This document shows, in pieces, positions 1-64,000 of a stretch of DNA of 64,000 bases. The notes below the pieces were generated by a model that saw only the letters and a list, made by a program, of their open reading frames with translations, did not search any database and was not told the origin of the DNA. The DNA is from Agrococcus terreus (GTDB taxonomy: Bacteria > Actinomycetota > Actinomycetes > Actinomycetales > Microbacteriaceae). The DNA is taken from NCBI RefSeq assembly GCF_014645235.1, contig NZ_BMLM01000002.1, positions 124,001 to 188,000 of the forward strand, in the 5' to 3' direction. A program made the position numbers and the translations under genes. Every line of letters begins with the position of its first letter. Position 1 is the first letter of the stretch.

Positions 1-452
1 GTCTCGAACATCGCCGTCTTCGACTCGAGCTGGTCGAACGCGGGCGCCTTGCGGTGGATCGACCAGCGCTCGGAGACCTCGAGCTGCTCGCCCTCGGGGA
101 GGTTGAGCGGCTCGCCGATGACGTTGAAGACCTTGCCCTTGGTGATGTCGCCGACGGGCACCGTGATCGACTCGCCCGTGTCGCGCACCTCCTGGCCGCG
201 GACCAGGCCGTCGGTCGGCTTCAGGGCGATGGCGCGGACGAGGTCGTCGCCCAGGTGCTGCGCGACCTCGAGCGTCAGCGTGAACGACTCCGAGCCCTCG
301 CCCAGCGAGACCTCGGTCTTGAGGGCGTTGTAGATGCCCGGGATGGCGTCGTGCGGGAACTCGATGTCGACGACGGGGCCGGTGACGCGAGCGATGCGAC
401 CGACGCCGCCTGCGGCCGCCTGCGGGGCCGACTGGGTGTCCGTGATGGTCAT
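1..452 (-). CDS. atpD: ATP synthase F1 subunit beta, 3' part outside window
   Basis: Catalytic beta subunit of the cytoplasmic F1 head. Only the N-terminal ~150 residues are present: the beta-barrel domain, reading [20 protein letters not shown] then [12 protein letters not shown], which is the usual opening of actinobacterial AtpD. The P-loop and nucleotide-binding domain lie beyond base 1. The ATG at 452 is preceded by a purine-rich stretch (GAAAGGCAAC on the minus strand). It lies 18 bp after atpG, as expected for the conserved order atpA-G-D-C. Truncation is caused by the window edge, not by a mutation. Confidence 0.95.
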
Positions 453-470
453 GTCGTTGCCTTTCGTGGC

Positions 471-1355
471 TTACTTCGCCGAGGAGAGGGCGTCCGCGCC
501 GCCCACGATCTCGGAGATCTGCTGCGTGATCTCGGCCTGACGCGCGTTGTTGCGGAGACGCGTGTAGTCCGTGATGAGCTTGTCCGCGTTGTCGGAGGCC
601 GACTTCATGGCCTTCTGCGTGGCCGCCTGCTTCGCGGCGGCCGACTGCAGGAGCGCGTTGAAGATGCGGCTCTCGACGTAGACGGGGAGGAGGGCGTCGA
701 GCACCGACGCGGGCTCCGGCTCGAACTCGTAGAGCGGCAGCGCCGCCTCGTCGGAGGCCTGGTCGGCCTCGACGATCTCGAGCGGGAGGAGGCGCACGAC
801 GCTCGGCTCCTGCGTCATCATGCTCACGAAGCGGTTGTAGACGACGTGGATCTCGTCGACCTCCCCCTTCGTGTACGACTCGATGACGAGGTCGGCGATC
901 TCGCGGGCCAGCTCGGCGTCGGGCACGTCGGTCTGGCCCTGCCAGTCCTTGATGAAGGCGCGGCGGCGGAACTGGAAGTACTGCACCGCCTTGCGGCCGA
1001 CGAGGTAGTGGTCGACCTCCTTGCCGTCCTGCTCGAGCTGCGCCCGGAGCTCACCCGCCTCGCGGATGATCTGCGAGTTGAACGCGCCGGCGAGGCCGCG
1101 GTCGCTCGTGAGGACGATGACGGCGGAGCGCTTGATCTCCTCGCGCTCCGTCGTCAGTGGGTGCCCCTCGTTGGAGTACGTGGCCACGGCCGAGACGGCG
1201 CGCGTGATCGCCCGGGCGTAGGGGCTCGACGCCTCGACGCGACCCAGAGCCTTCTGGATGCGGGAGGCGGCGATGAGCTCCATCGCCTTCGTGATCTTCT
1301 TGGTCGTCTGCGCAGACTTGATCTTCTGCGTGTAGACCCTGAGCTTGGCGCCCAT
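471..1355 (-). CDS. atpG: ATP synthase F1 subunit gamma
   Basis: Central rotary stalk of F1, coupling c-ring rotation to catalysis in the alpha3beta3 head. The 294-residue protein starts [20 protein letters not shown], the conserved N-terminal helix, and ends with the matching C-terminal helix (about residues 235-285) including [20 protein letters not shown], the family signature. Length is normal. It begins 3 bp after the atpA stop, so translation is probably coupled. No actinobacterium-specific oddity was noticed other than typical acidic loops around residues 195-215. Confidence 0.97.
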
Positions 1356-1358
1356 GGA

Positions 1359-2990
1359 TCAGCGCTTGCCCTTGACGATCTGCGCCTGGTTGACGTCCTC
1401 GAGCGGCATCGCGCTCGAGGGGTCGTTGTCGACGATCGAGTCGGAGCCCTTGGCCTGGAAGCCCTTGGCGAACTCGTCGACCTCGCGCTCGAGCGTGGCG
1501 AGCGTCTCGTCGTCCAGCACGTTCGTCGTGCGCAGCGTCGTGAGGACCTCCGAGTTGTTGCGGAGGTGCTCGAGCAGCTCGCCCTCGAAGCGGAGGATGT
1601 CCTCGACCGGGACCTCGTCCATCTTGCCGTTCGTGCCGGCCCAGATGGAGACGACCTGCTCCTCGACCGGGTACGGCGAGTACTGCGGCTGCTTGAGGAG
1701 CTCGGTGAGGCGCGCGCCGCGCGCCAGCTGCCGGCGGCTCGCCGCGTCGAGGTCGGACGCGAACATCGCGAAGGCCTCGAGCGAGCGGTACTGGGCGAGC
1801 TCGAGCTTGAGCGTGCCGGAGACCTTCTTGATCGACTTCACCTGCGCGTCGCCGCCGACTCGCGACACCGAGATGCCGACGTCGACCGCGGGGCGCTGGT
1901 TGGCGTTGAAGAGGTCCGACTGGAGGAAGATCTGGCCGTCGGTGATCGAGATCACGTTCGTCGGGATGTAGGCCGACACGTCGTTGGCCTTCGTCTCGAT
2001 GATCGGCAGGCCGGTCATCGAGCCCGCGCCGAGCTCGTCCGAGAGCTTCGCGCAGCGCTCGAGGAGGCGCGAGTGCAGGTAGAACACGTCGCCCGGGTAC
2101 GCCTCGCGGCCCGGCGGGCGGCGGAGGAGCAGCGAGACGGCGCGGTAGGCCTCGGCCTGCTTCGACAGGTCGTCGAAGATGATGAGGACGTGCTTGCCCT
2201 GGTACATCCAGTGCTGGCCGATGGCCGAGCCCGTGTACGGCGCCAGGTACTTGAAGCCGGCGGGGTCGGAGGCGGGAGCGGCGACGATCGTCGTGTACTC
2301 CATCGCGCCGGCGTCCTCGAGCGCGCCCTTCACCGAGGCGATGGTCGAGCCCTTCTGGCCGACGGCGACGTAGATGCAGCGCACCTGCTTCGTGATGTCG
2401 CCCGAGTCCCAGTTGGCCTTCTGGTTGATGATCGTGTCGATCGCGATCGCCGTCTTGCCCGTCTGACGGTCGCCGATGATGAGCTGGCGCTGGCCGCGGC
2501 CGACCGGGATCATCGCGTCGATGGCCTTGATGCCCGTCTGGAGCGGCTCGTGCACCGACTTGCGCTGCATGACGCCGGGGGCCTGGAGCTCGAGGGCGCG
2601 GCGGCCGGTCGACGAGATCTCGCCGAGGCCGTCGATCGGGTTGCCGAGCGGGTCGACGACGCGGCCGAGGTAGCCCTCGCCGACGGGGACCGAGAGGACC
2701 TCGCCCGTGCGGGTCACCTCCATGCCCTCGACGATGCCGTCGAACTCGCCGAGCACGACGACGCCGATCTCGGCCTCGTCGAGGTTCTGGGCGAGGCCGA
2801 GCGTGCCGTCCGCGAAGCGCACGAGCTCGTTGGCCATGACGCCCGGGAGCCCCTCGACGTGGGCGATGCCGTCGGACGCGTCGATGACGTGGCCGACCTC
2901 GGCCGTCGTCGACGACGACGCCTCGTAGGACGAGACGAAGTCGGCGAGGGCGCCCTTGATCTCGTCGGGGCTGATGGTGAGCTCTGACAT
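1359..2990 (-). CDS. atpA: ATP synthase F1 subunit alpha
   Basis: Non-catalytic nucleotide-binding subunit of F1. The 543-residue protein has the N-terminal barrel (about 25-95), a Walker A loop GDRQTGKT at residues 173-180, and the C-terminal helical bundle. The segment [17 protein letters not shown]-like region ([21 protein letters not shown] split here by length) carries the alpha/beta family signature. The ~30-residue C-terminal tail after residue 510 is longer than in E. coli, as usual for Actinobacteria, where it can restrict ATP hydrolysis. It follows atpH by 27 bp with a GAAGA-type ribosome site. Confidence 0.97.
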
Positions 2991-3017
2991 GTGTCTTCCT
3001 CTTCGGATGCCTTCGAC

Positions 3018-3803
3018 CTAGCCGAGCTGCAGGCGGAGGTCGGTGAACTTGGAACGGACGGTGCCGTCGATGACGTCGTCGCCGATCGCGACGCGGAGGC
3101 CGCCGAGGACCGCCGGGTCGACGATCTGCTGCAGCTGGAGCGTGCGGCCGTACTGGCGCTCGAGGCCGGCGCGGAGCCGGTCGAGCTGGGCCGCGGGGAG
3201 CTCGCGAGCGGTGGTGACGGTCGCGAGCGAGCTGCCGGACGCGGAGGCGACCTGCGCCGTCGCCGCTCGGAGGAGCTGCCGCACGCGGCGGCCGCGGGGT
3301 GCGCGCACGAGGTGGTCGAGGATCGCGGCGGCGGCTGCGCTCGCGCGGCCGGCGAGGAGGCGCTCGACGAGCACCGCCTTGTCGTCCGCCCGGCCGAGCA
3401 TGCCGCCGAGCGCGAGCTCGAGCTCGGCGTCGGAGGCGACGGTCCGCTCGAACGCCGCGAGCTCGCCCGCGACGTCGGCGCCGCCGGCGGAGCGCACCGC
3501 GATCCGGATGCCCGCGTCGTCGAGCGCCGCGAGGATGTCCTCCGCCTTCGACCAGCGCTGGCGCGCGAGGTGCGCGGCGACAGCGCGGGCGGGGGCGCCC
3601 AGCTGGCCGAGCACCCGCTCGGCGAGCGCCGCGCGGGCGTCCGCCGTCGCGACCGGGTCGACGAGCGCCGAGAGCACCTGCGGGCTGCGCTCGATGGCGC
3701 GCGAGGCCTGGAACAGGTCGCGCGCGTCGTCGAGCCCGGCCTGGGGCTGGCCCTGGAGCGCCTCGTCGATGCCGGCTCGCGCCTGGCTGGTCGCGCTGCC
3801 CAC
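3018..3803 (-). CDS. atpH: ATP synthase subunit delta
   Basis: Peripheral-stalk (OSCP-type) subunit connecting F1 to subunit b. I choose the GTG at 3803, giving 261 residues starting (M)[16 protein letters not shown]; it overlaps the atpF stop as TAGTG, a common coupling arrangement. The C-terminal motif around [20 protein letters not shown] is the diagnostic delta signature. At 261 residues it is longer than the ~180 of proteobacteria but normal for Actinobacteria. There is no fusion to the b subunit as seen in mycobacteria. Confidence 0.93.
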
Positions 3804-4354
3804 TAGCGGGTCGCCCCGTCGCGCTCGAGGTCGGCGAGGAAGCGGTCGACGATCGCCGCGCTGCGCGCGTCGTCCATCGACTCGCCCACGACCTTCTCGG
3901 AGAGGTCGATCGCGAGCGTGCCCACCTCGGTGCGCAGCGACGAGAACGCCGCCTGGCGCTCGGCCTCGATGCGCTGGTGCGCCTGCGCGGTGATGCGCTC
4001 GGCCTCGTCGTTGGCGCGAGCCTTGAGGTCGGCCTCGATCTTGGCCGCGTCGGTGCGCGCCTGGTCCTTGATGCGAGCGGCCTCGGCACGTGCCTCGGCG
4101 AGCTGCGTCGTGTAGGTCTCGAGCGCTGCGGCGGCCTCGGCCTGCGCCTCCTCGGCCTTCTTGATGCCGCCCTCGATCGCAGCCGAGCGCTCGTCGAGGA
4201 GCGCCTGCATGCGAGGGAGCACGACCTTCCAGAAGATCAGCAGGAGGACGACGAAGATGACCGACGACCACAGGATGTCGTAGAACGCGGGGAGCAGCGG
4301 GTTGGGCGTGCCCTCTGCGCCTTCCTCCGCGAGGAAGAGAGGAGTGGTCAGCAT
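3803..4354 (-). CDS. atpF: ATP synthase F0 subunit b
   Basis: Stator subunit anchoring F1 to the membrane. In 183 residues it has a short N-terminal segment ([19 protein letters not shown]), one transmembrane helix at about residues 26-46 ([20 protein letters not shown]) and a long charged, alanine-rich coiled coil to the end that pairs with a second b chain and with delta. It lies 10 bp after atpE and its stop overlaps the atpH GTG start, consistent with one polycistronic unit. Confidence 0.96.
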
Positions 4355-4364
4355 GTCGCCTCGA

Positions 4365-5466
<1,102 letters not shown>

Positions 5467-5630
5467 GGGGACGTTCAGTGTCTCTTCCTCAACCTCATGG
5501 CGCCTGGCGCCTTCTCGACGTCGGTGCGCCCCCTCGCGCGAATGCGCTCGAGAACGAGCGCTGCAGTCGGGGGGACGCTGAAAACCCTATCAGAACCTGG
5601 GAGCCTGGGGGCCCGCCGCGGTGGCGGCGA

Positions 5631-6092
5631 TCAGGCGCGGGCGCCCGAAGCGGGGCGCCCCTGCGTCTCGTCGTCGGCGTCGCTGTCGACGATCGGCTGA
5701 CGGCTCGTGGCGACCACGACGCAGTCGATGACGAGCGAGCCGATGACGGCCGCGACGAGCGAGCCGAAGGCGACGCCGCGGTGCAGCCAGTCCTGGTCGG
5801 CGAGCACGAAGACGAGCACGATGAACAGCACGAACTTCACGAGCCAGCCGCCCAGCACGATGCCGAAGAACGCGCCGGAGAGCATCTGGCCGCGGGAGGC
5901 CTTGAACGCGAGCACGATGCTGGCTGCGGTGAGGCCGCAGAAGACGATGGCGAGGGCCGTGCCGACGAGCGCCGAGGCCACGCCCGCGCCCTCCGCGGCG
6001 ATCCAGCCGACGATGCCGCCGATCACCGCCACGGCGGCGGCGAGCATGCCGCCCCAGAGGAGGATGCGACGCATGATCGCGTTCGTGGTCAT
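5631..6092 (-). CDS. atpI: AtpI-like small membrane protein at the head of the atp operon
   Basis: 153-residue protein with four predicted membrane segments (about 9-31, 37-60, 72-98, 104-128) and a charged C-terminal tail ending ETQGRPASGARA. Position immediately before atpB and topology match AtpI-type proteins, which assist c-ring assembly or magnesium supply; sequence similarity in this group is weak, so the assignment rests mainly on synteny. ATG at 6092 overlaps the wecA stop by 4 bases (ATGA), suggesting coupled translation with wecA. Confidence 0.75.
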   Translation of the reverse strand: MTTNAIMRRILLWGGMLAAAVAVIGGIVGWIAAEGAGVASALVGTALAIVFCGLTAASIVLAFKASRGQMLSGAFFGIVLGGWLVKFVLFIVLVFVLADQDWLHRGVAFGSLVAAVIGSLVIDCVVVATSRQPIVDSDADDETQGRPASGARA

Positions 6093-7285
6093 CGGTGGTC
6101 TCCCGGTCGGTCGGAGCTGGTCGCGGCGAGGCGGCTGGGCCGGACTCCCCTGCGCGCAGCGCGCCGCTCGTGCAGCACCCGCAGGAACGTGCGCCACACG
6201 CGCCGGCTCACGGGCGCTGCCGTCAGCACCGCGCATACGACGAATCCGCCCACCATGATACCGACGGCCACCCACCAGGGCTGGATGAGGAAGACGAGGC
6301 AGCCCACCGAGACGACGGCCGTCCACGCGTAGAAGATGAGCACGGCGCCCAGGTGCGAGTGCCCCATGTCGAGCAGCCGGTGGTGCAGGTGCTTGCGGTC
6401 GGCGGCGAACGGGCTGTTGCCGTTCGCGACGCGGCGGATGACCGCGAGGGCGAAGTCGGTGAGCGGCAGCAGCAGGATCGCCAGCGGCAGCAGGATCGGG
6501 ATGAACGCAGGCAGGATCTGGCTGCGGCCGCCCATCGTGCCGAGGTCGATCTGGCCGGTGACCGCGATCGCGCTCGCGGCCGTCAGCAGGCCCAGCATGA
6601 GCGCGCCGCCGTCGCCCATGAACATCTTCGCGCGGTGCCAGTTGACCGGCAGGAAGCCGACGCAGACGCCGATGATGATCGCGGTGATCAGGCTCGCGAG
6701 CGAGAAGTAGGCGTTCCGCTGCGCGAAGTTCTCGCTGATCATCCAGATGTACGCCCAGAACGCCGCGGCGCCGATGATCGTCGTGCCCGCGACGAGCCCG
6801 TCGAGGCCGTCGATGAAGTTCACGGCGTTCATCACGAGCACGATCACGAGGATCGACAGCGCGATCGACATCTGCGACGAGGGCACCGTGAGGCCCGCGA
6901 CCGGCAGGCTCACGATCTGCACCGCGAGGACGGCGACGCCCGCGGCGACCAGGATCTGCGCGCCGAGCTTCAGCATCCAGTCGAGGTCGACGAGGTCGTC
7001 GAGCACGCCGACGGCGCAGATCGCGATCGCGGCGCCCAGCAGCGTCCAGATGCGGATCGGCTCGGCGAAGACGCCGGCGAAGTCGGGCAGCAGCGACGCG
7101 ACGCCGAAGGCGCCGAGCACGCCGAGGCACATCGCCACGCCGCCGAGCCGCGGCGTCGGCCGCGAGTGCACGTCGCGCTCGCGCACGGGCGGGTGGATGC
7201 CGTGGCGCAGGGCCAGGGCGAGCACGACGCGGCTCGCGACGAAGGTGACGAGGGCGGCGACCGCTGCGACGAGGAGGAAGGTCAC
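6089..7285 (-). CDS. wecA: WecA/MraY-family undecaprenyl-phosphate sugar-1-phosphate transferase
   Basis: Integral membrane enzyme that transfers a HexNAc-1-phosphate from a UDP-sugar to a polyprenyl phosphate, starting cell-wall glycopolymer synthesis. About 10-11 membrane helices in 398 residues. Signature motifs are visible: VLDDLVDLDW (acidic Mg site), NFIDGLDGL (second acidic motif) and KHLHHRLLDMG, the histidine motif typical of WecA/TagO rather than MraY. The N-terminal segment VRERDVHSRPTPRLGG is also family-typical. The GTG at 7285 is chosen because it is 4 bp after the tsaC stop; an upstream start inside tsaC cannot be excluded. In other Actinobacteria the same gene lies between sua5 and atpI. 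Confidence 0.9.
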   Translation of the reverse strand: MTFLLVAAVAALVTFVASRVVLALALRHGIHPPVRERDVHSRPTPRLGGVAMCLGVLGAFGVASLLPDFAGVFAEPIRIWTLLGAAIAICAVGVLDDLVDLDWMLKLGAQILVAAGVAVLAVQIVSLPVAGLTVPSSQMSIALSILVIVLVMNAVNFIDGLDGLVAGTTIIGAAAFWAYIWMISENFAQRNAYFSLASLITAIIIGVCVGFLPVNWHRAKMFMGDGGALMLGLLTAASAIAVTGQIDLGTMGGRSQILPAFIPILLPLAILLLPLTDFALAVIRRVANGNSPFAADRKHLHHRLLDMGHSHLGAVLIFYAWTAVVSVGCLVFLIQPWWVAVGIMVGGFVVCAVLTAAPVSRRVWRTFLRVLHERRAARRGVRPSRLAATSSDRPGDHR

Positions 7286-7289
7286 GCGC

Positions 7290-7958
7290 TCACTCGGCGG
7301 CGAGCAGGTCGCCGAGCGCCTCCGCGACCGCCTCGCGCGGCAGCACGCCCTGGCGGACGATGCGGACGACGCCGTCGGTCGAGCAGTCCAGGATCGTGGA
7401 GCCGTTGGCGGCGCCGTCCGGCACCGGGCCGCCGACGGGGCCGGCGTCGAGCACGACGTCGACCCGGTCGCCCAGCATGTCGGCGGCCTCCTGCGCCGTC
7501 GTCGCGGCGGGCATGCCGTGCAGGTTGGCGCTCGAGACGGCGAGCGGGCCGGTCTCGCGGAGCAGGCCGATCGCGATCGGGTGGTCGGGCACGCGCAGCG
7601 CCACGGTGCCGCCCGTGTCGCCGAGGTCCCAGGTGAGCGAGGCCTGCGCGCGCACGATGATCGTGAGCGGGCCGGGCCAGTGCGCATCGAGGAGCGCCTC
7701 CACCTCGGGCGGGATCCGCTCGGCGAGCGCCGCCGCCATCGGCCGGTCGGCGACCAGCACGGGCGGCGGGAAGCCGCGGTCGCGGCCCTTCGCCGCGAGC
7801 AGCGCCGCGACCGCCGAGTGCGAGAAGGCGTCGGCGGCGATGCCGTAGACGGTGTCGGTCGGGATCACGATGCAGCGCCCCGCCGCGACCGCCGTGCGCG
7901 CCGCCCGCACGCCCTCGAGGAGCGAGGCGGGATCGGCGCAGTCGTGGATCGCGGGCAC
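7290..7958 (-). CDS. tsaC: L-threonylcarbamoyladenylate synthase (Sua5/YrdC/TsaC family)
   Basis: Makes threonylcarbamoyl-AMP from threonine, bicarbonate and ATP, the first step of t6A37 tRNA modification. The 222-residue protein is a single YrdC-type domain: IPTDTVYGIAADA at about 33-45, the lysine-containing KGRDRGFPPPVLV loop, and SSANLHG late in the domain. No C-terminal Sua5 extension is present. GTG at 7958 is chosen; a TACGAT hexamer ends 6 bp upstream, which suggests a leaderless transcript separate from prmC, whose stop is 49 bp away. Confidence 0.92.
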   Translation of the reverse strand: MPAIHDCADPASLLEGVRAARTAVAAGRCIVIPTDTVYGIAADAFSHSAVAALLAAKGRDRGFPPPVLVADRPMAAALAERIPPEVEALLDAHWPGPLTIIVRAQASLTWDLGDTGGTVALRVPDHPIAIGLLRETGPLAVSSANLHGMPAATTAQEAADMLGDRVDVVLDAGPVGGPVPDGAANGSTILDCSTDGVVRIVRQGVLPREAVAEALGDLLAAE

Positions 7959-7964
7959 GGGCCC

Positions 7965-7970
7965 ATCGTA
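7965..7970 (-). promoter_or_regulatory. Candidate -10 element of tsaC (leaderless)
   Basis: TACGAT on the minus strand, six bases before the GTG start; no Shine-Dalgarno sequence intervenes. Confidence 0.5.
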
Positions 7971-8007
7971 CCGCCGCGGTGCGCGACGGTCCCCGCCGCA
8001 GCTGTCG

Positions 8008-8874
8008 TCAGCGGACCGCGGAGGTGACGCGGTCGCGCCCCGCGAGGTCCTGGCGCGTGCGCGCGCTGTGGAACCCGGCGTCCTCCAGCAGGCCCCGGAT
8101 CGCGGCGCCCTGGTGCTCCGCGTGCTCGAACGCGACGAGGCCGCCCGGCGTGAGCAGGTCGGCGGCGAGCGGGGCGAGGCTGCGCACGAGGTCGAGGCCG
8201 TCGGCGCCCGAGTAGAGCGCGAGCGCGGGGTCGTGCGAGCGCACCTCGGGGTCGGCGGGGATGGCCGCGTGCGGCACGTAGGGCGGGTTCGACACGAGCA
8301 CCTGCAGCGAGCCGGGGACGACGCCGATCGCATCGAGCGCGGCGAGGTCGCGGGCGTCGGCGTGCAGCAGGCGCACGCGCGGCGCGAGCTCCCGCACGTT
8401 GCGGCTCGCCCAGACGAAGGCCGCAGGGCTCGCCTCGACCGCGACCACGCGCGCGCGCGGCGCCTCGCGCGCGATCGAGATCGCGACGGCGCCCGAGCCG
8501 GTGCCGACGTCGAGCACGAGCGGCTCGCGGCCGGCGCCGCGCAGGTGCTCGAGCACGACGTCGACGAGCACCTCGGTCTCGGGCCGGGGCGTGAAGACGC
8601 CCTGCCCCACCGCGAGCTCGACGTGGCGGAACGGCGCGACGCCGATGATGCGCTGCAGCGGCTCGCGCCGCGCGCGCCGGACCACCGCGTCCGCGAGCCT
8701 CGACTCCGCCTCCGGCTCGAGCGCGCGCCCGACCGCCATGTCGAGGCGGAGCTCGCCGAGCGAGCGGTCGGTCGCCCAGGCGGCGAGCAGCTCGGCGTCC
8801 GGGCCATCCACGCCGGCTTCGGCGAGGACGGCCCGCACGGACCGGACAGCCTCGGCGACGCTCCTGGTGGGCAT
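8008..8874 (-). CDS. prmC: Release factor glutamine methyltransferase
   Basis: N5-glutamine methyltransferase that modifies the GGQ glutamine of release factors RF1/RF2. The 288-residue protein has an N-terminal helical domain (about 1-75), an AdoMet-binding Rossmann domain with VLDVGTGSGAVAIS near residue 120, and the catalytic NPPY motif in LVSNPPYVPHAAIP. In most Actinobacteria it directly follows prfA; here prfA lies about 11.4 kb away. A TACCGT hexamer six bases before ATG implies its own leaderless promoter, consistent with that separation. Confidence 0.94.
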   Translation of the reverse strand: MPTRSVAEAVRSVRAVLAEAGVDGPDAELLAAWATDRSLGELRLDMAVGRALEPEAESRLADAVVRRARREPLQRIIGVAPFRHVELAVGQGVFTPRPETEVLVDVVLEHLRGAGREPLVLDVGTGSGAVAISIAREAPRARVVAVEASPAAFVWASRNVRELAPRVRLLHADARDLAALDAIGVVPGSLQVLVSNPPYVPHAAIPADPEVRSHDPALALYSGADGLDLVRSLAPLAADLLTPGGLVAFEHAEHQGAAIRGLLEDAGFHSARTRQDLAGRDRVTSAVR

Positions 8875-8880
8875 CCGTCC

Positions 8881-8886
8881 ACGGTA
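8881..8886 (-). promoter_or_regulatory. Candidate -10 element of prmC (leaderless)
   Basis: TACCGT on the minus strand, six bases before the ATG; no ribosome-binding site is visible. Confidence 0.5.
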
Positions 8887-8980
8887 CTCGGCGGCGGCGC
8901 CGCCCCACGCCGCGCAGGGGCGATCCTGCGCCGTCGTGGAGCGAGCGCTGACGCTCGGGCCGCGAGGAGGATGACGGCCG

Positions 8981-8986
8981 TATGCT
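8981..8986 (+). promoter_or_regulatory. Candidate -10 element of cysK
   Basis: TATGCT, which would start a short leader of about 30 bases carrying the AAAGG ribosome site of cysK. No clear -35 hexamer was found. Confidence 0.4.
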
Positions 8987-9021
8987 GAAAGCCCCGCTTC
9001 CATCGGATGAAAGGCAGGCGC

Positions 9022-9960
9022 ATGGCCCGCATCTTCGACGACATCACCGGCACCATCGGCGGCACGCCGCTCGTGCGCCTCCAGCGCCTGGACGACACGC
9101 ACGCCACCGTGCTCGTCAAGCTCGAGTCGTTCAACCCCGCCGGCTCCGTGAAGGATCGCATCGGCAAGGCGCTCATCGACGCGGCCGAGGCCTCCGGCGA
9201 GCTCCAGCCGGGCGGCACGATCGTCGAGGGCACGAGCGGCAACACCGGCATCGCGCTCGCCTTCGTCGGCGCCGCGCGCGGCTACCGCGTCGTGCTCACG
9301 ATGCCCGAGACCATGTCGGTCGAGCGCCGCGCGATCCTCAAGGCCTACGGCGCCGAGCTGGTGCTCACCCCCGGCGCCGACGGCATGCGCGGCGCCGTCG
9401 AGCGCGCGCAGCAGATCGTCGACGAGACTCCCGGCGCGATCCTCGCCCGCCAGTTCGAGAACGAGGCCAACCCGGCCGTGCACCGCGCCACGACGGCCGA
9501 GGAGATCTGGGCCGACACCGACGGCGACGTCGACGTGTTCGTCTCGGGCATCGGCACGGGCGGCACCATCACGGGCGCCGGCAACCGCCTCAAGGAGCTG
9601 GACCCCGACATCCGCGTCGTCGCCGTCGAGCCCGCAGACTCGCCGCTGCTCACGAAGGGCCAGGCGGGCCCGCACAAGATCCAGGGCCTCGGCGCGAACT
9701 TCGTGCCGGCGCTGCTCGACACCGACGTCTACGACGAGGTCGTCGACGTCGAGCTCGACGACGCCGTGCGCGTCGGCCGACGCCTCGCCGCCGAGGAGGG
9801 CATCTTCGCCGGCATCTCCTCGGGCGCGATCGTGCACGCGGCGCTCGAGATCGCCCGCCGGCCCGAGTCGGAGGGCAAGACGATCGTCGCGATCGTCTGC
9901 GACACCGGCGAGCGCTACCTGTCGATGCCCATCTACGCTGAGCTGGCGCAGCAGGGCTGA
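9022..9960 (+). CDS. cysK: Cysteine synthase A (O-acetylserine sulfhydrylase)
   Basis: PLP enzyme converting O-acetylserine and sulfide to cysteine. The 312-residue product starts [20 protein letters not shown]; the ATG at 9022 is preferred over 9007 because GAAAGG lies 8 bases upstream of it. The PLP lysine is in [11 protein letters not shown], the substrate loop is [12 protein letters not shown] and the phosphate-binding loop [13 protein letters not shown]. Length and motifs are typical of CysK rather than CysM or cystathionine synthase. cysE follows 63 bp downstream, forming a cysteine biosynthesis pair. Confidence 0.96.
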
Positions 9961-10023
9961 CGCCGACGCCGGACCGGGAGCCCGGCAGCCACGACGAGCC
10001 GGCACGACGACGAGAGGGAGGCG

Positions 10024-10572
10024 ATGGGCCTGCTGCACGTCCGCGAGGACATCGAGAACGCCAAGCGGCACGACCCGGCCGCGCGCGGATCGCTGACGAT
10101 CGCGCTGACGTACTCGACCCTCCACGCCGTGTGGGCCCACCGCGTCAACCACCGCCTCTGGCACGCCGGCGCGCGCTCGCTCGCGCGCGCCGGCAGCCAG
10201 TGGGCGCGCTTCATGACGGGCGTCGAGATCCACCCCGGCGCCCGCATCGGCCGTCGCTTCTTCATCGACCACGGGATGGGCGTCGTGATCGGCGAGACCG
10301 CCGAGGTCGGCGACGACGTGATGCTCTACCACGGCGTCACGCTCGGCGGCACGGCCCGCGGCGCCGTGAAGCGCCACCCGACGATCGGCGACCGCGTGCT
10401 CGTCGGCGCCGGCGCGAAGGTGCTCGGCGCGATCTCGCTCGGCGACGATGTGAAGGTCGGCGCGAACGCCGTCGTGCTGCACTCGTTCCCGGCGGGCACG
10501 ACGCTCGTCGGCATCCCGGCCGTCCCGGTCGAGCGCGGGACGCCCACCGGGCTCATCGAGTACGTCATCTAG
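10024..10572 (+). CDS. cysE: Serine O-acetyltransferase
   Basis: Transfers acetyl from acetyl-CoA to serine, giving the CysK substrate. The 182-residue protein is the short SAT form: a brief N-terminal helical region (residues 1-65, starting [20 protein letters not shown]) followed by left-handed beta-helix hexapeptide repeats, including [11 protein letters not shown], the catalytic-site [12 protein letters not shown] and HGVTLGG. A strong ribosome site (GAGAGGGAGG) precedes ATG. It lacks the longer N-terminal domain of E. coli CysE (273 residues), which is common in Gram-positives. Confidence 0.95.
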
Positions 10573-10590
10573 CGGCTCGCGCCGCCTCGC

Positions 10591-10711
10591 CTCGAGTGGC
10601 GCCGACTCCTGCCGAGTGGCGGCGATCGGCGCCGAGTGGCGGCGATGTGCTGGCGATCGCCGCCACCGTCGACCAGATGCCGCCACTCGAGACCGGATGC
10701 CGTCACTCGAT
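10591..10711. repeat. Cluster of five GAGTGGCGGC-type repeats
   Basis: Three direct copies of the motif (C)CGAGTGGCGSC at 10591, 10611 and 10631 (the latter two share 16 identical bases, GCCGAGTGGCGGCGAT) face two inverted copies, ATGCCGYCACTCGA, at 10677 and 10697. The cluster fills the space between convergent cysE and the SMR gene and includes the SMR stop codon. It could fold as a terminator or be a low-copy intergenic repeat family. Confidence 0.7.
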
Positions 10712-11185
10712 GCGGGAGCCGCGGCTGGGCGGCGGCGTGGTCAGGCCGCGGGCCCCCCGGTCGGAGGTCGGGGCCGCGGGCGCCGCGGGCTTCGGCGCCG
10801 TGAGCTTCAGGCCGATGACCGCGGCCACGATGACGGCCACGAACAGCACCGTCCACCACGAGAACGCCTGCGCTCCCGTCGCGATCGCCCACCCGACCGT
10901 GAGCGCGGCCCCGAGCCCGACCCACACCGCGTAGGCGGTGCCGATCGGGATGCTGCGGGCCGCGCGCTCGAGGCCGATCATCGAGAGCACGATGCCGATC
11001 GCGAAGACCACGGTCGGCACGGGCTGCGTGAGGCCCTGCGACTCCCCGAGCGCCGTCGCCCAGACCGCCTCCAGCACGGCCGAGACGACGAGCACGATCC
11101 AGGCCGATCGGCCCGCGGCCGCCGCCCGCGCGTCGCCCCCCGGGACGCCGGCGCTCCGCGCGCCGCCCGACTGCGCCCCGGCCAC
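10703..11185 (-). CDS. SMR-family efflux subunit B (Gdx/SugE type), extended ends
   Basis: Second subunit of a probable heteromeric small multidrug resistance transporter exporting guanidinium or small cations. From GTG at 11185 the protein has 160 residues: a ~27-residue Gly/Ala-rich N-terminal extension, four membrane helices, and a ~35-residue C-terminal tail. The core has the conserved glutamate in VLEAVWATAL and the GTAYAVWVGLGAA motif of the SugE/Gdx branch. Its start overlaps the stop of the other SMR gene (TAGTG). The tail runs into a repeat cluster, which supplies the final codons and the stop. A later internal start near the first helix is also possible. Confidence 0.85.
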   Translation of the reverse strand: MAGAQSGGARSAGVPGGDARAAAAGRSAWIVLVVSAVLEAVWATALGESQGLTQPVPTVVFAIGIVLSMIGLERAARSIPIGTAYAVWVGLGAALTVGWAIATGAQAFSWWTVLFVAVIVAAVIGLKLTAPKPAAPAAPTSDRGARGLTTPPPSRGSRIE

Positions 11186-11499
11186 TAGGCCACGACCTTC
11201 AGGCCGACGACGGCGGCGACGAGCACCGCCAGCAGCAGGATGCGCACGAGCGTCGCGCGCTCGGCGCGCGTGACCATCGCCCAGCCGGCGGTCGCGGCTG
11301 CGCCGATCCCCACCCACACCGCATAGGCGGTGCCGGTCGGGATCGTGAGCATCGCGAGCGCCAGCCCGGCCATGCTCGCGACGAGCGCGATGCCGAAGAC
11401 GACGGTCGGGCGGCGCTTCGTGAAGCCCTCCGAGCGCGAGAGCGCGATGGCCCAGACCGCTTCGAGCAGTCCGGAGACGATGAGGACGAACCAGTCCAT
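11185..11499 (-). CDS. SMR-family guanidinium-type exporter subunit A (Gdx/SugE type)
   Basis: 104-residue, four-helix SMR transporter. The proton/substrate glutamate is Glu13 in GLLEAVWAIAL, and GTAYAVWVGIGAA in helix 3 matches the Gdx/SugE subtype instead of the EmrE subtype. Paired, overlapping SMR genes usually form antiparallel heterodimers. A GGAGG ribosome site lies 8 bases upstream of ATG, and directly before that lies a guanidine-III riboswitch fold, which makes guanidinium the likely substrate. Regulation would be ligand-induced translation. Confidence 0.9.
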   Translation of the reverse strand: MDWFVLIVSGLLEAVWAIALSRSEGFTKRRPTVVFGIALVASMAGLALAMLTIPTGTAYAVWVGIGAAATAGWAMVTRAERATLVRILLLAVLVAAVVGLKVVA

Positions 11500-11521
11500 G
11501 ACGAAGACCTCCAGTGGTGGT

Positions 11522-11560
11522 CAGTCTTGTCGCTGTGCGGGTACTGCGCCCTCGTCCGCA
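11522..11560 (-). promoter_or_regulatory. Guanidine-III (ykkC-III) riboswitch
   Basis: Read on the minus strand, the leader contains CGGACGAGG, then GCGCAGTACCCG, then CAG-CGACAAGAC, the conserved blocks of the guanidine-III class. Two helices form an H-type pseudoknot: P1 TGCGG (11560-11556) with CCGCA (11540-11536), and P2 CAGT (11546-11543) with ACTG (11525-11522). The stems differ from the sequence I remember for Thermobifida fusca but keep pairing, i.e. they covary. The GGAGG ribosome site lies 9 bases downstream, so translational control is likely. Confidence 0.88.
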
Positions 11561-11607
11561 GGCCTGTCTGGGCCTGCCCCCAGGGTAGCCGAGCCCCAGC
11601 GCGGCGG

Positions 11608-12363
11608 CTAGGGCCTGCGACCGCCGAGCGCTGCCGTGACGCGGTCGGCGGCCGCGACGACGTCGTCGACGAGCGCCTCGCACGCCTCGCGCGTGAGCCG
11701 CAGCGTCGGCCCCATGACGGTGAGCGCGCCGACGAGCTGCGCGTGCGCGTCGAACACCGGCGCCGAGAGCCCGCTCGCCGCCTCCACCCGCTCGCCCGTC
11801 GTGATCGCGAAGCCCTGCGCGCGCGTCGTCGCGACGACGTCGCGGAGCGACTCGGCATCGGTGATCGTCGACGCGGTGAGCGCCTCGAGCGGCCCGCCCG
11901 CGACCTGCTCGAGGAGCTCGTCGCTCCAGGCGAGGATGACGCGGCCGGCGCTGCCGACGTGGAGCGGCTGGATGCGCCCGACGTACATGTCGCGCTTCAG
12001 TCCGTGGCGGGTCTCGGCGACGCCGACGCACACGCGCGCCAGGCCCTCCGGCCGGAAGAAGCACGCCGTCTCGCCTGTCGCGTCGCGGAGCGCCGTGAGC
12101 TGGGGCGAGAGCAGCTCGCCGAGGTCGCGCGTGCGCGCCGCGGGACCCGCCCAGTAGGCCATCCGGGCGCCGATCGCGTAGTCGTCGCCGACGCGGTCGA
12201 GGAAGCCGTGCTCGACGAGGTTGTGGAGCAGTCGGTGCGCCGTCGAGGCGGGGATGCCCGTCGCGCGCCGCACGTGCGCGGCGGTGAGGCGCGGACGCTC
12301 GAGCGTGAAGGCGTCGAGGATCGCGGCGATCTTCGCGAGCACGAGCAGCGGCGCATCGGACAT
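11608..12363 (-). CDS. IclR-family transcriptional regulator
   Basis: 251-residue regulator: N-terminal winged helix (about 8-70, with LTAAHVRRATGIPASTAHRL as the recognition region) and a C-terminal IclR effector domain (about 80-248) that normally binds a small organic acid or CoA-derived ligand. It is divergent from the GntP permease with a 122-bp spacer containing a candidate operator, so it probably controls the permease/CoA-transferase/lyase genes. TACGAT six bases before ATG suggests a leaderless transcript. Confidence 0.92.
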   Translation of the reverse strand: MSDAPLLVLAKIAAILDAFTLERPRLTAAHVRRATGIPASTAHRLLHNLVEHGFLDRVGDDYAIGARMAYWAGPAARTRDLGELLSPQLTALRDATGETACFFRPEGLARVCVGVAETRHGLKRDMYVGRIQPLHVGSAGRVILAWSDELLEQVAGGPLEALTASTITDAESLRDVVATTRAQGFAITTGERVEAASGLSAPVFDAHAQLVGALTVMGPTLRLTREACEALVDDVVAAADRVTAALGGRRP

Positions 12364-12369
12364 GGCGCG

Positions 12370-12375
12370 ATCGTA
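12370..12375 (-). promoter_or_regulatory. Candidate -10 element of the iclR-type gene (leaderless)
   Basis: TACGAT on the minus strand, six bases before ATG at 12363. Confidence 0.45.
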
Positions 12376-12403
12376 CCGCCGCCCGACACGCCCATGGCAC
12401 CGT

Positions 12404-12432
12404 GATGTGGGATGTGTCCTACGATGTGGGAA
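12404..12432. promoter_or_regulatory. Candidate IclR-family operator
   Basis: Between the divergent regulator and permease genes. GATGTGGGA occurs twice in direct orientation (12404 and 12423), and the first copy forms an imperfect palindrome, GTGGGA-TGTG-TCCTAC (12407-12422), the size expected for an IclR-type site. Confidence 0.5.
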
Positions 12433-12485
12433 TCCGTGGCGCCGCCGCTCGGGCGCGCGCCACCCTCGACGGAGAGGGAAGCACC

Positions 12486-13931
12486 ATGCCCGAATGGACC
12501 ATCCTGGCCGTGGTCGCGGTCGCCATCATCGCGGTCGTCCTGATGATCGTGAAGCTGCACGTGAACCCGGTCATCGCGCTCGCGATCGGCGCCGCCGCCA
12601 TCGGCCTCATGTCGGGCCTCGGCGCCGTCGGCACGGTCGAGACCATGGCCACCGGCTTCGGCGACACGATGGCCGAGGCGGGCCTGCTCATCGCGTGGGG
12701 CGTGCTCATCGGCTCGCTGCTCAACCGGATGGGCGCGATCACGAGGCTCGTCGAGACGCTGCTCAAGGCGTTCGGCCCCAAGGGGGTGCCGTACGCGATC
12801 GGCGTCTCGTTCGCCACCTACCTGCAGACGATCTTCGTCGACGTCATGATCGTGCTCGCCGCGCCGCTCGCGCGCCGGATCGCGCCCCGGCTGGGGAAGG
12901 CGGGCGTCGGCATCATGGCCGCGACCTTCGCGATCAGCCTCGAGGTGGGCATCGCGCTCATGGTGCCCGGCATCGGCGCCGTCATGATCGCCGCGAGCCT
13001 CGGCATCCCGATCGGGCAGATGCTGCTGTGGGGCGTCGTCGTGGTCGTGCCGACCGTGATCATCTCGATCCTGCTCATGACGATCGCGTTCCGCGCCGGC
13101 TTCTGGAAGGCCGAGACCGACGAGCTCGCGATGATCGACGACGGCGGCGACCGCCCCGCCGACGGCGCAGGCCCCGAGGACGCCCCGCGCTCGGTCGCCG
13201 GCGCCACCCGCTCGATCCCGGTCGCCGACGCGGACGCGCAGCGCAGCGCGGTCGCCGTCGCCGAGCACGACGACGAGGGCCTCCGCCGCCTGCCGCTGCT
13301 CGTGCTCTTCGCACCGCTGCTGCTCTCGCTCGTGCTGATCGCCTCCGGCGCGCTGCTCGACGTGGCCGAGCTCGAGGTGCCGCCGATGCAGTTCCTCGGC
13401 GCCCCGGCGATCGCGCTGCTCATCGGCGTCATCGGCACGGCGATCATCGCCCGCCGGGTGCTCGGCCGCACCGAGCTCGAGCGGGCGCTCGTGCAGGGCT
13501 TCAAGGACGCCGGCCAGATCTTCGCCCTCACGGGCGTCGGCGGCGCCCTCGCCGCGGTCATCGCCGCGGGCGAGCTCGGCCCGCTGCTCACGCAGTACCT
13601 CGGCGCCTCCGCCTTCGCGCCCATCCTGCTCGTGTGGGTCTTCGCGGCCGTGCTGCACATCGCCGTCGGCTCGGTGACGCTCTCGGCCATGACGGCCGCC
13701 GGCATCCTCGCGCCCGTCGCGGCGAGCCTCGGTCTCAACCCCGTGCTCGTCGGCCTCGCGGCCGGCGCGGGCGCCCTGTTCTGCATCCACGTCACGTCGA
13801 ACACGTTCTGGCTGCTGCAGTCGTTCCTCGGGCAGTCGGTGCGCGGGGCCCTGAAGTCGGTGACGGTCGGCGTCTCGGTCGCGAGCCTCGTGGCGCTCGG
13901 CATGGTGCTGCTGCTCTCGCTCGTGCTCTGA
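12486..13931 (+). CDS. GntP-family organic acid permease
   Basis: 481-residue inner-membrane symporter with about 12-14 helices. Features typical of the GntP family include MATGFGDTMAEAGLLIAWG and LQTIFVDVMIVLAAPLARR, corresponding to the conserved central loop. A hydrophilic, acidic insert (about residues 215-265) separates the two helix halves. ATG at 12486 is chosen because GGAGAGGGAAG lies just upstream; longer starts would put a non-membrane extension over the promoter. The substrate is unknown; the linked CoA-transferase and lyase suggest a hydroxy-carboxylate such as 3-hydroxy-3-methylglutarate. Confidence 0.88.
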   Translation: MPEWTILAVVAVAIIAVVLMIVKLHVNPVIALAIGAAAIGLMSGLGAVGTVETMATGFGDTMAEAGLLIAWGVLIGSLLNRMGAITRLVETLLKAFGPKGVPYAIGVSFATYLQTIFVDVMIVLAAPLARRIAPRLGKAGVGIMAATFAISLEVGIALMVPGIGAVMIAASLGIPIGQMLLWGVVVVVPTVIISILLMTIAFRAGFWKAETDELAMIDDGGDRPADGAGPEDAPRSVAGATRSIPVADADAQRSAVAVAEHDDEGLRRLPLLVLFAPLLLSLVLIASGALLDVAELEVPPMQFLGAPAIALLIGVIGTAIIARRVLGRTELERALVQGFKDAGQIFALTGVGGALAAVIAAGELGPLLTQYLGASAFAPILLVWVFAAVLHIAVGSVTLSAMTAAGILAPVAASLGLNPVLVGLAAGAGALFCIHVTSNTFWLLQSFLGQSVRGALKSVTVGVSVASLVALGMVLLLSLVL

Positions 13932-13986
13932 CCCGCCTCCCCGATCCGCCCCGATCCCGAACCGTCCGAACCCTGGAGGGAGCCCC

Positions 13987-15255
13987 GTGACCCACGACCG
14001 TCCGCTCGCCGGCATCCGCGTGCTCGAGCTCGGCAACTACATCGCCGCCCCCACCGCGGGCCGGCTGCTCGCCGACTTCGGCGCCGACGTCGTCAAGGTC
14101 GAGCGCCCCGGCACCGGCGACGAGCTGCGCCGCTGGCGGCTCCACGCCGGGGAGACGTCGATGCTCTACCGCGCCATCAACCGCGGCAAGCGCTCGGTGG
14201 TGCTCGACCTGCGCAGCGATGAGGGCCGGGAGGCGGTGCTCGCGCTGGCCGCGGAGGCCGACGTGCTGCTCGAGAACTTCCGCCCCGGCACGCTCGAGCG
14301 CTGGGGCCTCTCCCCCGCCGAGCTCGAGGCGCGGAACCCCGGGCTCGTGCTCGTGCGGATCTCAGCGTTCGGGCAGACGGGCCCGCTCTCGCCGCGGCCC
14401 GGCTTCGCGGCGGTCGCGGAGGCCCACGGCGGCTTCCGCGAGCTCGTCGGCGAGCCAGGGCGGCCGCCGAGCCGCACGGGCTTCTCGATCGGCGACACGA
14501 TCGCGGGCCTCTACGCCGCCTTCGGTGCCGTGATGCAGCTGCTCGAGCGGGAGCGGAGCGGGTCGGGCTCCGGAGTCCGCCCGCCCCTCGACCGCCGCGC
14601 GATCGACGTGGCGCTCAACGAGGCGATGCTCTCGGTCACGGAGTCGCTCGTGCCCGACTGGGAGGCGTACGGCGTGCGCCGCGAGCGCACGGGCGGGCGC
14701 ATGGAGGGCATCGCGCCCTCGAACGCGTACCTCTGCGCCGACGACCGCTCGATCGTCGTCGCGGGCAACGGCGACGGCATCTTCCGCCGCTACATGGAGG
14801 CGATCGGTCGGCCCGACCTCGCCGCCGACCCCGGGCTCGCCTCGAACGAGGGCCGCTGGGCGCGGCGCGAGGAGCTCGACGCCGCGATCGGCGCGTGGAC
14901 GGCCGAGCTCGCCGCGGCCGACGCGCTCGAGGCGCTCGACGCCGCAGGCGTGCCGGCGGGGCTCATCGCCACGGCGGAGGACGTCTGCGCCGACGAGCAG
15001 TACGCCGCGCGCGACATGATCCAGCGCTTCGACGTCGACGACGGCGAGGCCGTGCGGCAGGGCGTCGGCTTCCCCGGCATCGTGCCCGTCATCGGCGGGC
15101 GCTCACTCCCGATCGCGCACCCGGGGCCCGACCTCGGTGCGCACACGGGCGAGGTGCTCGGCGAGTGGCTCGGCTGGGACGAGGCGCGCATCGGCGCGCT
15201 GGGCGGCGAGGCGCCCGTGACCGCATCCGCATCCGCATCCGAGGGGGACGCATGA
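13987..15255 (+). CDS. Type III (CaiB/BaiF family) CoA-transferase
   Basis: Moves CoA between an acyl-CoA donor and a carboxylic acid acceptor through an aspartyl-CoA thioester. In 422 residues it shows RVLELGNYIAAPTAGRLLAD, LLENFRPGTLERWGL, and the catalytic aspartate Asp170 in FSIGDTIAGLYAA, at nearly the same position as Asp169 of formyl-CoA transferase. A Gly/Ser-rich segment (about 188-200) interrupts the usual interlocking region. The C-terminus contains an (Ala-Ser)n run coded by repeated GCATCC. Start GTG has GGAGGGA upstream; its end overlaps the next gene by ATGA. It probably activates the acid imported by the GntP permease. Confidence 0.9.
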   Translation: MTHDRPLAGIRVLELGNYIAAPTAGRLLADFGADVVKVERPGTGDELRRWRLHAGETSMLYRAINRGKRSVVLDLRSDEGREAVLALAAEADVLLENFRPGTLERWGLSPAELEARNPGLVLVRISAFGQTGPLSPRPGFAAVAEAHGGFRELVGEPGRPPSRTGFSIGDTIAGLYAAFGAVMQLLERERSGSGSGVRPPLDRRAIDVALNEAMLSVTESLVPDWEAYGVRRERTGGRMEGIAPSNAYLCADDRSIVVAGNGDGIFRRYMEAIGRPDLAADPGLASNEGRWARREELDAAIGAWTAELAAADALEALDAAGVPAGLIATAEDVCADEQYAARDMIQRFDVDDGEAVRQGVGFPGIVPVIGGRSLPIAHPGPDLGAHTGEVLGEWLGWDEARIGALGGEAPVTASASASEGDA

Positions 15256-16169
15256 CCGGCATCCGCATCCGCGACGTCACGCTGCGCGACGGCCTGCAGC
15301 TCACCGGCAAGCCGCTGCCGACCGAGCGGAAGGTCGTGCTCGTGCGCGAGCTGCTCGCGCTCGGCGTCGAGGAGCTCGAGATCGGCTCGATGGCGCGGCC
15401 CGACCTCGTGCCCGCCGTCGCCGACACCCTCGACGTCGTCGCGGCCCTCACCCCCGGGGAGCTCGAGCGCTGCTGGATCTGGGTCGCCACGCCGCGGCAC
15501 GTCGAGCGCGCCCGGGCGGCCGGCGCGACCCGGTTCCAGTACTGCTTCTCGGCCTCCGACAGCCACAACCGCGCGAACGTCGGCCGCGACACCGAGACCT
15601 CGGTCGCGGCGATGCCGGATGCGGTCGCCGCCGCGGGCCCGGACGGGCAGGTGCAGCTGTGCATCGCGACGTCGTTCACGTGCCCCTTCGAGGGCGAGGT
15701 GCCGCTCGAGCGGGTGGCGGGCATCCTCGCCGACGGGCGGACGGCGGGCGCGAGCCACGTCGTGATCGCCGACACGCTCGGGCAGGCGCACCCCGCCGAG
15801 GTGACGCGGCGCGTGGGCCTCGCGGCGCGGGAGCGACCGGAGGCGGGGCTCGTCTTCCACGGGCACGATACGTGGGGCCTGGGCGTCGCGAACGCGCTCG
15901 CCGCGGCGGGCGCGGGCGCGGGCGTGCTCGACGGCGCGCTCGGCGGGCTCGGCGGCTGCCCGTTCGCGCCCGGCGCCTCGGGCAACACCGCGACCGAGGA
16001 CCTCGCGTTCGGCCTGCGGCCCTCGTGGGCGGATCCGGGCTCGTTCGCGGCGCTCGTGCGGCTCGGCCAGGAGGTCACGGGCCTCCTCGCCGAGGACGAC
16101 CGCGCCCGGGTGCTCGGCGGCGCGCTCAGCGAGCGCGCCCGCGCGTTCCCCTGGACGCTGCAGGACTGA
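15252..16169 (+). CDS. HMG-CoA lyase-type enzyme
   Basis: 305-residue TIM-barrel lyase of the HMGL/DRE family. Catalytic residues align with human HMG-CoA lyase in both identity and spacing: Arg12-Asp13 (RDGLQ), His203 and His205 (FHGHD), Cys236 (GGLGGCPFAPG) and Asn245 (GASGN). The Cys-loop and the TED motif after it (residues 248-250) favour HMG-CoA-like tertiary 3-hydroxy acyl-CoA substrates over homocitrate/isopropylmalate synthase activity. The product would be acetoacetate (or a related ketoacid) plus acetyl-CoA. Translationally coupled to the CoA-transferase by a 4-bp overlap. Confidence 0.9.
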   Translation: MTGIRIRDVTLRDGLQLTGKPLPTERKVVLVRELLALGVEELEIGSMARPDLVPAVADTLDVVAALTPGELERCWIWVATPRHVERARAAGATRFQYCFSASDSHNRANVGRDTETSVAAMPDAVAAAGPDGQVQLCIATSFTCPFEGEVPLERVAGILADGRTAGASHVVIADTLGQAHPAEVTRRVGLAARERPEAGLVFHGHDTWGLGVANALAAAGAGAGVLDGALGGLGGCPFAPGASGNTATEDLAFGLRPSWADPGSFAALVRLGQEVTGLLAEDDRARVLGGALSERARAFPWTLQD

Positions 16170-16211
16170 CGCTCCGTCTCGACGGCTCTGCGCGGCAGGG
16201 CAGGGCGGGCG

Positions 16212-16670
16212 TCAGGTCTCGACGAGCGCGTGCGGCTCGTCGTCTGCGGGCCACTCGAAGCCGTCGAGGTAGGCGTCGAGCGCGTCGTGCTCGAGCCGGA
16301 CGGCATCGGGGCCGGGCGTCCGCGCCTCGACCCGGTCGTGGAGCGTCGCGCGCTCGGCGCGCACGACGACGAGCTCGTGCTCGGCGCCGAGCGCGGCGCA
16401 GCGGGCCCGCCACTCGTCGCGGACCGCGCGCACCGACATCGAGGCGTCCACCACCACGCGCTCCCCCGCGACGACCGCGGTCCGCATCCGCTCGTGGAGG
16501 TCGGCGTCGACCGCCTCGACGAGCTCGCGGGACGGCCGCCCGTCGCGCACGCCGCGCGCCCACGCCTCGCGGTCGAACGACAGCACCACCGCGCCGGCCG
16601 CCTCGAGCTCGCGCGCGATCGTCGTCTTGCCCGCGCCTGCCGGGCCGCACAGCAGGGTCACCTGTGCCAT
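16212..16670 (-). CDS. Small P-loop kinase-like ATPase
   Basis: 152-residue AAA/zeta-toxin-like P-loop protein starting MAQVTLLCGPAGAGKTTIAR; the Walker A loop GPAGAGKT is at about residues 9-16. Downstream, SFDREAW and VVVDASMSVRAVRDEWR resemble the aspartate and arginine-rich segments of small-molecule kinases that phosphorylate sugars, antibiotics or nucleotides. Target unknown. TACGCT sits six bases before ATG, so it is probably leaderless and monocistronic. It is convergent with the HMGL gene. Confidence 0.75.
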   Translation of the reverse strand: MAQVTLLCGPAGAGKTTIARELEAAGAVVLSFDREAWARGVRDGRPSRELVEAVDADLHERMRTAVVAGERVVVDASMSVRAVRDEWRARCAALGAEHELVVVRAERATLHDRVEARTPGPDAVRLEHDALDAYLDGFEWPADDEPHALVET

Positions 16671-16676
16671 GGCGCG

Positions 16677-16682
16677 AGCGTA
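16677..16682 (-). promoter_or_regulatory. Candidate -10 element of the P-loop kinase gene
   Basis: TACGCT on the minus strand, six bases before ATG at 16670; no ribosome site. Confidence 0.45.
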
Positions 16683-16738
16683 GCGGCGCGGATCCGGGCG
16701 ACGGACGCGCTGAGGGCGACCCGGCGCCCGTGTCGCGC

Positions 16739-17110
16739 TCAGCGGACGGTCGCGTGCGCGCGCCAGGCGCCGAGCACGGCCCCGAGCGTCATGGAGATCA
16801 CCGCGAGCGCCAGCAGCACCAGCCCGCCCTGCACCGATCCGCCGACGACCGCAGCGAGCGCGCCGAGGCCCGCGAGGACGGCGATCGAGCCGGTGAGCCA
16901 GGACACCGGCGTCGCGGCGCGGTGCCCGCGCAGCCACGCCTCGTCGCTCGCCATGAGCGTGCGGGTGCGGATGCCCGCGAGGTGGTTGCGCCCGATGCGC
17001 CCGATGCCCGCGAGGTGGACGACCGCGACGAGCGCGGCGGCGCCGAGGACCACCGCGATCGAGGCGATCGAGAGGGGCACGACAGCGGCGGCGGCGTCCT
17101 GGGCGTCCAT
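16739..17110 (-). CDS. SdpI-family membrane protein
   Basis: 123 residues with three membrane helices (about 12-34, 68-90, 95-115). Between helices 1 and 2 lies NHLAGIRTRTLMASDEAW followed by RGHRAATPVSW, which matches the SdpI signature (N-x-GIRT-x-TL-S-E-x-W-x-x-H-R-x-G). Bacillus SdpI is an immunity and signalling protein against the SdpC toxin; most actinobacterial homologues have no known toxin partner and none is visible here. The function is therefore not assigned beyond the family. Confidence 0.7.
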   Translation of the reverse strand: MDAQDAAAAVVPLSIASIAVVLGAAALVAVVHLAGIGRIGRNHLAGIRTRTLMASDEAWLRGHRAATPVSWLTGSIAVLAGLGALAAVVGGSVQGGLVLLALAVISMTLGAVLGAWRAHATVR

Positions 17111-17179
17111 GCCTCCATCGTTCCACGGGTGGCCGGATGGCCGCGCAGGGCTCCGGCTCCGGGTCCGGCTCCCTCGGCA

Positions 17180-17767
17180 TCACTCCCCCGGCGCTCGCCC
17201 GTAGCGCACGGCGGCCCGCACGGCGGGCGGCGCCGCCGCCGCGAGGGCAGCGTCGGGCGCGGCGCCCAGCGCGTCGTTGACCGCGGAGAACGCCATCCGG
17301 GCGCCGACGTACGCGGTGACGCCCAGGATCGCGCGATCGCCGAAGCCCGCGGCCCGCAGCCGCTCGACGTCCTCGGCGGTGGTGCCGTTCGGATCGCGCG
17401 CGACGCGACGCACCCACGCCGCGAGCACGCGCTCGCGCTCGTCGAGGCCGCCGTCGTCGCCGGCGAGCACGGCCGCGGCCGTGCCGTCGGAGCTCGCCGC
17501 GGCGAGCCGCGTGCCCCACGCGAGCGAGCAGTACGCGTCGCCGAGCGCGCCCGCGAGCGCGCTCACCACGATGCCCTTCTGCCGGAGGCTCAGGCCGCCG
17601 GCCGTCGCCGCCGCGACCGTGAACGCCTCCCAGGCCGCTTCGACCTCCGGCGCGTGCGCCCACACGCGCGTGAGCGCCATGACGTAGCCCGGGTCGTCGC
17701 GGTCGGCGGCGAACAGCCGCTCGGCGCCCTCGCCCTCCGGCGGATCGGACAGGAACCCGGCGGCCAC
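17180..17767 (-). CDS. AhpD/carboxymuconolactone decarboxylase-fold protein
   Basis: 195-residue all-helical protein of the CMD/AhpD superfamily (core about 45-165). The usual active-site motif C-x-x-C-x-x-x-H is reduced: LGDAYCSLAWGTRLA has one cysteine and tryptophan where histidine is common, so redox peroxidase activity of the AhpD type is unlikely without another donor. The GTG at 17767 is 10 bp after the ScyD-like gene stop, suggesting one transcript. Family assignment is moderately sure, the reaction unknown. Confidence 0.65.
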   Translation of the reverse strand: MAAGFLSDPPEGEGAERLFAADRDDPGYVMALTRVWAHAPEVEAAWEAFTVAAATAGGLSLRQKGIVVSALAGALGDAYCSLAWGTRLAAASSDGTAAAVLAGDDGGLDERERVLAAWVRRVARDPNGTTAEDVERLRAAGFGDRAILGVTAYVGARMAFSAVNDALGAAPDAALAAAAPPAVRAAVRYGRAPGE

Positions 17768-17777
17768 GGCGACCGCC

Positions 17778-18911
17778 TCAGCGCAGGTCGATCTGCAGCA
17801 CCGAGCCGCCGCCGGTCGAGGTCGACCCCACCGTCACGAAGGCCGAGTGCCCGCGGATCGCGAGCCCGTACGGCGCCTCGAGGCCGTCGACGACGACCGC
17901 GTGGTCGGATCCGCCGGGCGTCACCCGCCGCAGCGAGCCGTCGGCACCGTCGAAGAAGTCCGCGTCGTCGAGCTGCACGGCGTAGAGCGCGCCGTCGCGC
18001 CACGCGAGGCTCGTCACGGTCGTGAGCCCGGTCGCGTAGGTCGAGACCTGCCCGTCGGCGCCGATGCGCCAGATCGACGACCCGCCCTCCGGGAACGGGA
18101 AGCCGGTGAGCTGCGAGACGTAGAGCGCGCCGTCCGGGCCGACCGCCACGTCGGTCGGCACCGCCTCGGGCGGGATGAGGCCGGGCCCGAAGGGGTTCGG
18201 CACGGGCGCCCCGGCGGGCAGCACCGCGAGGGCCTCGAGCCCTCCGCGATCGACGCCGACGACGGTGTTGCCGCCAGCGTCGGCGACCGCCCATCCCGCT
18301 CCCGCCGTCGCCATGCCGACGGCGTTGGAGTCTGGCGCCTCGCTCCCGTCCGGGTTCTCGGCGACCTCGAAGGCGTTGAGGTCGGCGACGAGACCGAGAT
18401 CGGCCGCGTCGAGCGGCGCGCTGCCGAGCCGGCCGCTGCGGAGCGTGCCGAAGAGCCCGTAGTCGCCGCCGAGGTCGTCGCGCGCGCTCGCGGCACCCGA
18501 CATGCCGCCGATGAGGAGCGAGATCGTGCGGCCGCGCACCACGACGTCGGATGCGCCGATCGCGTCGCCGCCGAACGACAGCGTCGGCACGCCCGTCACG
18601 ACCCGCCGCTGCTGCCCGTCGCGCACCTCGGTGACGGCGCCCGTGAGGCCGCACCACGCGAACGCGGGGTCGACGCCGGGGATGGCGTCGCACGCCGCGG
18701 TGCTGCCGGCCTCGGCCACGTAGAGGCGGTTCCCGGGGCCGATGGAGAGCTGCCGCGGGTTGTCGAGCCCGCTCGCGATCGTCACCGGCTCGCCGCCGGG
18801 AGGCGCCGCGGAGGCCGTCGTGCCCGCGAGCGGGACGAGGCCGACGGCGACGACCGCGGCGGCGATCGCCGCCGAGCCGCGGAGCGATGCAGGACGGATG
18901 GGTGCAGGCAT
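17778..18911 (-). CDS. Secreted ScyD/ScyE-like beta-propeller protein
   Basis: 377 residues from ATG at 18911, chosen for its GAGGAGGAG ribosome site; a longer frame reaches upstream but would bury the signal peptide. Signal peptide at about 1-37 (hydrophobic core AAIAAAVVAVGLVPLAG, cleavage after ASA). The mature part is a repeated-blade propeller: GLDNPRQLSIGPGNRLYVAE, then VPTDVAVGPDGALYVSQLTG and GLEAPYGLAIRGHSAFV are equivalent blade motifs. ScyD/E family members in Actinobacteria have no established substrate. It is followed by the CMD-fold gene. Confidence 0.8.
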   Translation of the reverse strand: MPAPIRPASLRGSAAIAAAVVAVGLVPLAGTTASAAPPGGEPVTIASGLDNPRQLSIGPGNRLYVAEAGSTAACDAIPGVDPAFAWCGLTGAVTEVRDGQQRRVVTGVPTLSFGGDAIGASDVVVRGRTISLLIGGMSGAASARDDLGGDYGLFGTLRSGRLGSAPLDAADLGLVADLNAFEVAENPDGSEAPDSNAVGMATAGAGWAVADAGGNTVVGVDRGGLEALAVLPAGAPVPNPFGPGLIPPEAVPTDVAVGPDGALYVSQLTGFPFPEGGSSIWRIGADGQVSTYATGLTTVTSLAWRDGALYAVQLDDADFFDGADGSLRRVTPGGSDHAVVVDGLEAPYGLAIRGHSAFVTVGSTSTGGGSVLQIDLR

Positions 18912-19049
18912 GATCGCGCTCCTCCTCGCGGTGCCGCCACCGCGGCGGCACCTCATCGCGAACAGCGTCCTCGTACTCGGGGGTCGAGGCAAGATGCGAC
19001 TTGGCCCAGCGTCCGACGCCGCGCCGCGCGGCTGCGCCGCGGACACGGC

Positions 19050-20285
19050 TCAGCGAGCGCGACGCCGGGCGAGCGGCGACCGCGCGAGGCCCGCGGCCGA
19101 GAGCGCGAAGCCCACCACGACGACCGCGAGCACCGGACCGAGGCCGAGCGCGTCGGCCGCGATGCCGGCGATCGGCGCCGCGACGACGAACATGCCCCGG
19201 TTCGCGGTGCGCATCGTCGCGTTCATGCGCGCCTGCATGGCATCGGGCGTCGCCCGCTGGCGCAGCGCCATCTCGCTCGGGTTGCCGAGGCCCATGCCGA
19301 CCCCGGCCATCACGAGCCCCGCGACGACCACGGCGAGCCCCGCGGGAGGCGCCATCGGCGCGAGCGCCGGCAGCGCCACGAGCGCCCAGCCGAGCGGCGA
19401 GCCGACCCGCGAGAGCACGATCGTGCGCGCCTCCCCGGCCCGGCCGGCGACGACCTCCGCCAGCGCCGTGCCTGCGAGCGTCGCCGCGCCCAGCGCGCCG
19501 AGCGCGAGGCCGAGCCCCGCCGGGCCCGCCGAGAGCCCCGTGAGCACGAGCGGCACGAGCAGCGTCATCGCGGCCCCGTTGCAGAGGAACCACGCATGCG
19601 TCCAGCGCGCGAAGGGCCCGAGCCGCGGATGCCGGTGCACGAAGCGCAGGCCGCGCCCGATCGATCGCCACAGGGGCGGGCGCGACGTGCGCACCGGCTC
19701 GTCGACCGGCATGGTCGCGAGCACGACGGCCGACGCGAGGTGCGCAGCGGCCGCCACGAGCAGCGACACCGGTGCGCCCAGCCACGCGATGAGCGCGCCG
19801 GAGGCGGCCGGCCCCGCCGACTGCGCCGCGTTCGCGCCGAGGTCGAGCCGCTGGTGCGCGGCGAGGAGCAGCGGGCGCGGCACGAGCCGCGGCACGAACG
19901 CCTGCGAGGCGGCGTCGTTCACGAGCGACGCGGCGCCCAGCGCGAGCGCTGCGAGCAGCAGCGCCCACAGCGCGCCGCCGCCGAGCAGCCACGCGGCGGC
20001 GAGCGCCCCGAGGATCGCCGCGCGCGCGAGGTCGCTCGCGAGCATCGCCGTGCGCCGACGCCAGCCCTCCACGAGCGCGCCGGCCACGAGCCCGAGCACC
20101 ACGTACGGCAGCCAGCGCGCTGCGGCGAGCCAGCCGACCTCCGCCGCGCCGCCGCCGAGGTCCTCGACGAGCATCGTCTGCAGCGCGATGATCGCGAGCC
20201 CGACGCCCGTGCCGGTCGCGAGCTCGACGCTCCAGAAGCGCCAGAACGCGGCGCCGAGGCGCTCCCGCCCCGACGCCGCGCTCAT
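19050..20285 (-). CDS. MFS transporter (EntS/MFS_3-like)
   Basis: 411-residue major facilitator with 12 predicted helices split by a loop near residue 195-215 (DEPVRTSRPPLWRSIGRGL). The FWRFWSVELATGTGVGL opening and the NDAASQAFVPRLVPRPLL segment at the helix 4/5 region resemble the MFS_3 group that exports siderophores or drugs. Its ATG is 7 bp after the prfA stop, so it may be read through from the rho-prfA transcript, occupying the place where prmC is found in related genomes. Substrate unknown. Confidence 0.85.
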   Translation of the reverse strand: MSAASGRERLGAAFWRFWSVELATGTGVGLAIIALQTMLVEDLGGGAAEVGWLAAARWLPYVVLGLVAGALVEGWRRRTAMLASDLARAAILGALAAAWLLGGGALWALLLAALALGAASLVNDAASQAFVPRLVPRPLLLAAHQRLDLGANAAQSAGPAASGALIAWLGAPVSLLVAAAAHLASAVVLATMPVDEPVRTSRPPLWRSIGRGLRFVHRHPRLGPFARWTHAWFLCNGAAMTLLVPLVLTGLSAGPAGLGLALGALGAATLAGTALAEVVAGRAGEARTIVLSRVGSPLGWALVALPALAPMAPPAGLAVVVAGLVMAGVGMGLGNPSEMALRQRATPDAMQARMNATMRTANRGMFVVAAPIAGIAADALGLGPVLAVVVVGFALSAAGLARSPLARRRAR

Positions 20286-20292
20286 CGCAGGA

Positions 20293-21372
20293 TCAGGCCT
20301 CGTTGCCGAGGGCCGCGAGCCGCGCCTCCTCGTCCGCCTGGATGCAGGAGTCGATGACGGGCTGCAGCGCGCCGTCCATCACGGAGTCGAGGTTGTACGC
20401 CTTGAAGCCCGTGCGGTGGTCGGCGATGCGGTTCTCGGGGAAGTTGTACGTGCGGATGCGCTCGGAGCGGTCCATGCCGCGGATCTGCGAGCGGCGCGCG
20501 TCGGACGCGGCCGCGTCGAGCTCCTCCTGCTGCTTCGCGAGCAGGCGGGCGCGCAGCACGCGCATCGCCGCCTCGCGGTTCTGCAGCTGGCTCTTCTCGT
20601 TCTGCATCGACACGACGATGCCGGTCGGCACGTGCGTGATGCGCACCGCCGAATCCGTCGTGTTCACGCTCTGCCCGCCGGGGCCGGACGACCGGAAGAC
20701 GTCGATCTTCAGGTCGTTCTGGTCGATCTGGATCTCCTCCGGCTCGTCGACCTCCGGGAAGACGAGCACGCCGGTCGTCGACGTGTGGATGCGGCCCTGC
20801 GCCTCCGTCGCCGGCACGCGCTGCACGCGGTGCACGCCGCCCTCGTACTTCAGCGACGCCCAGACGCCCTCGGCGGGGTCGCTCGAGGAGCCCTTCACGG
20901 CGATCTGGACGTCCTTGTAGCCGCCCATGTCGCTCGCGGTCGACTCGAGCATCTCGACCTTCCAGCCGCGGCTCGTCGCGTAGTGCGTGTACATGCGCAC
21001 GAGGTCGGCGGCGAACAGGGCCGACTCCTCGCCGCCCTCGCCGCCCTTCACCTCGAGGATGACGTCGCGGCCGTCGTCGGGGTCGCGCGGGATGAGGAGG
21101 CGGCGGAGGCGCTCCTCGGCCTCGTGCGCCGCGGCCTCGAGCCCCGGCACCTCCTCGGCGAACGCGTCGTCCTCGCGGGCGAGCTCGCGCGCGGCCTCGA
21201 GGTCCTCGAGGCCGTTCGTCCACCGCTCGTGGGCAGCCTTGATCTGGCTGAGCTCCGCGTAGCGGCGGTTCACCCTGCGGGCGCGGCCGGCGTCGGCGTG
21301 CAGCGCGGGGTCCGCGAGCTGCAGCTCGAGGTCGGCGTGCTCGGCGAGCAGGCCCGCCACCGACTCGAACAC
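20293..21372 (-). CDS. prfA: Peptide chain release factor 1
   Basis: Terminates translation at UAA/UAG. The 359-residue protein has the PxT anticodon-like tripeptide ([16 protein letters not shown]) and the catalytic GGQ ([17 protein letters not shown]), distinguishing it from RF2 (SPF). The GTG start at 21372 is separated from the rho stop by one base, the usual rho-prfA arrangement. Its modifying enzyme PrmC is normally next door but is about 11.4 kb away here. Confidence 0.97.
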
Positions 21373-21373
21373 G

Positions 21374-23365
21374 TCAGTCCTTGTCGTGCTGGCCGGGCAC
21401 CGACTTCGAGACCTTCATGAGGAACTCGACGTTCGACTGCGTCTCCTTGAGCTGCTTGAGCACGAGCTCGAGCGCCTGCTGCGTCTCGAGGCCCGCGAGC
21501 GCCCGGCGCAGCTTCCACATGACCTTCGTCTCCTCGACGCCCATGAGCATCTCCTCGCGGCGCGTGCCGGAGGCGTTGACGTCGACCGCGGGGAAGATGC
21601 GCTTGTCGGCCATCTGGCGCGACAGGCGGAGCTCCATGTTGCCCGTGCCCTTGAACTCCTCGAAGATCACCTCGTCCATCTTCGAGCCCGTCTCGACGAG
21701 CGCCGTGGCGAGGATGGTGAGCGAGCCGCCGTGCTCGATGTTGCGCGCGGCGCCGAAGAACTTCTTCGGCGGGTAGAGCGCGCTCGAGTCGACGCCGCCC
21801 GAGAGGATGCGGCCGGAGGCGGGGGCGGAGAGGTTGTAGGCGCGGCCGAGGCGCGTGATGCCGTCGAGCAGCACGACCACGTCGTGGCCGAGCTCGACGA
21901 GGCGCTTCGCGCGCTCGATCGCGAGCTCCGCGACCGTCGTGTGGTCCTCGGCGGGCCGGTCGAAGGTCGACGCGATGACCTCGCCCTTGACGGTGCGCTG
22001 GAAGTCGGTGACCTCCTCGGGGCGCTCGTCGACGAGGACGATCATGAGGTGGACCTCGGGGTTGTTCTCGGCGATCGCGTTCGCGATGGCCTGCATCACG
22101 AGCGTCTTGCCGGCCTTGGGCGGCGAGACGATGAGGCCGCGCTGGCCCTTGCCGATCGGCGCGACGAGGTCGATGACGCGGGTCGAGAGCTTGTTCTGCG
22201 TCGTCTCGAGGCGGAGGCGCTCCTGGGGGTAGAGCGGCGTGAGCTTCGAGAACTCGGTGCGCGCGAGCGACTCCTCGACCGTCTGGCCGTTCACGGAGTC
22301 GACGCGCACGAGCGCGTTGAACTTCTGGCGGCCCGACTGCTGCTCGCCCTCGCGCGGCTGCTTGATGGCGCCGACGACGGCGTCGCCCTTGCGGAGGCCG
22401 TGCTTCTTCACCTGCGCGAGCGAGACGTAGACGTCGTTCTGGCCGGCGAGGTAGCCGGAGGTGCGCACGAAGGCGTAGTTGTCGAGCACGTCGAGGATGC
22501 CCGCGACGGGCAGGAGGACGTCGTCCTCGTGGATCTCGAGCTCGGCGTCCTGGCCGCCGCGGCGGGTGCGCTCGCGGCCGCGCGAGCGGCGCGACTCGGC
22601 GTCGGCCTGCTGGCGGTCCTGGCCCTGCTGGCGGTCCTGGCCGCGGCCGCCCTGGCTGCCGCGACCCCGGCGCGAGCCGTTGTCGTCGTCGCCGTCGTCC
22701 TGCTGACGGCTGTCCTGGCGCCCGTTGTCCTGCCGGCTGTCCTGGCCGTTCCGGTCCTGGCCGTTGCCCTTGCCGCGGCTGCGGCGGCGGCGCGAGCCGC
22801 CCTCCCGCTGGCCGTCGCCCTGCTGCTCGGCCCCGGCGTCGTCGCCCTTGGCGTCGTCCTGCGGCGCGGCGTCCTGTGCGGGCTCGGCCTGCGCCGAGCG
22901 GGCCTGGGCCGGTGCCTGCTGCTCGGCGGCGGGGGCGACGGCCTCGGCGGCCTCCGGTTGCTCCGCCTGGGGCGCGTCGGCGTCGGCCTTGCGCTTGCGC
23001 GGCGTGCGGGTGCGCTTGGCCTTGGGGGCCTCCTCGCCCTCGGCCGGCTGCGCGTCGGCCTGCGCGGCCTCGCCCTGCGGCGCCTCGGCGGGCGCGGCTG
23101 CCTCGGCAGCGGCCGCGTCGGCGGCGATCTGCGCCTTGGTGCGGCGGGGCGCGCGCTTCTTCGGCGCGGCCTCGGCCGGCGCCTCGGTCGGCTCCGCGGC
23201 GGGCGCCTCGGCGGCGGGCGCCTCCGCGGCGGCTGCCGCGGCCGCGGGGGCCTCGGCGACCAATGCGGTCGACGCGCGGCGCGAGCGGCGCTTGGGCGCG
23301 GCCTGCTCGGCGGGCGCCTCTGCGGCGTCTGCCGCGGGGATGGTGTCGGTGGTCTCGCTGGTCAT
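21374..23365 (-). CDS. rho: Transcription termination factor Rho with long disordered N-terminus
   Basis: Hexameric RNA helicase. In 663 residues, about 1-278 are low complexity: first Ala/Glu/Pro/Lys-rich, then Arg/Gln/Gly/Asp/Asn-rich (for example [20 protein letters not shown]). No SAP-like Rho_N helix motif is recognisable there. The conserved part follows: RNA-binding cold-shock domain ([20 protein letters not shown]), Walker A PPKAGKT, Walker [13 protein letters not shown]-loop [23 protein letters not shown] at 23365 has a GAAGGAG ribosome site 8 bases upstream. E. coli Rho has 419 residues; actinobacterial insertions are known but usually keep Rho_N. Confidence 0.95.
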
Positions 23366-23502
23366 GCGCGAGGGCTCCTTCAGATCTCGGCCGGCGCAGA
23401 GCGCGCCGGCGGGGAGCTCGTCTCCTGCAGCGCCGTCGGCGTGACCGCCGACGATCCGGCGCGGCAATGCGCGGAGAGGAGTGGGGATCGCCCCCTGCCG
23501 GG

Positions 23503-24459
23503 CTAGGCCGCGGCCTGCGGGGGGATGGGCTCCACTGTACCACCGCGGATGTCGACGGCCAGCAGGAGCGCGCGCCACGGCTCGTCGCGCGACTCGACGA
23601 TCGCCGCGGCCTCGAGCCGGGCTGCCGGATCGCCCGCGAGCACGAGCACCGACGGGCCCGCGCCCGACACGACGGCGGCGTGGCCGGCGGCGCGCAGGGC
23701 GCCGACGAGCGCGCTCGTCTCGGGCATCGCGCTCGCCCGGTACGTCTGGTGCAGGCGGTCCTCGGTGGCGTCGAGCAGCAGCTCGGGGCTCTGCGTCAGC
23801 GCGGCCACGAGCAGCGCCGAGCGCGAGAGGTTGAAGACGGCGTCGGCGTGCGGCACGGCCTCGGGCTGGAGGCTGCGCGCGAGCTTCGTCGACATCGTCG
23901 CCTCGGGCACGGCGACGAGCAGCGAGACGCCGCGGTGCACGGCGAGCTGCTTGTGCCGCGGGCCGGTCTCGTCGACCCACGCGATGGTGAGTCCGCCGAA
24001 GATCGCGGGCGCGACGTTGTCGGGGTGGCCCTCCAGCTCGGTCGCGAGGCGCAGCACGTCGGCGTCGGCGAGCTCGACGAGACCCTCGAGCAGCCCCTGC
24101 GCGGCGAGCACGCCCGAGACGATGGCGGCGCCGGAGGAGCCCATGCCGCGGCCGTGCGGGATGCTGTTGCGCGCGCGCAGCACGAGGCCCGGCGCCTCGA
24201 CGCCCACGGCCTCCAGCACGTGCAGCAGCGAGCGGGCGACGAGGTTCGTCTCGTCGGTGGGCACCTCGTCGGCGCCGACGCCCTCGACCTCGACGCGCAC
24301 GGCCGTGCCGGCCGTCGCCTCCACCTCGAGCTCGTCGTGCACGTTGAGCGCGAGCCCGAGCGTGTCGAAGCCGGGGCCGAGGTTGGCGCTCGTCGCCGGC
24401 ACCTGCACGCGGACGCGGCGGCCGACCGGGATGCTCGCGCCGGGCGCGGCGGCGATCAC
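23503..24459 (-). CDS. thrB: Homoserine kinase
   Basis: GHMP-family kinase phosphorylating homoserine for threonine synthesis. The 318-residue protein starts at GTG 24459, overlapping the thrC stop (GTGA), and shows RVRVQVPATSANLGPGFDTL, the ATP loop IPHGRGMGSSGAAIVSG and the C-terminal motif VVSGAGPSVLVLAG. Order hom-thrC-thrB-rho is the conserved actinobacterial arrangement. The 137-bp gap to rho includes the rho leader. Confidence 0.96.
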   Translation of the reverse strand: MIAAAPGASIPVGRRVRVQVPATSANLGPGFDTLGLALNVHDELEVEATAGTAVRVEVEGVGADEVPTDETNLVARSLLHVLEAVGVEAPGLVLRARNSIPHGRGMGSSGAAIVSGVLAAQGLLEGLVELADADVLRLATELEGHPDNVAPAIFGGLTIAWVDETGPRHKQLAVHRGVSLLVAVPEATMSTKLARSLQPEAVPHADAVFNLSRSALLVAALTQSPELLLDATEDRLHQTYRASAMPETSALVGALRAAGHAAVVSGAGPSVLVLAGDPAARLEAAAIVESRDEPWRALLLAVDIRGGTVEPIPPQAAA

Positions 24460-25526
24460 GCCAGGCCCAGCATCTGCGCGACCTGCGCGACGTCGGCGTC
24501 CGCGGCCTCGGGCGTCGCGTCGGTGCCGTCGTCCTGGCGGAGGCCGTACTGCGCGTCCTTGAGGCCGTGGCCGGTGACCGTGAGCGCGATGGTCGAGCCT
24601 GCGGGGATCTCGCCGGCGGCGTGCCGCTCGAGGAGGCCCGCGACCGAGATCGCGGAGGCCGGCTCGACGAAGACGCCGGTCGACGAGGCGAGCAGGCGCT
24701 GCGCGCGGAGGATGTCGGCGTCCTCGATCGCGCCGATCCAGCCGCCCGACTGGTCGCGCGCGTCGAGCGCGCCCTGCCACGAGGCCGGGTTGCCGATCCG
24801 GATGGCGGTCGCGACGGTGTCGGGGTCGCGCACGACCGCGCCGCGCACGATCGGGGCCGCGCCCGCGGCCTGGAAGCCGAGCATCCGGGGCCGCTTCGTG
24901 GCCATGCCGCTCGACTCGGCCTCCGAGTAGCCGCGCCAGTAGGCGGTGATGTTGCCGGCGTTGCCGACCGGGATGCAGTGGATGTCGGGCGCGTCGCCGA
25001 GCACGTCGACGATCTCGAACGAGGCGGTCTTCTGCCCCTCGATGCGGTCGTCGTTCACGGAGTTGACGAGGTGCACCGGGTAGTGCTCGGCGAGCTCCTT
25101 CGAGATCTCGAGGCAGTCGTCGAAGTTGCCGCGGATCTGCACGATGCGGGCGCCGTGCACGACCGACTGGGCGAGCTTGCCCATCGAGATGCGGCCCTCC
25201 GGCACCAGCACGACGGCCTGGATGCCGGCGGCGGCCGCGTAGGCGGCGGCCGCGGCCGAGGTGTTGCCGGTCGACGCGCACGCGATCGCCTTCGCGCCCC
25301 GCTCGACGGCGCGCGAGACCGCGACCGTCATGCCGCGGTCCTTGAACGAGCCCGTCGGGTTCAGCCCCTCGAACTTCACGAACACGCGCCCGTCGACCAT
25401 CGCCGAGAGCGGCCGAGACTCGATGAGCGGCGTGCCGCCCTCGCCGAGCGTCACGACCGTCGACGCCTCCGTCACGCCCAGCTGCTGCGAGTACTCGCGC
25501 AGCACGCCCTGCCACTGCTTCGCCAT
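24456..25526 (-). CDS. thrC: Threonine synthase
   Basis: PLP enzyme forming threonine from O-phosphohomoserine. The 356-residue protein belongs to the short actinobacterial type; the PLP lysine is in NPTGSFKDRGMTVAVS and phosphate is bound by PVGNAGNITAYWRG. The start MAKQWQGVLREYSQQLGV has a GGAGGATC ribosome site. It is 10 bp after hom, so both are in one operon. Confidence 0.96.
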   Translation of the reverse strand: MAKQWQGVLREYSQQLGVTEASTVVTLGEGGTPLIESRPLSAMVDGRVFVKFEGLNPTGSFKDRGMTVAVSRAVERGAKAIACASTGNTSAAAAAYAAAAGIQAVVLVPEGRISMGKLAQSVVHGARIVQIRGNFDDCLEISKELAEHYPVHLVNSVNDDRIEGQKTASFEIVDVLGDAPDIHCIPVGNAGNITAYWRGYSEAESSGMATKRPRMLGFQAAGAAPIVRGAVVRDPDTVATAIRIGNPASWQGALDARDQSGGWIGAIEDADILRAQRLLASSTGVFVEPASAISVAGLLERHAAGEIPAGSTIALTVTGHGLKDAQYGLRQDDGTDATPEAADADVAQVAQMLGLA

Positions 25527-25536
25527 CGTGATCCTC

Positions 25537-26826
25537 CTAGTCGATGAGCCGGATCACGCTGTCGATCCGCTCCACGTCGTCATGCGCATCGAGCGCGGCG
25601 AGCACCGCCGCGATGCGGGCCTCGCTGGCCGTGTGGGTGCCGAGCACGAGCGCCGCCTCGTCGTCGCGCGCGTCCTGCCGCACCGACTCCACCGAGACGC
25701 CGTGCTCGGCGAAGAGGCCGGCGACCGCGGCGAGCACGCCGGGGCGGTCGGCGACCGTGAGGGCCAGCTCGTGCCGCGCGAGCACGTCGCCGAACTCCGC
25801 GACCGCGAGGTTCGCGTGCGACGAGGGCGGCGATCCCGGGCCGCCGAGCACGTGGCGGCGGGCGATCGAGACGAGGTCGCCGAGCACCGCCGATGCCGTC
25901 TCGGGGCCGCCCGCGCCCGCGCCGTAGAACATGAGGTCGCCCGCGGCCTCCGCCGTGACGAAGATGGCGTTCTTCGCCTCGTGGACGGCGGCGAGCGGAT
26001 GCGTCGCCGGCAGCGAGACGGGGTGGACGCGCGCGCTCACGCGGTCGCCCGCGGGGCCGCCCAGCCGCTCACAGATGGCGACGAGCTTGAGCACGCGCCC
26101 GGTGCGCTCGGCCTGCGCGACCATCTCGGCGCTCACGCCCGTGATGCCCTCGCGGTGGACGCGGTCGGCGGGCACGACGGTGTGGAAGGCGAGCGAGGCG
26201 AGGATCGTCGCCTTCGAGGCGGCGTCGAAGCCCTCGACGTCGGCGGTCGGGTCGGCCTCCGCGTAGCCGAGGTCGGTCGCGACGCGCAGCGCCTCCTCGA
26301 GCGTGGCGCCCTGCGTGTGCATGCGGTCGAGGATGAAGTTCGTCGTGCCGTTGACGATGCCCATCACCCGCAGCACGCGGTCGCCCGCGAGCGACTGCTC
26401 GAGCGGGCGGATGATGGGGATGGCGCCGCCGACGGCCGCCTCGTAGGCGACCTGCGCGCCCACGGCCTCCGCCGCCTCGAACAGCTCCGGGCCGTGCGCG
26501 GCGACGAGCGCCTTGTTCGCGGTGACGACGTCGGCGCCCGCGGCGATGGCGTCGAGCAGCAGCGAGCGGGCGGGCTCGATGCCGCCGAGCAGCTCCACCA
26601 CGACGTCGGCGCCGGCGACGAGCGTCGCGAGGTCGTCGGTGAGCAGCTCGCGCGGCAGCTCGACGTCGCGCTTCGCCTCGACGTCGCGCACCCCGATGCC
26701 CACGAGCTCGAGCCGCGCGCCGGAGCGGGCGGCGAGCTCGTCGCCCTGCTCGAGCAGGAGCCGCGCCACCTGTGCGCCGACGCTGCCGGCGCCGAGGAGC
26801 GCGATCCGGAGGCTGCGGTAGTTCAT
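25537..26826 (-). CDS. hom: Homoserine dehydrogenase with ACT domain
   Basis: Reduces aspartate semialdehyde to homoserine. The 429 residues comprise an N-terminal NAD(P) domain (IALLGAGSVGAQVARLL at 8-24), the central catalytic domain (MGIVNGTTNFIL, GYAEADPTADVEGFDA) and a C-terminal ACT domain (about 350-425, ELALTVADRPGVLAAVAG), the usual site of threonine feedback inhibition. Its ATG overlaps the lysA stop (ATGA), linking lysine and threonine branches in one transcript. Confidence 0.96.
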   Translation of the reverse strand: MNYRSLRIALLGAGSVGAQVARLLLEQGDELAARSGARLELVGIGVRDVEAKRDVELPRELLTDDLATLVAGADVVVELLGGIEPARSLLLDAIAAGADVVTANKALVAAHGPELFEAAEAVGAQVAYEAAVGGAIPIIRPLEQSLAGDRVLRVMGIVNGTTNFILDRMHTQGATLEEALRVATDLGYAEADPTADVEGFDAASKATILASLAFHTVVPADRVHREGITGVSAEMVAQAERTGRVLKLVAICERLGGPAGDRVSARVHPVSLPATHPLAAVHEAKNAIFVTAEAAGDLMFYGAGAGGPETASAVLGDLVSIARRHVLGGPGSPPSSHANLAVAEFGDVLARHELALTVADRPGVLAAVAGLFAEHGVSVESVRQDARDDEAALVLGTHTASEARIAAVLAALDAHDDVERIDSVIRLID

Positions 26827-28238
26827 GCCTGGTCCTCCCGTGCCCGCTGCGCGCCGGCGGCGAGGCCGGCGTCGCGGGCGAGCAGGTCGTCGATGGTCTC
26901 GCGCCGCACGAGCGTGCGCACGGCGCCGTCGCGCACGGCGAGCACCGGCGGCCGCGGCGTCAGGTTGTAGTTCGAGGCGAGCGAGTGGCAGTAGGCGCCG
27001 GTCGCCGCGACGGCGAGCAGGTCGCCCGGGGCGACGTCGGCCGGCAGCCACTCGGCGTCGACGACGATGTCGCCCGACTCGCAGTGGTGGCCGGCGACCC
27101 GCACGAGCACGGCCTCCGCATCCGACGTCCGGTTCGCGAGCCGCGCCGAGTAGTGCGCGCCGTAGAGCGCCGGCCGGGCGTTGTCGCTCATGCCTCCGTC
27201 GACCGAGACGTAGCGGCGCTCGCCGCCCTCGACGCGCACGGGCTTCACCGTGCCGACCTCGTACGCGGTGACGCCGGCCGGCCCGACGATCCAGCGGCCG
27301 GGCTCGATCGCGATGCGCGGCACGGGGATGCCGAGCTCGTCGCAGCGCGCGCGCACGCTCGCGGCGAGCCTGTCGGCGATCGCCTCGATCGGCTCGGGGC
27401 TGTCGGCGGCCGTGTAGGCGATGCCGAAGCCGCCGCCGAGGTTGAGCTCGGGCAGCGGGGCGCCGGCGGCCTCGCCGAGCTCGGCGTGCAGCGCGAGCAT
27501 GCGGCGTGCCGACTCGGCGAAGCCCTCGTGGTCGAAGATCTGCGACCCGATGTGGGTGTGGAGGCCGACGAGCTCGAGGCTCGGCAGCTCGCGGATGCGC
27601 GCGGCGAGCGCCGGCGCATCCTCGATCGCGATGCCGAACTTCTGGTCCTCGTGGCTGGTGGCGAGGAACTCGTGGGTGGAGGCGTGCACGCCCACCGAGA
27701 TCCGGAGGCGCACGCGCTGCACGCGGCCGGCGAGCGCGGCGGCCTCGGCCACCCGCTCCACCTCGATCGCGGAGTCGAGCACGAACGTGCCGACGCCGGC
27801 GGCGACGCCGCGCTCGATCGCCGGCTCCCCCTTGTTGTTGCCGTGGAAGCCGAGCTGCTCGGCCGGTGCGCCCGCGGCGAGCGCGAGCGCGAGCTCGCCG
27901 CCCGTGCACACGTCGATGCGGAGCTCCTCCTCGCGCATCCAGCGCACGACCTCGGCCGTGAGGAGCGCCTTGCCGGCGTAGTAGACGTCGACGCCGGGGG
28001 CGCCGTGGGCGGCGAAGGCGGCCTCGAACGATTCGCGGATCCGGCGGGCGCGGCCGCGCACGACCGTCTCGTCGACGAGCAGGAAGGGCGTGCCGTGCTC
28101 GGCCGCGATCGCGGGCAGGCTCGCGCCGCCGACGACGAGCGCGCCGTCGATCCTCGCGGCGCCCTCGGGCCAGACCTGCGCGGCGAGCGCGTTGGGGTCG
28201 CCCGCGTCGGGCAGCTGCGGGGCGAGCGGATGGGGCAC
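26823..28238 (-). CDS. lysA: Diaminopimelate decarboxylase
   Basis: PLP enzyme making L-lysine from meso-diaminopimelate. The 471-residue fold-type III protein has the PLP lysine in DVYYAGKALLTAEVVRW, the HGNNKGEPAIERG loop, LHTHIGSQIFD and the second-domain active-site motif VAGHHCESGDIV. The GTG at 28238 is family-consistent (the extension before SLPAIAAEHGTPFLL is typical). First gene of the lysA-hom-thrC-thrB unit. The 168 bases upstream hold the divergent mpg promoter; no clear lysA promoter was recognised. Confidence 0.95.
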   Translation of the reverse strand: MPHPLAPQLPDAGDPNALAAQVWPEGAARIDGALVVGGASLPAIAAEHGTPFLLVDETVVRGRARRIRESFEAAFAAHGAPGVDVYYAGKALLTAEVVRWMREEELRIDVCTGGELALALAAGAPAEQLGFHGNNKGEPAIERGVAAGVGTFVLDSAIEVERVAEAAALAGRVQRVRLRISVGVHASTHEFLATSHEDQKFGIAIEDAPALAARIRELPSLELVGLHTHIGSQIFDHEGFAESARRMLALHAELGEAAGAPLPELNLGGGFGIAYTAADSPEPIEAIADRLAASVRARCDELGIPVPRIAIEPGRWIVGPAGVTAYEVGTVKPVRVEGGERRYVSVDGGMSDNARPALYGAHYSARLANRTSDAEAVLVRVAGHHCESGDIVVDAEWLPADVAPGDLLAVAATGAYCHSLASNYNLTPRPPVLAVRDGAVRTLVRRETIDDLLARDAGLAAGAQRAREDQA

Positions 28239-28393
28239 GGGACTCCGTCCGAGGTGGGTCGGTGGGCCCGCGGATGTGGCGCGCGGGCGTCGAGCGGCGC
28301 TTGTGGCGCGGCTCCCATCCTACGGATCCGCGCGTGCCGCTCCGACGGCGGCGGACGTCCGGCGTCATCCTGCGGGCGTCGTCGGCCGATCGC

Positions 28394-28399
28394 TAGGGT
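28394..28399 (+). promoter_or_regulatory. Candidate -10 element of mpg (leaderless)
   Basis: TAGGGT, seven bases before the ATG at 28407; no ribosome site. Confidence 0.5.
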
Positions 28400-28406
28400 G
28401 CCGGTG

Positions 28407-29060
28407 ATGGCAACCCCCTCCCCCGTGTGGTTCGAGCGCGACCCGCTCGAGCTCGCGCCGCTGCTGCTCGGCGGCGTGCTGCGGCGCGCGGATAGGGCCG
28501 GCGCGGTCGCGATCCGGGTGACGGAGGTCGAGGCGTACCGCGGCGCGGACGACCCGGGCGCGCACTCGTTCCGGGGCCGCACGGCGCGGAACGCGACGAT
28601 GTTCGGGCCCGGCGGGCACGTGTACTGCTACTTCACGTACGGGATGCACCACGCCGTGAACGTCGTGGCGGGGCCGGCGGGCTCGGGCTGGGGCGTGCTC
28701 GTGCGGGCAGGCGCCGTCGTGGAGGGCGCGGCGCTCGCGCTCGCGCGGCGCTCGGCGCGGCGCGCGTCGGCGCCGTCCGGGGAGCTCGCGCGCGGGCCGG
28801 GCAACGTGGCGCAGGCGCTCGGGGCGACGCTCGCCGACGACGGCGCGGCGCTGGGCGGCACGACCTCGGACGGGGCGGCCTGGTCGTTCGAGCCGGTCGC
28901 CGGGTTCGCGCCGCCCGGGCACCGGACGGGCCCGCGCGTGGGCGTCAGCGGCCCGGGCGGCGACGCGACCGCGTTCCCGTGGCGCTTCTGGCTGCCCGGC
29001 GAGCCGAGCGTGAGCGCGTACCGCGCGGCGGCGCCGCGCCGCCGTTCACCCGCTGGTTGA
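28407..29060 (+). CDS. mpg: 3-methyladenine DNA glycosylase (AAG/MPG family)
   Basis: Excises alkylated purines in base excision repair. The 217-residue protein carries TEVEAYRGADDPGAHSFRG (catalytic glutamate and nearby aspartate), NATMFGPGGHVYCYFTYGMH, and the C-terminal RVGVSGPGGDATAFPWRFWL. It is inserted on the opposite strand between lysA and argS, which are adjacent in many relatives. Its last codons and TGA lie inside the repeat element that begins at 29049, so the C-terminal ending (PAG) is supplied by the repeat. Confidence 0.93.
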   Translation: MATPSPVWFERDPLELAPLLLGGVLRRADRAGAVAIRVTEVEAYRGADDPGAHSFRGRTARNATMFGPGGHVYCYFTYGMHHAVNVVAGPAGSGWGVLVRAGAVVEGAALALARRSARRASAPSGELARGPGNVAQALGATLADDGAALGGTTSDGAAWSFEPVAGFAPPGHRTGPRVGVSGPGGDATAFPWRFWLPGEPSVSAYRAAAPRRRSPAG

Positions 29061-29175
29061 GCCGCTCCGCGCGCGCAGCGCGCTGAGCGTGTCGAGACCA
29101 CAGCATGGCGAGCGGTCCGCGGAGCAAATGGTCTCGAGACGCGGCCGGCTGCGCCGGCAGCTCCTCGACCCGCGG
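29049..29175. repeat. Composite inverted-repeat element, copy 1
   Basis: Arm A (29049-29103) begins CCGCTGGTTGAGCCGCT and ends GTCGAGACCACAG; arm B (29129-29175) is inverted, starting ATGGTCTCGAGAC and ending in CTCCTCGACCCGCGGA. Each arm has an internal palindrome (GCGCGCAGCGCGC; GCCGGCTGCGCCGGC). The same pair, in reverse order and orientation, occurs at 58312-58434. Confidence 0.8.
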
Positions 29176-29240
29176 AGGGAGCACCGGCAGCTCCTCGACC
29201 AGCGGAGGGAGCGCCGGCAGTTCCTCGACCAGCGGCAGGC
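29151..29240 (+). repeat. 30-bp tandem repeat, three copies
   Basis: Exact 30-bp period: units at 29151, 29181 and 29211, consensus GCRCCGGCAGYTCCTCGACC followed by MGCGGAGGGA. Units 1 and 2 differ at two positions; unit 3 is slightly degenerate at its end. The unit is the outer part of repeat arm B. It lies between mpg and the 3' end of argS and codes for nothing recognisable. Confidence 0.9.
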
Positions 29241-29254
29241 GACCAGCGAGGTGG

Positions 29255-30913
29255 CTACATGCGCTCCGGGGACGAGACGCCGACCGTCGTGAGCGCCGTG
29301 CGCAGCACCTGGCCGGTCGCGTCGTTCAGCCACAGGCGCGTGCGGTTCACGGTGCCCACCGGCTCCTCGCCCTGCGGCACCACCCGACACGCGTCGTACC
29401 AGCGGTGGTAGAGGCCCGCGAGCTCCTCGGCGAACCGCGCGACGCGGTGCGGCTCGCGCAGCTCCGCCGCCTGCGCGAGCACGCGCGGGAAGTCGGCGAG
29501 CGCGCCGAGCAGCGCCGCCTCCGACGGGTGCGTCAGCAGCGAGGGGTCGAACTCGGAGCGGTCGACGCCCGCCGCCGCAGCGTTGCGCGCGACCGCCGAC
29601 ATCCGGGCGTGGGCGTACTGCACGTAGTACACGGGGTTGTCGTTCGTGCGCTGCGTGAGCAGCTCGAGGTCGATGTCGAGGGGGGTGTCGGCGCTCGAGC
29701 GCACGAGCGCGTAGCGGGCGGCGTCGACGCCGACCGCGTCGACGAGGTCCTCCATCGTCACGATCGTGCCCGCGCGCTTCGACATGCGCATCGGCTGCCC
29801 GTCGCGGATGAGGTTCACCATCTGGCCGATGAGGATCTCGAGGTGCTCGTGCGGGGTGTCGCCGAACGCCGCGCACATCGCCATCATGCGGCCGACGTAG
29901 CCGTGGTGGTCGGCGCCGAGCATGATGATGCACTGGTCGAAGCCGCGGTCGCGCTTGTTCTGGTAGTACCCGAGGTCGCCCGAGAAGTAGGCGGGCATCC
30001 CGTTCGAGCGGATGACCACGCGGTCCTTGTCGTCGCCGAAGGAGGTCGTGCGCAGCCAGAGCGCGCCGTCCTCCTCGAACACGTGCCCGCGCTCGCGGAG
30101 CACCTCGATCGCGCGGTCGACCGAGCCGTCCGACTGCACCTGGTGCTCGTGGAAGTAGACGTCGAAGTCGACGCCGAACTCGTGGAGGTCCTGCTTGATC
30201 TCCTCGAACATGAGGGCCACGCCGCGGGCGCGGAACGCCTCCTGCAGCGCGACGTCGTCGAGGTCGAGGAGGTCGCCGTCGTAGCCGTCGTCGACGCGGC
30301 GGGCGATCTCGGCGATGTAGGCGCCGCCGTAGCCGTCCTCCGGGGTCGGCTCGCCGCGGAAGGCGGCGACGAGGCTGCGCGCGAAGCGGTCGATCTGGCC
30401 GCCGTGGTCGTTGAAGTAGTACTCGCGGGTCACGAGCGCGCCCTGGCGCTCGAGCACGCGGCCGAGGCTGTCGCCGACCGCAGCCCAGCGGGTGCCGCCC
30501 ATGTGGATGGGGCCGGTGGGGTTGGCCGAGACGAACTCGAGGTTGACCTTCACGCCCGTGAGCGCATCGCCCGAGCCGTACGCGTCGCCCGCCTCGAGGA
30601 TGGTGCGCGCGAGCTCGCCCGCGGCGCCGGCGGCGAGGGTGAGGTTGATGAAGCCGGGCCCGGCGACGTCGGCGCGCTCGATGCCGTCGACGGCGGCGAG
30701 CGAGGAGGCCACCTCCTCGGCGAGCTCTCGCGGCGCGACGCCAGCGCGCTTCGCGAAGCGCATGGCGGCGTTGGTGGCCCAGTCGCCGTGCTCGCGCTGG
30801 CGGGGCCGCTCGAGCACGATGTCGCCCTCGGCGACCTCCACGTCGGCCGCGCGTCGGCCGACCGCGTCGCGGACGGCGGCGAGCACGGCGGCAGAGAGCG
30901 AGGAAGGCTGCAT
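29255..30913 (-). CDS. argS: Arginyl-tRNA synthetase
   Basis: Class I synthetase charging tRNA-Arg. In 552 residues: N-terminal Add-1 domain (about 1-110), HIGH-equivalent HMGG at 137-140 in [19 protein letters not shown]-equivalent MRMSKRAGT, and the C-terminal DALR anticodon-binding domain ([16 protein letters not shown] onward). Ends VGVSSPERM, the usual C-terminal Met. TACGAT seven bases before ATG suggests leaderless transcription. It is separated from lysA by mpg and a repeat element. Confidence 0.97.
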
Positions 30914-30920
30914 GGCCTCG

Positions 30921-30926
30921 ATCGTA
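30921..30926 (-). promoter_or_regulatory. Candidate -10 element of argS (leaderless)
   Basis: TACGAT on the minus strand, seven bases before the argS ATG. Confidence 0.45.
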
Positions 30927-30963
30927 GTCCGCGCGGCGGCCCGTCGACGGCCGCCGCCGGCCG

Positions 30964-30969
30964 TAGCCT
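30964..30969 (+). promoter_or_regulatory. Candidate -10 element of the lipoprotein gene (leaderless)
   Basis: TAGCCT, six bases before ATG at 30976; the divergent argS -10 lies 38 bases away. Confidence 0.45.
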
Positions 30970-30975
30970 TGCGGC

Positions 30976-31560
30976 ATGCCGAGCCCCCGCATCCGCCGCC
31001 TGCTGCCCGTCGCCGTCGTCGCCGCCGCGGCGGCGCTCGCGCTCACGGGCTGCGAGCCGGGGGCGCTCGCACCCTCCCCGATGCCCTCGGCGACCACCGG
31101 CGAGCCGACGCCGACGCCGACTCCCGAGCCGAGCCAGACGGAGCCGGGCGAGCTGCCCGTGCCGACGCCGGCGCCCACGAGCACCGCGCTCCCGACGACG
31201 CCGCCGGTCGTGGGCGCGCTCGCCTGCGACGCGGTGCTCACCGCGGAGCAGCTCTACGACTTCAGCCCCAACTTCGCCCCGACCGGGCGGGAGGGATCGC
31301 TGCCCGGCGCGGTCGCCGGCATCGCCGAGGCCGGCGGCACGGTGTGCGCCTACCAGCACGTCACCGCGTCGGACCGCCTGCTCGTCGCCGTGCTGCAGGA
31401 CGCCGCCGGATTCTCGGCACCCGCGTTCGAGACCGTCGACGGGATGGGCGTCGCGACGGAGGCGGCCGGCGGCTCGGTGGTCTCGGTCGCCTCCGAGTAC
31501 TTCGGTGCCGCGGCCGACGCGCAGCAGGTGCTCCAGCAGGTCGGCACCAACCTCGGCTGA
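30976..31560 (+). CDS. Putative lipoprotein of unknown function
   Basis: 194 residues with an N-terminal signal (about 1-24) and lipobox LTGC, so Cys25 should be acylated and the protein anchored outside the membrane. A Pro/Thr/Glu/Ser-rich linker (about 35-80) precedes a globular domain (about 82-194) with two cysteines, ALACDAVLT and GTVCAYQH, likely disulfide-bonded. The domain resembles substrate-free sensor-type lipoproteins common in Microbacteriaceae, but I do not recognise a named family. Confidence 0.7.
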
Positions 31561-31585
31561 ACCGGTCGGCCCCTCGGGCGGTTCA
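31558..31585. terminator. Hairpin overlapping two convergent stop codons
   Basis: TGAACCG (31558-31564) pairs with CGGTTCA (31579-31585), with a GC-rich interior. The arms contain the stop codons of the lipoprotein and of the transglutaminase gene, so one hairpin could serve both transcripts. No T-tract. Confidence 0.45.
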
Positions 31586-32377
31586 GCCGATGCGGATGCG
31601 CGCGGCCGGGTCGTCGACGGCGTCCTCGGCGATCGCGTCGTCGTGCGCCTCGACCTCGACGCCGAGCAGCGACACGGGGTTGCGGCTCGTCGTGGCCCAC
31701 GCCGTCTCGAGCGCGTCGGCGCCGGTCGCGATGCGCATGAGGCTGCCGCGCGGCGCGAGGCCCGTCGCGTCCACCACCCACCACGCGCCGTCGAGGTGCA
31801 CCTCGGCGACGGCGTGGAAGTCGGGCGGCCGCAGCGCCGGCGCGTAGACGCCGACGTAGCGGGCGGGGATGCCCGCGGCGCGCGCGAGGGCGATCATGAC
31901 GTGCGCGTAGTCGCGGCACATGCCGCCGCCCTTGCCGAGGGTCGTCACCGCCGAGTCGTCGGGCCCTGACATCGCGGGCGAGTAGGTGAAGCCGCGGGCG
32001 ATCCAGCGGCGCATCGCGTCGACCTGCTCGAAGCCGCTCGCGCGGCCGAAGCGCTCCGAGACGAAGGCGCGGAGGGCGCTCGCCTCGACGTAGCGGGAGT
32101 CCTCGAGGTAGCGGGCGGGATCCTCGCCGTCGTCCTCCGCGTGCGCCACGCGGTCGATCGTCGTGCGCACGTCGACGTCGAGGCGGCCGGCGCCGGCGGT
32201 GAAGACCAGCTGGCGCGTGCCGTGGGCGGCGAGCTCGATGCGGTGCTCGAGCGGGGCGCCGTCGAGGCGCACGTCGATCGCGTCGTCGGAGCCGTAGGCC
32301 TCGGCCGGCAGCACGAGCAGCACGACGTCGGTCTCGCCCACGAGGGACAGGGAGAAGGCGGCGTGGGCTGTGCGCAT
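31583..32377 (-). CDS. Transglutaminase-like (cysteine peptidase-fold) protein
   Basis: 264 residues from ATG 32377. The N-terminal ~130 residues form a beta-rich domain; the C-terminal transglutaminase core has the catalytic triad: cysteine in GKGGGMCRDYAH, histidine in PDFHAVAEVHLDG and aspartate in WWVVDATGLAPRG. Such proteins act as peptidases or peptide cyclases more often than crosslinkers. No signal peptide, so cytoplasmic. It lies 47 bp after tadC on the same strand; whether it is part of pilus biology is unknown. Confidence 0.85.
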   Translation of the reverse strand: MRTAHAAFSLSLVGETDVVLLVLPAEAYGSDDAIDVRLDGAPLEHRIELAAHGTRQLVFTAGAGRLDVDVRTTIDRVAHAEDDGEDPARYLEDSRYVEASALRAFVSERFGRASGFEQVDAMRRWIARGFTYSPAMSGPDDSAVTTLGKGGGMCRDYAHVMIALARAAGIPARYVGVYAPALRPPDFHAVAEVHLDGAWWVVDATGLAPRGSLMRIATGADALETAWATTSRNPVSLLGVEVEAHDDAIAEDAVDDPAARIRIG

Positions 32378-32424
32378 CAGGGGTCGATCCTCCCACGAGC
32401 CGGCGGGGCGCGCCGCCCGCCGCG

Positions 32425-33312
32425 TCACATGCTGCCGAAGGTCTCGATGAGCTGCAGCACCGCCGGGGTCATGACGACGATGAAGAGGACGGGCAGGATG
32501 CACAGCATCAACGGGAACAGCACCTTCACGGGTACCTGCTGCGCCTTCGCCTCGGCGGTCTGCCGTCGCTTCAGCCGCATCTCGCTCGCCTGCGTGCGGA
32601 GGACGTCGCTGACCGAGATCCCGTAGGCGTCGGCCTGGAGGATGGCGCGGACGAAGCGGCGCAGGTCGGCGACCTGGCTGCGCTCCGCGAGGTCCTCGAA
32701 CGCCTCGCGTCGCGAGCGGCCCATCCGCATGTCCTGCAGCGTGCGCGTGAGCTCCTCGGCGAGCGCACCCGTGCCGTTGGCCGCAGCGCGCGACATCGCG
32801 GAGTCGAAGCCGAGGCCGGCCTCCACCGCGATCATCATCTGGTCGAGGGTGTCGGCGAGCTCCTTCTGGATCTTCTGGTCGCGCTCCTGGCCGCGGCTGA
32901 CGAGCAGCAGCTCCGGGAGGAAGTAGACGACCACGCCCACGACCACGACGCACACGACGAGGATCGCCTCTGCCCGAGCTGCGAGCACCGTCACGAGGAG
33001 GAGGCCCGCGATGGGCAGCCACAGCAGCTTGCCCGCCAGCAGCCGGTCGACCGGCCAGGCGGCGGGCCGGCCCGCTCTTGCGTGCTGGTGCTCGAGGCCC
33101 GCGACGAGGGTCGGCAGCGTCGCGCGTCGAGCGAACCGCTCGAGCGCGCTGCCGGTGGTGCTCTGCGCCTCGACGACGACGGCGGTCGTGCCCCGACGCA
33201 GGTTCGCGATGCTGCGCGAGCGCTCGGGCTGCAACGCACCGGCGATCGCCCACACGACCACCGCGACGGCGGCCGCCACCGTGAGGCTCGCGAGCAGGAT
33301 GGGCGTCGGCAT
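32425..33312 (-). CDS. tadC: Tad pilus inner-membrane platform protein TadC
   Basis: 295-residue type II secretion F-domain protein: two helices near the N-terminus (about 5-25, 95-140), a cytoplasmic F domain (ELADTLDQMMIAVEAGLGFD, LRTQASEMRLKRRQTAEAKA) and two C-terminal helices. Together with TadB it forms the platform on which TadA assembles Flp pilin. ATG at 33312 is 2 bp after the tadB stop. TadC identity rather than TadB follows from position and the T2SSF region placement. Confidence 0.88.
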   Translation of the reverse strand: MPTPILLASLTVAAAVAVVVWAIAGALQPERSRSIANLRRGTTAVVVEAQSTTGSALERFARRATLPTLVAGLEHQHARAGRPAAWPVDRLLAGKLLWLPIAGLLLVTVLAARAEAILVVCVVVVGVVVYFLPELLLVSRGQERDQKIQKELADTLDQMMIAVEAGLGFDSAMSRAAANGTGALAEELTRTLQDMRMGRSRREAFEDLAERSQVADLRRFVRAILQADAYGISVSDVLRTQASEMRLKRRQTAEAKAQQVPVKVLFPLMLCILPVLFIVVMTPAVLQLIETFGSM

Positions 33313-33314
33313 CG

Positions 33315-34240
33315 TCAGAACTCGATCTCGACGGTCTTCTTCATCCAGATGCCGCCGATCGTGAAGAGCACGACGCAGCCGACGATGAGGAACGGGCCAA
33401 TGGGGTGCTCGACGAACGGCTTCAGGTACGTCGGGTTGGTGAGCATGAGGATGCCCGCGACGGCGACCGGCAGCAGCATGAGGATGATGCCCGACAGCCG
33501 GCCCTCGGCGCTCAGCGACGCGACCTGTCGGCGGATGAGGCCGCGCTCGCGGATCGTGGCGGCGACGCCATCGAGCACGTCGGCGAGGCTGCCGCCGACC
33601 TCGCGGTTGATCGCGATCGCCTGCGTGGCCCACCGGAAGTCGACGCTCTGCATCCGGTCGGCCGACTCCTCGAGCGCCTCGATGACAGGCCTGCCGACGC
33701 GCGTCTCGTTGACGACGCGCGCGAGCTCGGACGCGGTCGGCTCCTCCGACTCCTTCGCGGTCGACGCGAGCGCCTGCATCATGCTCTGCCCCGCGCGCAG
33801 GCTCGACGACATGAGCTGGAGCGTTGCGTCGAGCTCGTCGGCGAAGGCCTTCCGACGCTTCGCGACGCGGCTGCGCACGAAGCCCGCTGCGAAGACGAGG
33901 GCGCTCGCGCCCATCGGCAGCGCGAGGATGCCGCGGCCCAGCACCAGGCCGAGCGCGACCATCACGAGCACGCCGACGGCGACGAGGAAGGCGAAGTCCT
34001 GCGGCCGCATCCGGATGCCCGCGAGGTCGAGGCTCACCGCAAGCTCGTGCGAGCGGCGGCGGATGAGCCGGCCCATGAGCCCGCTCGCGGCCTCGGCGGC
34101 ACCGGCGAGCGCGCCCTCGCCGTCGCGCGCCGCCGGGCGGCGGCGGTCGCGCGGCAGGCGCTCGCGCCCGGGCATGGCCGCGAGCGCCACGGCGCCCGCG
34201 ATGCCCGCGGCGACGGCGCCTGCGCCGACGAGCGCGATGC

Positions 34241-34244
<4 letters not shown>
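33315..34244 (-). CDS. tadB: Tad pilus inner-membrane platform protein TadB
   Basis: 309-residue F-domain platform protein. An N-terminal helix (1-22), then two helices (about 88-130), the T2SSF domain (ADELDATLQLMSSSLRAGQS, SVDFRWATQAIAINREVGGS) and a C-terminal helix pair. It overlaps the tadA stop by 4 bases. Partner of TadC; membrane-embedded and contacting the TadA ATPase. Confidence 0.88.
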
Positions 34245-35676
<1,432 letters not shown>

Positions 35677-35680
<4 letters not shown>

Positions 35681-36864
35681 GCTGCGGCCCGGTGCCTGCC
35701 GATGCCGCGGCGCGAGCCGACGCCGGCGTAGTAGCCGAGCAGCTTCTTCAGCTGCTTCGCGACGGGGTCGCGGGGGCTGCGCGTGAGGAGCGGCTCGCCC
35801 ACGTTGAGCGAGGCCGTGACGGCGCGGGAGAACGGGATGGCGAAGTCGACGCGGGAGCGGATGGTCGCCTCGACGTCCTGCTCGCTGAGGCCGCTGCGCG
35901 GATCCGCGAAGTTCAGCACGACCTGGCGCGCGTTGGTGAGCATGCCGAGCTCGCGGAGCGTCGCCATCTCCTTCGCGAGTCCCCGCGCGCCGGCGACGTC
36001 GAAGGTGGTGACGAGCAGCGGATCGGTGGTGTGGTCGAGCGCGGCGAGCGTGCGCGGGCCGAGGCCTGCGGCGGTGTCGACCACCACGAAGCGGAACTGG
36101 GTCGTGAGGGTCGCGAGCAGCGCGCTCACGTGCTCGGGCGTCACGGTATCGCCGGCCGCGGGGGTCTCCGGGGCGCAGATGACGGACAGTCCGGAGGGGT
36201 GCAGCGTCAGGTGCGTCTTCAGCGCGATCGGGTCGTGGAGCGAGGCGCCGTGCACGACCGACTCGAGCGTGTACTCGGGCGACAGCCCGAGCGCCGTCGC
36301 GACGTCGCCGAACTGCACGTCGAGGTCGACGAGCACGACGGCGCCCGGCGCGCTCTCCGCGAGTCCCACCGCGAGGTTCGTCGCGAGCGTCGTCTTGCCG
36401 GCGCCGCCCTTCGGCGACAGCACCGAGAGCACGCGACCGGGCGCCTGCGCGATCGGCAGCGCGGTCACGGGGTCGACGGGCTGGGCGCGCCGGACCGCGA
36501 GACCCTGCGCGACGCGCCCGAGGGCCGCGCGCAGCTCGTCGACGCCGGCAGCGACGTCGACGACGTCGCGCACGCCGGCGCGCATCGCGCCGAGCGCGAG
36601 CGCCTCCGGGTCGCCGATGAGCACGAGCCCCGTGCCCGGCAGCTCGCGGTCGAACCGAGCGGCGAGGTCGAGCGCCTCCTGCGGCGCGCGGCTCGCGTCG
36701 AGGACGAGGATGTCGGGCAGCGTCTCGTGCTGCACGAGGGCGAGCAGGCGCGACGGGTCCGCGGGCAGGGGGTGCGAGGGCACGGCGATGCAGGTGCCGC
36801 CCGACGCCTCGTGGACCCGCTGATGCAGATCGGTGCTGTCGGTGGCGAGGAGCACGTTGCTCAT
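35677..36864 (-). CDS. tadZ: Tad pilus localization protein TadZ/CpaE (MinD-like)
   Basis: 395 residues: N-terminal receiver-like domain without an obvious phospho-site (about 1-120) and a C-terminal ParA/MinD ATPase domain with deviant Walker A SPKGGAGKTTLATNLAVGL, followed by VVLVDLDVQFGDVATAL. TadZ homologues place the pilus machine, often at a pole. Operon-coupled on both sides by ATGA overlaps. Confidence 0.88.
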
Positions 36865-37586
36865 TGGAAGATCACCTCCCGGTCGACGATGCGGGTGCCG
36901 TCCTCGGGCGCGTCGGGCGATTCGAGCGACAGCCAGATCCGCTCCTCCTCCGCGGCGTAGACGACCAGCTCGGCCTCTGCCGTGGGGACGGCGATGGTGA
37001 CGGAGACCGTGCCCGCGGGCCCGTTCTCCACTTCGTTGCCGTTCTCGTCGACGCCCATCGAGACGCCGCCGCGGACGTCGGTCACGAGCGCCTTGTTGAT
37101 GACGAGGTGGGTCTCGGCGCTGATCGCCTCGTCCGCGCCGTCGCGGGTGACGAAGATGCCGACGAGGTCGCCCGGCACCAGCTCGCCGCCGAGCACGCGT
37201 CGTGACTCCAGCTCGATCGTGAGCTGATGGGCGCCGGCAGGGATCTCGACCGCGCCGGGCAGCGCCTCGGGAGCGGCGAACCGGGTCGCGAGCAGCTGCT
37301 CGCCGACCTGCAGCTCGGTGGTGGTCACCTGCCCGGAGAGCGACGAGAGGTCGGTGAGCGCGCCCGGCACGACGGCCGCCGACGGGATCTCCTGCACGGA
37401 GAGGCTCTCGGCGATCGACTCGACAGGCGTGCCCTGCGGGATGGCCTGCGAGACGACGAGCACCTGCTCGGGAGCCATGCGGGCCATCGCGCGCGCGTCG
37501 GCGCCGGTGGCGTAGGCGAAGGTGAGGGCGCCGCCGACGACGGCGAGCACGAGGGCGAGCCCTCCGATGATGATGCGACGGATCAT
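36861..37586 (-). CDS. cpaB: Tad pilus assembly protein CpaB/RcpC (SAF domain)
   Basis: 241 residues: one N-terminal membrane anchor (MIRRIIIGGLALVLAVVGGA), then an SAF domain (about 40-110, VLVVSQAIPQGTPVESIAES) and an RcpC-like domain (GAHQLTIELESRRVLGGELV and PGDLVGIFVTRDG). In diderms RcpC stabilises the secretin; here, with no secretin gene present, it more likely interacts with the cell wall or pilus base. It starts 1 bp after tadG ends. Confidence 0.85.
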   Translation of the reverse strand: MIRRIIIGGLALVLAVVGGALTFAYATGADARAMARMAPEQVLVVSQAIPQGTPVESIAESLSVQEIPSAAVVPGALTDLSSLSGQVTTTELQVGEQLLATRFAAPEALPGAVEIPAGAHQLTIELESRRVLGGELVPGDLVGIFVTRDGADEAISAETHLVINKALVTDVRGGVSMGVDENGNEVENGPAGTVSVTIAVPTAEAELVVYAAEEERIWLSLESPDAPEDGTRIVDREVIFQ

Positions 37587-37587
37587 G

Positions 37588-38652
37588 TCAGCCTCCCTCG
37601 GGCAGCCTGAGCTGCACGATGCTCGCGCCGAACTGGGGCCCGCTGGGCGAGATGGTCATGGCATCGTCGAGGTCGACGAACTCGACGATCGCGCCGCGGA
37701 TGCATCGGGCGGGGTTCCCGCACGGCTCGGCGGCGGCCGGAGCGGAGGAGTACCCGCTCCCGAAGTAGAACGACTCGAGGCGGAAGCCGATGTAGCCGAA
37801 GATGTGGTACTTGGCGTTGCTGCCGGTGAGGCCGTTCGTGCGGTCGTAGACGGGCAGCAGCATCGACGTGCCGATCATGCTGCGGACGTCGGCCGCGGAG
37901 CAGTGGTCCGGCCGGTCGTTGCCGGTATCGGAGCTGATCCACATGCCGGAGGTCGTCGCGAGTCCTGCGCAGGTGCCGGTGCCGCTCTCCACGAGCCAGC
38001 TGAATCCGCCTGCCGGTGCAGCCCCGTTCGGACCGCTCGGTGGGGGCGGCGGGAAGCGGGTGCCGCTCGGGCACGCGTGGAAGTCGCTGCTGCGATTGCT
38101 CTTCGCGTAGATCGTGACGTTGCCTGAGGTCGGCGGGATGTCGAGGCCGATGACCTGCCCTGCAGCGTTGTAGATGGGCGTCGCCCGCGAGAAGTGGAGC
38201 ACCTCGCACCACGAGATCGCGAGCGGGAAGTGCGCTCCGCCTGTCGGGTAACCCCACTGGGCCGCGCCGCGCGCGCTGACGTCGGTGCTCTCGACTCCGA
38301 TCACGGGCCCGAACAGGTAGTCCCGCGTCGAGCTCGTCTCGACCTCGACGATGCCGCGCGCGGTGTCGAGGTCGACCGCTGCGGCCGCGTGGCCGCCCAT
38401 CGGGTCGTTCGCGCCGGCCAGCTGCCCAGCGGTGGTCTGCGCCGAGGTGGTGTTGCAGTTCGTGCCGTGGCCGCACTGCTGCGCCACGGCGAGCGCCGCT
38501 GCATCCGCGCCGGTCTGCAGTCTCTGCTGGTCGGCGTTCATGCTGGCGATGTCGATCGCGAGCGCCGAGAGCACCAGGAACGGGACCATGAGGACACCGA
38601 CCCAGATCGCGACGGCGCCCCGATCTCTGCGAGACCGCTTCAGCCGTTGCAT
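37588..38652 (-). CDS. TadG-like pilus-associated protein
   Basis: 354 residues. The N-terminus [19 protein letters not shown] is a prepilin-like leader and single hydrophobic helix, but the position-5 glutamate of the mature pseudopilin is Trp/absent. The exported part has eight or more cysteines and a Pro-rich patch ([18 protein letters not shown], about 205-222). ATG at 38652 overlaps the tadE end by 13 bases. It is probably a minor surface component of the pilus; the Tad_N helix is the only recognisable domain. Confidence 0.75.
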
Positions 38653-39020
38653 CGCATGGTCCCCCTTCCGATGAGCGTGACGTCGCCGAAGCCGCCGACG
38701 AGGGCGAAGTCGGAGACGGTCACCGTGGCCGTGACGTTGGCCCCGACCGTGCAGGTCGCAGGTGCGACCGCGATCTGGTCGGCGACGAGCGAGACGCTCG
38801 GCCGGGCGGCATCGATCGCGGCCTGGCGAGCGTTGGCGATTCGCTGCGGCGAGCTGTCTAGCGCTGCGACGCGGACAGCCTGACGGGCCGCGTTGTCGAG
38901 CACCGTCTGGACGTGCCATGCGTAGCCGAAGGCGATGATGCCGAACGTCACCACCAGCAGCAGTGGCAGGACGATGGCGAACTCGACGGCGGCTGCGCCG
39001 CGGTCCTTGATCGTGCTCAT
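38640..39020 (-). CDS. tadE: Pseudopilin TadE
   Basis: 126 residues. [20 protein letters not shown] is the TadE signature: a predicted prepilin peptidase site after Gly8, then Glu at mature +5 and Phe at +6, and one membrane helix. The C-terminal domain has two cysteines. It should be processed by the prepilin peptidase at 40.4 kb. Starts 96 bp after flp, beyond an intervening terminator hairpin. Confidence 0.88.
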
Positions 39021-39055
39021 CGTCGCTCACCTCCCCAGGCGATCCATCGATCCGT

Positions 39056-39100
39056 GAAAAGCCGCGGTGCGGCGCGGCGCTGAGCCGTGCCGCACCGCGG
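39056..39100 (-). terminator. Attenuating terminator between flp and tadE
   Basis: A perfect 12-bp stem, GCC-centred: CCGCGGTGCGGC (39062-39073) with GCCGCACCGCGG (39089-39100), loop of 15 bases. Reading the minus strand it is followed directly by CTTTTC, a U-tract. It would end many flp transcripts and let fewer through to tadE-tadC. Confidence 0.8.
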
Positions 39101-39116
39101 ATCGATCAGCGCTCGA

Positions 39117-39374
39117 CTACTCCCCGCCGCCCGTGCCGCCCGTGCCGCCCGTGCCGCCCGTGCCGCTCTCGAGCTGCGTGGTGCCGTCCGTGATCGCGCC
39201 GCTGGCGCTCTGGAACAGGTCGTTGAGGATCGGACCGAGCAGGACGACGGCGACGACGACGGCGACGGCCATGAGGCCGACGAGCAGGCCGTACTCGACC
39301 GCGGTCGCGCCGCGGTCCTTCGAGCTGAAGCGGTCGGCGACGGCCGACTGGAGGGAAGTGATGACTGCGTACAT
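39117..39374 (-). CDS. flp: Flp-family major pilin
   Basis: 85 residues, major subunit of Tad/Flp pili. Leader ends in KDRG, with cleavage before ATAVEY, giving the diagnostic mature Glu5-Tyr6 pair, followed by one hydrophobic helix ([18 protein letters not shown]). The C-terminus is a Gly-Thr run (GTGGTGGTGGTGG) coded by near-identical GTGCCGCCC repeats. ATG at 39374 is selected for its AAGGA ribosome site; a longer upstream frame has no leader-like sequence. First gene of the pilus operon. Confidence 0.92.
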   Translation of the reverse strand: MYAVITSLQSAVADRFSSKDRGATAVEYGLLVGLMAVAVVVAVVLLGPILNDLFQSASGAITDGTTQLESGTGGTGGTGGTGGGE

Positions 39375-39695
39375 GGTGGAGTCCTTCGTGACAGGCCCGG
39401 TGCTGGGTTCCGGTGCTGCTTCGAACGTCACATCGAGTGGTGCGACGACAAGGATCGTGACACGCCGGTGCTCAACACGCAACATTCCGCAACCGCAAGA
39501 AAGCCTCAGGAGCAGAAGCGCAGGCTTCGCACTTCGCTCGCCGCGGGCGTACCTTGGACGAAACGGCGTTATGCACCACTGTTCTCCTGATGGACCAGGA
39601 TTCCGTTCCGCAGCGCCGACGAAGGCCGGCCGACGAGCCCGGCAGGGGGGAGGCGGCCGTGATTGAGGCCCCGCTGAGCCATCCAGGCTCCAGCC

Positions 39696-39713
39696 TCCGC
39701 GGATTCCGCGGAT
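39696..39713 (+). promoter_or_regulatory. Candidate TetR operator (tandem TCCGCGGAT)
   Basis: Two perfect adjacent copies of the 9-mer TCCGCGGAT; each contains the palindrome TCCGCGGA. It is 33 bases before the TetR start and upstream of its -10. Confidence 0.45.
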
Positions 39714-39732
39714 CCATGAGGTATCGCGTCGC

Positions 39733-39738
39733 TACAGT
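39733..39738 (+). promoter_or_regulatory. Candidate -10 element of tetR-prepilin peptidase
   Basis: TACAGT, eight bases before ATG at 39747; leaderless or nearly so. Confidence 0.45.
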
Positions 39739-39746
39739 GAGGCGCC

Positions 39747-40382
39747 ATGCCTGAGAACGAGCCGCGCGCACCGCGCTCCCCGGGCCTCCGCGAGCGCAAG
39801 AAGATCCTCACGCGCCAGACGATCGCCGAGGCCGCGTTCTCGCTCGCCCGCGAGCACGGGCTCGACGCCGTGACGATCGACGACATCGCCGAGCGCGCCT
39901 TCGTGTCGCCGCGAACGGTCTCGAACTACTTCCCCTCGAAGGAGGCGGCCGTCGTCGCCTCCTCGAGCGATGGACCGGACGAGCTGCTCGTGGGCCTCGC
40001 CGCGCGCCCCGCCGACGAGGAGCCGCTGCTGTCGCTGCGGGCCGTGATCGTCGAGGCGATCGGCGCCTGGGACGAGGACCGGCTCGCGTCGGTGCGCGAG
40101 AAGGAGTCGCTCATCGACCGCTTCCCGGCGCTGCTCCCCCACCGCATGGCCCAGTACGACGCCCTCGAGGACGCGATGCGCCGCTCCGTCGCGCAGCGCG
40201 CGAACGTGGATGCCGAGACCGAGACGTTCCCGCGCCTCGTCGCCGCGGCCGCCGCCGCCGCGGTGAAGACGGCGATCCGGGTCTGGGTGCGGCAGGACGG
40301 CACGACGCCCTCGCTCGTCGAGCTGGTGGAGCAGGCGTTCGACGAGCTCGAGGCCGGGCTGCCCGAGCCGACCGAGGACTGA
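39747..40382 (+). CDS. TetR-family transcriptional regulator
   Basis: 211 residues with an N-terminal helix-turn-helix (about 18-65; LTRQTIAEAAFSLAREHGLD, then TIDDIAERAFVSPRTVSNYF) and a ligand domain rich in acidic and alanine residues. It is divergent from the pilus operon and 10 bp upstream of the prepilin peptidase, so it may regulate pilus production, though many TetR genes control an adjacent efflux pump instead and none is present. Candidate operator repeats lie directly upstream. Confidence 0.88.
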   Translation: MPENEPRAPRSPGLRERKKILTRQTIAEAAFSLAREHGLDAVTIDDIAERAFVSPRTVSNYFPSKEAAVVASSSDGPDELLVGLAARPADEEPLLSLRAVIVEAIGAWDEDRLASVREKESLIDRFPALLPHRMAQYDALEDAMRRSVAQRANVDAETETFPRLVAAAAAAAVKTAIRVWVRQDGTTPSLVELVEQAFDELEAGLPEPTED

Positions 40383-40392
40383 CCGCCGCAGC

Positions 40393-41034
40393 ATGCCGCC
40401 CGTCGCGATCCTGGTCGTCGCCGCGCTGTGCGCGGCTGCTGCGTGGGCGCTCACGCCGTGGGCGAGGCGCATCGCGGAGGAGCCGTCGCGGTGGCTGCAC
40501 CGCGCCGTGCCGACCGTGGTCGCGGGCGTCGCCGGCGCGGGCGCCGCGTGGGGGACCGACCACCTCGCGGTGCTCGTCGGCCTCGCCGCGCTCGCGGTCG
40601 CGAGCGGCCTGCTCGTCGCGATCGACCTCGCGGTGCACCGCCTGCCGGACGCGATCGTCTGGCCGACGACGGGCATCCTGCTCGTCTCGTTCCTCGTCGC
40701 GGCCGGCGCCACCGCCGAGTGGGGCCGGCTCGGCACCGCGCTGCTCGCGATGCTCGCGGTCGGCGCCCTCTACTTCGTGCTCGGCTGGATCTCGCCGACG
40801 AGCCTCGGCCTCGGCGACGTGAAGCTGTCGCTGCCGCTCGGACTCGCGCTCGGCTGGATGGGCTGGGCGGCTGCGTTCGTCGGCGTGCTCGCCGGCTTCG
40901 TGCTGCTGCTCGTCGTCTCGCTCGTCGCGCTCGCGCTGCGGCGCACGTCGCTCTCGGGCGAGCTGCCGTTCGGGCCGTGGATGCTCGGCGGCGCGGCGGT
41001 CGGGATCGCGTGGGCGGCGCTCGCAGGCGCCTGA
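40393..41034 (+). CDS. Prepilin peptidase (A24 family, TadV-like)
   Basis: 213-residue polytopic aspartic peptidase cleaving Flp, TadE and possibly TadG leaders. The two catalytic aspartates are in AIDLAVHRLPDAIV (about residue 78) and the GxGD motif LGLGDVKLSLPLGL. There is no N-terminal cysteine-rich methyltransferase domain, so it cleaves without the PilD-type methylation domain. It is likely co-transcribed with the TetR gene. This is the only prepilin peptidase in the window and completes the Tad system. Confidence 0.9.
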   Translation: MPPVAILVVAALCAAAAWALTPWARRIAEEPSRWLHRAVPTVVAGVAGAGAAWGTDHLAVLVGLAALAVASGLLVAIDLAVHRLPDAIVWPTTGILLVSFLVAAGATAEWGRLGTALLAMLAVGALYFVLGWISPTSLGLGDVKLSLPLGLALGWMGWAAAFVGVLAGFVLLLVVSLVALALRRTSLSGELPFGPWMLGGAAVGIAWAALAGA

Positions 41035-41084
41035 GAGCGGCAGCTGCGGCCGCTCGGACCGCGTCGACGGCCGGTCCGTGCCGG

Positions 41085-41160
41085 TGGTGCCCCCAGTAGG
41101 ATTCGAACCTACGGCCTTCTGCTCCGGAGGCAGACGCTCTATCCCCTGAGCTATGGGGGC
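41085..41160 (-). tRNA. tRNA-Arg (anticodon CCG)
   Basis: Minus-strand cloverleaf: acceptor GCCCCCA pairs with TGGGGGC; D-arm GCTC-AGGGGATA-GAGC; anticodon stem TCTGC/GCAGA with loop CTCCGGA, anticodon CCG reading CGG; T-arm GTAGG-TTCGAAT-CCTAC. Discriminator A and an encoded CCA end at 41085. 76 bases including CCA. Confidence 0.97.
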
Positions 41161-41275
41161 CGGGCTGCCGAGGCAGCGACGTCCAATCTAGCACCGGCGA
41201 GCCTCGTGCTCGGCCCGCGCGGTCGCTAGCATCGGGGTACAGCGAGCGCCACGCCGACGGCGGCGAGTCCCGAAC

Positions 41276-41291
41276 ACCGTTCCACAACGGT
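41276..41291 (+). promoter_or_regulatory. Candidate TetR autoregulatory operator
   Basis: Perfect inverted repeat ACCGTT-CCAC-AACGGT, overlapping the -10-like TAGTCT at 41292-41297 of the TetR gene at 41305. Confidence 0.6.
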
Positions 41292-41297
41292 TAGTCT
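41292..41297 (+). promoter_or_regulatory. Candidate -10 element of second tetR gene (leaderless)
   Basis: TAGTCT, seven bases before ATG at 41305, abutting the palindrome at 41276-41291. Confidence 0.5.
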
Positions 41298-41304
41298 GTC
41301 GAGC

Positions 41305-41898
41305 ATGGGAAGACCTCGCCTCCACGACGAGCAGCTGCGCCAGCGGCTGCTCGATGCCGCGACCGACCTCATGGCCGCGGAGGGACCCGACTTCTCCCTG
41401 AGGCCGCTCGTCGCATCCGTGGGCACGTCGACCTCCGCCGTGTACTCGCTGTTCGGCTCGCGCGGCGAGCTCGTCGAGGCGATCACGCTGCGCGCCGTGC
41501 GCTCGTTCGTCGACGCGCAGCTCGACGCCCCCGCCGGTTCCCCGATGGAGCGCGTGCTCGGCCTGGCCCACGCGTGCCGCGCCTGGGCGCACGAGCACCG
41601 CACCATGTTCCAGGTCGTCTTCGGCGGCGCACGCGGCTCGGCCGCGGTCGAGGAGGCGCGCGAGCGCACGATGCAGCCGCTGCTCGAGGTGGTCCAGGAC
41701 GCGGTCGCGCAGGGTGTGCTCGAGGGCGACCCGCAGGTGGCCGCCCGCACGATCTTCGCGGCGCTCCACGGCTCGATCTCGCTCGAGCTGCTCGGCCTGC
41801 ACTCGGCCGACGAGGCCGACGCGCTCTTCGACGCGCAGCTCGCCGCGCTCTGGCGCAGCTGGGCGACGCCGGAGCACCGCGACGCCGTCGCCGCCTGA
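41305..41898 (+). CDS. TetR-family regulator with WHG-type C-terminal domain
   Basis: 197 residues. HTH at about 10-55 (LLDAATDLMAAEGPDFSLRP, then VGTSTSAVYSLFGSRGELVE) and a C-terminal domain resembling TetR_C_33/WHG (AWAHEHRTMFQVVFGGARG). A palindromic operator overlaps its own promoter, so negative autoregulation is likely. The next gene is csoR 50 bp downstream with its own promoter, so the target set of this regulator is not evident. Confidence 0.88.
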   Translation: MGRPRLHDEQLRQRLLDAATDLMAAEGPDFSLRPLVASVGTSTSAVYSLFGSRGELVEAITLRAVRSFVDAQLDAPAGSPMERVLGLAHACRAWAHEHRTMFQVVFGGARGSAAVEEARERTMQPLLEVVQDAVAQGVLEGDPQVAARTIFAALHGSISLELLGLHSADEADALFDAQLAALWRSWATPEHRDAVAA

Positions 41899-41910
41899 GC
41901 GGACGCACCC

Positions 41911-41939
41911 TCGACATCCATACCCCGCAGGGGTATGCT
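41911..41939 (+). promoter_or_regulatory. csoR promoter with CsoR copper operator
   Basis: -35 TCGACA (41911-41916), 17-bp spacer, -10 TATGCT (41934-41939). The perfect palindrome ATACCCC-GCA-GGGGTAT (41920-41936) matches CsoR operators and overlaps the spacer and -10, so bound CsoR would block RNA polymerase until Cu(I) releases it. Confidence 0.9.
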
Positions 41940-41948
41940 GATCGCACC

Positions 41949-42242
41949 ATGGAAACGACCACGCACGGCTACGCCTCCGACAAGGACGCCCTTTTGAAGC
42001 GGCTCCGCCGCGCCGAGGGGCAGGTGCGCGGCGTCGCCCGCATGGTCGACGAGGACGCCTACTGCATCGACATCCTCACGCAGGTCTCGGCCGCCACGAA
42101 GGCGCTCGAGACCGTGGCGCTGCAGCTGCTCGAGGACCACCTCGCGCACTGCGTCGCCGAGGCCGCCGAGCAGGGCGGTCCCGTCGCCCAGGACAAGCTC
42201 TCCGAGGCGAGCGCCGCGATCGCGCGCCTCGTCCGGTCCTGA
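41949..42242 (+). CDS. csoR: CsoR-type copper-sensing repressor
   Basis: 97-residue four-helix DUF156 protein. Cu(I) ligands are present at Cys39, His64 and Cys68 (DEDAYCIDIL; LEDHLAHCVAEA), the C-H-C set of CsoR; the conserved RLRRAEGQVRGVARMV helix binds DNA. Starts at ATG 41949, nine bases after the -10. Controls itself and copZ by the operator at 41920. No copper ATPase gene follows, unlike typical csoR-copZ-copA loci. Confidence 0.93.
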   Translation: METTTHGYASDKDALLKRLRRAEGQVRGVARMVDEDAYCIDILTQVSAATKALETVALQLLEDHLAHCVAEAAEQGGPVAQDKLSEASAAIARLVRS

Positions 42243-42292
42243 CCCCACCGGCATCCGTCGCCCCGGCGACCCCACGACAGGAAGGCACCACC

Positions 42293-42622
42293 GTGCAGCA
42301 GCCCATCGAGATCCTCAGCTCCCCCGCCGACGTCGACACCCAGGCGGGCGGCTGCTGCGGCGGCGGCGCGTGCTCGACCTCGTCGGCCGACACCGCCGCG
42401 GCGACGTCGACGCAGTCGTTCGAGGTCGACGGCATGACCTGCGGCCACTGCGTCTCGTCGGTCACCGAGGAGCTCTCGGGCCTGGCCGGCGTCGAGGGCG
42501 TCGACGTGCAGCTCGTCGCGGGCGGCCGCTCGACCGTGACGGTCGCCGCTGACGCGCCGCTGCGCCTCGACGACGTGCGCGCCGCCGTCTCGGAGGCCGG
42601 CTACACGCTCGTCGAGCGCTGA
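42293..42622 (+). CDS. copZ: Copper chaperone CopZ-like (HMA domain) with Cys-rich N-terminus
   Basis: 109 residues. The C-terminal heavy-metal-associated domain (about 42-108) has the metal motif GMTCGHC and the beta-alpha-beta core. The N-terminal 40 residues add a second cysteine cluster, GGCCGGGACST, not present in minimal CopZ (~68 residues). GTG start with AGGAAGG ribosome site; 50 bp downstream of csoR and probably co-transcribed. It would buffer cytosolic Cu(I) and pass it to an unlinked exporter or back to CsoR. Confidence 0.9.
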   Translation: MQQPIEILSSPADVDTQAGGCCGGGACSTSSADTAAATSTQSFEVDGMTCGHCVSSVTEELSGLAGVEGVDVQLVAGGRSTVTVAADAPLRLDDVRAAVSEAGYTLVER

Positions 42623-42633
42623 CGCATCCCGAC

Positions 42634-42667
42634 CGAGGGCGCCGCACCGCAGGGTGCGGCGCCCTCG
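42634..42667. terminator. Strong hairpin after copZ
   Basis: Perfect 15-bp stem: CGAGGGCGCCGCACC (42634-42648), loop GCAG, GGTGCGGCGCCCTCG (42653-42667). It lies between copZ and the convergent acyltransferase gene, so it can act on both strands. T-tract weak (GTTC nearby). Confidence 0.75.
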
Positions 42668-42710
42668 TCACGTTCGCGGCCGCCGACGGCGCGGTGCCGA
42701 CCAGGCGCGC

Positions 42711-43976
42711 CTACGGCGCGACGAGCCGGGCGCGCCGCCCGCGCACGAGCCAGATCGCGAGCGTCGTCCCGACGACGCCAATGCACGCGAGCAGCGCGTC
42801 GAGGCCCAGCTCCATGATGAGCGTCGGCCCGACGGCGAACAGCACGACCGCCGCGACCGTGGCGGCGCGGCCCGGATGGACGGGGTCGACGAGGTGCGAG
42901 GGGCTGCGCTCGTAGCGCACGAGCCACAGCGAGAGCAGCCAGACCACCGCCAGCACGAGGAGCAGCATCGGGATGCGGGTCGCCCACCAGACGGCGGAGC
43001 CCGGCTCCGGCAGCGGGAGCGGCAGGAGCAGCTGCACGCCCGTGAGCACCATGATGATCGGCAGGTGCCACAGGTAGACCGTCATGAGCCGGCTGCCGAG
43101 GAACCACACGGCGGCCCGTGCGGCCCGCGTCTCCATGAGCGCCGCGAGCGGCCGGTGGAGCAGCGTGAGCGCCGCCGCCTGGATCGCGCCGAACACGAGC
43201 ATCGGCACCGTCGGCGGGTACTGGTTCGTGAGCATGCTCGGCGAGTAGCCGGCGAGCGGCACGAGGACGCCGAGGAGCGAGTAGCCGCCCGCGATGATCG
43301 CGAGCAGCGCCCACGGCTGACGTCGGCGGAACCACCCGTCGTGCAGCCAGAAGCCGAGCTGCTGCACCGCGAGCCACACCAGCACGACGTTGGGGATGCC
43401 GAGCTGCGGGATGCCCGAGGCGAGCCGCACCGCGTCGATCGCGCCGGCCGCGAGCGCCAGCACGACCATCGTGCGCACGGGCGCGCGGCAGTGGAGGCGG
43501 ATCATCGCGGGCGCGAGCGCCTGCGCGAGCACGTACGCCGCCAGGAACCACAGCGGCGAGCCGATGCCGATCGCGACCGTGTCGACGAGCGCCGCGTCGA
43601 CGCCGAGCGCCCAGGCGCCCAGGAGCGCGAGCGCGAGCACGACGAGGAGCGGCAGGGCGGGGCGAGCGAGGCGGATGAGGCGCGTGCGCACGAAGGCGTC
43701 GACGTCGCCGCCGCGCCGCTCCAGGCTGCGCCAGCCCGCCATCGCGGCGAAGCCACCGACGACGAAGAACAGCGGCATGATGTCGCCGATCCAGGTCGCC
43801 GCCGCGAACCACGGCTGCGCCTCGACGGTGCGCTCGATGACGAGCTGCCCGTCGGGTCCGCGGCCGACGCCCACGAAGAGCAGGTGGATGACGACGACGA
43901 GCAGCACGCAGCTCACGCGCGCGAGGTCGAGCGTGAGGTCGCGCTGCGCGATCCTGGCGTCCTCGCCGGTCGTCAT
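42711..43976 (-). CDS. Acyltransferase family 3 membrane protein
   Basis: 421-residue, about ten-helix AT3 (OafB/NolL type) protein that acylates extracytoplasmic polysaccharides or glycolipids. The N-terminal helix contains LARVSCVLLVVVIHLLFVGV with the conserved His, followed by MPLFFVVGGFAAMAGWRSLE, the typical second-helix motif. C-terminus ends RGRRARLVAP. TAGCGT six bases before ATG gives a probable leaderless transcript. Substrate unknown. Confidence 0.88.
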   Translation of the reverse strand: MTTGEDARIAQRDLTLDLARVSCVLLVVVIHLLFVGVGRGPDGQLVIERTVEAQPWFAAATWIGDIMPLFFVVGGFAAMAGWRSLERRGGDVDAFVRTRLIRLARPALPLLVVLALALLGAWALGVDAALVDTVAIGIGSPLWFLAAYVLAQALAPAMIRLHCRAPVRTMVVLALAAGAIDAVRLASGIPQLGIPNVVLVWLAVQQLGFWLHDGWFRRRQPWALLAIIAGGYSLLGVLVPLAGYSPSMLTNQYPPTVPMLVFGAIQAAALTLLHRPLAALMETRAARAAVWFLGSRLMTVYLWHLPIIMVLTGVQLLLPLPLPEPGSAVWWATRIPMLLLVLAVVWLLSLWLVRYERSPSHLVDPVHPGRAATVAAVVLFAVGPTLIMELGLDALLACIGVVGTTLAIWLVRGRRARLVAP

Positions 43977-43982
43977 GCGAGC

Positions 43983-43988
43983 ACGCTA
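43983..43988 (-). promoter_or_regulatory. Candidate -10 element of the acyltransferase gene
   Basis: TAGCGT on the minus strand, six bases before ATG at 43976. Confidence 0.45.
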
Positions 43989-44055
43989 GCCCCGTCGGGC
44001 GCCCGCGGCCCGCATCCGGCGCACGTCGTGCGGGCGCGTCGCGCGGCGACGGGCG

Positions 44056-44463
44056 CTACCGCGCCTGCTCGATGCGCACGAGGTTGCCGGCGGGGTCGCG
44101 CAGCGCGATGTCGCGCACGCCCCAGAACTGGTCGGTCGGCTCCTGCACGACCTCGGCGCCCTCGTGCGCCGCGGCGCGCTCGAAGACCGCGTCGAGGTCG
44201 TCGGCGCGCAGGTTGACGCTGCCGAGCTCGCCCTTCGCCAGCAGCGCCGCGACCGCCTCCCCGTCGGCCTCCGACCGGCCGGCGCGCGGGTGCGAGAGCA
44301 CGAGCTGGATGCCCGGCTGCCCGGGCGGCGAGAGGGTGACCCAGCGGAAGCCGCCCTGGTCGACCTGGTTCTCGACGGCCATGCCGAGGACGTCGCGGTA
44401 GAAGGCGACGGCGGCATCCGGGTCGTCGACGACGACGTGGACCGCGCTGATGGAGACGCTCAT
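44056..44463 (-). CDS. VOC-superfamily (glyoxalase-like) protein
   Basis: 135-residue single VOC chain of two beta-alpha-beta-beta-beta modules: HVVVDDPDAAVAFYRDVLGM at 9-28 and FWGVRDIALRDPAGNLVRIE at the end. Metal ligands commonly His/Glu appear at His9 and Glu132. May bind or modify a small hydrophobic or electrophilic compound (antibiotic resistance or dioxygenase types are alternatives). It follows the AraC-type gene by 62 bp, but TAGCCT six bases before ATG suggests separate initiation. Confidence 0.85.
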   Translation of the reverse strand: MSVSISAVHVVVDDPDAAVAFYRDVLGMAVENQVDQGGFRWVTLSPPGQPGIQLVLSHPRAGRSEADGEAVAALLAKGELGSVNLRADDLDAVFERAAAHEGAEVVQEPTDQFWGVRDIALRDPAGNLVRIEQAR

Positions 44464-44469
44464 GCGACG

Positions 44470-44475
44470 AGGCTA
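44470..44475 (-). promoter_or_regulatory. Candidate -10 element of the VOC gene (leaderless)
   Basis: TAGCCT on the minus strand, six bases before ATG at 44463. Confidence 0.45.
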
Positions 44476-44525
44476 CGTCGCGGCGTCGCGCGACGCTGCT
44501 CCGATCCTGCTCGGATCCGCGCCGC

Positions 44526-44927
44526 TCAGCGCGCGGCGGCGCGCGGCCGCGTGAGCACCATGGCCTGGCAGCCCGGCACGCCCTCGAGCTCGCCGTGGTC
44601 GCGGGCGCGGTACGCGCTCGGCGTCTCGCCCAGGAGCTCGGTGAAGCTCGACGAGAACGAGCCGAGGCTCGTGCAGCCGACGGCGACGCACGCGTCGGTG
44701 ACGCTCACGTCGCCGCGCCGCAGCATCGCCGCCGCGCGCTCGACGCGGCGCGTCATCAGGTACCGGTAGGGCGTCTCGCCGTACGCCTCGCGGAAGCGGC
44801 GCGAGAAGTGCGCGCTCGACATGAGCGCCGTGCGGGCGAGCGCGGCGACGTCGAGCGGCTCGGCGAACTCGCGGTCCATCCGCGAGCGCGCCACGCGCAG
44901 CCGCCGCAGCTCGTCGAGGTCGGCCAT
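44526..44927 (-). CDS. AraC-family regulator, DNA-binding domain only
   Basis: 133 residues, essentially the two-HTH AraC domain (about 10-110; LARTALMSSAHFSRRFREAY, DACVAVGCTSLGSFSSSFTE) with no effector-binding domain. Such short forms act constitutively or through partner proteins. It begins 9 bp after the degenerate arsenate-reductase-like gene, so the two are likely one transcript, and the VOC gene follows on the same strand. Confidence 0.88.
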   Translation of the reverse strand: MADLDELRRLRVARSRMDREFAEPLDVAALARTALMSSAHFSRRFREAYGETPYRYLMTRRVERAAAMLRRGDVSVTDACVAVGCTSLGSFSSSFTELLGETPSAYRARDHGELEGVPGCQAMVLTRPRAAAR

Positions 44928-44936
44928 CCGCCCGCC

Positions 44937-45563
44937 TCAGGCCGGCAGCGTCTCGAGGAACTCGACGACGCGGCGCCGCACGCGGTCGCGGATGCGCCGC
45001 ACCTCGTCGGTGCCGAGGCCGGCCGGGTCGTCGAAGTCCCAGGTCTCGAGCCGCTGCCCGCGCACGAGGTCGAGGGGATGCTCCACGAGCATCGCGACCA
45101 CGACGTCGGCGTCGTGCGCGATCTCCTCCGCGACGGGCTTCGGGTAGGCGCCGTCGATCGGGACGCCGTCCTCCGCCATCACGTCGACCACGGTGCGGAG
45201 CGCCTCCGCGGCCGGGTTGAGCCCCGCGGAGCGCGCCGCGACCCGACCGCCGCCGAGCGCATCGAGGTAGGCCGCGGCCATGAGCGAGATGCCGTCGTTG
45301 CGGATCGACTCGACGAGCACGCGCAGCGGCTCGCCGGGCACCCGGTCGCGGCCGGCCCGCGCGACGGCGTCGAGCCGGTCGGCCGCGAAGGCGAGCGCCT
45401 GCTCGACCCTGCGCTCCTCGGCCGCGCGCGGGAGCCGCTCGTGCGACTCGAAGGCGATCCGCTCGACGACCTGCGGGTCGAGGTCCGGGTGGCGCGCCGC
45501 GAGCGCCTGCGCGCCGCGGCGCAGCTCGTCGAGCGCGTCGGCGACGGGATCGGTGCTGGCCAT
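44937..45563 (-). CDS. Arsenate reductase/LMW-phosphatase-fold protein with altered active site
   Basis: 208 residues from ATG 45563 (ribosome site GGAGGAG). Residues ~5-75 form a three-helix bundle found fused to actinobacterial arsenate-mycothiol transferases; residues 81-205 have the LMW-PTP fold (RVLVESIRNDGISLMAAAYL ... WDFDDPAG ... EVRRIRDRVRRR). In functional enzymes the loop is V-C-x-x-N-A-G-R-S; here the nucleophile position is Ser86 and the phosphate-binding Arg is Ile92. Reductase or phosphatase activity is therefore unlikely. It might bind or sense a ligand instead. The N-terminal and C-terminal parts are otherwise intact, so it is not decaying. Confidence 0.8.
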   Translation of the reverse strand: MASTDPVADALDELRRGAQALAARHPDLDPQVVERIAFESHERLPRAAEERRVEQALAFAADRLDAVARAGRDRVPGEPLRVLVESIRNDGISLMAAAYLDALGGGRVAARSAGLNPAAEALRTVVDVMAEDGVPIDGAYPKPVAEEIAHDADVVVAMLVEHPLDLVRGQRLETWDFDDPAGLGTDEVRRIRDRVRRRVVEFLETLPA

Positions 45564-45740
45564 GCCGTCTCCTCCGCTCCCGCCGGACGGCTCCGGCGTC
45601 GACGGCACCAGGCTACGGAGGCCGCGGCGGCCGGCGCCAGAGCCTCTGCGGCCGAGCCAGGGCCAGCGCCGCATCACGACCCTGCCGTCACGGGCCGGCT
45701 CGCCGCGGCGACCGCGCGGCGCGGGCCCGCCGCCGGGCCG

Positions 45741-47171
45741 TCACAGCGCCGGCGCATGGCGCTCGAGGAAGGCGTAGAGCTCGCTGTCGTCGACGCCCGG
45801 GTAGGTGCCCGACGGCAGCGGGGCGAGCGTGTGCTGGTGCATGCGCGCCGAGGCCCAGGAGTGCTGCCGCCAGCGGTCGACGAGCGCGGAGTCGGGGCTC
45901 GCGCAGCAGCGGACGTCGGGGCAGGTCGAGTGCTCGCGGAACGCGGTCTGCGCGCCGCGGAACCACTTCGCGTCGTCGAAGCGCACGCCGAACGAGATCG
46001 AGAACTCGCCGTCGGTGCCCGAGCCCGTCTGCGTCGAGCACCAGAAGGTGCCCTCGGGCGTGTCGGTGTACTGGTAGAACTCCGTCGTCCGCGAGGTCCG
46101 CTCGAACGCGGTGCGGGCGGCGAAGCGCCGGCACACGAGCTGGCCCTCCGCGTGGCCGGAGGCGTCGACCGGCACGGGCAGGCCGTCGTTCTCGTAGACG
46201 CGCGAGAGCGCGCCGTCCTCGCCCACGCGCAGGAAGTGCACCTGCAGGTCGAGGTCGGTGGCGAGGTTCGTGAACCGCATCGCCGCCGTCTCGTGCGTCA
46301 CGCCGAACGCGTCGCGGAAGTCCTCGACGGCGAGGTTCCGCTCCCGCTTCGCGCGGCGCAGGTGCTCCACCGCGCGCGAGCGGGGCATGAGCGCCGCGGC
46401 CGCGAAGTAGTTGATCTCGAGCCGCTGCTGCAGGAACTCGCGGTAGTCGGCGGGCTCGCGGTGCTGGAGCAGGCGGTGCGCGATCGCCTGGAGCGCCATG
46501 GAGCGGAGGCCGTGGCCGCCGGGGATCGACGCGGGCGGCAGGTAGATGCGGCCGTTCTCGAGGTCGGTGACCGAGCGCGCGGAGTGCGGCATGTCGGTGA
46601 CGTAGACGAGCTCGAAGCCCAGCCGCGCCGCCATCTCGCTCACCGTGCGGTGCGTGACGCTGCCGCCCTCGTAGCCGACGGCGTCGAGCTGCCGCTCGGC
46701 GAGCTCGTCGAGCTCGGGCAGCGCGTTCGCGCGCTCGCGCATCTCGTGCCGGAGCGTGGTCGCGTCGCGGCGGGCCTGCTCGGGCGTCGCGATCGCCTCG
46801 CGGCTGCGGCGGTCGAGCTCGCGGTGGAGGCCGACGAGGGCCCCGAGCACGTCGTCGCCCATCGCGCGGCTCGGTCGCACGGCCGGCAGGCCCAGGCGCC
46901 GGTAGCTCGCGCCCTCCTGCAGCCGCTGCAGGTCGAGCTCGAGGCGGGAGCGCGGGCTGGGCGGCTCCGGGTCGAGCAGCTCCGCCGTGCTCACGCCGAG
47001 CACCTCGGCGATCGCCTGCAGGTGGCTCAGCTTGGGCTCGCGGCGGCCGTTCTCGATGAGCGAGAGCTGGCTGCCGGCGAGGCCGATGCGCTCGCCGAGC
47101 GCGTCGAGCGTCAGCTCCGACTGCGTCCGGAAGTGGCGGATTCGGTGCCCGAGGACTGCGGCGTCGACCAT
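45741..47171 (-). CDS. RamB-like XRE regulator with ImmA/IrrE-type domain
   Basis: 476 residues. N-terminal XRE HTH at about 8-65 (GERIGLAGSQLSLIENGRRE), a long linker, an ImmA/IrrE-like domain (SMALQAIAHRLLQHREPADY, about 245-265; the HExxH motif is not conserved) and a C-terminal cysteine-containing domain (STCPDVRCC) possibly binding a metal or Fe-S cluster. This architecture is that of RamB, the acetate/propionate metabolism regulator of Corynebacterium and mycobacteria, thought to sense acyl-CoA. It is divergent from pckG, a plausible target. TATGAT six bases before ATG suggests leaderless transcription. Confidence 0.88.
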   Translation of the reverse strand: MVDAAVLGHRIRHFRTQSELTLDALGERIGLAGSQLSLIENGRREPKLSHLQAIAEVLGVSTAELLDPEPPSPRSRLELDLQRLQEGASYRRLGLPAVRPSRAMGDDVLGALVGLHRELDRRSREAIATPEQARRDATTLRHEMRERANALPELDELAERQLDAVGYEGGSVTHRTVSEMAARLGFELVYVTDMPHSARSVTDLENGRIYLPPASIPGGHGLRSMALQAIAHRLLQHREPADYREFLQQRLEINYFAAAALMPRSRAVEHLRRAKRERNLAVEDFRDAFGVTHETAAMRFTNLATDLDLQVHFLRVGEDGALSRVYENDGLPVPVDASGHAEGQLVCRRFAARTAFERTSRTTEFYQYTDTPEGTFWCSTQTGSGTDGEFSISFGVRFDDAKWFRGAQTAFREHSTCPDVRCCASPDSALVDRWRQHSWASARMHQHTLAPLPSGTYPGVDDSELYAFLERHAPAL

Positions 47172-47176
47172 GGAGC

Positions 47177-47363
47177 CATCATACGAAAGATCGCATGTTC
47201 CTCGCACCCACCGCTCGTCGGCAGCGCCGTCGACCCGGCGCGCGCAGGGCCGCCGCGCACGCCCGCCAGGACTCCGTCTTCGCATGCACCCGCGCCACGA
47301 CAGGGCGCACCCGACGTCGCCGAGGCCGGGCGGCCGTCCGGGCGCGCGACTTTCCGCAGATGA
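47177..47363. promoter_or_regulatory. Possible paired operator sites in ramB/pckG spacer
   Basis: The motif TGCGATCTTTCGTATGATGG (minus strand, 47195-47176) resembles GCGACTTTCCGCAGATGA (plus strand, 47345-47362), sharing GCGA, CTTTC and ATGA in order. The two lie in opposite orientations near each gene. Speculative. Confidence 0.25.
47178..47183 (-). promoter_or_regulatory. Candidate -10 element of the ramB-like gene
   Basis: TATGAT on the minus strand, six bases before ATG at 47171. Confidence 0.5.
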
Positions 47364-47429
47364 AGGAACGCGCCATCCTTCTGGCGACGGAGCCTCCTGC
47401 GGCGTGTCGCGCGCGAGCAGACTCGATGC

Positions 47430-49304
47430 ATGACGATCCTCCCCGCCGCCCCCAGCCGCGCCGCGAAGGCAGCCCCCTCCCCCGCGGCCCGCCGTTCGGT
47501 CAGCGCGCCCGAGGGCGCCGACCCGGCGATCGTCGCCTGGGTGCAGTCGGTCGCCGACCTCACCGAGCCGGCCCGCGTGCAGTGGTGCGACGGCACCGAC
47601 GCCGAGTGGGCCTCGCTCGTGCAGACGATGCTCGACGCCGGCACGATCGTCCCGGTCCCGAAGCGCCCCGGCAGCTACCTGGCCCGCTCGAACCCCGACG
47701 ACGTCGCCCGCATGGAGGACCGCACCTTCATCTGCGCGGAGGACGCCGACGACGCCGGCCCCACGAACAACTGGCGCGACCCGCAGTCGATGCGCCAGGT
47801 GCTCGGCGGGCTCTTCGACGGCGCGATGCGCGGCCGTACGATGTACGTCATCCCGTTCTCGATGGGCCCCGTCGGCGGCCCCATCTCGAAGCTCGGCGTC
47901 GAGATCACCGACTCCCCCTACGTCGTCGCCTCGATGCACGTCATGACGCGCGTCGGCACGCCGGCGCTCGAGGCGATGCGGGGCACGAGCGACTGGGTGC
48001 CCGCCGTGCACTCGGTGGGCGCGCCGCTCGCCGAGGGCGAGGCCGACGTCGCCTGGCCCTGCAACCCCACGCGCTACATCTCGCACTTCCCGGAGACGCG
48101 CGAGATCTGGTCGTTCGGCTCTGCCTACGGCGGCAACGCGCTGCTCGCGAAGAAGTGCTTCGCGCTCCGCATCGCCTCGGTGCAGGCGCGCGACGAGGGC
48201 TGGCTCGCCGAGCACATGCTGCTGCTCCGCATGACGCACGACGACGGCCGCACGCTGCACCTCGCGGGCGCCTTCCCGAGCGCGTGCGGCAAGACGAACC
48301 TCGCGATGCTGCAGCCGACGATCCCGGGCTGGACGGTCGAGACGCTCGGCGACGACATCGTCTGGATGCGCCCCGGCCCCGACGGCCGCCTGTGGGCCAT
48401 CAACCCCGAGAACGGCTTCTTCGGCGTCGCGCCCGGCACGAGCGAGTCGTCGAACCCGACCGCGATGGCCATGCTCGACAAGGACACGATCTTCACGAAC
48501 GTCGCGATGACCGCCGACGGCGACGTCTGGTGGGAGGGCATGTCGAAGGAAGCCCCGGAGGGCCTCATCGACTGGCAGGGCCGCCCGCACGACCCCGCCC
48601 GCGGCCCGGCCGCGCACCCCAACGCCCGCTTCACGGTGCGCGCCGACCAGTGCCCGTCGATCGCACCGGACTGGGAGGCGCCGGAGGGCGTGCCGATCGA
48701 CGCGATCGTGTTCGGCGGCCGCCGCCCCACGCAGGTGCCGCTCGTGCTGCAGGCGCGCGACTGGGAGCACGGCGTCTACGTCGGCGCGACCATCTCGAGC
48801 CAGCAGACGGCCGCCGCGGAGGGCCCGGTGGGCGAGATCCGTCGCGACCCGTTCGCGATGCTGCCCTTCTGCGGCTACAACATGGGCGACTACTTCGCGC
48901 ACTGGGTCGACATGGGCCACCGCCTCGGCCGCGGCGCGCCGAAGATCTTCTCGGTGAACTGGTTCCGCCGCGACGACGAGGGCGGCTTCCTGTGGCCCGG
49001 GTTCGGCGAGAACGCCCGCGTGCTCGAGTGGATCGCCGGCCGCGTCGCCGGCACCGCGGCGGGCATCGACACCGCGATCGGCGTGCTGCCGGCCGAGGGC
49101 GCCCTCGACCTCGCCGGCCTCGACCTGGACCCCGCCGTCGTCGACGAGCTGTTCGAGGTCGACGCGAAGGCGTGGCTCGCCGAGCTCGTCGACGTCGAAG
49201 CCTTCTTCGGCCAGTTCGGCCGCTCCCTGCCCACCGGCCTCGTGCGCCAGCTGAACCACGTGCGCTGGCGCCTCGAGCAGGTGCACTCGGCCGTCGCCGC
49301 CTGA
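47430..49304 (+). CDS. pckG: Phosphoenolpyruvate carboxykinase (GTP)
   Basis: Converts oxaloacetate and GTP to PEP, CO2 and GDP, the gluconeogenic entry step. The 624-residue protein is the GTP type: P-loop [14 protein letters not shown] around residue 284 with the reactive cysteine, R-loop region [16 protein letters not shown], and [19 protein letters not shown] Pro/Ala-rich 25-residue N-terminal stretch ([20 protein letters not shown]) precedes the conserved part. No obvious ribosome site. Divergent to the RamB-like regulator. Confidence 0.96.
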
Positions 49305-49337
49305 GCGGCCCGAGCGGCGCCCTTGCCGCGCATCCGT

Positions 49338-49393
49338 CGAACTTCCCCGAATCCCCGCTGTTCAGGCCGAAAGCGGGGACTCGGGGAAGTTCG
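49338..49393. repeat. Long near-perfect inverted repeat downstream of pckG
   Basis: 22-bp arms: CGAACTTCCCCGAATCCCCG-CT (49338-49359) and AG-CGGGGACTCGGGGAAGTTCG (49372-49393), one mismatch, 12-base spacer GTTCAGGCCGAA. It follows pckG by 33 bp. It could be a terminator, but the arms are longer than usual and there is no T-tract, so a mobile or REP-like palindrome is possible. Confidence 0.85.
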
Positions 49394-49448
49394 GCGTTTC
49401 CGGATGGCGGGAGTGGGTGGCGGGGCCGGGCGGTGGGATGCTCGGAGG

Positions 49449-50069
49449 GTGCAGCCCAACCCGCTCTACCGCATCGACGAGCACGAGGTGCGCGCGCTCA
49501 TCCGCCGCGCGCCGTGGATGACGCTCGTCTCGCACCCGGCCGGCGGCCCCGTGGCATCCCCCTCCCCCGTGCTGCTCGACGTCGAGGCCGCGCCCGACGA
49601 CGGCATCGTGCTCGTCACGCACCTCGGCCGCGCCGACGCCCGCCTCCACGGCCTGCTCGCCGAGGCGCCCGAGGGCGGGCACCGGATGCTCGTGGTCGTC
49701 CAGGGCGAGCACGGCTACGTCTCGCCCTCCTGGTACCTCGGCGCTGACGCCGGCCAGGTGCCCACCTGGAACTTCGAGATGGCGACGCTGCAGTGCGCGG
49801 TCGAGGTGGTCGACGCCGACGAGAACCTGCGCGTGCTGCGCCGCCTCGTCGCGCACTTCGAGGGACCGGACGGCGTCGCGCTCGACATCTCCGACGACGA
49901 CAACCGCGGCCTCGCGATGGGCACGATCGGCCTCCGCCTGCGCGTCACGGCCTTCGACGCGAAGTCGAAGATGAGCCAGAACAAGAGCGCCGAGACGCGC
50001 GCCTCCGTCATCGCCCACCTCGAGCCCACGCATCCGCGACTCGCCGCGCGCATGCGCGACGCGATCTGA
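49449..50069 (+). CDS. PaiB-family FMN-binding-fold regulator
   Basis: 206 residues from GTG 49449 (start of the conserved part VQPNPLYRIDEHEVRALIRR). Split-barrel flavin-reductase-like fold; GEHGYVSPSWYL and QVPTWNFEMATLQCAVEVVD match the PaiB family (negative transcriptional regulator in Bacillus; others bind haem or FMN). C-terminus MSQNKSAETRASVIAHL is typical. GATGCT six bases before GTG may be a -10 element of a leaderless transcript. Confidence 0.82.
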   Translation: MQPNPLYRIDEHEVRALIRRAPWMTLVSHPAGGPVASPSPVLLDVEAAPDDGIVLVTHLGRADARLHGLLAEAPEGGHRMLVVVQGEHGYVSPSWYLGADAGQVPTWNFEMATLQCAVEVVDADENLRVLRRLVAHFEGPDGVALDISDDDNRGLAMGTIGLRLRVTAFDAKSKMSQNKSAETRASVIAHLEPTHPRLAARMRDAI

Positions 50070-50120
50070 CCCCAACCCTCCGATGCGCTCGTTCGTCCTA
50101 GGGAGCAGAGGAGGCATCGC

Positions 50121-50669
50121 GTGAGCGCCCGGTGGGAGCTGGTCGTCGCCGAGCTGGTCGCCGAGCGCGGCGAGGCGCTCGTGCGGTACGCGACCCTCCT
50201 CACCGGAGACGAGGAGGAGGCCCGCGACATGGTGCAGGACGCCCTGGCCGCGACGTTCGGCCGACTGCGGAACGGCTTCGCGGTGGAGCAGGCGGAGGCG
50301 TACGTGCGGCGCGCGATCGCGAACCGCTTCCTCGACGGCGCGCGCCGGCGGCAGCGCTGGCGCCGCATCTCGCCGCTCGTCGTCGACCGCGAGCGCCTCG
50401 ACTCCGGCTCGACCCTCACGGGCGAGCGGCTCGACATGGCGGCGCGGCTCCAGCGGCTCACGCCGCGCGAACGGGCGTGCATCGTGCTCCGCTACGACGA
50501 GGACCGCACCGTCGACCAGGTGGCTGCCGAGCTCGGCATCTCGGCCGGCGCCGTGAAGCGCTACCTGTCGGATGCGCTGGCGAAGCTGCGCGGGATGCTG
50601 GAGCGCGAGCGGGAGCGCGGCGAGCGCCTCGACGGCCGCCCGCGCGACGGACGGGAGGAGGTGCGATGA
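50121..50669 (+). CDS. ECF RNA polymerase sigma factor (SigE family)
   Basis: 182 residues: region 2 (YATLLTGDEEEARDMVQDAL, then AEAYVRRAIANRFLDGARRR) and region 4 (LTPRERACIVLRYDEDRTVD, AAELGISAGAVKRYLSDALA). No extra C-terminal domain beyond a charged Arg/Glu tail. GTG start with GAGGAGGCAT upstream. Overlaps the following membrane protein by ATGA, the usual link to a cognate anti-sigma factor. Confidence 0.9.
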   Translation: MSARWELVVAELVAERGEALVRYATLLTGDEEEARDMVQDALAATFGRLRNGFAVEQAEAYVRRAIANRFLDGARRRQRWRRISPLVVDRERLDSGSTLTGERLDMAARLQRLTPRERACIVLRYDEDRTVDQVAAELGISAGAVKRYLSDALAKLRGMLERERERGERLDGRPRDGREEVR

Positions 50670-51400
50670 CCGACGAGCAGGAGCTGCGGCGGCGGCTGCG
50701 GGAGATCCCCGGGCCCCCTGCCGGCGGGCTCGACGTGGACGCCGCGGTCGCGGATGCGCGGCGCAGGCGCCGCCCGAAGACGGCCGCCCTCGCGGGCGCG
50801 ACGGGCCTCGCCGCGGTGCTCGCGATCGCGCCGTTCGCGGCGCCGGCGCTGCTGCCGAGCAGCACGTCGACGATGGCGGAGCGGCCGGAGAGCGACGCGG
50901 GCGCCCCGGCGCCGGAGGTGGCCGGGCAGGAGTCGGCTGGCCAGCCCGAGGAGGGCTCGGGCGCCGGTGACGCCGGCACCGGCGCCGACGGCGGCTCCGT
51001 CGCGGGAGCGTGCGCGTACCGCGCGCTCCGCGCGGACACCGGCATCGGGCTGCGCTTCCTCGACGATCCCGCCGACGGCCTCGCCTCGATCGAGATCGAC
51101 TTCCCTGCGGCGGGCGGCGACCTGGTCGTCGAGGCGCTCGGCATCGCGCAGGTGGAGGCCGGCGGGGGCCCGCTCCGCATCGTGTCGGCCCCCGACGCGT
51201 CGCAGCTCGCGCCGGCGGTGTCGGTGCGAGAGGCGAGCACGGGCGCGGGCGGTGGCACGGTCGTGCTCGACGACGTGCCCGTCGCGACCGACCCCGGCGT
51301 CGGCTGCGGGATCGAGGCCGCCGCCGTCCCGGCGCCGCTCGTGCTCGGTACCTCCGACGGCAGGCCCGTGACCGCGGTCGGCGATCCCTGGGCGCCGTGA
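50666..51400 (+). CDS. Putative anti-sigma-like single-pass membrane protein
   Basis: 244 residues: cytoplasmic N-terminus 1-37 (ELRRRLREIPGPPAGGLDVD), one membrane helix about 38-60 (AALAGATGLAAVLAIAPFA), a disordered Glu/Gly/Ala linker (70-110), and an extracytoplasmic domain with two cysteines (ACAYRALRA, GVGCGIEAA). The zinc HxxxCxxC motif of ZAS anti-sigmas is absent, so its role as anti-sigma factor rests on the 4-bp overlap with the sigma gene. A surface sensor function is equally compatible. Confidence 0.65.
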   Translation: MTDEQELRRRLREIPGPPAGGLDVDAAVADARRRRRPKTAALAGATGLAAVLAIAPFAAPALLPSSTSTMAERPESDAGAPAPEVAGQESAGQPEEGSGAGDAGTGADGGSVAGACAYRALRADTGIGLRFLDDPADGLASIEIDFPAAGGDLVVEALGIAQVEAGGGPLRIVSAPDASQLAPAVSVREASTGAGGGTVVLDDVPVATDPGVGCGIEAAAVPAPLVLGTSDGRPVTAVGDPWAP

Positions 51401-51536
51401 TCGGCGCTGCCCCACCGCCGCCGACCGTTCGCCGAGAGCGTCCGAGCGATGCTCGATTCCCAGGCGAGGGGCGAGGTTCGCTGGCTAGGCTCGGCCGCGA
51501 GCCGACAGCCTGATCCGTCGGCCGAGGGAGTGGAAG

Positions 51537-53696
51537 ATGCAGGTCCGGATCCGCGCGCTCGCGGTGCTCGCCATCGGCTCGGCGGGGCTGCTCGGCCTCA
51601 GCGCCGGAGCGCTCGCGACGGAGGACCCGGTCGACCTGGGCGGCGACGCCTTCGTCGACACCACGGGCGACTACGCCGACGACGCCGCCGAGATCGCGAC
51701 GACCCTCGAGGAGCGGAACGCCGACTCCGACGCCGACGTCTACGCGGTCGTGGTCGACTCCTTCGACGGGCTCGACCGCGGCGACTGGGCCGTGCAGACC
51801 GCCGAGGCCTCGGGCCTGCCGAGCACCGCGCTGCTCGTCGCGGTCGCGATGGGCGACCAGCAGTGGGGCTACGCGCGCGGCGGCGGCTTCCCGCTCAGCG
51901 ACGCCGAGGTGAACCAGCTCGGCCAGTCGTCGCTCGTGCCGGGGCTCGACAACGGCGACGTCCCCGGCGCCATCACCGGCTTCAGCGCCGCGGTCGTCGA
52001 GGCCGCCGCGGGCGGCGGCGGCTCGGGCGGCACCGGCTCCGGGGGCTCGGGCGGCACCGAGGTGAACGTCGACGGCTCGGCCGTCTGGCCGATCGTCGCG
52101 CTCGTCGGCGGCGGCGCCGTCGTCGGCGTCGGCGCGTGGGGCATCGCCCGCGGCGTGCGCGCGAACCGCCGCCGCAAGGGCGAGCGCGAGGCCGCCCAGC
52201 AGCAGCAGCTGAGCCTCGACGAGCTGAAGCAGCGCGCCGACATCGCGCTCGTGCAGCTCGACGACACGGTCCAGCAGAGCGAGCAGGAGCTCGCCTTCGC
52301 CGGCGCCCAGTTCGGCGACGACGCCGTGCGGCCCTACCAGGAGGCGCTGCAGAAGGCCCGCGACGGCCTGCGCGAGGCCTTCCAGCTGCAGCAGCAGCTC
52401 GACGACGCCTTCCCCGACACCGACCAGGAGCGGCACGACTGGTCGAGCCGCATCCTGCAGATCGCCGACGGCGCCGGGCGCGAGCTCGCCGGCCACGCCG
52501 CCTCGTTCGACCAGCTCCGCGACCTCGAGCACACCGCGCCGCAGGCGATCGAGCACGCCGCGCAGCTGCGCACGCAGCTCGGCGAGCGCATCGGCGGCTC
52601 GCGGCGCACGCTCGAGCAGCTCGCGCGCCAGCACACGGGCTCGTCGATCGCGCCCATCCAGCAGAACATCGCGGGCGCCGAGCGGCTGCTCCCCGCCGTC
52701 GACGAAGCCATCGCGGTCGGCCGCCAGGCGGTCGCGGCGGGCGACGGCTCGAAGGCCGCGGTCGCCGTGCGCACCGCCGAGGCCGAGCTCGCGCAGGCCT
52801 CCGGGCTGCTCGCGGGCGTCGAGCGCGCCGAGGACGACCTCGCCACCGCGTCCCAGCAGCTCGCGGCGCTCGTCGAGGACTCCGTCGGCGACATCGCCAC
52901 CGCGCGCTCGCTGCCGCGCGGCCCCGTCGACCTGCGCCCCCTCATCGACCTCGTCGAGCAGGGCGTCGCGCAGGCGCGCGCCGTGCCCGTCGACACGCTG
53001 CAGGTGCTCTCGACCCTCCAGCGCGCCAACCAGCGCCTCGACGAGGCCACCGGCCAGGTGCGCGCCGAGGGCGAGCGCCAGCAGCGCGCGGCGGGCGACC
53101 TGCAGCGCTGGATCGCCTCAGCGCGCTCGAACATCGACATGGCCGACCAGTACATCCGCTCGCGCCGCATCGGCATCGGCTCGCGCGCCCGGCAGCACCT
53201 CGCCGGCGCGCAGGACGCCCTCGCCCAAGCGATCCGCTTCGAGCGGCAGGACCCGGCGCAGGCGATCGCGCTCGCGCAGCAGGCCTCGCAGCTCGCCGAG
53301 CAGGCTCAGCGCGAGGCGAACGACGACGTCGACCACTGGAGCGGGCCCGGTGGGGTCCGCAACCCCTACTACCGGCGCGGCGGCTACGGCGGTGGCCGAG
53401 GGGACGGCTGGGGCGGCGGAGGCGGCGGCCGCGGGCAGGACATGCTCACCGGCGGCCTGCTCGGCTACGTCCTCGGCGACATGCTGAGCGGCGGCCACCA
53501 CGGCGGCTACGGCGGCGGCCAGGTGAGCGACCCCTTCGCCTCCGGCGGCGGCGGGGGCGGCGGCCTCGGCGACCTCTTCTCAGGCGGCGGCGGCTCGTTC
53601 GGCGGCGGCGGGGGCGGCTTCTTCGGCGGCGGCTTCGGAGGCTTCTCCGGCGGCGGCGGCGACTTCGGCGGCGGAGGCGGCGGCTTCGGCGACTGA
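51537..53696 (+). CDS. TPM-domain envelope protein with coiled coil and Gly-rich tail
   Basis: 719 residues: signal peptide (about 1-27), TPM/Psb32 domain (about 38-157: AVVVDSFDGLDRGDWAVQTA, LLVAVAMGDQQWGYARG), Gly/Ser linker, membrane helix 182-206, then a ~390-residue Gln/Glu/Arg/Ala-rich cytoplasmic coiled coil (215-605) and a C-terminal Gly-Phe-rich tail (about 620-719; FGGGGGGFFGGGFGGFSGGG). TPM proteins occur in membrane-stress and photosystem repair; the following gene is PspA. A TAGGCT -10-like element lies at 51486. The long coiled coil may scaffold PspA. Confidence 0.85.
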   Translation: MQVRIRALAVLAIGSAGLLGLSAGALATEDPVDLGGDAFVDTTGDYADDAAEIATTLEERNADSDADVYAVVVDSFDGLDRGDWAVQTAEASGLPSTALLVAVAMGDQQWGYARGGGFPLSDAEVNQLGQSSLVPGLDNGDVPGAITGFSAAVVEAAAGGGGSGGTGSGGSGGTEVNVDGSAVWPIVALVGGGAVVGVGAWGIARGVRANRRRKGEREAAQQQQLSLDELKQRADIALVQLDDTVQQSEQELAFAGAQFGDDAVRPYQEALQKARDGLREAFQLQQQLDDAFPDTDQERHDWSSRILQIADGAGRELAGHAASFDQLRDLEHTAPQAIEHAAQLRTQLGERIGGSRRTLEQLARQHTGSSIAPIQQNIAGAERLLPAVDEAIAVGRQAVAAGDGSKAAVAVRTAEAELAQASGLLAGVERAEDDLATASQQLAALVEDSVGDIATARSLPRGPVDLRPLIDLVEQGVAQARAVPVDTLQVLSTLQRANQRLDEATGQVRAEGERQQRAAGDLQRWIASARSNIDMADQYIRSRRIGIGSRARQHLAGAQDALAQAIRFERQDPAQAIALAQQASQLAEQAQREANDDVDHWSGPGGVRNPYYRRGGYGGGRGDGWGGGGGGRGQDMLTGGLLGYVLGDMLSGGHHGGYGGGQVSDPFASGGGGGGGLGDLFSGGGGSFGGGGGGFFGGGFGGFSGGGGDFGGGGGGFGD

Positions 53697-53797
53697 GCCG
53701 GCCCGCGGCATCCCCGACCGCCCCACAGCGGGCGTCCACATCCGACAGGCACCATGACACCGGCCGGCACCCGGCCATCGACCAGGAAGGCATCCCG

Positions 53798-54616
53798 ATG
53801 TCCAAGCAGTCCATCCTCGGCCGCATCGCGCAGCTCGCGAAGGCCAACATCAACGCGCTCCTCGACCAGGCCGAGGACCCGCAGAAGATGCTCGACCAGA
53901 TGGTGCGCGACTACACGAACTCGATCGCCGAGGCCGAGGCCGCCATCGCCCAGACCATCGGCAACCTGCGCCTCCAGGAGCAGGACTACCAGGAGGACGT
54001 GCGGGCCGCCGAGGACTGGGGCCGCAAGGCCCTCGCCGCGAGCCAGCGCGCCGACGAGCTGCGCAGCGCGGGCTCTCCCGACGCCGCGAAGTTCGACAAC
54101 CTCGCCAAGGTCGCCATCGGCAAGCAGATGCAGTCGGAGCAGGAGGCGCGCTCGGCCGAGCCGTCCATCCAGTCGCAGAACGAGGTCGTCGACAAGCTCA
54201 AGCAGGGCCTCGAGACGATGAAGGGCAAGCTCGACCAGCTGAAGTCGAAGCGCTCCGAGCTCATCGCCCGCGCGAAGGTCGCCGAGGCGCAGTCGCAGGT
54301 GCACGACGCGGTGAAGTCGATCGACATCATGGACCCGACGAGCGAGATCGGCCGCTTCGAGGACAAGATCCGCCGCGAGGAGGCGCGGGTCATGGGCCAG
54401 CAGGAGCTCGCCGCCTCGTCGCTCGACGCGCAGTTCGAGGCGCTCGAGGACGTCGGCCGCGAGACCGAGATCGAGGCGCGCCTCGCCGCGCTCAAGCACG
54501 GCGGCGGCCAGCTGGGCGCCGGTCAGCAGCAGGGCGCGCTCGGCGCGGGCCAGGGGCAGCAGGGCCAGGGCCAGGGCCAGGGCGACGCCGTGGATGCGGA
54601 GGTCGTCGACCGCTGA
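53798..54616 (+). CDS. pspA: PspA/IM30 (ESCRT-III-like) membrane-stress protein
   Basis: 272 residues. N-terminal amphipathic helix and core MSKQSILGRIAQLAKANINA, then LLDQAEDPQKMLDQMVRDYT, followed by a long helical hairpin (25-220), the PspA/Vipp1 ESCRT-III fold that polymerises on damaged membranes. The C-terminus is a Gly/Gln/Ala repeat (GQGQQGQGQGQGDAVDAEVV) beyond the conserved core. ATG has AGGAAGG upstream; 101 bp after the TPM gene, likely the same transcript. Confidence 0.95.
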   Translation: MSKQSILGRIAQLAKANINALLDQAEDPQKMLDQMVRDYTNSIAEAEAAIAQTIGNLRLQEQDYQEDVRAAEDWGRKALAASQRADELRSAGSPDAAKFDNLAKVAIGKQMQSEQEARSAEPSIQSQNEVVDKLKQGLETMKGKLDQLKSKRSELIARAKVAEAQSQVHDAVKSIDIMDPTSEIGRFEDKIRREEARVMGQQELAASSLDAQFEALEDVGRETEIEARLAALKHGGGQLGAGQQQGALGAGQGQQGQGQGQGDAVDAEVVDR

Positions 54617-54658
54617 GGTCGTCGACGAGCCGCGCGGCGCTGCCGGCGGCTCGCGTTG

Positions 54659-54686
54659 GAGGGGGCGGACGAAGGTCCGCCCCCTC
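54659..54686. terminator. Hairpin terminator after pspA
   Basis: Perfect 12-bp stem GAGGGGGCGGAC (54659-54670), loop GAAG, GTCCGCCCCCTC (54675-54686). No T-run, as is common in high-GC actinobacteria. Confidence 0.7.
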
Positions 54687-54701
54687 TCGGCGTGCCGGGG
54701 C

Positions 54702-54707
54702 TAGCGT
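54702..54707 (+). promoter_or_regulatory. Candidate -10 element of the crotonase gene (leaderless)
   Basis: TAGCGT, six bases before ATG at 54714. Confidence 0.45.
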
Positions 54708-54713
54708 GCAGGC

Positions 54714-55502
54714 ATGACCGACCAGCCCACGCCCCGCGTCGCCCTCGAGCGCCGCGGCCCCGTCCTCGTCATCGCCCTCGACCGCGTCGACAAGCGCAAC
54801 GCCGCCGACGAGCGGATGCTGCAGGAGCTCGCGCTCGCCTACGGCGAGCTCGACCGCGATCGGGACCTGCGGGTCGGCCTCGTGCACGCGCGCGGCGACC
54901 ACTTCACCGGAGGCCTCGACCTGGGCGACGTCGCGCCGAAGCTCGCCGCGGGCACGCTGCAGGTGGTGCCGGAGGGCGGCCTCGACCCGTGGGGCGTGCA
55001 GACGCCGCCCGTGTCGAAGCCCGTGGTGCTCGCCGTGCAGGGCACGTGCCTCACGCTCGGCGTCGAGCTCGCGCTCGCGAGCGACGTCGTCGTCGCGGCC
55101 GAGTCGACGGCCTTCGCACAGCTCGAGGTGGCGCGCGGCATCCTGCCCTTCGGCGGCGCGACCATCCGCCTCCCCCGGCTCGGCTGGGGCGACGCGATGC
55201 GCTGGATGCTCACGGGCGACCGCTTCGACGCCGCGGAGGCGCTGCGCATCGGGCTCGTGCAGGAGGTCGTGCCGACGGGCACCGAGCTCGCGCGGGCGAC
55301 CGAGCTCGCCGAGCGGATCGCGGCGCAGGCGCCGCTCGCGGTGCAGGCGACGCTCGCCGCCGCCCGCGCCGCGCTGCCGGACGTCTCCGACGCGGCCGCC
55401 GCGCTCGTGCCCGAGACCCGCCGCCTCGCCTCCACGGCCGACGCGCGCCGCGCCGCCGAGTCGTACCTCACGGGCACGCCCGTCGCCTTCCGCGGCGACT
55501 GA
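54714..55502 (+). CDS. Enoyl-CoA hydratase/crotonase family protein
   Basis: 262-residue single-domain crotonase fold. Oxyanion-hole segments: HFTGGLDLGDVA and VQGTCLTLGVELALASDVVV. The catalytic glutamates of classical hydratases are replaced or displaced (AQLEVARGILPFGGATIRLP retains Glu in QLE), so it may be a hydratase or an isomerase. It stands alone, with no linked beta-oxidation genes. Leaderless promoter as noted at 54702. Confidence 0.88.
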   Translation: MTDQPTPRVALERRGPVLVIALDRVDKRNAADERMLQELALAYGELDRDRDLRVGLVHARGDHFTGGLDLGDVAPKLAAGTLQVVPEGGLDPWGVQTPPVSKPVVLAVQGTCLTLGVELALASDVVVAAESTAFAQLEVARGILPFGGATIRLPRLGWGDAMRWMLTGDRFDAAEALRIGLVQEVVPTGTELARATELAERIAAQAPLAVQATLAAARAALPDVSDAAAALVPETRRLASTADARRAAESYLTGTPVAFRGD

Positions 55503-55521
55503 CCGCCTCCGCCCGGCGGCA

Positions 55522-55596
55522 CCTGGTCTCAACCGGCTCCTTGATAGGGCATCGCCGTCAGCTCGATGCCCTACCAGCTGGCCGGTCGAGACCAGG
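55522..55596. repeat. Nested palindrome between convergent genes
   Basis: Outer arms CCTGGTCTCAACCGGC (55522-55537) and GCCGGTCGAGACCAGG (55581-55596), one mismatch; inner arms TAGGGCATCG (55545-55554) and CGATGCCCTA (55564-55573), perfect, loop CCGTCAGCT. Both the crotonase and mshA could end here. Confidence 0.85.
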
Positions 55597-55608
55597 ACGC
55601 GGACGGAG

Positions 55609-56862
55609 TCAGCGGGCGGGGTGCGCCGCGAGCACCGAGCGGTAGACGCCCTCGAGCTCGAGCGCGACGTCCTGCCAGTCGCGACGCGCGGCCGTGCGGC
55701 GGCCGGCGAGGCCCAGCTCGAGCCGCCGGTCCTCGTCGTCGAGGATGCCGCCCACCGCCTCCGCCCACTCGAACGGGTCGCGCCCGTCGACGAGCACGCC
55801 CGTCTCGCCGTCGACCACCGACTCCATGAGCCCGCCGACGCGCGACGCGACCACCGGCGTGCCCGTCGCCGCGGCCTCGAGCGGCACGAGCCCGAACGAC
55901 TCGGTGCGGCTCGGCACGACGACGACATCGGCGGCGTCGAGCAGCTGCGCGAGGGCGGGCCGGTCGAGACTGCCGATGTGGCGCACGCGCCCGGCGACGC
56001 CGGTGTCGCGCGCGATGTCGTGGAGGGAGTCGAGGTAGCGCTCGGCGCCGGGCGTCGCGTCGCCCGCGAGCACGAGCACCGCGCCCGGCAGGTGCTGCAG
56101 CATCCGCACCGCGAGGTCCTGGCCCTTGAGCGGCTGCACGCGGCCGACGCAGACGACGAGCCGGTCCTCGGGGTGCACGCCGAGGCGGGCGCGCACCTCG
56201 TGCCGCGCGTCGACCGGGGCGGGCTGGAACAGCGCGGTGTCGACCGCCGGCGGCACGAGCCACACGCGCTCGGCCGCGGCGCCGACCCCGTCGCAGAGCA
56301 CGTCGACCTCGGCGCGCGAGACGGCCGCGATCGCGTCGACCTCGTGCGCGAGGTAGCGCTCGGTGAAGATGCGCCGCTCGGGCTCGGGCCGGTCGCCGTC
56401 GGCGAGGGTGCGGTTCTTCTCCTCGGCGAGCGTGTGGAAGGTCTGCACGATCGGCACGCCGAGCGCGAGCGACACCGGCAGCGCGGCGAGGCCCGAGAGC
56501 CAGTAGTGCGCGTGGAGCACGTCGTAGGGGGCGGAGGCGGCCTCCGCGGCCCGGCGCAGCTCCTCGCCGAAGGCGTCGGCGTGGTTGGGCAGGTCGTGCT
56601 TGCGCACGACGCCGCCACCCGTCTCGAGCGCGTAGAGCGCGACGCCGGGCGCCACCGACTCGGCGTGCGGGGCGCCGGCGGATCGGGTGAAGAGGTCGAC
56701 CTGGTGGCCGCGCGCGGCGAGCGCCCGCGCGCTCTCGAGCACGAGCACGTTGAGGCCGCCGGCGTCGCCCTTGCCGGGTCGCTCGGCGGGCGAGGTGTGC
56801 ATCGACACCATCGCGATCCGCAGCGGCGCCTCGTGGGGCAGGCCGATCGGCTCGGGGCGCAT
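55609..56862 (-). CDS. mshA: D-inositol-3-phosphate glycosyltransferase-like (MshA) GT4
   Basis: GT-B family 4 enzyme; MshA adds GlcNAc to inositol-3-phosphate, the first step of mycothiol synthesis. The 417 residues contain MVSMHTSPAERPGKGDAGGL, matching the MshA N-terminal signature, YDVLHAHYWLSGLAALPVSL, VCVGRVQPLKGQDLAVRMLQ and the E-x7-E motif ESFGLVPLEAAATG. Another sugar-nucleotide GT4 remains possible because mshB/C/D are not nearby. TACGCT six bases before ATG; its promoter is interleaved with that of the divergent gene in a 34-bp gap. Confidence 0.82.
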   Translation of the reverse strand: MRPEPIGLPHEAPLRIAMVSMHTSPAERPGKGDAGGLNVLVLESARALAARGHQVDLFTRSAGAPHAESVAPGVALYALETGGGVVRKHDLPNHADAFGEELRRAAEAASAPYDVLHAHYWLSGLAALPVSLALGVPIVQTFHTLAEEKNRTLADGDRPEPERRIFTERYLAHEVDAIAAVSRAEVDVLCDGVGAAAERVWLVPPAVDTALFQPAPVDARHEVRARLGVHPEDRLVVCVGRVQPLKGQDLAVRMLQHLPGAVLVLAGDATPGAERYLDSLHDIARDTGVAGRVRHIGSLDRPALAQLLDAADVVVVPSRTESFGLVPLEAAATGTPVVASRVGGLMESVVDGETGVLVDGRDPFEWAEAVGGILDDEDRRLELGLAGRRTAARRDWQDVALELEGVYRSVLAAHPAR

Positions 56863-56868
56863 GGCACC

Positions 56869-56874
56869 AGCGTA
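56869..56874 (-). promoter_or_regulatory. Candidate -10 element of mshA (leaderless)
   Basis: TACGCT on the minus strand, six bases before ATG at 56862. Confidence 0.45.
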
Positions 56875-56883
56875 TCCGGCGGG

Positions 56884-56889
56884 TATCGT
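56884..56889 (+). promoter_or_regulatory. Candidate -10 element of the HExxH gene (leaderless)
   Basis: TATCGT, seven bases before ATG at 56897. Confidence 0.45.
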
Positions 56890-56896
56890 CGGCGGC

Positions 56897-57352
56897 ATGA
56901 CCGGATCGTCGCCGCTCGCCGCCGCGGGGCGGCTGCTCGGCGCGCTGGGCCGCGACCTGCAGGCGCCCGCCCTCGCCGCCCTCACCGCCCCTCCGGTCGC
57001 CCGAGCAGGGCACCGGTTCGCGACCGTCGCGGCGCGCGCGTGGGGGCGGATGCTCGGCGGCCAGGAGCGGCGCGAGGGCGAGCTCTGGGTCGTCACCGGC
57101 CTGCCGTCGTGGGCGTTCGGTCGCGGCGGCACGACGATCGGCGCGACCTTCCTCACGCACGACATGACGAGCCCCGCGGTGCTCGGGCACGAGGACGTCC
57201 ACCGGCGCCAGTGGGAGCGCTACGGGCTGTGGTTCATCCCGATGTACCTCGCGGCCGGGCAGGACGCGCTGCGCAACCGCTTCGAGATCGAGGCGGGGCT
57301 CGTCGAGGGCGGCTACCTGCCGCGGCCCGCGACGCGGCCGCCGCGGCCGTAG
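56897..57352 (+). CDS. Small conserved protein with HExxH motif
   Basis: 151 residues, no signal peptide. The central segment LGHEDVHRRQWERYGLWF contains His98-Glu99-x-x-His102, a zincin-type motif, and RNRFEIEAGLVEGG 30 residues later offers a glutamate third ligand (Glu130 or Glu132), the gluzincin pattern. At this size it could be a minigluzincin; a structural role without catalysis is also possible. Divergent from mshA with a 34-bp shared promoter region. Otherwise not recognised. Confidence 0.6.
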   Translation: MTGSSPLAAAGRLLGALGRDLQAPALAALTAPPVARAGHRFATVAARAWGRMLGGQERREGELWVVTGLPSWAFGRGGTTIGATFLTHDMTSPAVLGHEDVHRRQWERYGLWFIPMYLAAGQDALRNRFEIEAGLVEGGYLPRPATRPPRP

Positions 57353-57383
57353 CCGCAGTCGCAGTCGCAGTCGCCGGAGGCGG

Positions 57384-58259
57384 TCAGGGGCGGAGCAGGT
57401 CGCGCGACGCCGGACCGGCGACGAAGCCCGCGGAGCGGTAGGCCGCGACCGCCCCCTCGTTGTCGCTCGGGGTGGCGACCGCTGCGGCGGATGCGCCGAG
57501 CTCCTGCAGCGCGGCGGCGGCCGCGAGGCAGATGGCGCGCCCGTGGCCGCGGCCGCGGTGGGCGGGGTCGACGCCCATGGGCTCGAGGATGCCGAGGCGG
57601 CCGTGGCCCGCGCTCCACACGGTGACCGCGGCGACCGGCTCCCCCGCGTCGTCGTACCCGAGCAGGCTGTGGGCGCGCGCGGCGACGGGGCTCGACTCGA
57701 GGGCGACCCATCGCTCGGCGCGGCCGCTCGGCGCGCCGAACGACGCGGCGACAACCGCGTCGCGCGCATCGCGCACGGCCGCATCGGCCTCCGGCCCGAC
57801 GACCTCGATGCGGAGGCCGTGCGGCTCGACCTCGGCGTCGAGGTCACGCACCAGCGGCACCCACGGCTCGTCCTCGGTCCAGCCGCGCTCGACGAGGGCG
57901 GCGAGGAGCGCGTGGGCGCCGCGCGCCTCGACGGCCGCCGGCCCCTCGGGGAGGACGCCCGCGCCCGGGTCGTGGACGTCGTCGGCGATGCGGGCGGCGA
58001 GCTCGGCGTCGTCGTGCGCCTCGGGCGCGATGCCGAGCCGGACGAGGCCAGGGCCGTCCAGGAGGCCGACGGCGATGGGGCGCTCGTCGCGCCGCCAGAC
58101 GCGCAGGGCCGCGGCGGTCGTCTCGGCGCCGAGGCGGGCGTGCCAGCCGAGGTCGCCCGCGTGGAGCTGCAGGGGCGCGTCGTCGCGCTGCCAGGCGTCG
58201 AGCGCGATCGCGAGCGCGTGGAGGTCGGCGACGGCCGGGGTGAAGCGGTCGATCGGCAT
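57384..58259 (-). CDS. Tandem-domain GNAT acetyltransferase
   Basis: 291 residues, two GNAT folds. The first (about 1-140) is degenerate; the second (about 145-285) has the acetyl-CoA loop MGVDPAHRGRGHGRAICLAA and the C-terminal N-x-GA-x-x-x-YRSAGF pattern. This double-GNAT form is common in Actinobacteria (MshD-like and other N-acetyltransferases). Given the nearby mshA, a role in mycothiol synthesis (mshD) deserves testing, but the sequence alone does not show it. Confidence 0.78.
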   Translation of the reverse strand: MPIDRFTPAVADLHALAIALDAWQRDDAPLQLHAGDLGWHARLGAETTAAALRVWRRDERPIAVGLLDGPGLVRLGIAPEAHDDAELAARIADDVHDPGAGVLPEGPAAVEARGAHALLAALVERGWTEDEPWVPLVRDLDAEVEPHGLRIEVVGPEADAAVRDARDAVVAASFGAPSGRAERWVALESSPVAARAHSLLGYDDAGEPVAAVTVWSAGHGRLGILEPMGVDPAHRGRGHGRAICLAAAAALQELGASAAAVATPSDNEGAVAAYRSAGFVAGPASRDLLRP

Positions 58260-58311
58260 GCGTCGAGCCAAGCACACGGGCCTCCGAGACGTCCCCTCCC
58301 CCGCTGGTCCT

Positions 58312-58434
58312 CCCGCTGGTCGAGGAGCTGCCGTGCGCAGCACGGCCGCGTCTCGAGACCACCCCGGACGGCCAGCCACACTGTGGTCTCGACTCGCTGA
58401 GCGGCCTGCGGGCGCGCAGCGGCTCGACCGGCGG
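58312..58434. repeat. Composite inverted-repeat element, copy 2
   Basis: Arm B (58312-58362) starts CCCGCTGGTCGAGGAGCTGC and ends TCTCGAGACCAC; inverted arm A (58381-58434) starts CTGTGGTCTCGACTCGC and ends GGCTCGACCGGCGG. It is the reverse-complement arrangement of the element at 29049. A partial duplication (CCCGCTGGTC-CTCCCGCTGGTC) precedes arm B. It lies between the GNAT start and the amidase stop. Confidence 0.8.
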
Positions 58435-58448
58435 AGAGGCGGGCGCGG

Positions 58449-59882
58449 CTACGCCCGCATGCGGTCGACGACGCGGCGCTCCCACGGGATGCGGCGCTCG
58501 AGCTGGCGGCCGATCGACAGGAGCGTCGCCTCCTCGCCGGGGCGCCCGATGAGCTGCACGCCCATCGGCAGGCCATCGGCGGTCCGGTGGACGGGCAATG
58601 CGATCGCCGGGAGGCCCGTCAGGTTGACGAACGAGGTGTGCGGCGTGTGCAGCACCTGCGCGTGGAAGTCGGCCGCGCCGTCCTCGATCGGATACCACTC
58701 GAGCGGCCGGGGCGTGAGCGCCGTCGCGGGCGTGAGCACCGCATCCCACGGGGCGAACGCGGCGAGCACCCGCCGCTCGAAGTCGGTCGCCCACAGCTGG
58801 GCGCGGGCGAGCCCGCCGGCGCCGAGGCCGTCGCTCGCGTCGACGATCCAGCGCGCGAGCGGCTCGAGCAGGTGCCGCTCCTCGCGCTCGAGCGGCACGG
58901 TGGCCGCCCCGCCCTGCCACAGCGCCGTGAACGCGGCCGCGTAGCCCGTCGCGTCCGGCAGCGCCACCTCGCCCACCTCGTGGCCCGCGGCCTCGAGCTC
59001 GGCGATCGTGCGCGCCACCGCATCCGTCGCCTCGGGCGCGATGCGGATGTCGGCGACCTCGTCCCAGGGGGTGCCGCCGGTGAGCACCGCGACGCGGAAG
59101 CGGCCCTCGCCGCGCACCGCGGCGGCGAGCAGCGAGCCGTCGTCGTGCTCGGGCGAGCGCAGCACGGTGCCGTGCGGCACGCGGCCGTTGACGCGGCCGA
59201 TGAGCGCGTCGGCGAGGAGCCCGGCGTCGATCACCGAACGGGCGATCGGACCCGCCGTGACGAGCCCGCCCACCTGGCCGACGCCGCCCTGGGCGGGGAT
59301 GCGGCCGCGCGTGGGCTTCAGGCCCACGAGGCCGCACGTGGCGGCGGGGATGCGGATGGAGCCGCCGCCGTCGGAGCCGGGCGCGAACGGCACGAGCCCC
59401 TGCGCGACCGCGGCGGCCGCGCCGCCGGACGAGCCGCCCGCATGGAGGTGCGGGAAGCCGGGCAGCGTCGTGGTGCCGTGGAGCGCGGAGCGCGTGTAGC
59501 CGGCGAAGCCGAGCTCCGGCGCGGCCGTGCGCCCGAGCGTGACGCCGCCCGCGGCGTCGAGCACGGCGGCGACCGGGTCGGTGGCCTCGGCGATGCGACC
59601 CGCGAAGGCGCGCGAGGCGCCGTCGGCGGGCTGCCCGGCGCGGGCGACGAGGTGCTTGTCGGCGAAGGGCACGCCGTGCAGGAGGCCCGTGCGGTCGACG
59701 GCGGCGTCGGCGGCGCGGGCGCGCTCGAGCGCGAGCTCGGCGTCGACGTGCACGAACGCGTTCGCCTCGTCGAGGCGGCCGATGCGGTCGAGCTGGTGCT
59801 CGGCGACCTCGACGGCGCTCAGCTGGCGCGCGTGCAGGAGGCGCCAGAGCTCGAGCGCGCCGAGCGCGTGGATGGCGGTCAT
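58449..59882 (-). CDS. Amidase (amidase signature family)
   Basis: 477-residue hydrolase with the Ser-cisSer-Lys triad: lysine in VPFADKHLVARAG, GGSSGGAAAAVAQGLVPFAP with the cis-serine in the Ser/Gly loop, nucleophile region GSDGGGSIRIPAATCGLVGL. Closest architecture is the broad GatA/AtzF group with no gatB/C genes nearby, so it is a stand-alone amidase for small amides or a peptide amidase; substrate unknown. Confidence 0.92.
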   Translation of the reverse strand: MTAIHALGALELWRLLHARQLSAVEVAEHQLDRIGRLDEANAFVHVDAELALERARAADAAVDRTGLLHGVPFADKHLVARAGQPADGASRAFAGRIAEATDPVAAVLDAAGGVTLGRTAAPELGFAGYTRSALHGTTTLPGFPHLHAGGSSGGAAAAVAQGLVPFAPGSDGGGSIRIPAATCGLVGLKPTRGRIPAQGGVGQVGGLVTAGPIARSVIDAGLLADALIGRVNGRVPHGTVLRSPEHDDGSLLAAAVRGEGRFRVAVLTGGTPWDEVADIRIAPEATDAVARTIAELEAAGHEVGEVALPDATGYAAAFTALWQGGAATVPLEREERHLLEPLARWIVDASDGLGAGGLARAQLWATDFERRVLAAFAPWDAVLTPATALTPRPLEWYPIEDGAADFHAQVLHTPHTSFVNLTGLPAIALPVHRTADGLPMGVQLIGRPGEEATLLSIGRQLERRIPWERRVVDRMRA

Positions 59883-59907
59883 GCCTCCAGCCTGGCAGGC
59901 GCGGCTG

Positions 59908-60309
59908 TCAGCCGAGGTAGCGGCCGGCGCGGCGCTGCAGCCGCTTGCGCTCGGTGCGCTCGCGCATCTGGTCGCGCGAGGCGTAGTTCGTGAGCTCGCG
60001 GAACGGGTCGCGCCCGACGAAGGGCGGCGGCTCGGCGACGATCGCCGCGATCGCGCGCTCGAACTCCCAGTACTCGCCGATGCGCGTGCCCTGGCCGGGG
60101 TTCATGTGCCGCAGCCGCGCCTCGAAGCGCAGCTCGCCCCGCACCTCCACCTGCGTGATGAAGCCGCGCGTGGCGCCCGCGATCGACACCATCCAGAAGC
60201 CCGGCCCGAGGTCGGTGACCGTCGCGCGCACGTCGTCGCCCGCGGCCATCGCCGCGGCCTGCGCATCGGCGGCCTCGCGGGATGCGCGCCACGCCTCGTA
60301 GTCGGTCAC
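59908..60309 (-). CDS. Hypothetical protein
   Basis: 133 residues, soluble, predicted beta-rich core (ATVTDLGPGFWMVSIAGATR, EVRGELRFEARLRHMNPGQG) followed by a charged helical C-terminus (DQMRERTERKRLQRRAGRYL). GTG start. I do not recognise a family. It lies between the amidase and a small membrane protein on the same strand. Confidence 0.6.
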   Translation of the reverse strand: MTDYEAWRASREAADAQAAAMAAGDDVRATVTDLGPGFWMVSIAGATRGFITQVEVRGELRFEARLRHMNPGQGTRIGEYWEFERAIAAIVAEPPPFVGRDPFRELTNYASRDQMRERTERKRLQRRAGRYLG

Positions 60310-60377
60310 GAGGCCATGGTGCCACCGCGCACCGACACGCGCCGGCGCCGAGCCCGCCGGTCGCGGTCGACGCGCCC

Positions 60378-60977
60378 TCAGGCGTGTCCCATCGGCCGCG
60401 GCCGGTTCGACCGCCGCACGTGCTCGGCCGCGTGGCGCGCATGCGGCACGGCCCGGCGCGGCACGAGCGCGACGACCACCGCGACGACGCCCACGAGCAT
60501 CCCGAGCGCCGCCCCGACGGCCGCCATCTCGAGCGAGAGCTGCGTGAGGCCGAACACGACCGCCGCCGCGACCGTGGCCGCGATCGTCGCGGCCGCCCCG
60601 GCGGTCGTCGGGCCGAGCTCGTGCCGGGTCGCGACTCGCGCGGCGATCGCCGCGGCTGCCGCCACCATCCCGAGCGCGAGGCCGTAGCCGGCGCCGATCG
60701 CGAGGCCCCTCGCATCCGGCGAGAACGCGAGCCCGAGCGACAGGCCCAGGACGACGCCGATGGCGAGGCCGATGCCGGCGGCCGCGGCATCCGGGAGCCG
60801 CAGCGTCGACGGGCCGCCGACGGGGCTGACGAGCGCGCCGCGCAGGCGTGCGGCGGGGCTCGGCCGTGCGAGGCCGTCGGGTCCCGCCTCGACGGTGTCG
60901 TCGAGGGCAGCCGCGCGACGCGCGGTGTCGTCGGCGGGCCGGTCGGACCCGGCGCGCTTCCTCTGCTCGGTGCTCAT
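60378..60977 (-). CDS. Hypothetical four-helix membrane protein
   Basis: 199 residues from ATG 60977 (perfect AGGAGGTGGC ribosome site). An Arg/Asp-rich N-terminus (about 1-55, EQRKRAGSDRPADDTARRAA) precedes about four Ala/Gly-rich helices (70-190). C-terminus His/Arg-rich (VPHARHAAEHVRRSNRPRPM). No family recognised. Confidence 0.6.
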   Translation of the reverse strand: MSTEQRKRAGSDRPADDTARRAAALDDTVEAGPDGLARPSPAARLRGALVSPVGGPSTLRLPDAAAAGIGLAIGVVLGLSLGLAFSPDARGLAIGAGYGLALGMVAAAAAIAARVATRHELGPTTAGAAATIAATVAAAVVFGLTQLSLEMAAVGAALGMLVGVVAVVVALVPRRAVPHARHAAEHVRRSNRPRPMGHA

Positions 60978-61053
60978 GGCGCCACCTCCTGCGGGGCGGC
61001 GCGGCGCCGCTGCCGCGGGATCCACGATCCTCCCGCGGTGCGGACGGATGACG

Positions 61054-61088
61054 GAGGCGCGCTGTGGAGCGCCTCAGCGGTCGCTGAG
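61054..61088. terminator. Two adjacent hairpins downstream of a GNAT gene
   Basis: GAGGCGC-N8-GCGCCTC (61054-61075) overlaps CTCAGCG-GT-CGCTGAG (61073-61088). They are 35 bases after the GNAT stop in its direction and before the small membrane protein, and could terminate the GNAT transcript. Confidence 0.4.
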
Positions 61089-61123
61089 CGATCCGACGGG
61101 GCCCTTCGGCGGGGTGCCGTCGG

Positions 61124-61711
61124 TCATCGCCGCTTGCGCAGCGAGGCCTGCATGAGCACGATGCCGAGCTCGCGGCCGAACTTCACGCCGACGCGGCCCA
61201 TCCGGCCGATCTCCTCGAAGCCGAGCCGGCGATGGAGGGCGATCGACGGATCCGCCCCCTGGTCGGCGATGACCGCGATCATCTCGCGCACCTTCCGCTC
61301 GCGCGTGGCGTCCATGAGCGCGACCATGAGTGCCTTGCCGAGGCCGCGGCCCGCGGCCGCCGGCGCGAGGTAGACCGACGACTCGACCGTGTGGCGGTAG
61401 GCGGCGCGCTGCTTCCACGGCTGCGCGATCGCGTAGCCGACGACCGTGCCCGTCGCGCTCTCGGCGACGAGGAACGGCAGCTGCAGCTCGCCGGCCTCGC
61501 GCAGCGTGCGGCGCCACTGGCCGAGGGTCTTCGGCCGCTCGTCGAACGTGACGGTGGAGTTCAGCACGTAGTGCTTGTAGATGTCGCGGACCGCCGGGAG
61601 GTCGCCCGCGACGGCCGGCCGGATCGACCAGGCGAAGTCGGGCTCGCGGTGCGCGGGCGCCCGGAGGTGCTGGGGCAGGACCCGCCTGCGCTCGTACTCC
61701 TCGGGCAGCAT
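61124..61711 (-). CDS. GNAT N-acetyltransferase (PAT/MnaT-like)
   Basis: 195 residues from ATG 61711. The N-terminal segment DIYKHYVLNSTVTFDERPKT is characteristic of the phosphinothricin/methionine-sulfone acetyltransferase group; acetyl-CoA loop YLAPAAAGRGLGKALMVALM. C-terminal LHRRLGFEEIGRMGRVGVKF is usual. Likely acetylates an amino acid or analogue. It starts 4 bp after ung ends, so the two are co-transcribed. Confidence 0.85.
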   Translation of the reverse strand: MLPEEYERRRVLPQHLRAPAHREPDFAWSIRPAVAGDLPAVRDIYKHYVLNSTVTFDERPKTLGQWRRTLREAGELQLPFLVAESATGTVVGYAIAQPWKQRAAYRHTVESSVYLAPAAAGRGLGKALMVALMDATRERKVREMIAVIADQGADPSIALHRRLGFEEIGRMGRVGVKFGRELGIVLMQASLRKRR

Positions 61712-61715
61712 GCGG

Positions 61716-62468
61716 TCATGCTCCCACGTCGAGCAGCGCGCGGGCCTCCGGATCGTCGCGGATGGCCCAGTCGACCGGCCGCGCACCCATGGCCTCGAGC
61801 GCGGCGTTGGCGCGCGAGAACGGCCGGGAGCCGAAGAACCCGCGACGCGCCGAGAGCGGCGAGGGATGCGCGGAGGCGAGCACGGCGACGCCCGGCGCGC
61901 CCTCGAGCAGCGGCGCGAGAGACTGCGCCTGCGCGCCCCACAGGATCGCGACGAGCGGCACGGGCGCGCCGTCGGCGTCGCGGCGCGCGACGAGGGCGCG
62001 GATCGCGGCCTCGGTCACGGCCTCCCATCCCCATCCCCGGTGCGAGCCGGCCTCGCCCGCGCGCACCGTGAGCACGCGGTTGAGCAGCAGCACGCCCTGG
62101 TCGGTCCACGCGCTCAGGTCGCCGTGCCCCGCGGGGCGCAGCCCCAGGTCGTCCTGGAGCTCGCGGTAGAGGTTCTGGAGCGAGCGCGGCACGGGCCGGA
62201 CGCGCCGGTCGACGGCGAAGGCGAGGCCGATCGGATGCCCCGGCGTCGGGTACGGATCCTGGCCGACGACGAGCACCCGGACCGCGTCGAGCGGCTGCTC
62301 GAGCGCGCGCAGCACGTGCTCGGGCGCCGGCAGCCAGGCGCGCCCGGCCGTGGCCTCCTCGGCGAGCCGCGCCCGGAGCGCCTCGAGCTCGGGGGCGACG
62401 GCCTCGAGCGCCTCCGCCCAGCCGGCGCCCAGGCCGTCGAGCGGCGAGGGCGCGGAGGAAGGAGGCAC
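61716..62468 (-). CDS. ung: Uracil-DNA glycosylase (family 1)
   Basis: Removes uracil from DNA. The 250-residue protein has motif [19 protein letters not shown] (His of GQDPYH replaced by Pro, as in actinobacteria), motif B region [17 protein letters not shown] and the minor-groove loop [23 protein letters not shown] start with GGAGGAAGGAGG upstream. 16 bp after the S51-like gene. Confidence 0.95.
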
Positions 62469-62484
62469 GGGTCGAAGGTCGGTG

Positions 62485-63228
62485 TCAGGAGCCGGCGGCC
62501 TCAGCGGCGTCGCCGCCGCTCGCCGCGAGCACGCCGACCGAGACGCGGTCGCCGTCGAGCGCCGCCGTCCAGACGTTGCCGTCGCCCGCGACCTCGAGCC
62601 CGCCGGGACCGACGATGAGCGAGGTGTTCTCGTCGATGCCGACGAGCCGGTCGGCGAGGCCCGCCGACGCGATCGCGACGACGCGGCCGAGGTTGCCGTA
62701 CTGCGCCACGTGGACGTCGACGACGAGGTCGACGAGGCCGAGGCCGGCGTCGAGGGTCACCTCGTCGAGGCCCTCGCCGCTCGCCTGCTGCGTCACCGGC
62801 ACGCCGCCGATCCGCCAGCCGCCGAGCAGCGCCACGTCACCGGCGATCATGGCGCCGGCCGAGAAGCCCGCGTAGGGCACGCCGGTCGAGACGAGCCCTC
62901 GGATGGTGTCGGCCGCTGGCATGACGGCCGCGTGGTAGCCGGGGGTGAGGCCGCCGCCGACGAAGATGCCGTCGGCGCCGCCGAGGTCGGTGGGCAGCAG
63001 GGTGCGCTCGGTCGTGAGCTGCACGATGCGCACCTCGCCCGCGCCGAGCTTGCCGAGGTCGTCGCGGTAGTCGTCGTGCCAGCTCGCGCCCGCGGCCTCG
63101 GTCTCGGCCCAGAGGACGACGGCGATCGTGGGCGGCCCGCCGGCGCGCTCGCGCGCCTCGTCGACGAAGCGGCCGGTCCAGCGCGACTCGTCGTCGGCCC
63201 AGCCGCCGCCCAGGAGGTGGATGCTCAT
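62485..63228 (-). CDS. S51-type serine peptidase (cyanophycinase/dipeptidase E-like)
   Basis: 247 residues, type 1 glutamine amidotransferase-like fold. Nucleophilic serine in [13 protein letters not shown], oxyanion region [20 protein letters not shown], and [17 protein letters not shown] carrying the His. Peptidase E cleaves Asp-X dipeptides, cyanophycinase digests the polymer; with no cyanophycin synthetase in view, a dipeptidase role is more likely. TTGGAT lies six bases before ATG. Confidence 0.82.
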
Positions 63229-63309
63229 GCCTCGATCCAAGCACGGCACGGCGATGAGGCACCCGCACCCGCGAGCCACGACGGATGTCTGACAGGGCAG
63301 GATGGGGGC

Positions 63310-64000
63310 ATGCGCGTCCTCATCACCGGCGGAGCCGGCTTCGTCGGCACCCAGCTCGCCCACCGCATCCTCGCCGACGGCTCGCCCGTCGCCGTCGACG
63401 CCCTCACGCTGCTCGACATCGCCGAGCCCCGGCCGGAGCTGCTCGCCGACGAGCGCGTCCGCGCCCTCGTGGGCCCGATCGGCGACCGCCTCGACGAGAT
63501 CGGCGAGGTCGACCTCGTGCTGCACCTCGCGGGCGTCGTCAGCGGCGCCGCCGAGGCCGACCTCGACCTCGGCATGCGCACGAACCTCGACGACACCCGC
63601 GCGCTGCTCGACCTGCTCCGCGCGCAGCGCGACGGCCGCGCCGAGCCGGCGACGCTCGTCTTCACGAGCACCCTCGCCGTGTTCGGGCGCGACCCGGAGC
63701 TCGGCATGGCCGACGTCATCGCCGACGACACGATCGCCCGCCCGCAGTCCAGCTACGGCACGCAGAAGCTCATGGCCGAGCTGCTCGTCGCCGACTACGC
63801 CCGCCGCGGCCTGCTGCGCGCGCGGCAGGTGCGCCTGCAGACCGTCGCCGTGCGACCCGGCGCACCGAACGCCGCCGCGTCGAGCTTCGTCTCGGGGATC
63901 GTGCGGGAGCCCGTGGCGGGCGTGCGGGCCGTGTGCCCGGTCGAGCTCGACACGCCGATCTCGCTCTCCTCGCCCGGCGCGACCGTCGACGCGCTCGTGC
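63310..64000 (+). CDS. NAD-dependent epimerase/dehydratase, 3' part outside window
   Basis: Extended SDR of which 230 residues are present. MRVLITGGAGFVGTQLAHRI gives the NAD(P) loop GGAGFVG, and the catalytic Tyr-Lys pair is in SSYGTQKLMAELLVADY (YGTQK), with the Ser in FTSTLAVFG. The sequence pattern resembles D-erythronate dehydrogenase (DenD) and related NAD epimerases. ATG is 81 bp from the divergent S51 gene. Truncated by the window end. Confidence 0.85.
   Translation, partial: MRVLITGGAGFVGTQLAHRILADGSPVAVDALTLLDIAEPRPELLADERVRALVGPIGDRLDEIGEVDLVLHLAGVVSGAAEADLDLGMRTNLDDTRALLDLLRAQRDGRAEPATLVFTSTLAVFGRDPELGMADVIADDTIARPQSSYGTQKLMAELLVADYARRGLLRARQVRLQTVAVRPGAPNAAASSFVSGIVREPVAGVRAVCPVELDTPISLSSPGATVDALV

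Follow-up and report, generated by a model that had tools for sequence, protein, structure and literature searches.

EbrAB and YkkCD are examples of SMR exporters that are encoded by paired genes. According to the accessible parts of one review, paired SMR proteins assemble as heterodimers, the large majority of them with opposite Arg/Lys bias, and about 20% of the Gdx proteins are paired (PMC9574504). In the published view of the guanidine-III riboswitch, as it stands in the available sections of two sources, the stabilised pseudoknot frees the ribosome binding site (PMC5696562, PMC12186494), and in the accessible part of the first of these C6, G7 and G17 contact the ligand in the T. fusca structure (PMC5696562). 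Here we describe a locus that joins a riboswitch of this class to paired SMR genes in a stretch of 64,000 nucleotides from Agrococcus terreus (contig NZ_BMLM01000002.1), referred to below as the window. We consider it very probable that the locus is a guanidine-sensing translational ON switch placed before a two-gene guanidinium exporter.

Results

The adjacency of the aptamer and the two SMR genes is directly established. All of these elements lie on the minus strand, downstream of an IclR-type regulator gene (11608-12363) whose stop codon is 29 nt from the aptamer. The first SMR gene (11185-11499, ATG start) encodes subunit A of 104 aa, and the second (10703-11185, GTG start at 11185) encodes subunit B of 160 aa; the two reading frames share one base, with the stop of the first and the GTG of the second read from TAGTG. 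A first-pass annotation had placed the system at 11185-11562; this interval contains the whole of the first SMR gene and the greater part of the aptamer, and it lacks the aptamer's 5' end (11563-11578) and almost the entire second gene.

An Rfam scan of the whole window returned a tRNA and one other match, RF01763, which scored 40.4 bits (gathering score 36, E 5.8e-05) at 11578-11516 of the minus strand. Membership in the guanidine-III class, which had been proposed beforehand, is therefore an observation of this covariance scan, and one guanidine-III site was found in the genome. The three conserved blocks that had been noticed at first sight are all there, CGGACGAGG at 11558-11550, GTACCCG at 11544-11538 and GACAAGAC at 11531-11524, with an ACGA core at 11552-11555 and an intact GACAAG strand at 11531-11526. 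The predicted ligand contacts, mapped by eye, are kept as C 11554 (C6), G 11553 (G7) and G 11544 (G17), and we infer from the sequence that the aptamer binds guanidine. P1 joins GCGG (11556-11559) to CCGC (11537-11540) and is lengthened in the window by a U-A pair, 11560/11536, to UGCGG (11560-11556) and CCGCA (11540-11536). P2 joins CAGU (11543-11546) to ACUG (11522-11525); it has only four standard pairs in succession, a feature that we count against our explanation. A 5' hairpin, P0 (GCAGGCC/GGCCUGC, 11558-11577), is predicted in the leader fold and has -13.2 kcal/mol when folded as a hairpin only; its three outermost pairs occupy bases that are also required by P1.

For comparison with related loci we searched 299 genomes of the host family, and 146 of them had the riboswitch at E up to 0.001 (138 above the cut-off). 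The 147 loci obtained were followed by one SMR match in 96 cases, by two in 39 and by none in 12. Two pattern searches added 100 class-wide loci, of which 60 were given and 40 were chosen among the matches listed. After removal of 11 repeats there were 236 loci, and 31 without the core under a loose rule were set aside, including 21 G-C pattern matches that had no SMR gene and a C-G locus that had one. Of the 205 core-bearing loci that were kept, 187 have SMR genes after the aptamer.

Covariation was assessed on these 187 exporter-linked loci; five could not be parsed and were dropped, and the remaining 182 gave 36 distinct stem combinations. All 36 kept the variable P1 pair, compared with a mean of 19.6 and a maximum of 28 in 500 shuffles, and 35 kept the variable P2 pair (shuffle mean 17.5, maximum 26), with the limit that such stem shuffles leave the relatedness among loci in place. 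The extra U-A pair of P1 is not conserved (6/36, under the shuffle mean of 10.2). Covariation of both stems is thus directly established, and the crossed order of P1 and P2 that the first-pass annotation had drawn is confirmed; the comparison supports, at the level of sequence, that both crossing stems are backed by compensatory changes among exporter-linked relatives. A chance match was ruled out by the above-threshold score, the recurring position before the SMR start codon and the covarying stems.

The stem had been described as unlike the Thermobifida prototype. This stood in so far as the outer P1 pair is G-C here, but the variant is not private to this genome. Among the core-bearing loci, 52 have a G-C pair, and in 51 of them two adjacent SMR genes follow; the sole exception, L163, was judged by eye to be a chance match, which leaves 51 sampled loci with the G-C variant, all of them before an SMR pair. 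One locus has G-U, also before an SMR pair. C-G loci are followed by one SMR gene in 128 cases, by a pair in 2 and by none in 17, and the five loci with other P1 stems have one SMR gene each. A pattern specific to the flipped P1 matched 40 of the 299 host-family genomes, and its reversed control gave none among the matches listed. In a second sample of 80 loci, picked by similarity to subunit A and overlapping the earlier set, G-C or G-U stood before an SMR pair in 7/7 cases, C-G before a single gene in 57 and before a pair in 7 (all Paenarthrobacter/Arthrobacter), and U-A before a single gene in 2; a regular expression found no aptamer in the other 7 (4 single, 3 paired). The two C-G pairs of the main sample, L202 and L203, belong to one genus and are perhaps of the same lineage as these seven.

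In the sampled actinomycetes, a G-C outer P1 pair is therefore a sequence marker of a two-subunit exporter, and the converse does not always hold. The literature that our search reached, with most subscription papers outside it, gave no link between P1 identity and paired exporters. The score of 40.4 bits is modest and is counted against our explanation; in the host-family search the scores of the 39 paired loci all lay between 29.8 and 49.5 bits, with 3 below the gathering score, while other members reached 63.3. The Rfam structure line for RF01763 does not mark P1 as a pair, and this is probably why the members with the flipped pair score low. A pseudoknot-aware covariance model might mend these scores.

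Other aptamers in the sample stand before genes of another kind. In ten loci (L054, L069, L081, L107, L118, L130, L132, L133, L144, L145) what follows the aptamer is an ORF that encodes a small membrane protein (about 85 aa), and no SMR gene. Two of these proteins were scanned and matched the NCBIfam model CBU_0592 with 38.1 and 37.1 bits against 25; the rest are alike by eye. This protein may be another guanidine transporter or a helper. In nine loci (L118, L130, L132, L133, L144, L220, L249, L143, L149) GACGAC replaces GACAAGAC with the loss of two GACAAG bases, and seven of the nine have no SMR gene downstream; these aptamers could form a variant class with altered ligand binding. One genome, G639, has two guanidine-III-like sites, with G-C before a paired exporter (L174, L228 being the two loci) and C-G before a non-SMR gene.

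The two overlapping SMR genes had been recognised correctly, with PF00893 scores of 68.3 bits for A and 57.6 bits for B against a cut-off of 23.7, and no other SMR gene was found in the genome. Their assignment to the Gdx-like subtype is upheld by the solved structures, among which both subunits are nearest to 6wk5, which we take to be Gdx-Clo. For A, 6wk5 was hit at E 1e-18 and the best EmrE entry at 8.1e-8; for B, 6wk5 was hit at E 1.8e-17, and 6wk5 and 8vxu were the only solved structures at E up to 0.001. Glu13, Trp16, Ser42, Tyr59 and Trp62 are present in both subunits, the roles of single Gdx pocket residues being in part our assumption. The residue at position 10 is Gly in 133/133 singletons and 53/54 A subunits, and Ala in subunit B; this subunit is also extended by about 26 aa at its N-terminus and ends in a long tail rich in Ala and Pro. 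Both proteins missed the cut-off of 126 bits of the NCBIfam SugE equivalog NF008512 (92.3 and 63.4), and the pair is for this reason not filed as a SugE equivalog; we take this model to be narrower than Gdx. The shortfall is counted against our explanation.

The same data bear on whether the pair could be a drug or biocide exporter of the Qac kind, with the riboswitch upstream by coincidence. Many NCBIfam Qac models match both proteins below threshold, and the Ala10 of subunit B departs from the near-invariant Gly. Against these points, SugE is the best NCBIfam model for both proteins, 6wk5 is far better than EmrE for A and is joined only by 8vxu for B, and Trp16, Ser42, Tyr59 and Trp62 are retained in both subunits; moreover, a coincidence sits poorly with guanidine-III aptamers that precede SMR genes in 187/205 loci. 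We regard a Qac-like exporter as most improbable and keep to a Gdx-like pair.

The two subunits have opposite Arg/Lys biases, which is directly established with loop limits placed by eye: -4 for A and +8 or more for B, the latter computed from an internal GTG start without the N-terminal extension, so that a start at 11185 would raise it. The predicted topology, from sequence, is N-out for A and N-in for B, and such opposite biases are as expected for an antiparallel heterodimer of fixed topology. Among related loci the mean bias is 1.02 for 133 singletons, -2.98 for 54 first subunits and +5.44 for 54 second subunits, and the signs are opposite in 53/54 pairs, the exception being L152 (0 and 3). 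That each protein might instead form a homodimer of its own is suggested by the checked pocket residues, which are present in both. This reading we consider very improbable, because the biases are opposite in nearly all pairs while singletons centre on +1, because first and second subunits fall mostly on different sides of well-supported branches, and because published pairs with opposite bias are regarded as heterodimers in the accessible part of PMC9574504.

The branches in question come from a poorly resolved tree of 166 SMR domains (54 pairs and 58 of the 133 singletons) over 103 columns. One branch (support 98) has 53/54 second subunits on one side; another (98) separates 53/54 first subunits, together with the second subunit of L151, from all 58 singletons. 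L151 is a long-branch outlier in this tree. In L128, a paired operon with a G-C P1, the first subunit lies among singletons (support 96) yet has a bias of -4, and a replacement of the subunit or convergence is possible. The split of first and second subunits across well-supported branches suggests an old duplication that was kept as a pair. It also means that the correlation between P1 identity and pairing can arise from few events, and the simplest reading of the sequences suggests shared descent of a paired cassette. The P1 flip and pairing need not be linked by function, as the tree allows few events and C-G pairs exist. It is improbable in our view that the G-C aptamer and the exporter pair have been inherited together as a cassette of mutually adapted parts; if this were true, the changed pocket of the second subunit (Ala or Ser at position 10), for example, may let the heterodimer export a wider range of guanidinium compounds, and the riboswitch may be tuned accordingly.

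In the minimum-energy fold of the leader, GACAAGACU (11531-11523) pairs with GGUCUU and GUC within 11509-11500, and CCA pairs with UGG. The competing hairpin so predicted (11500-11531, -13.1 kcal/mol alone) pairs four of the five bases of the Shine-Dalgarno GGAGG (11508-11512, 8 nt before the ATG). Because GACAAGACU also supplies the 3' strand to P2 and to the pseudoknot core, the hairpin and the pseudoknot are mutually exclusive. We compared 172 distinct leaders from the 187 loci over the stretch from the last GAC of the GACAAGACU strand to the start codon. The mean fold energy was -7.33 kcal/mol; it became -6.21 when the left parts were exchanged between loci (the best of 30 swaps gave -6.61) and -4.58 when the right parts were shuffled. 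This covariation within loci supports the hairpin that is predicted to mask the Shine-Dalgarno. Of the 165 leaders with a recognised Shine-Dalgarno, just 68 had half or more of it paired when folded in isolation, so masking is not evident at every locus. The whole leader of the window was only 1.43 sd below shuffles in fold energy, and 15/200 shuffles were at least as good. We count both results against our explanation.

Upstream of P1, TANNNT begins at -36 to -25 in 145 of the 205 core-bearing loci, compared with 1, 0, 5 and 6 of 205 in four control windows farther upstream; its absence from 60/205 loci is counted against our explanation. The window's own copy, TACCCT at 11587-11582 of the minus strand (28 nt 5' of P1, 20 nt after the stop codon of the IclR-type gene), is likely the -10 promoter box, judging from this recurrence. 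A simple scan for sigma-70 consensus promoters gave no site here, which likewise counts against our explanation. An intrinsic terminator was considered as the expression platform and none was found in 10560-11700.

Discussion

Guanidine-III control might act mainly on the stability of the mRNA, through a ligand-stabilised pseudoknot that would block RNase E, and less on ribosome access. The aptamer is close to the probable 5' end of the transcript, and a review of 2025 describes stability control for guanidine-III in its accessible part (PMC12186494). A competing hairpin that covers four of five Shine-Dalgarno bases and covaries across loci speaks for ribosome access, and we consider a mainly stability-based control unlikely. 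The two modes of control are not exclusive.

For control of translation, we infer the binding of the ligand, the switching, the coupling of the genes, the assembly of the heterodimer and the substrate, as follows. Transcription likely starts just past the -10 box. Without guanidine, GACAAGACU in the 3' half of the aptamer would pair with the Shine-Dalgarno region and with the nucleotides that lead up to the ATG, and ribosomes would be blocked. Guanidine would stabilise the P1/P2 pseudoknot and withdraw the GACAAGACU bases from the hairpin, and the freed GGAGG would allow the first SMR gene to be translated. The second gene is probably translationally coupled to it, because the two overlap by one base. 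Subunits A and B would insert in opposite orientations and form a fixed antiparallel heterodimer that moves guanidinium out in exchange for protons.

The locus is a genuine but ordinary find, as the aptamer and the exporter are both from known families, and it gives guanidine-III and the paired Gdx exporters one more well-supported member. The locus resembles paired SMR exporters of the EbrAB, YkkCD and MdtIJ kind in its adjoining, overlapping genes with opposite Arg/Lys bias, and the only difference seen is its guanidine-III control. With Gdx-Clo it shares the SMR family by sequence and E13, W16, S42, Y59 and W62 in both subunits. Gdx-Clo, however, has one subunit of dual topology, whereas there are two unequal subunits here, of which B has Ala10, the N-terminal extension and the long tail. 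With the guanidine-III prototype of T. fusca it has in common the H-type pseudoknot order of P1 and P2, the contacts C6, G7 and G17, the GACAAGAC strand and a site directly ahead of an SMR gene's ribosome binding site. It differs from the usual form in the outer P1 pair, G-C instead of C-G, and in the extra U-A pair, and from the solved structure in a P2 of 4 contiguous pairs compared with 7; in contrast to the prototype, the competing hairpin predicted here takes up the entire GACAAGACU strand.
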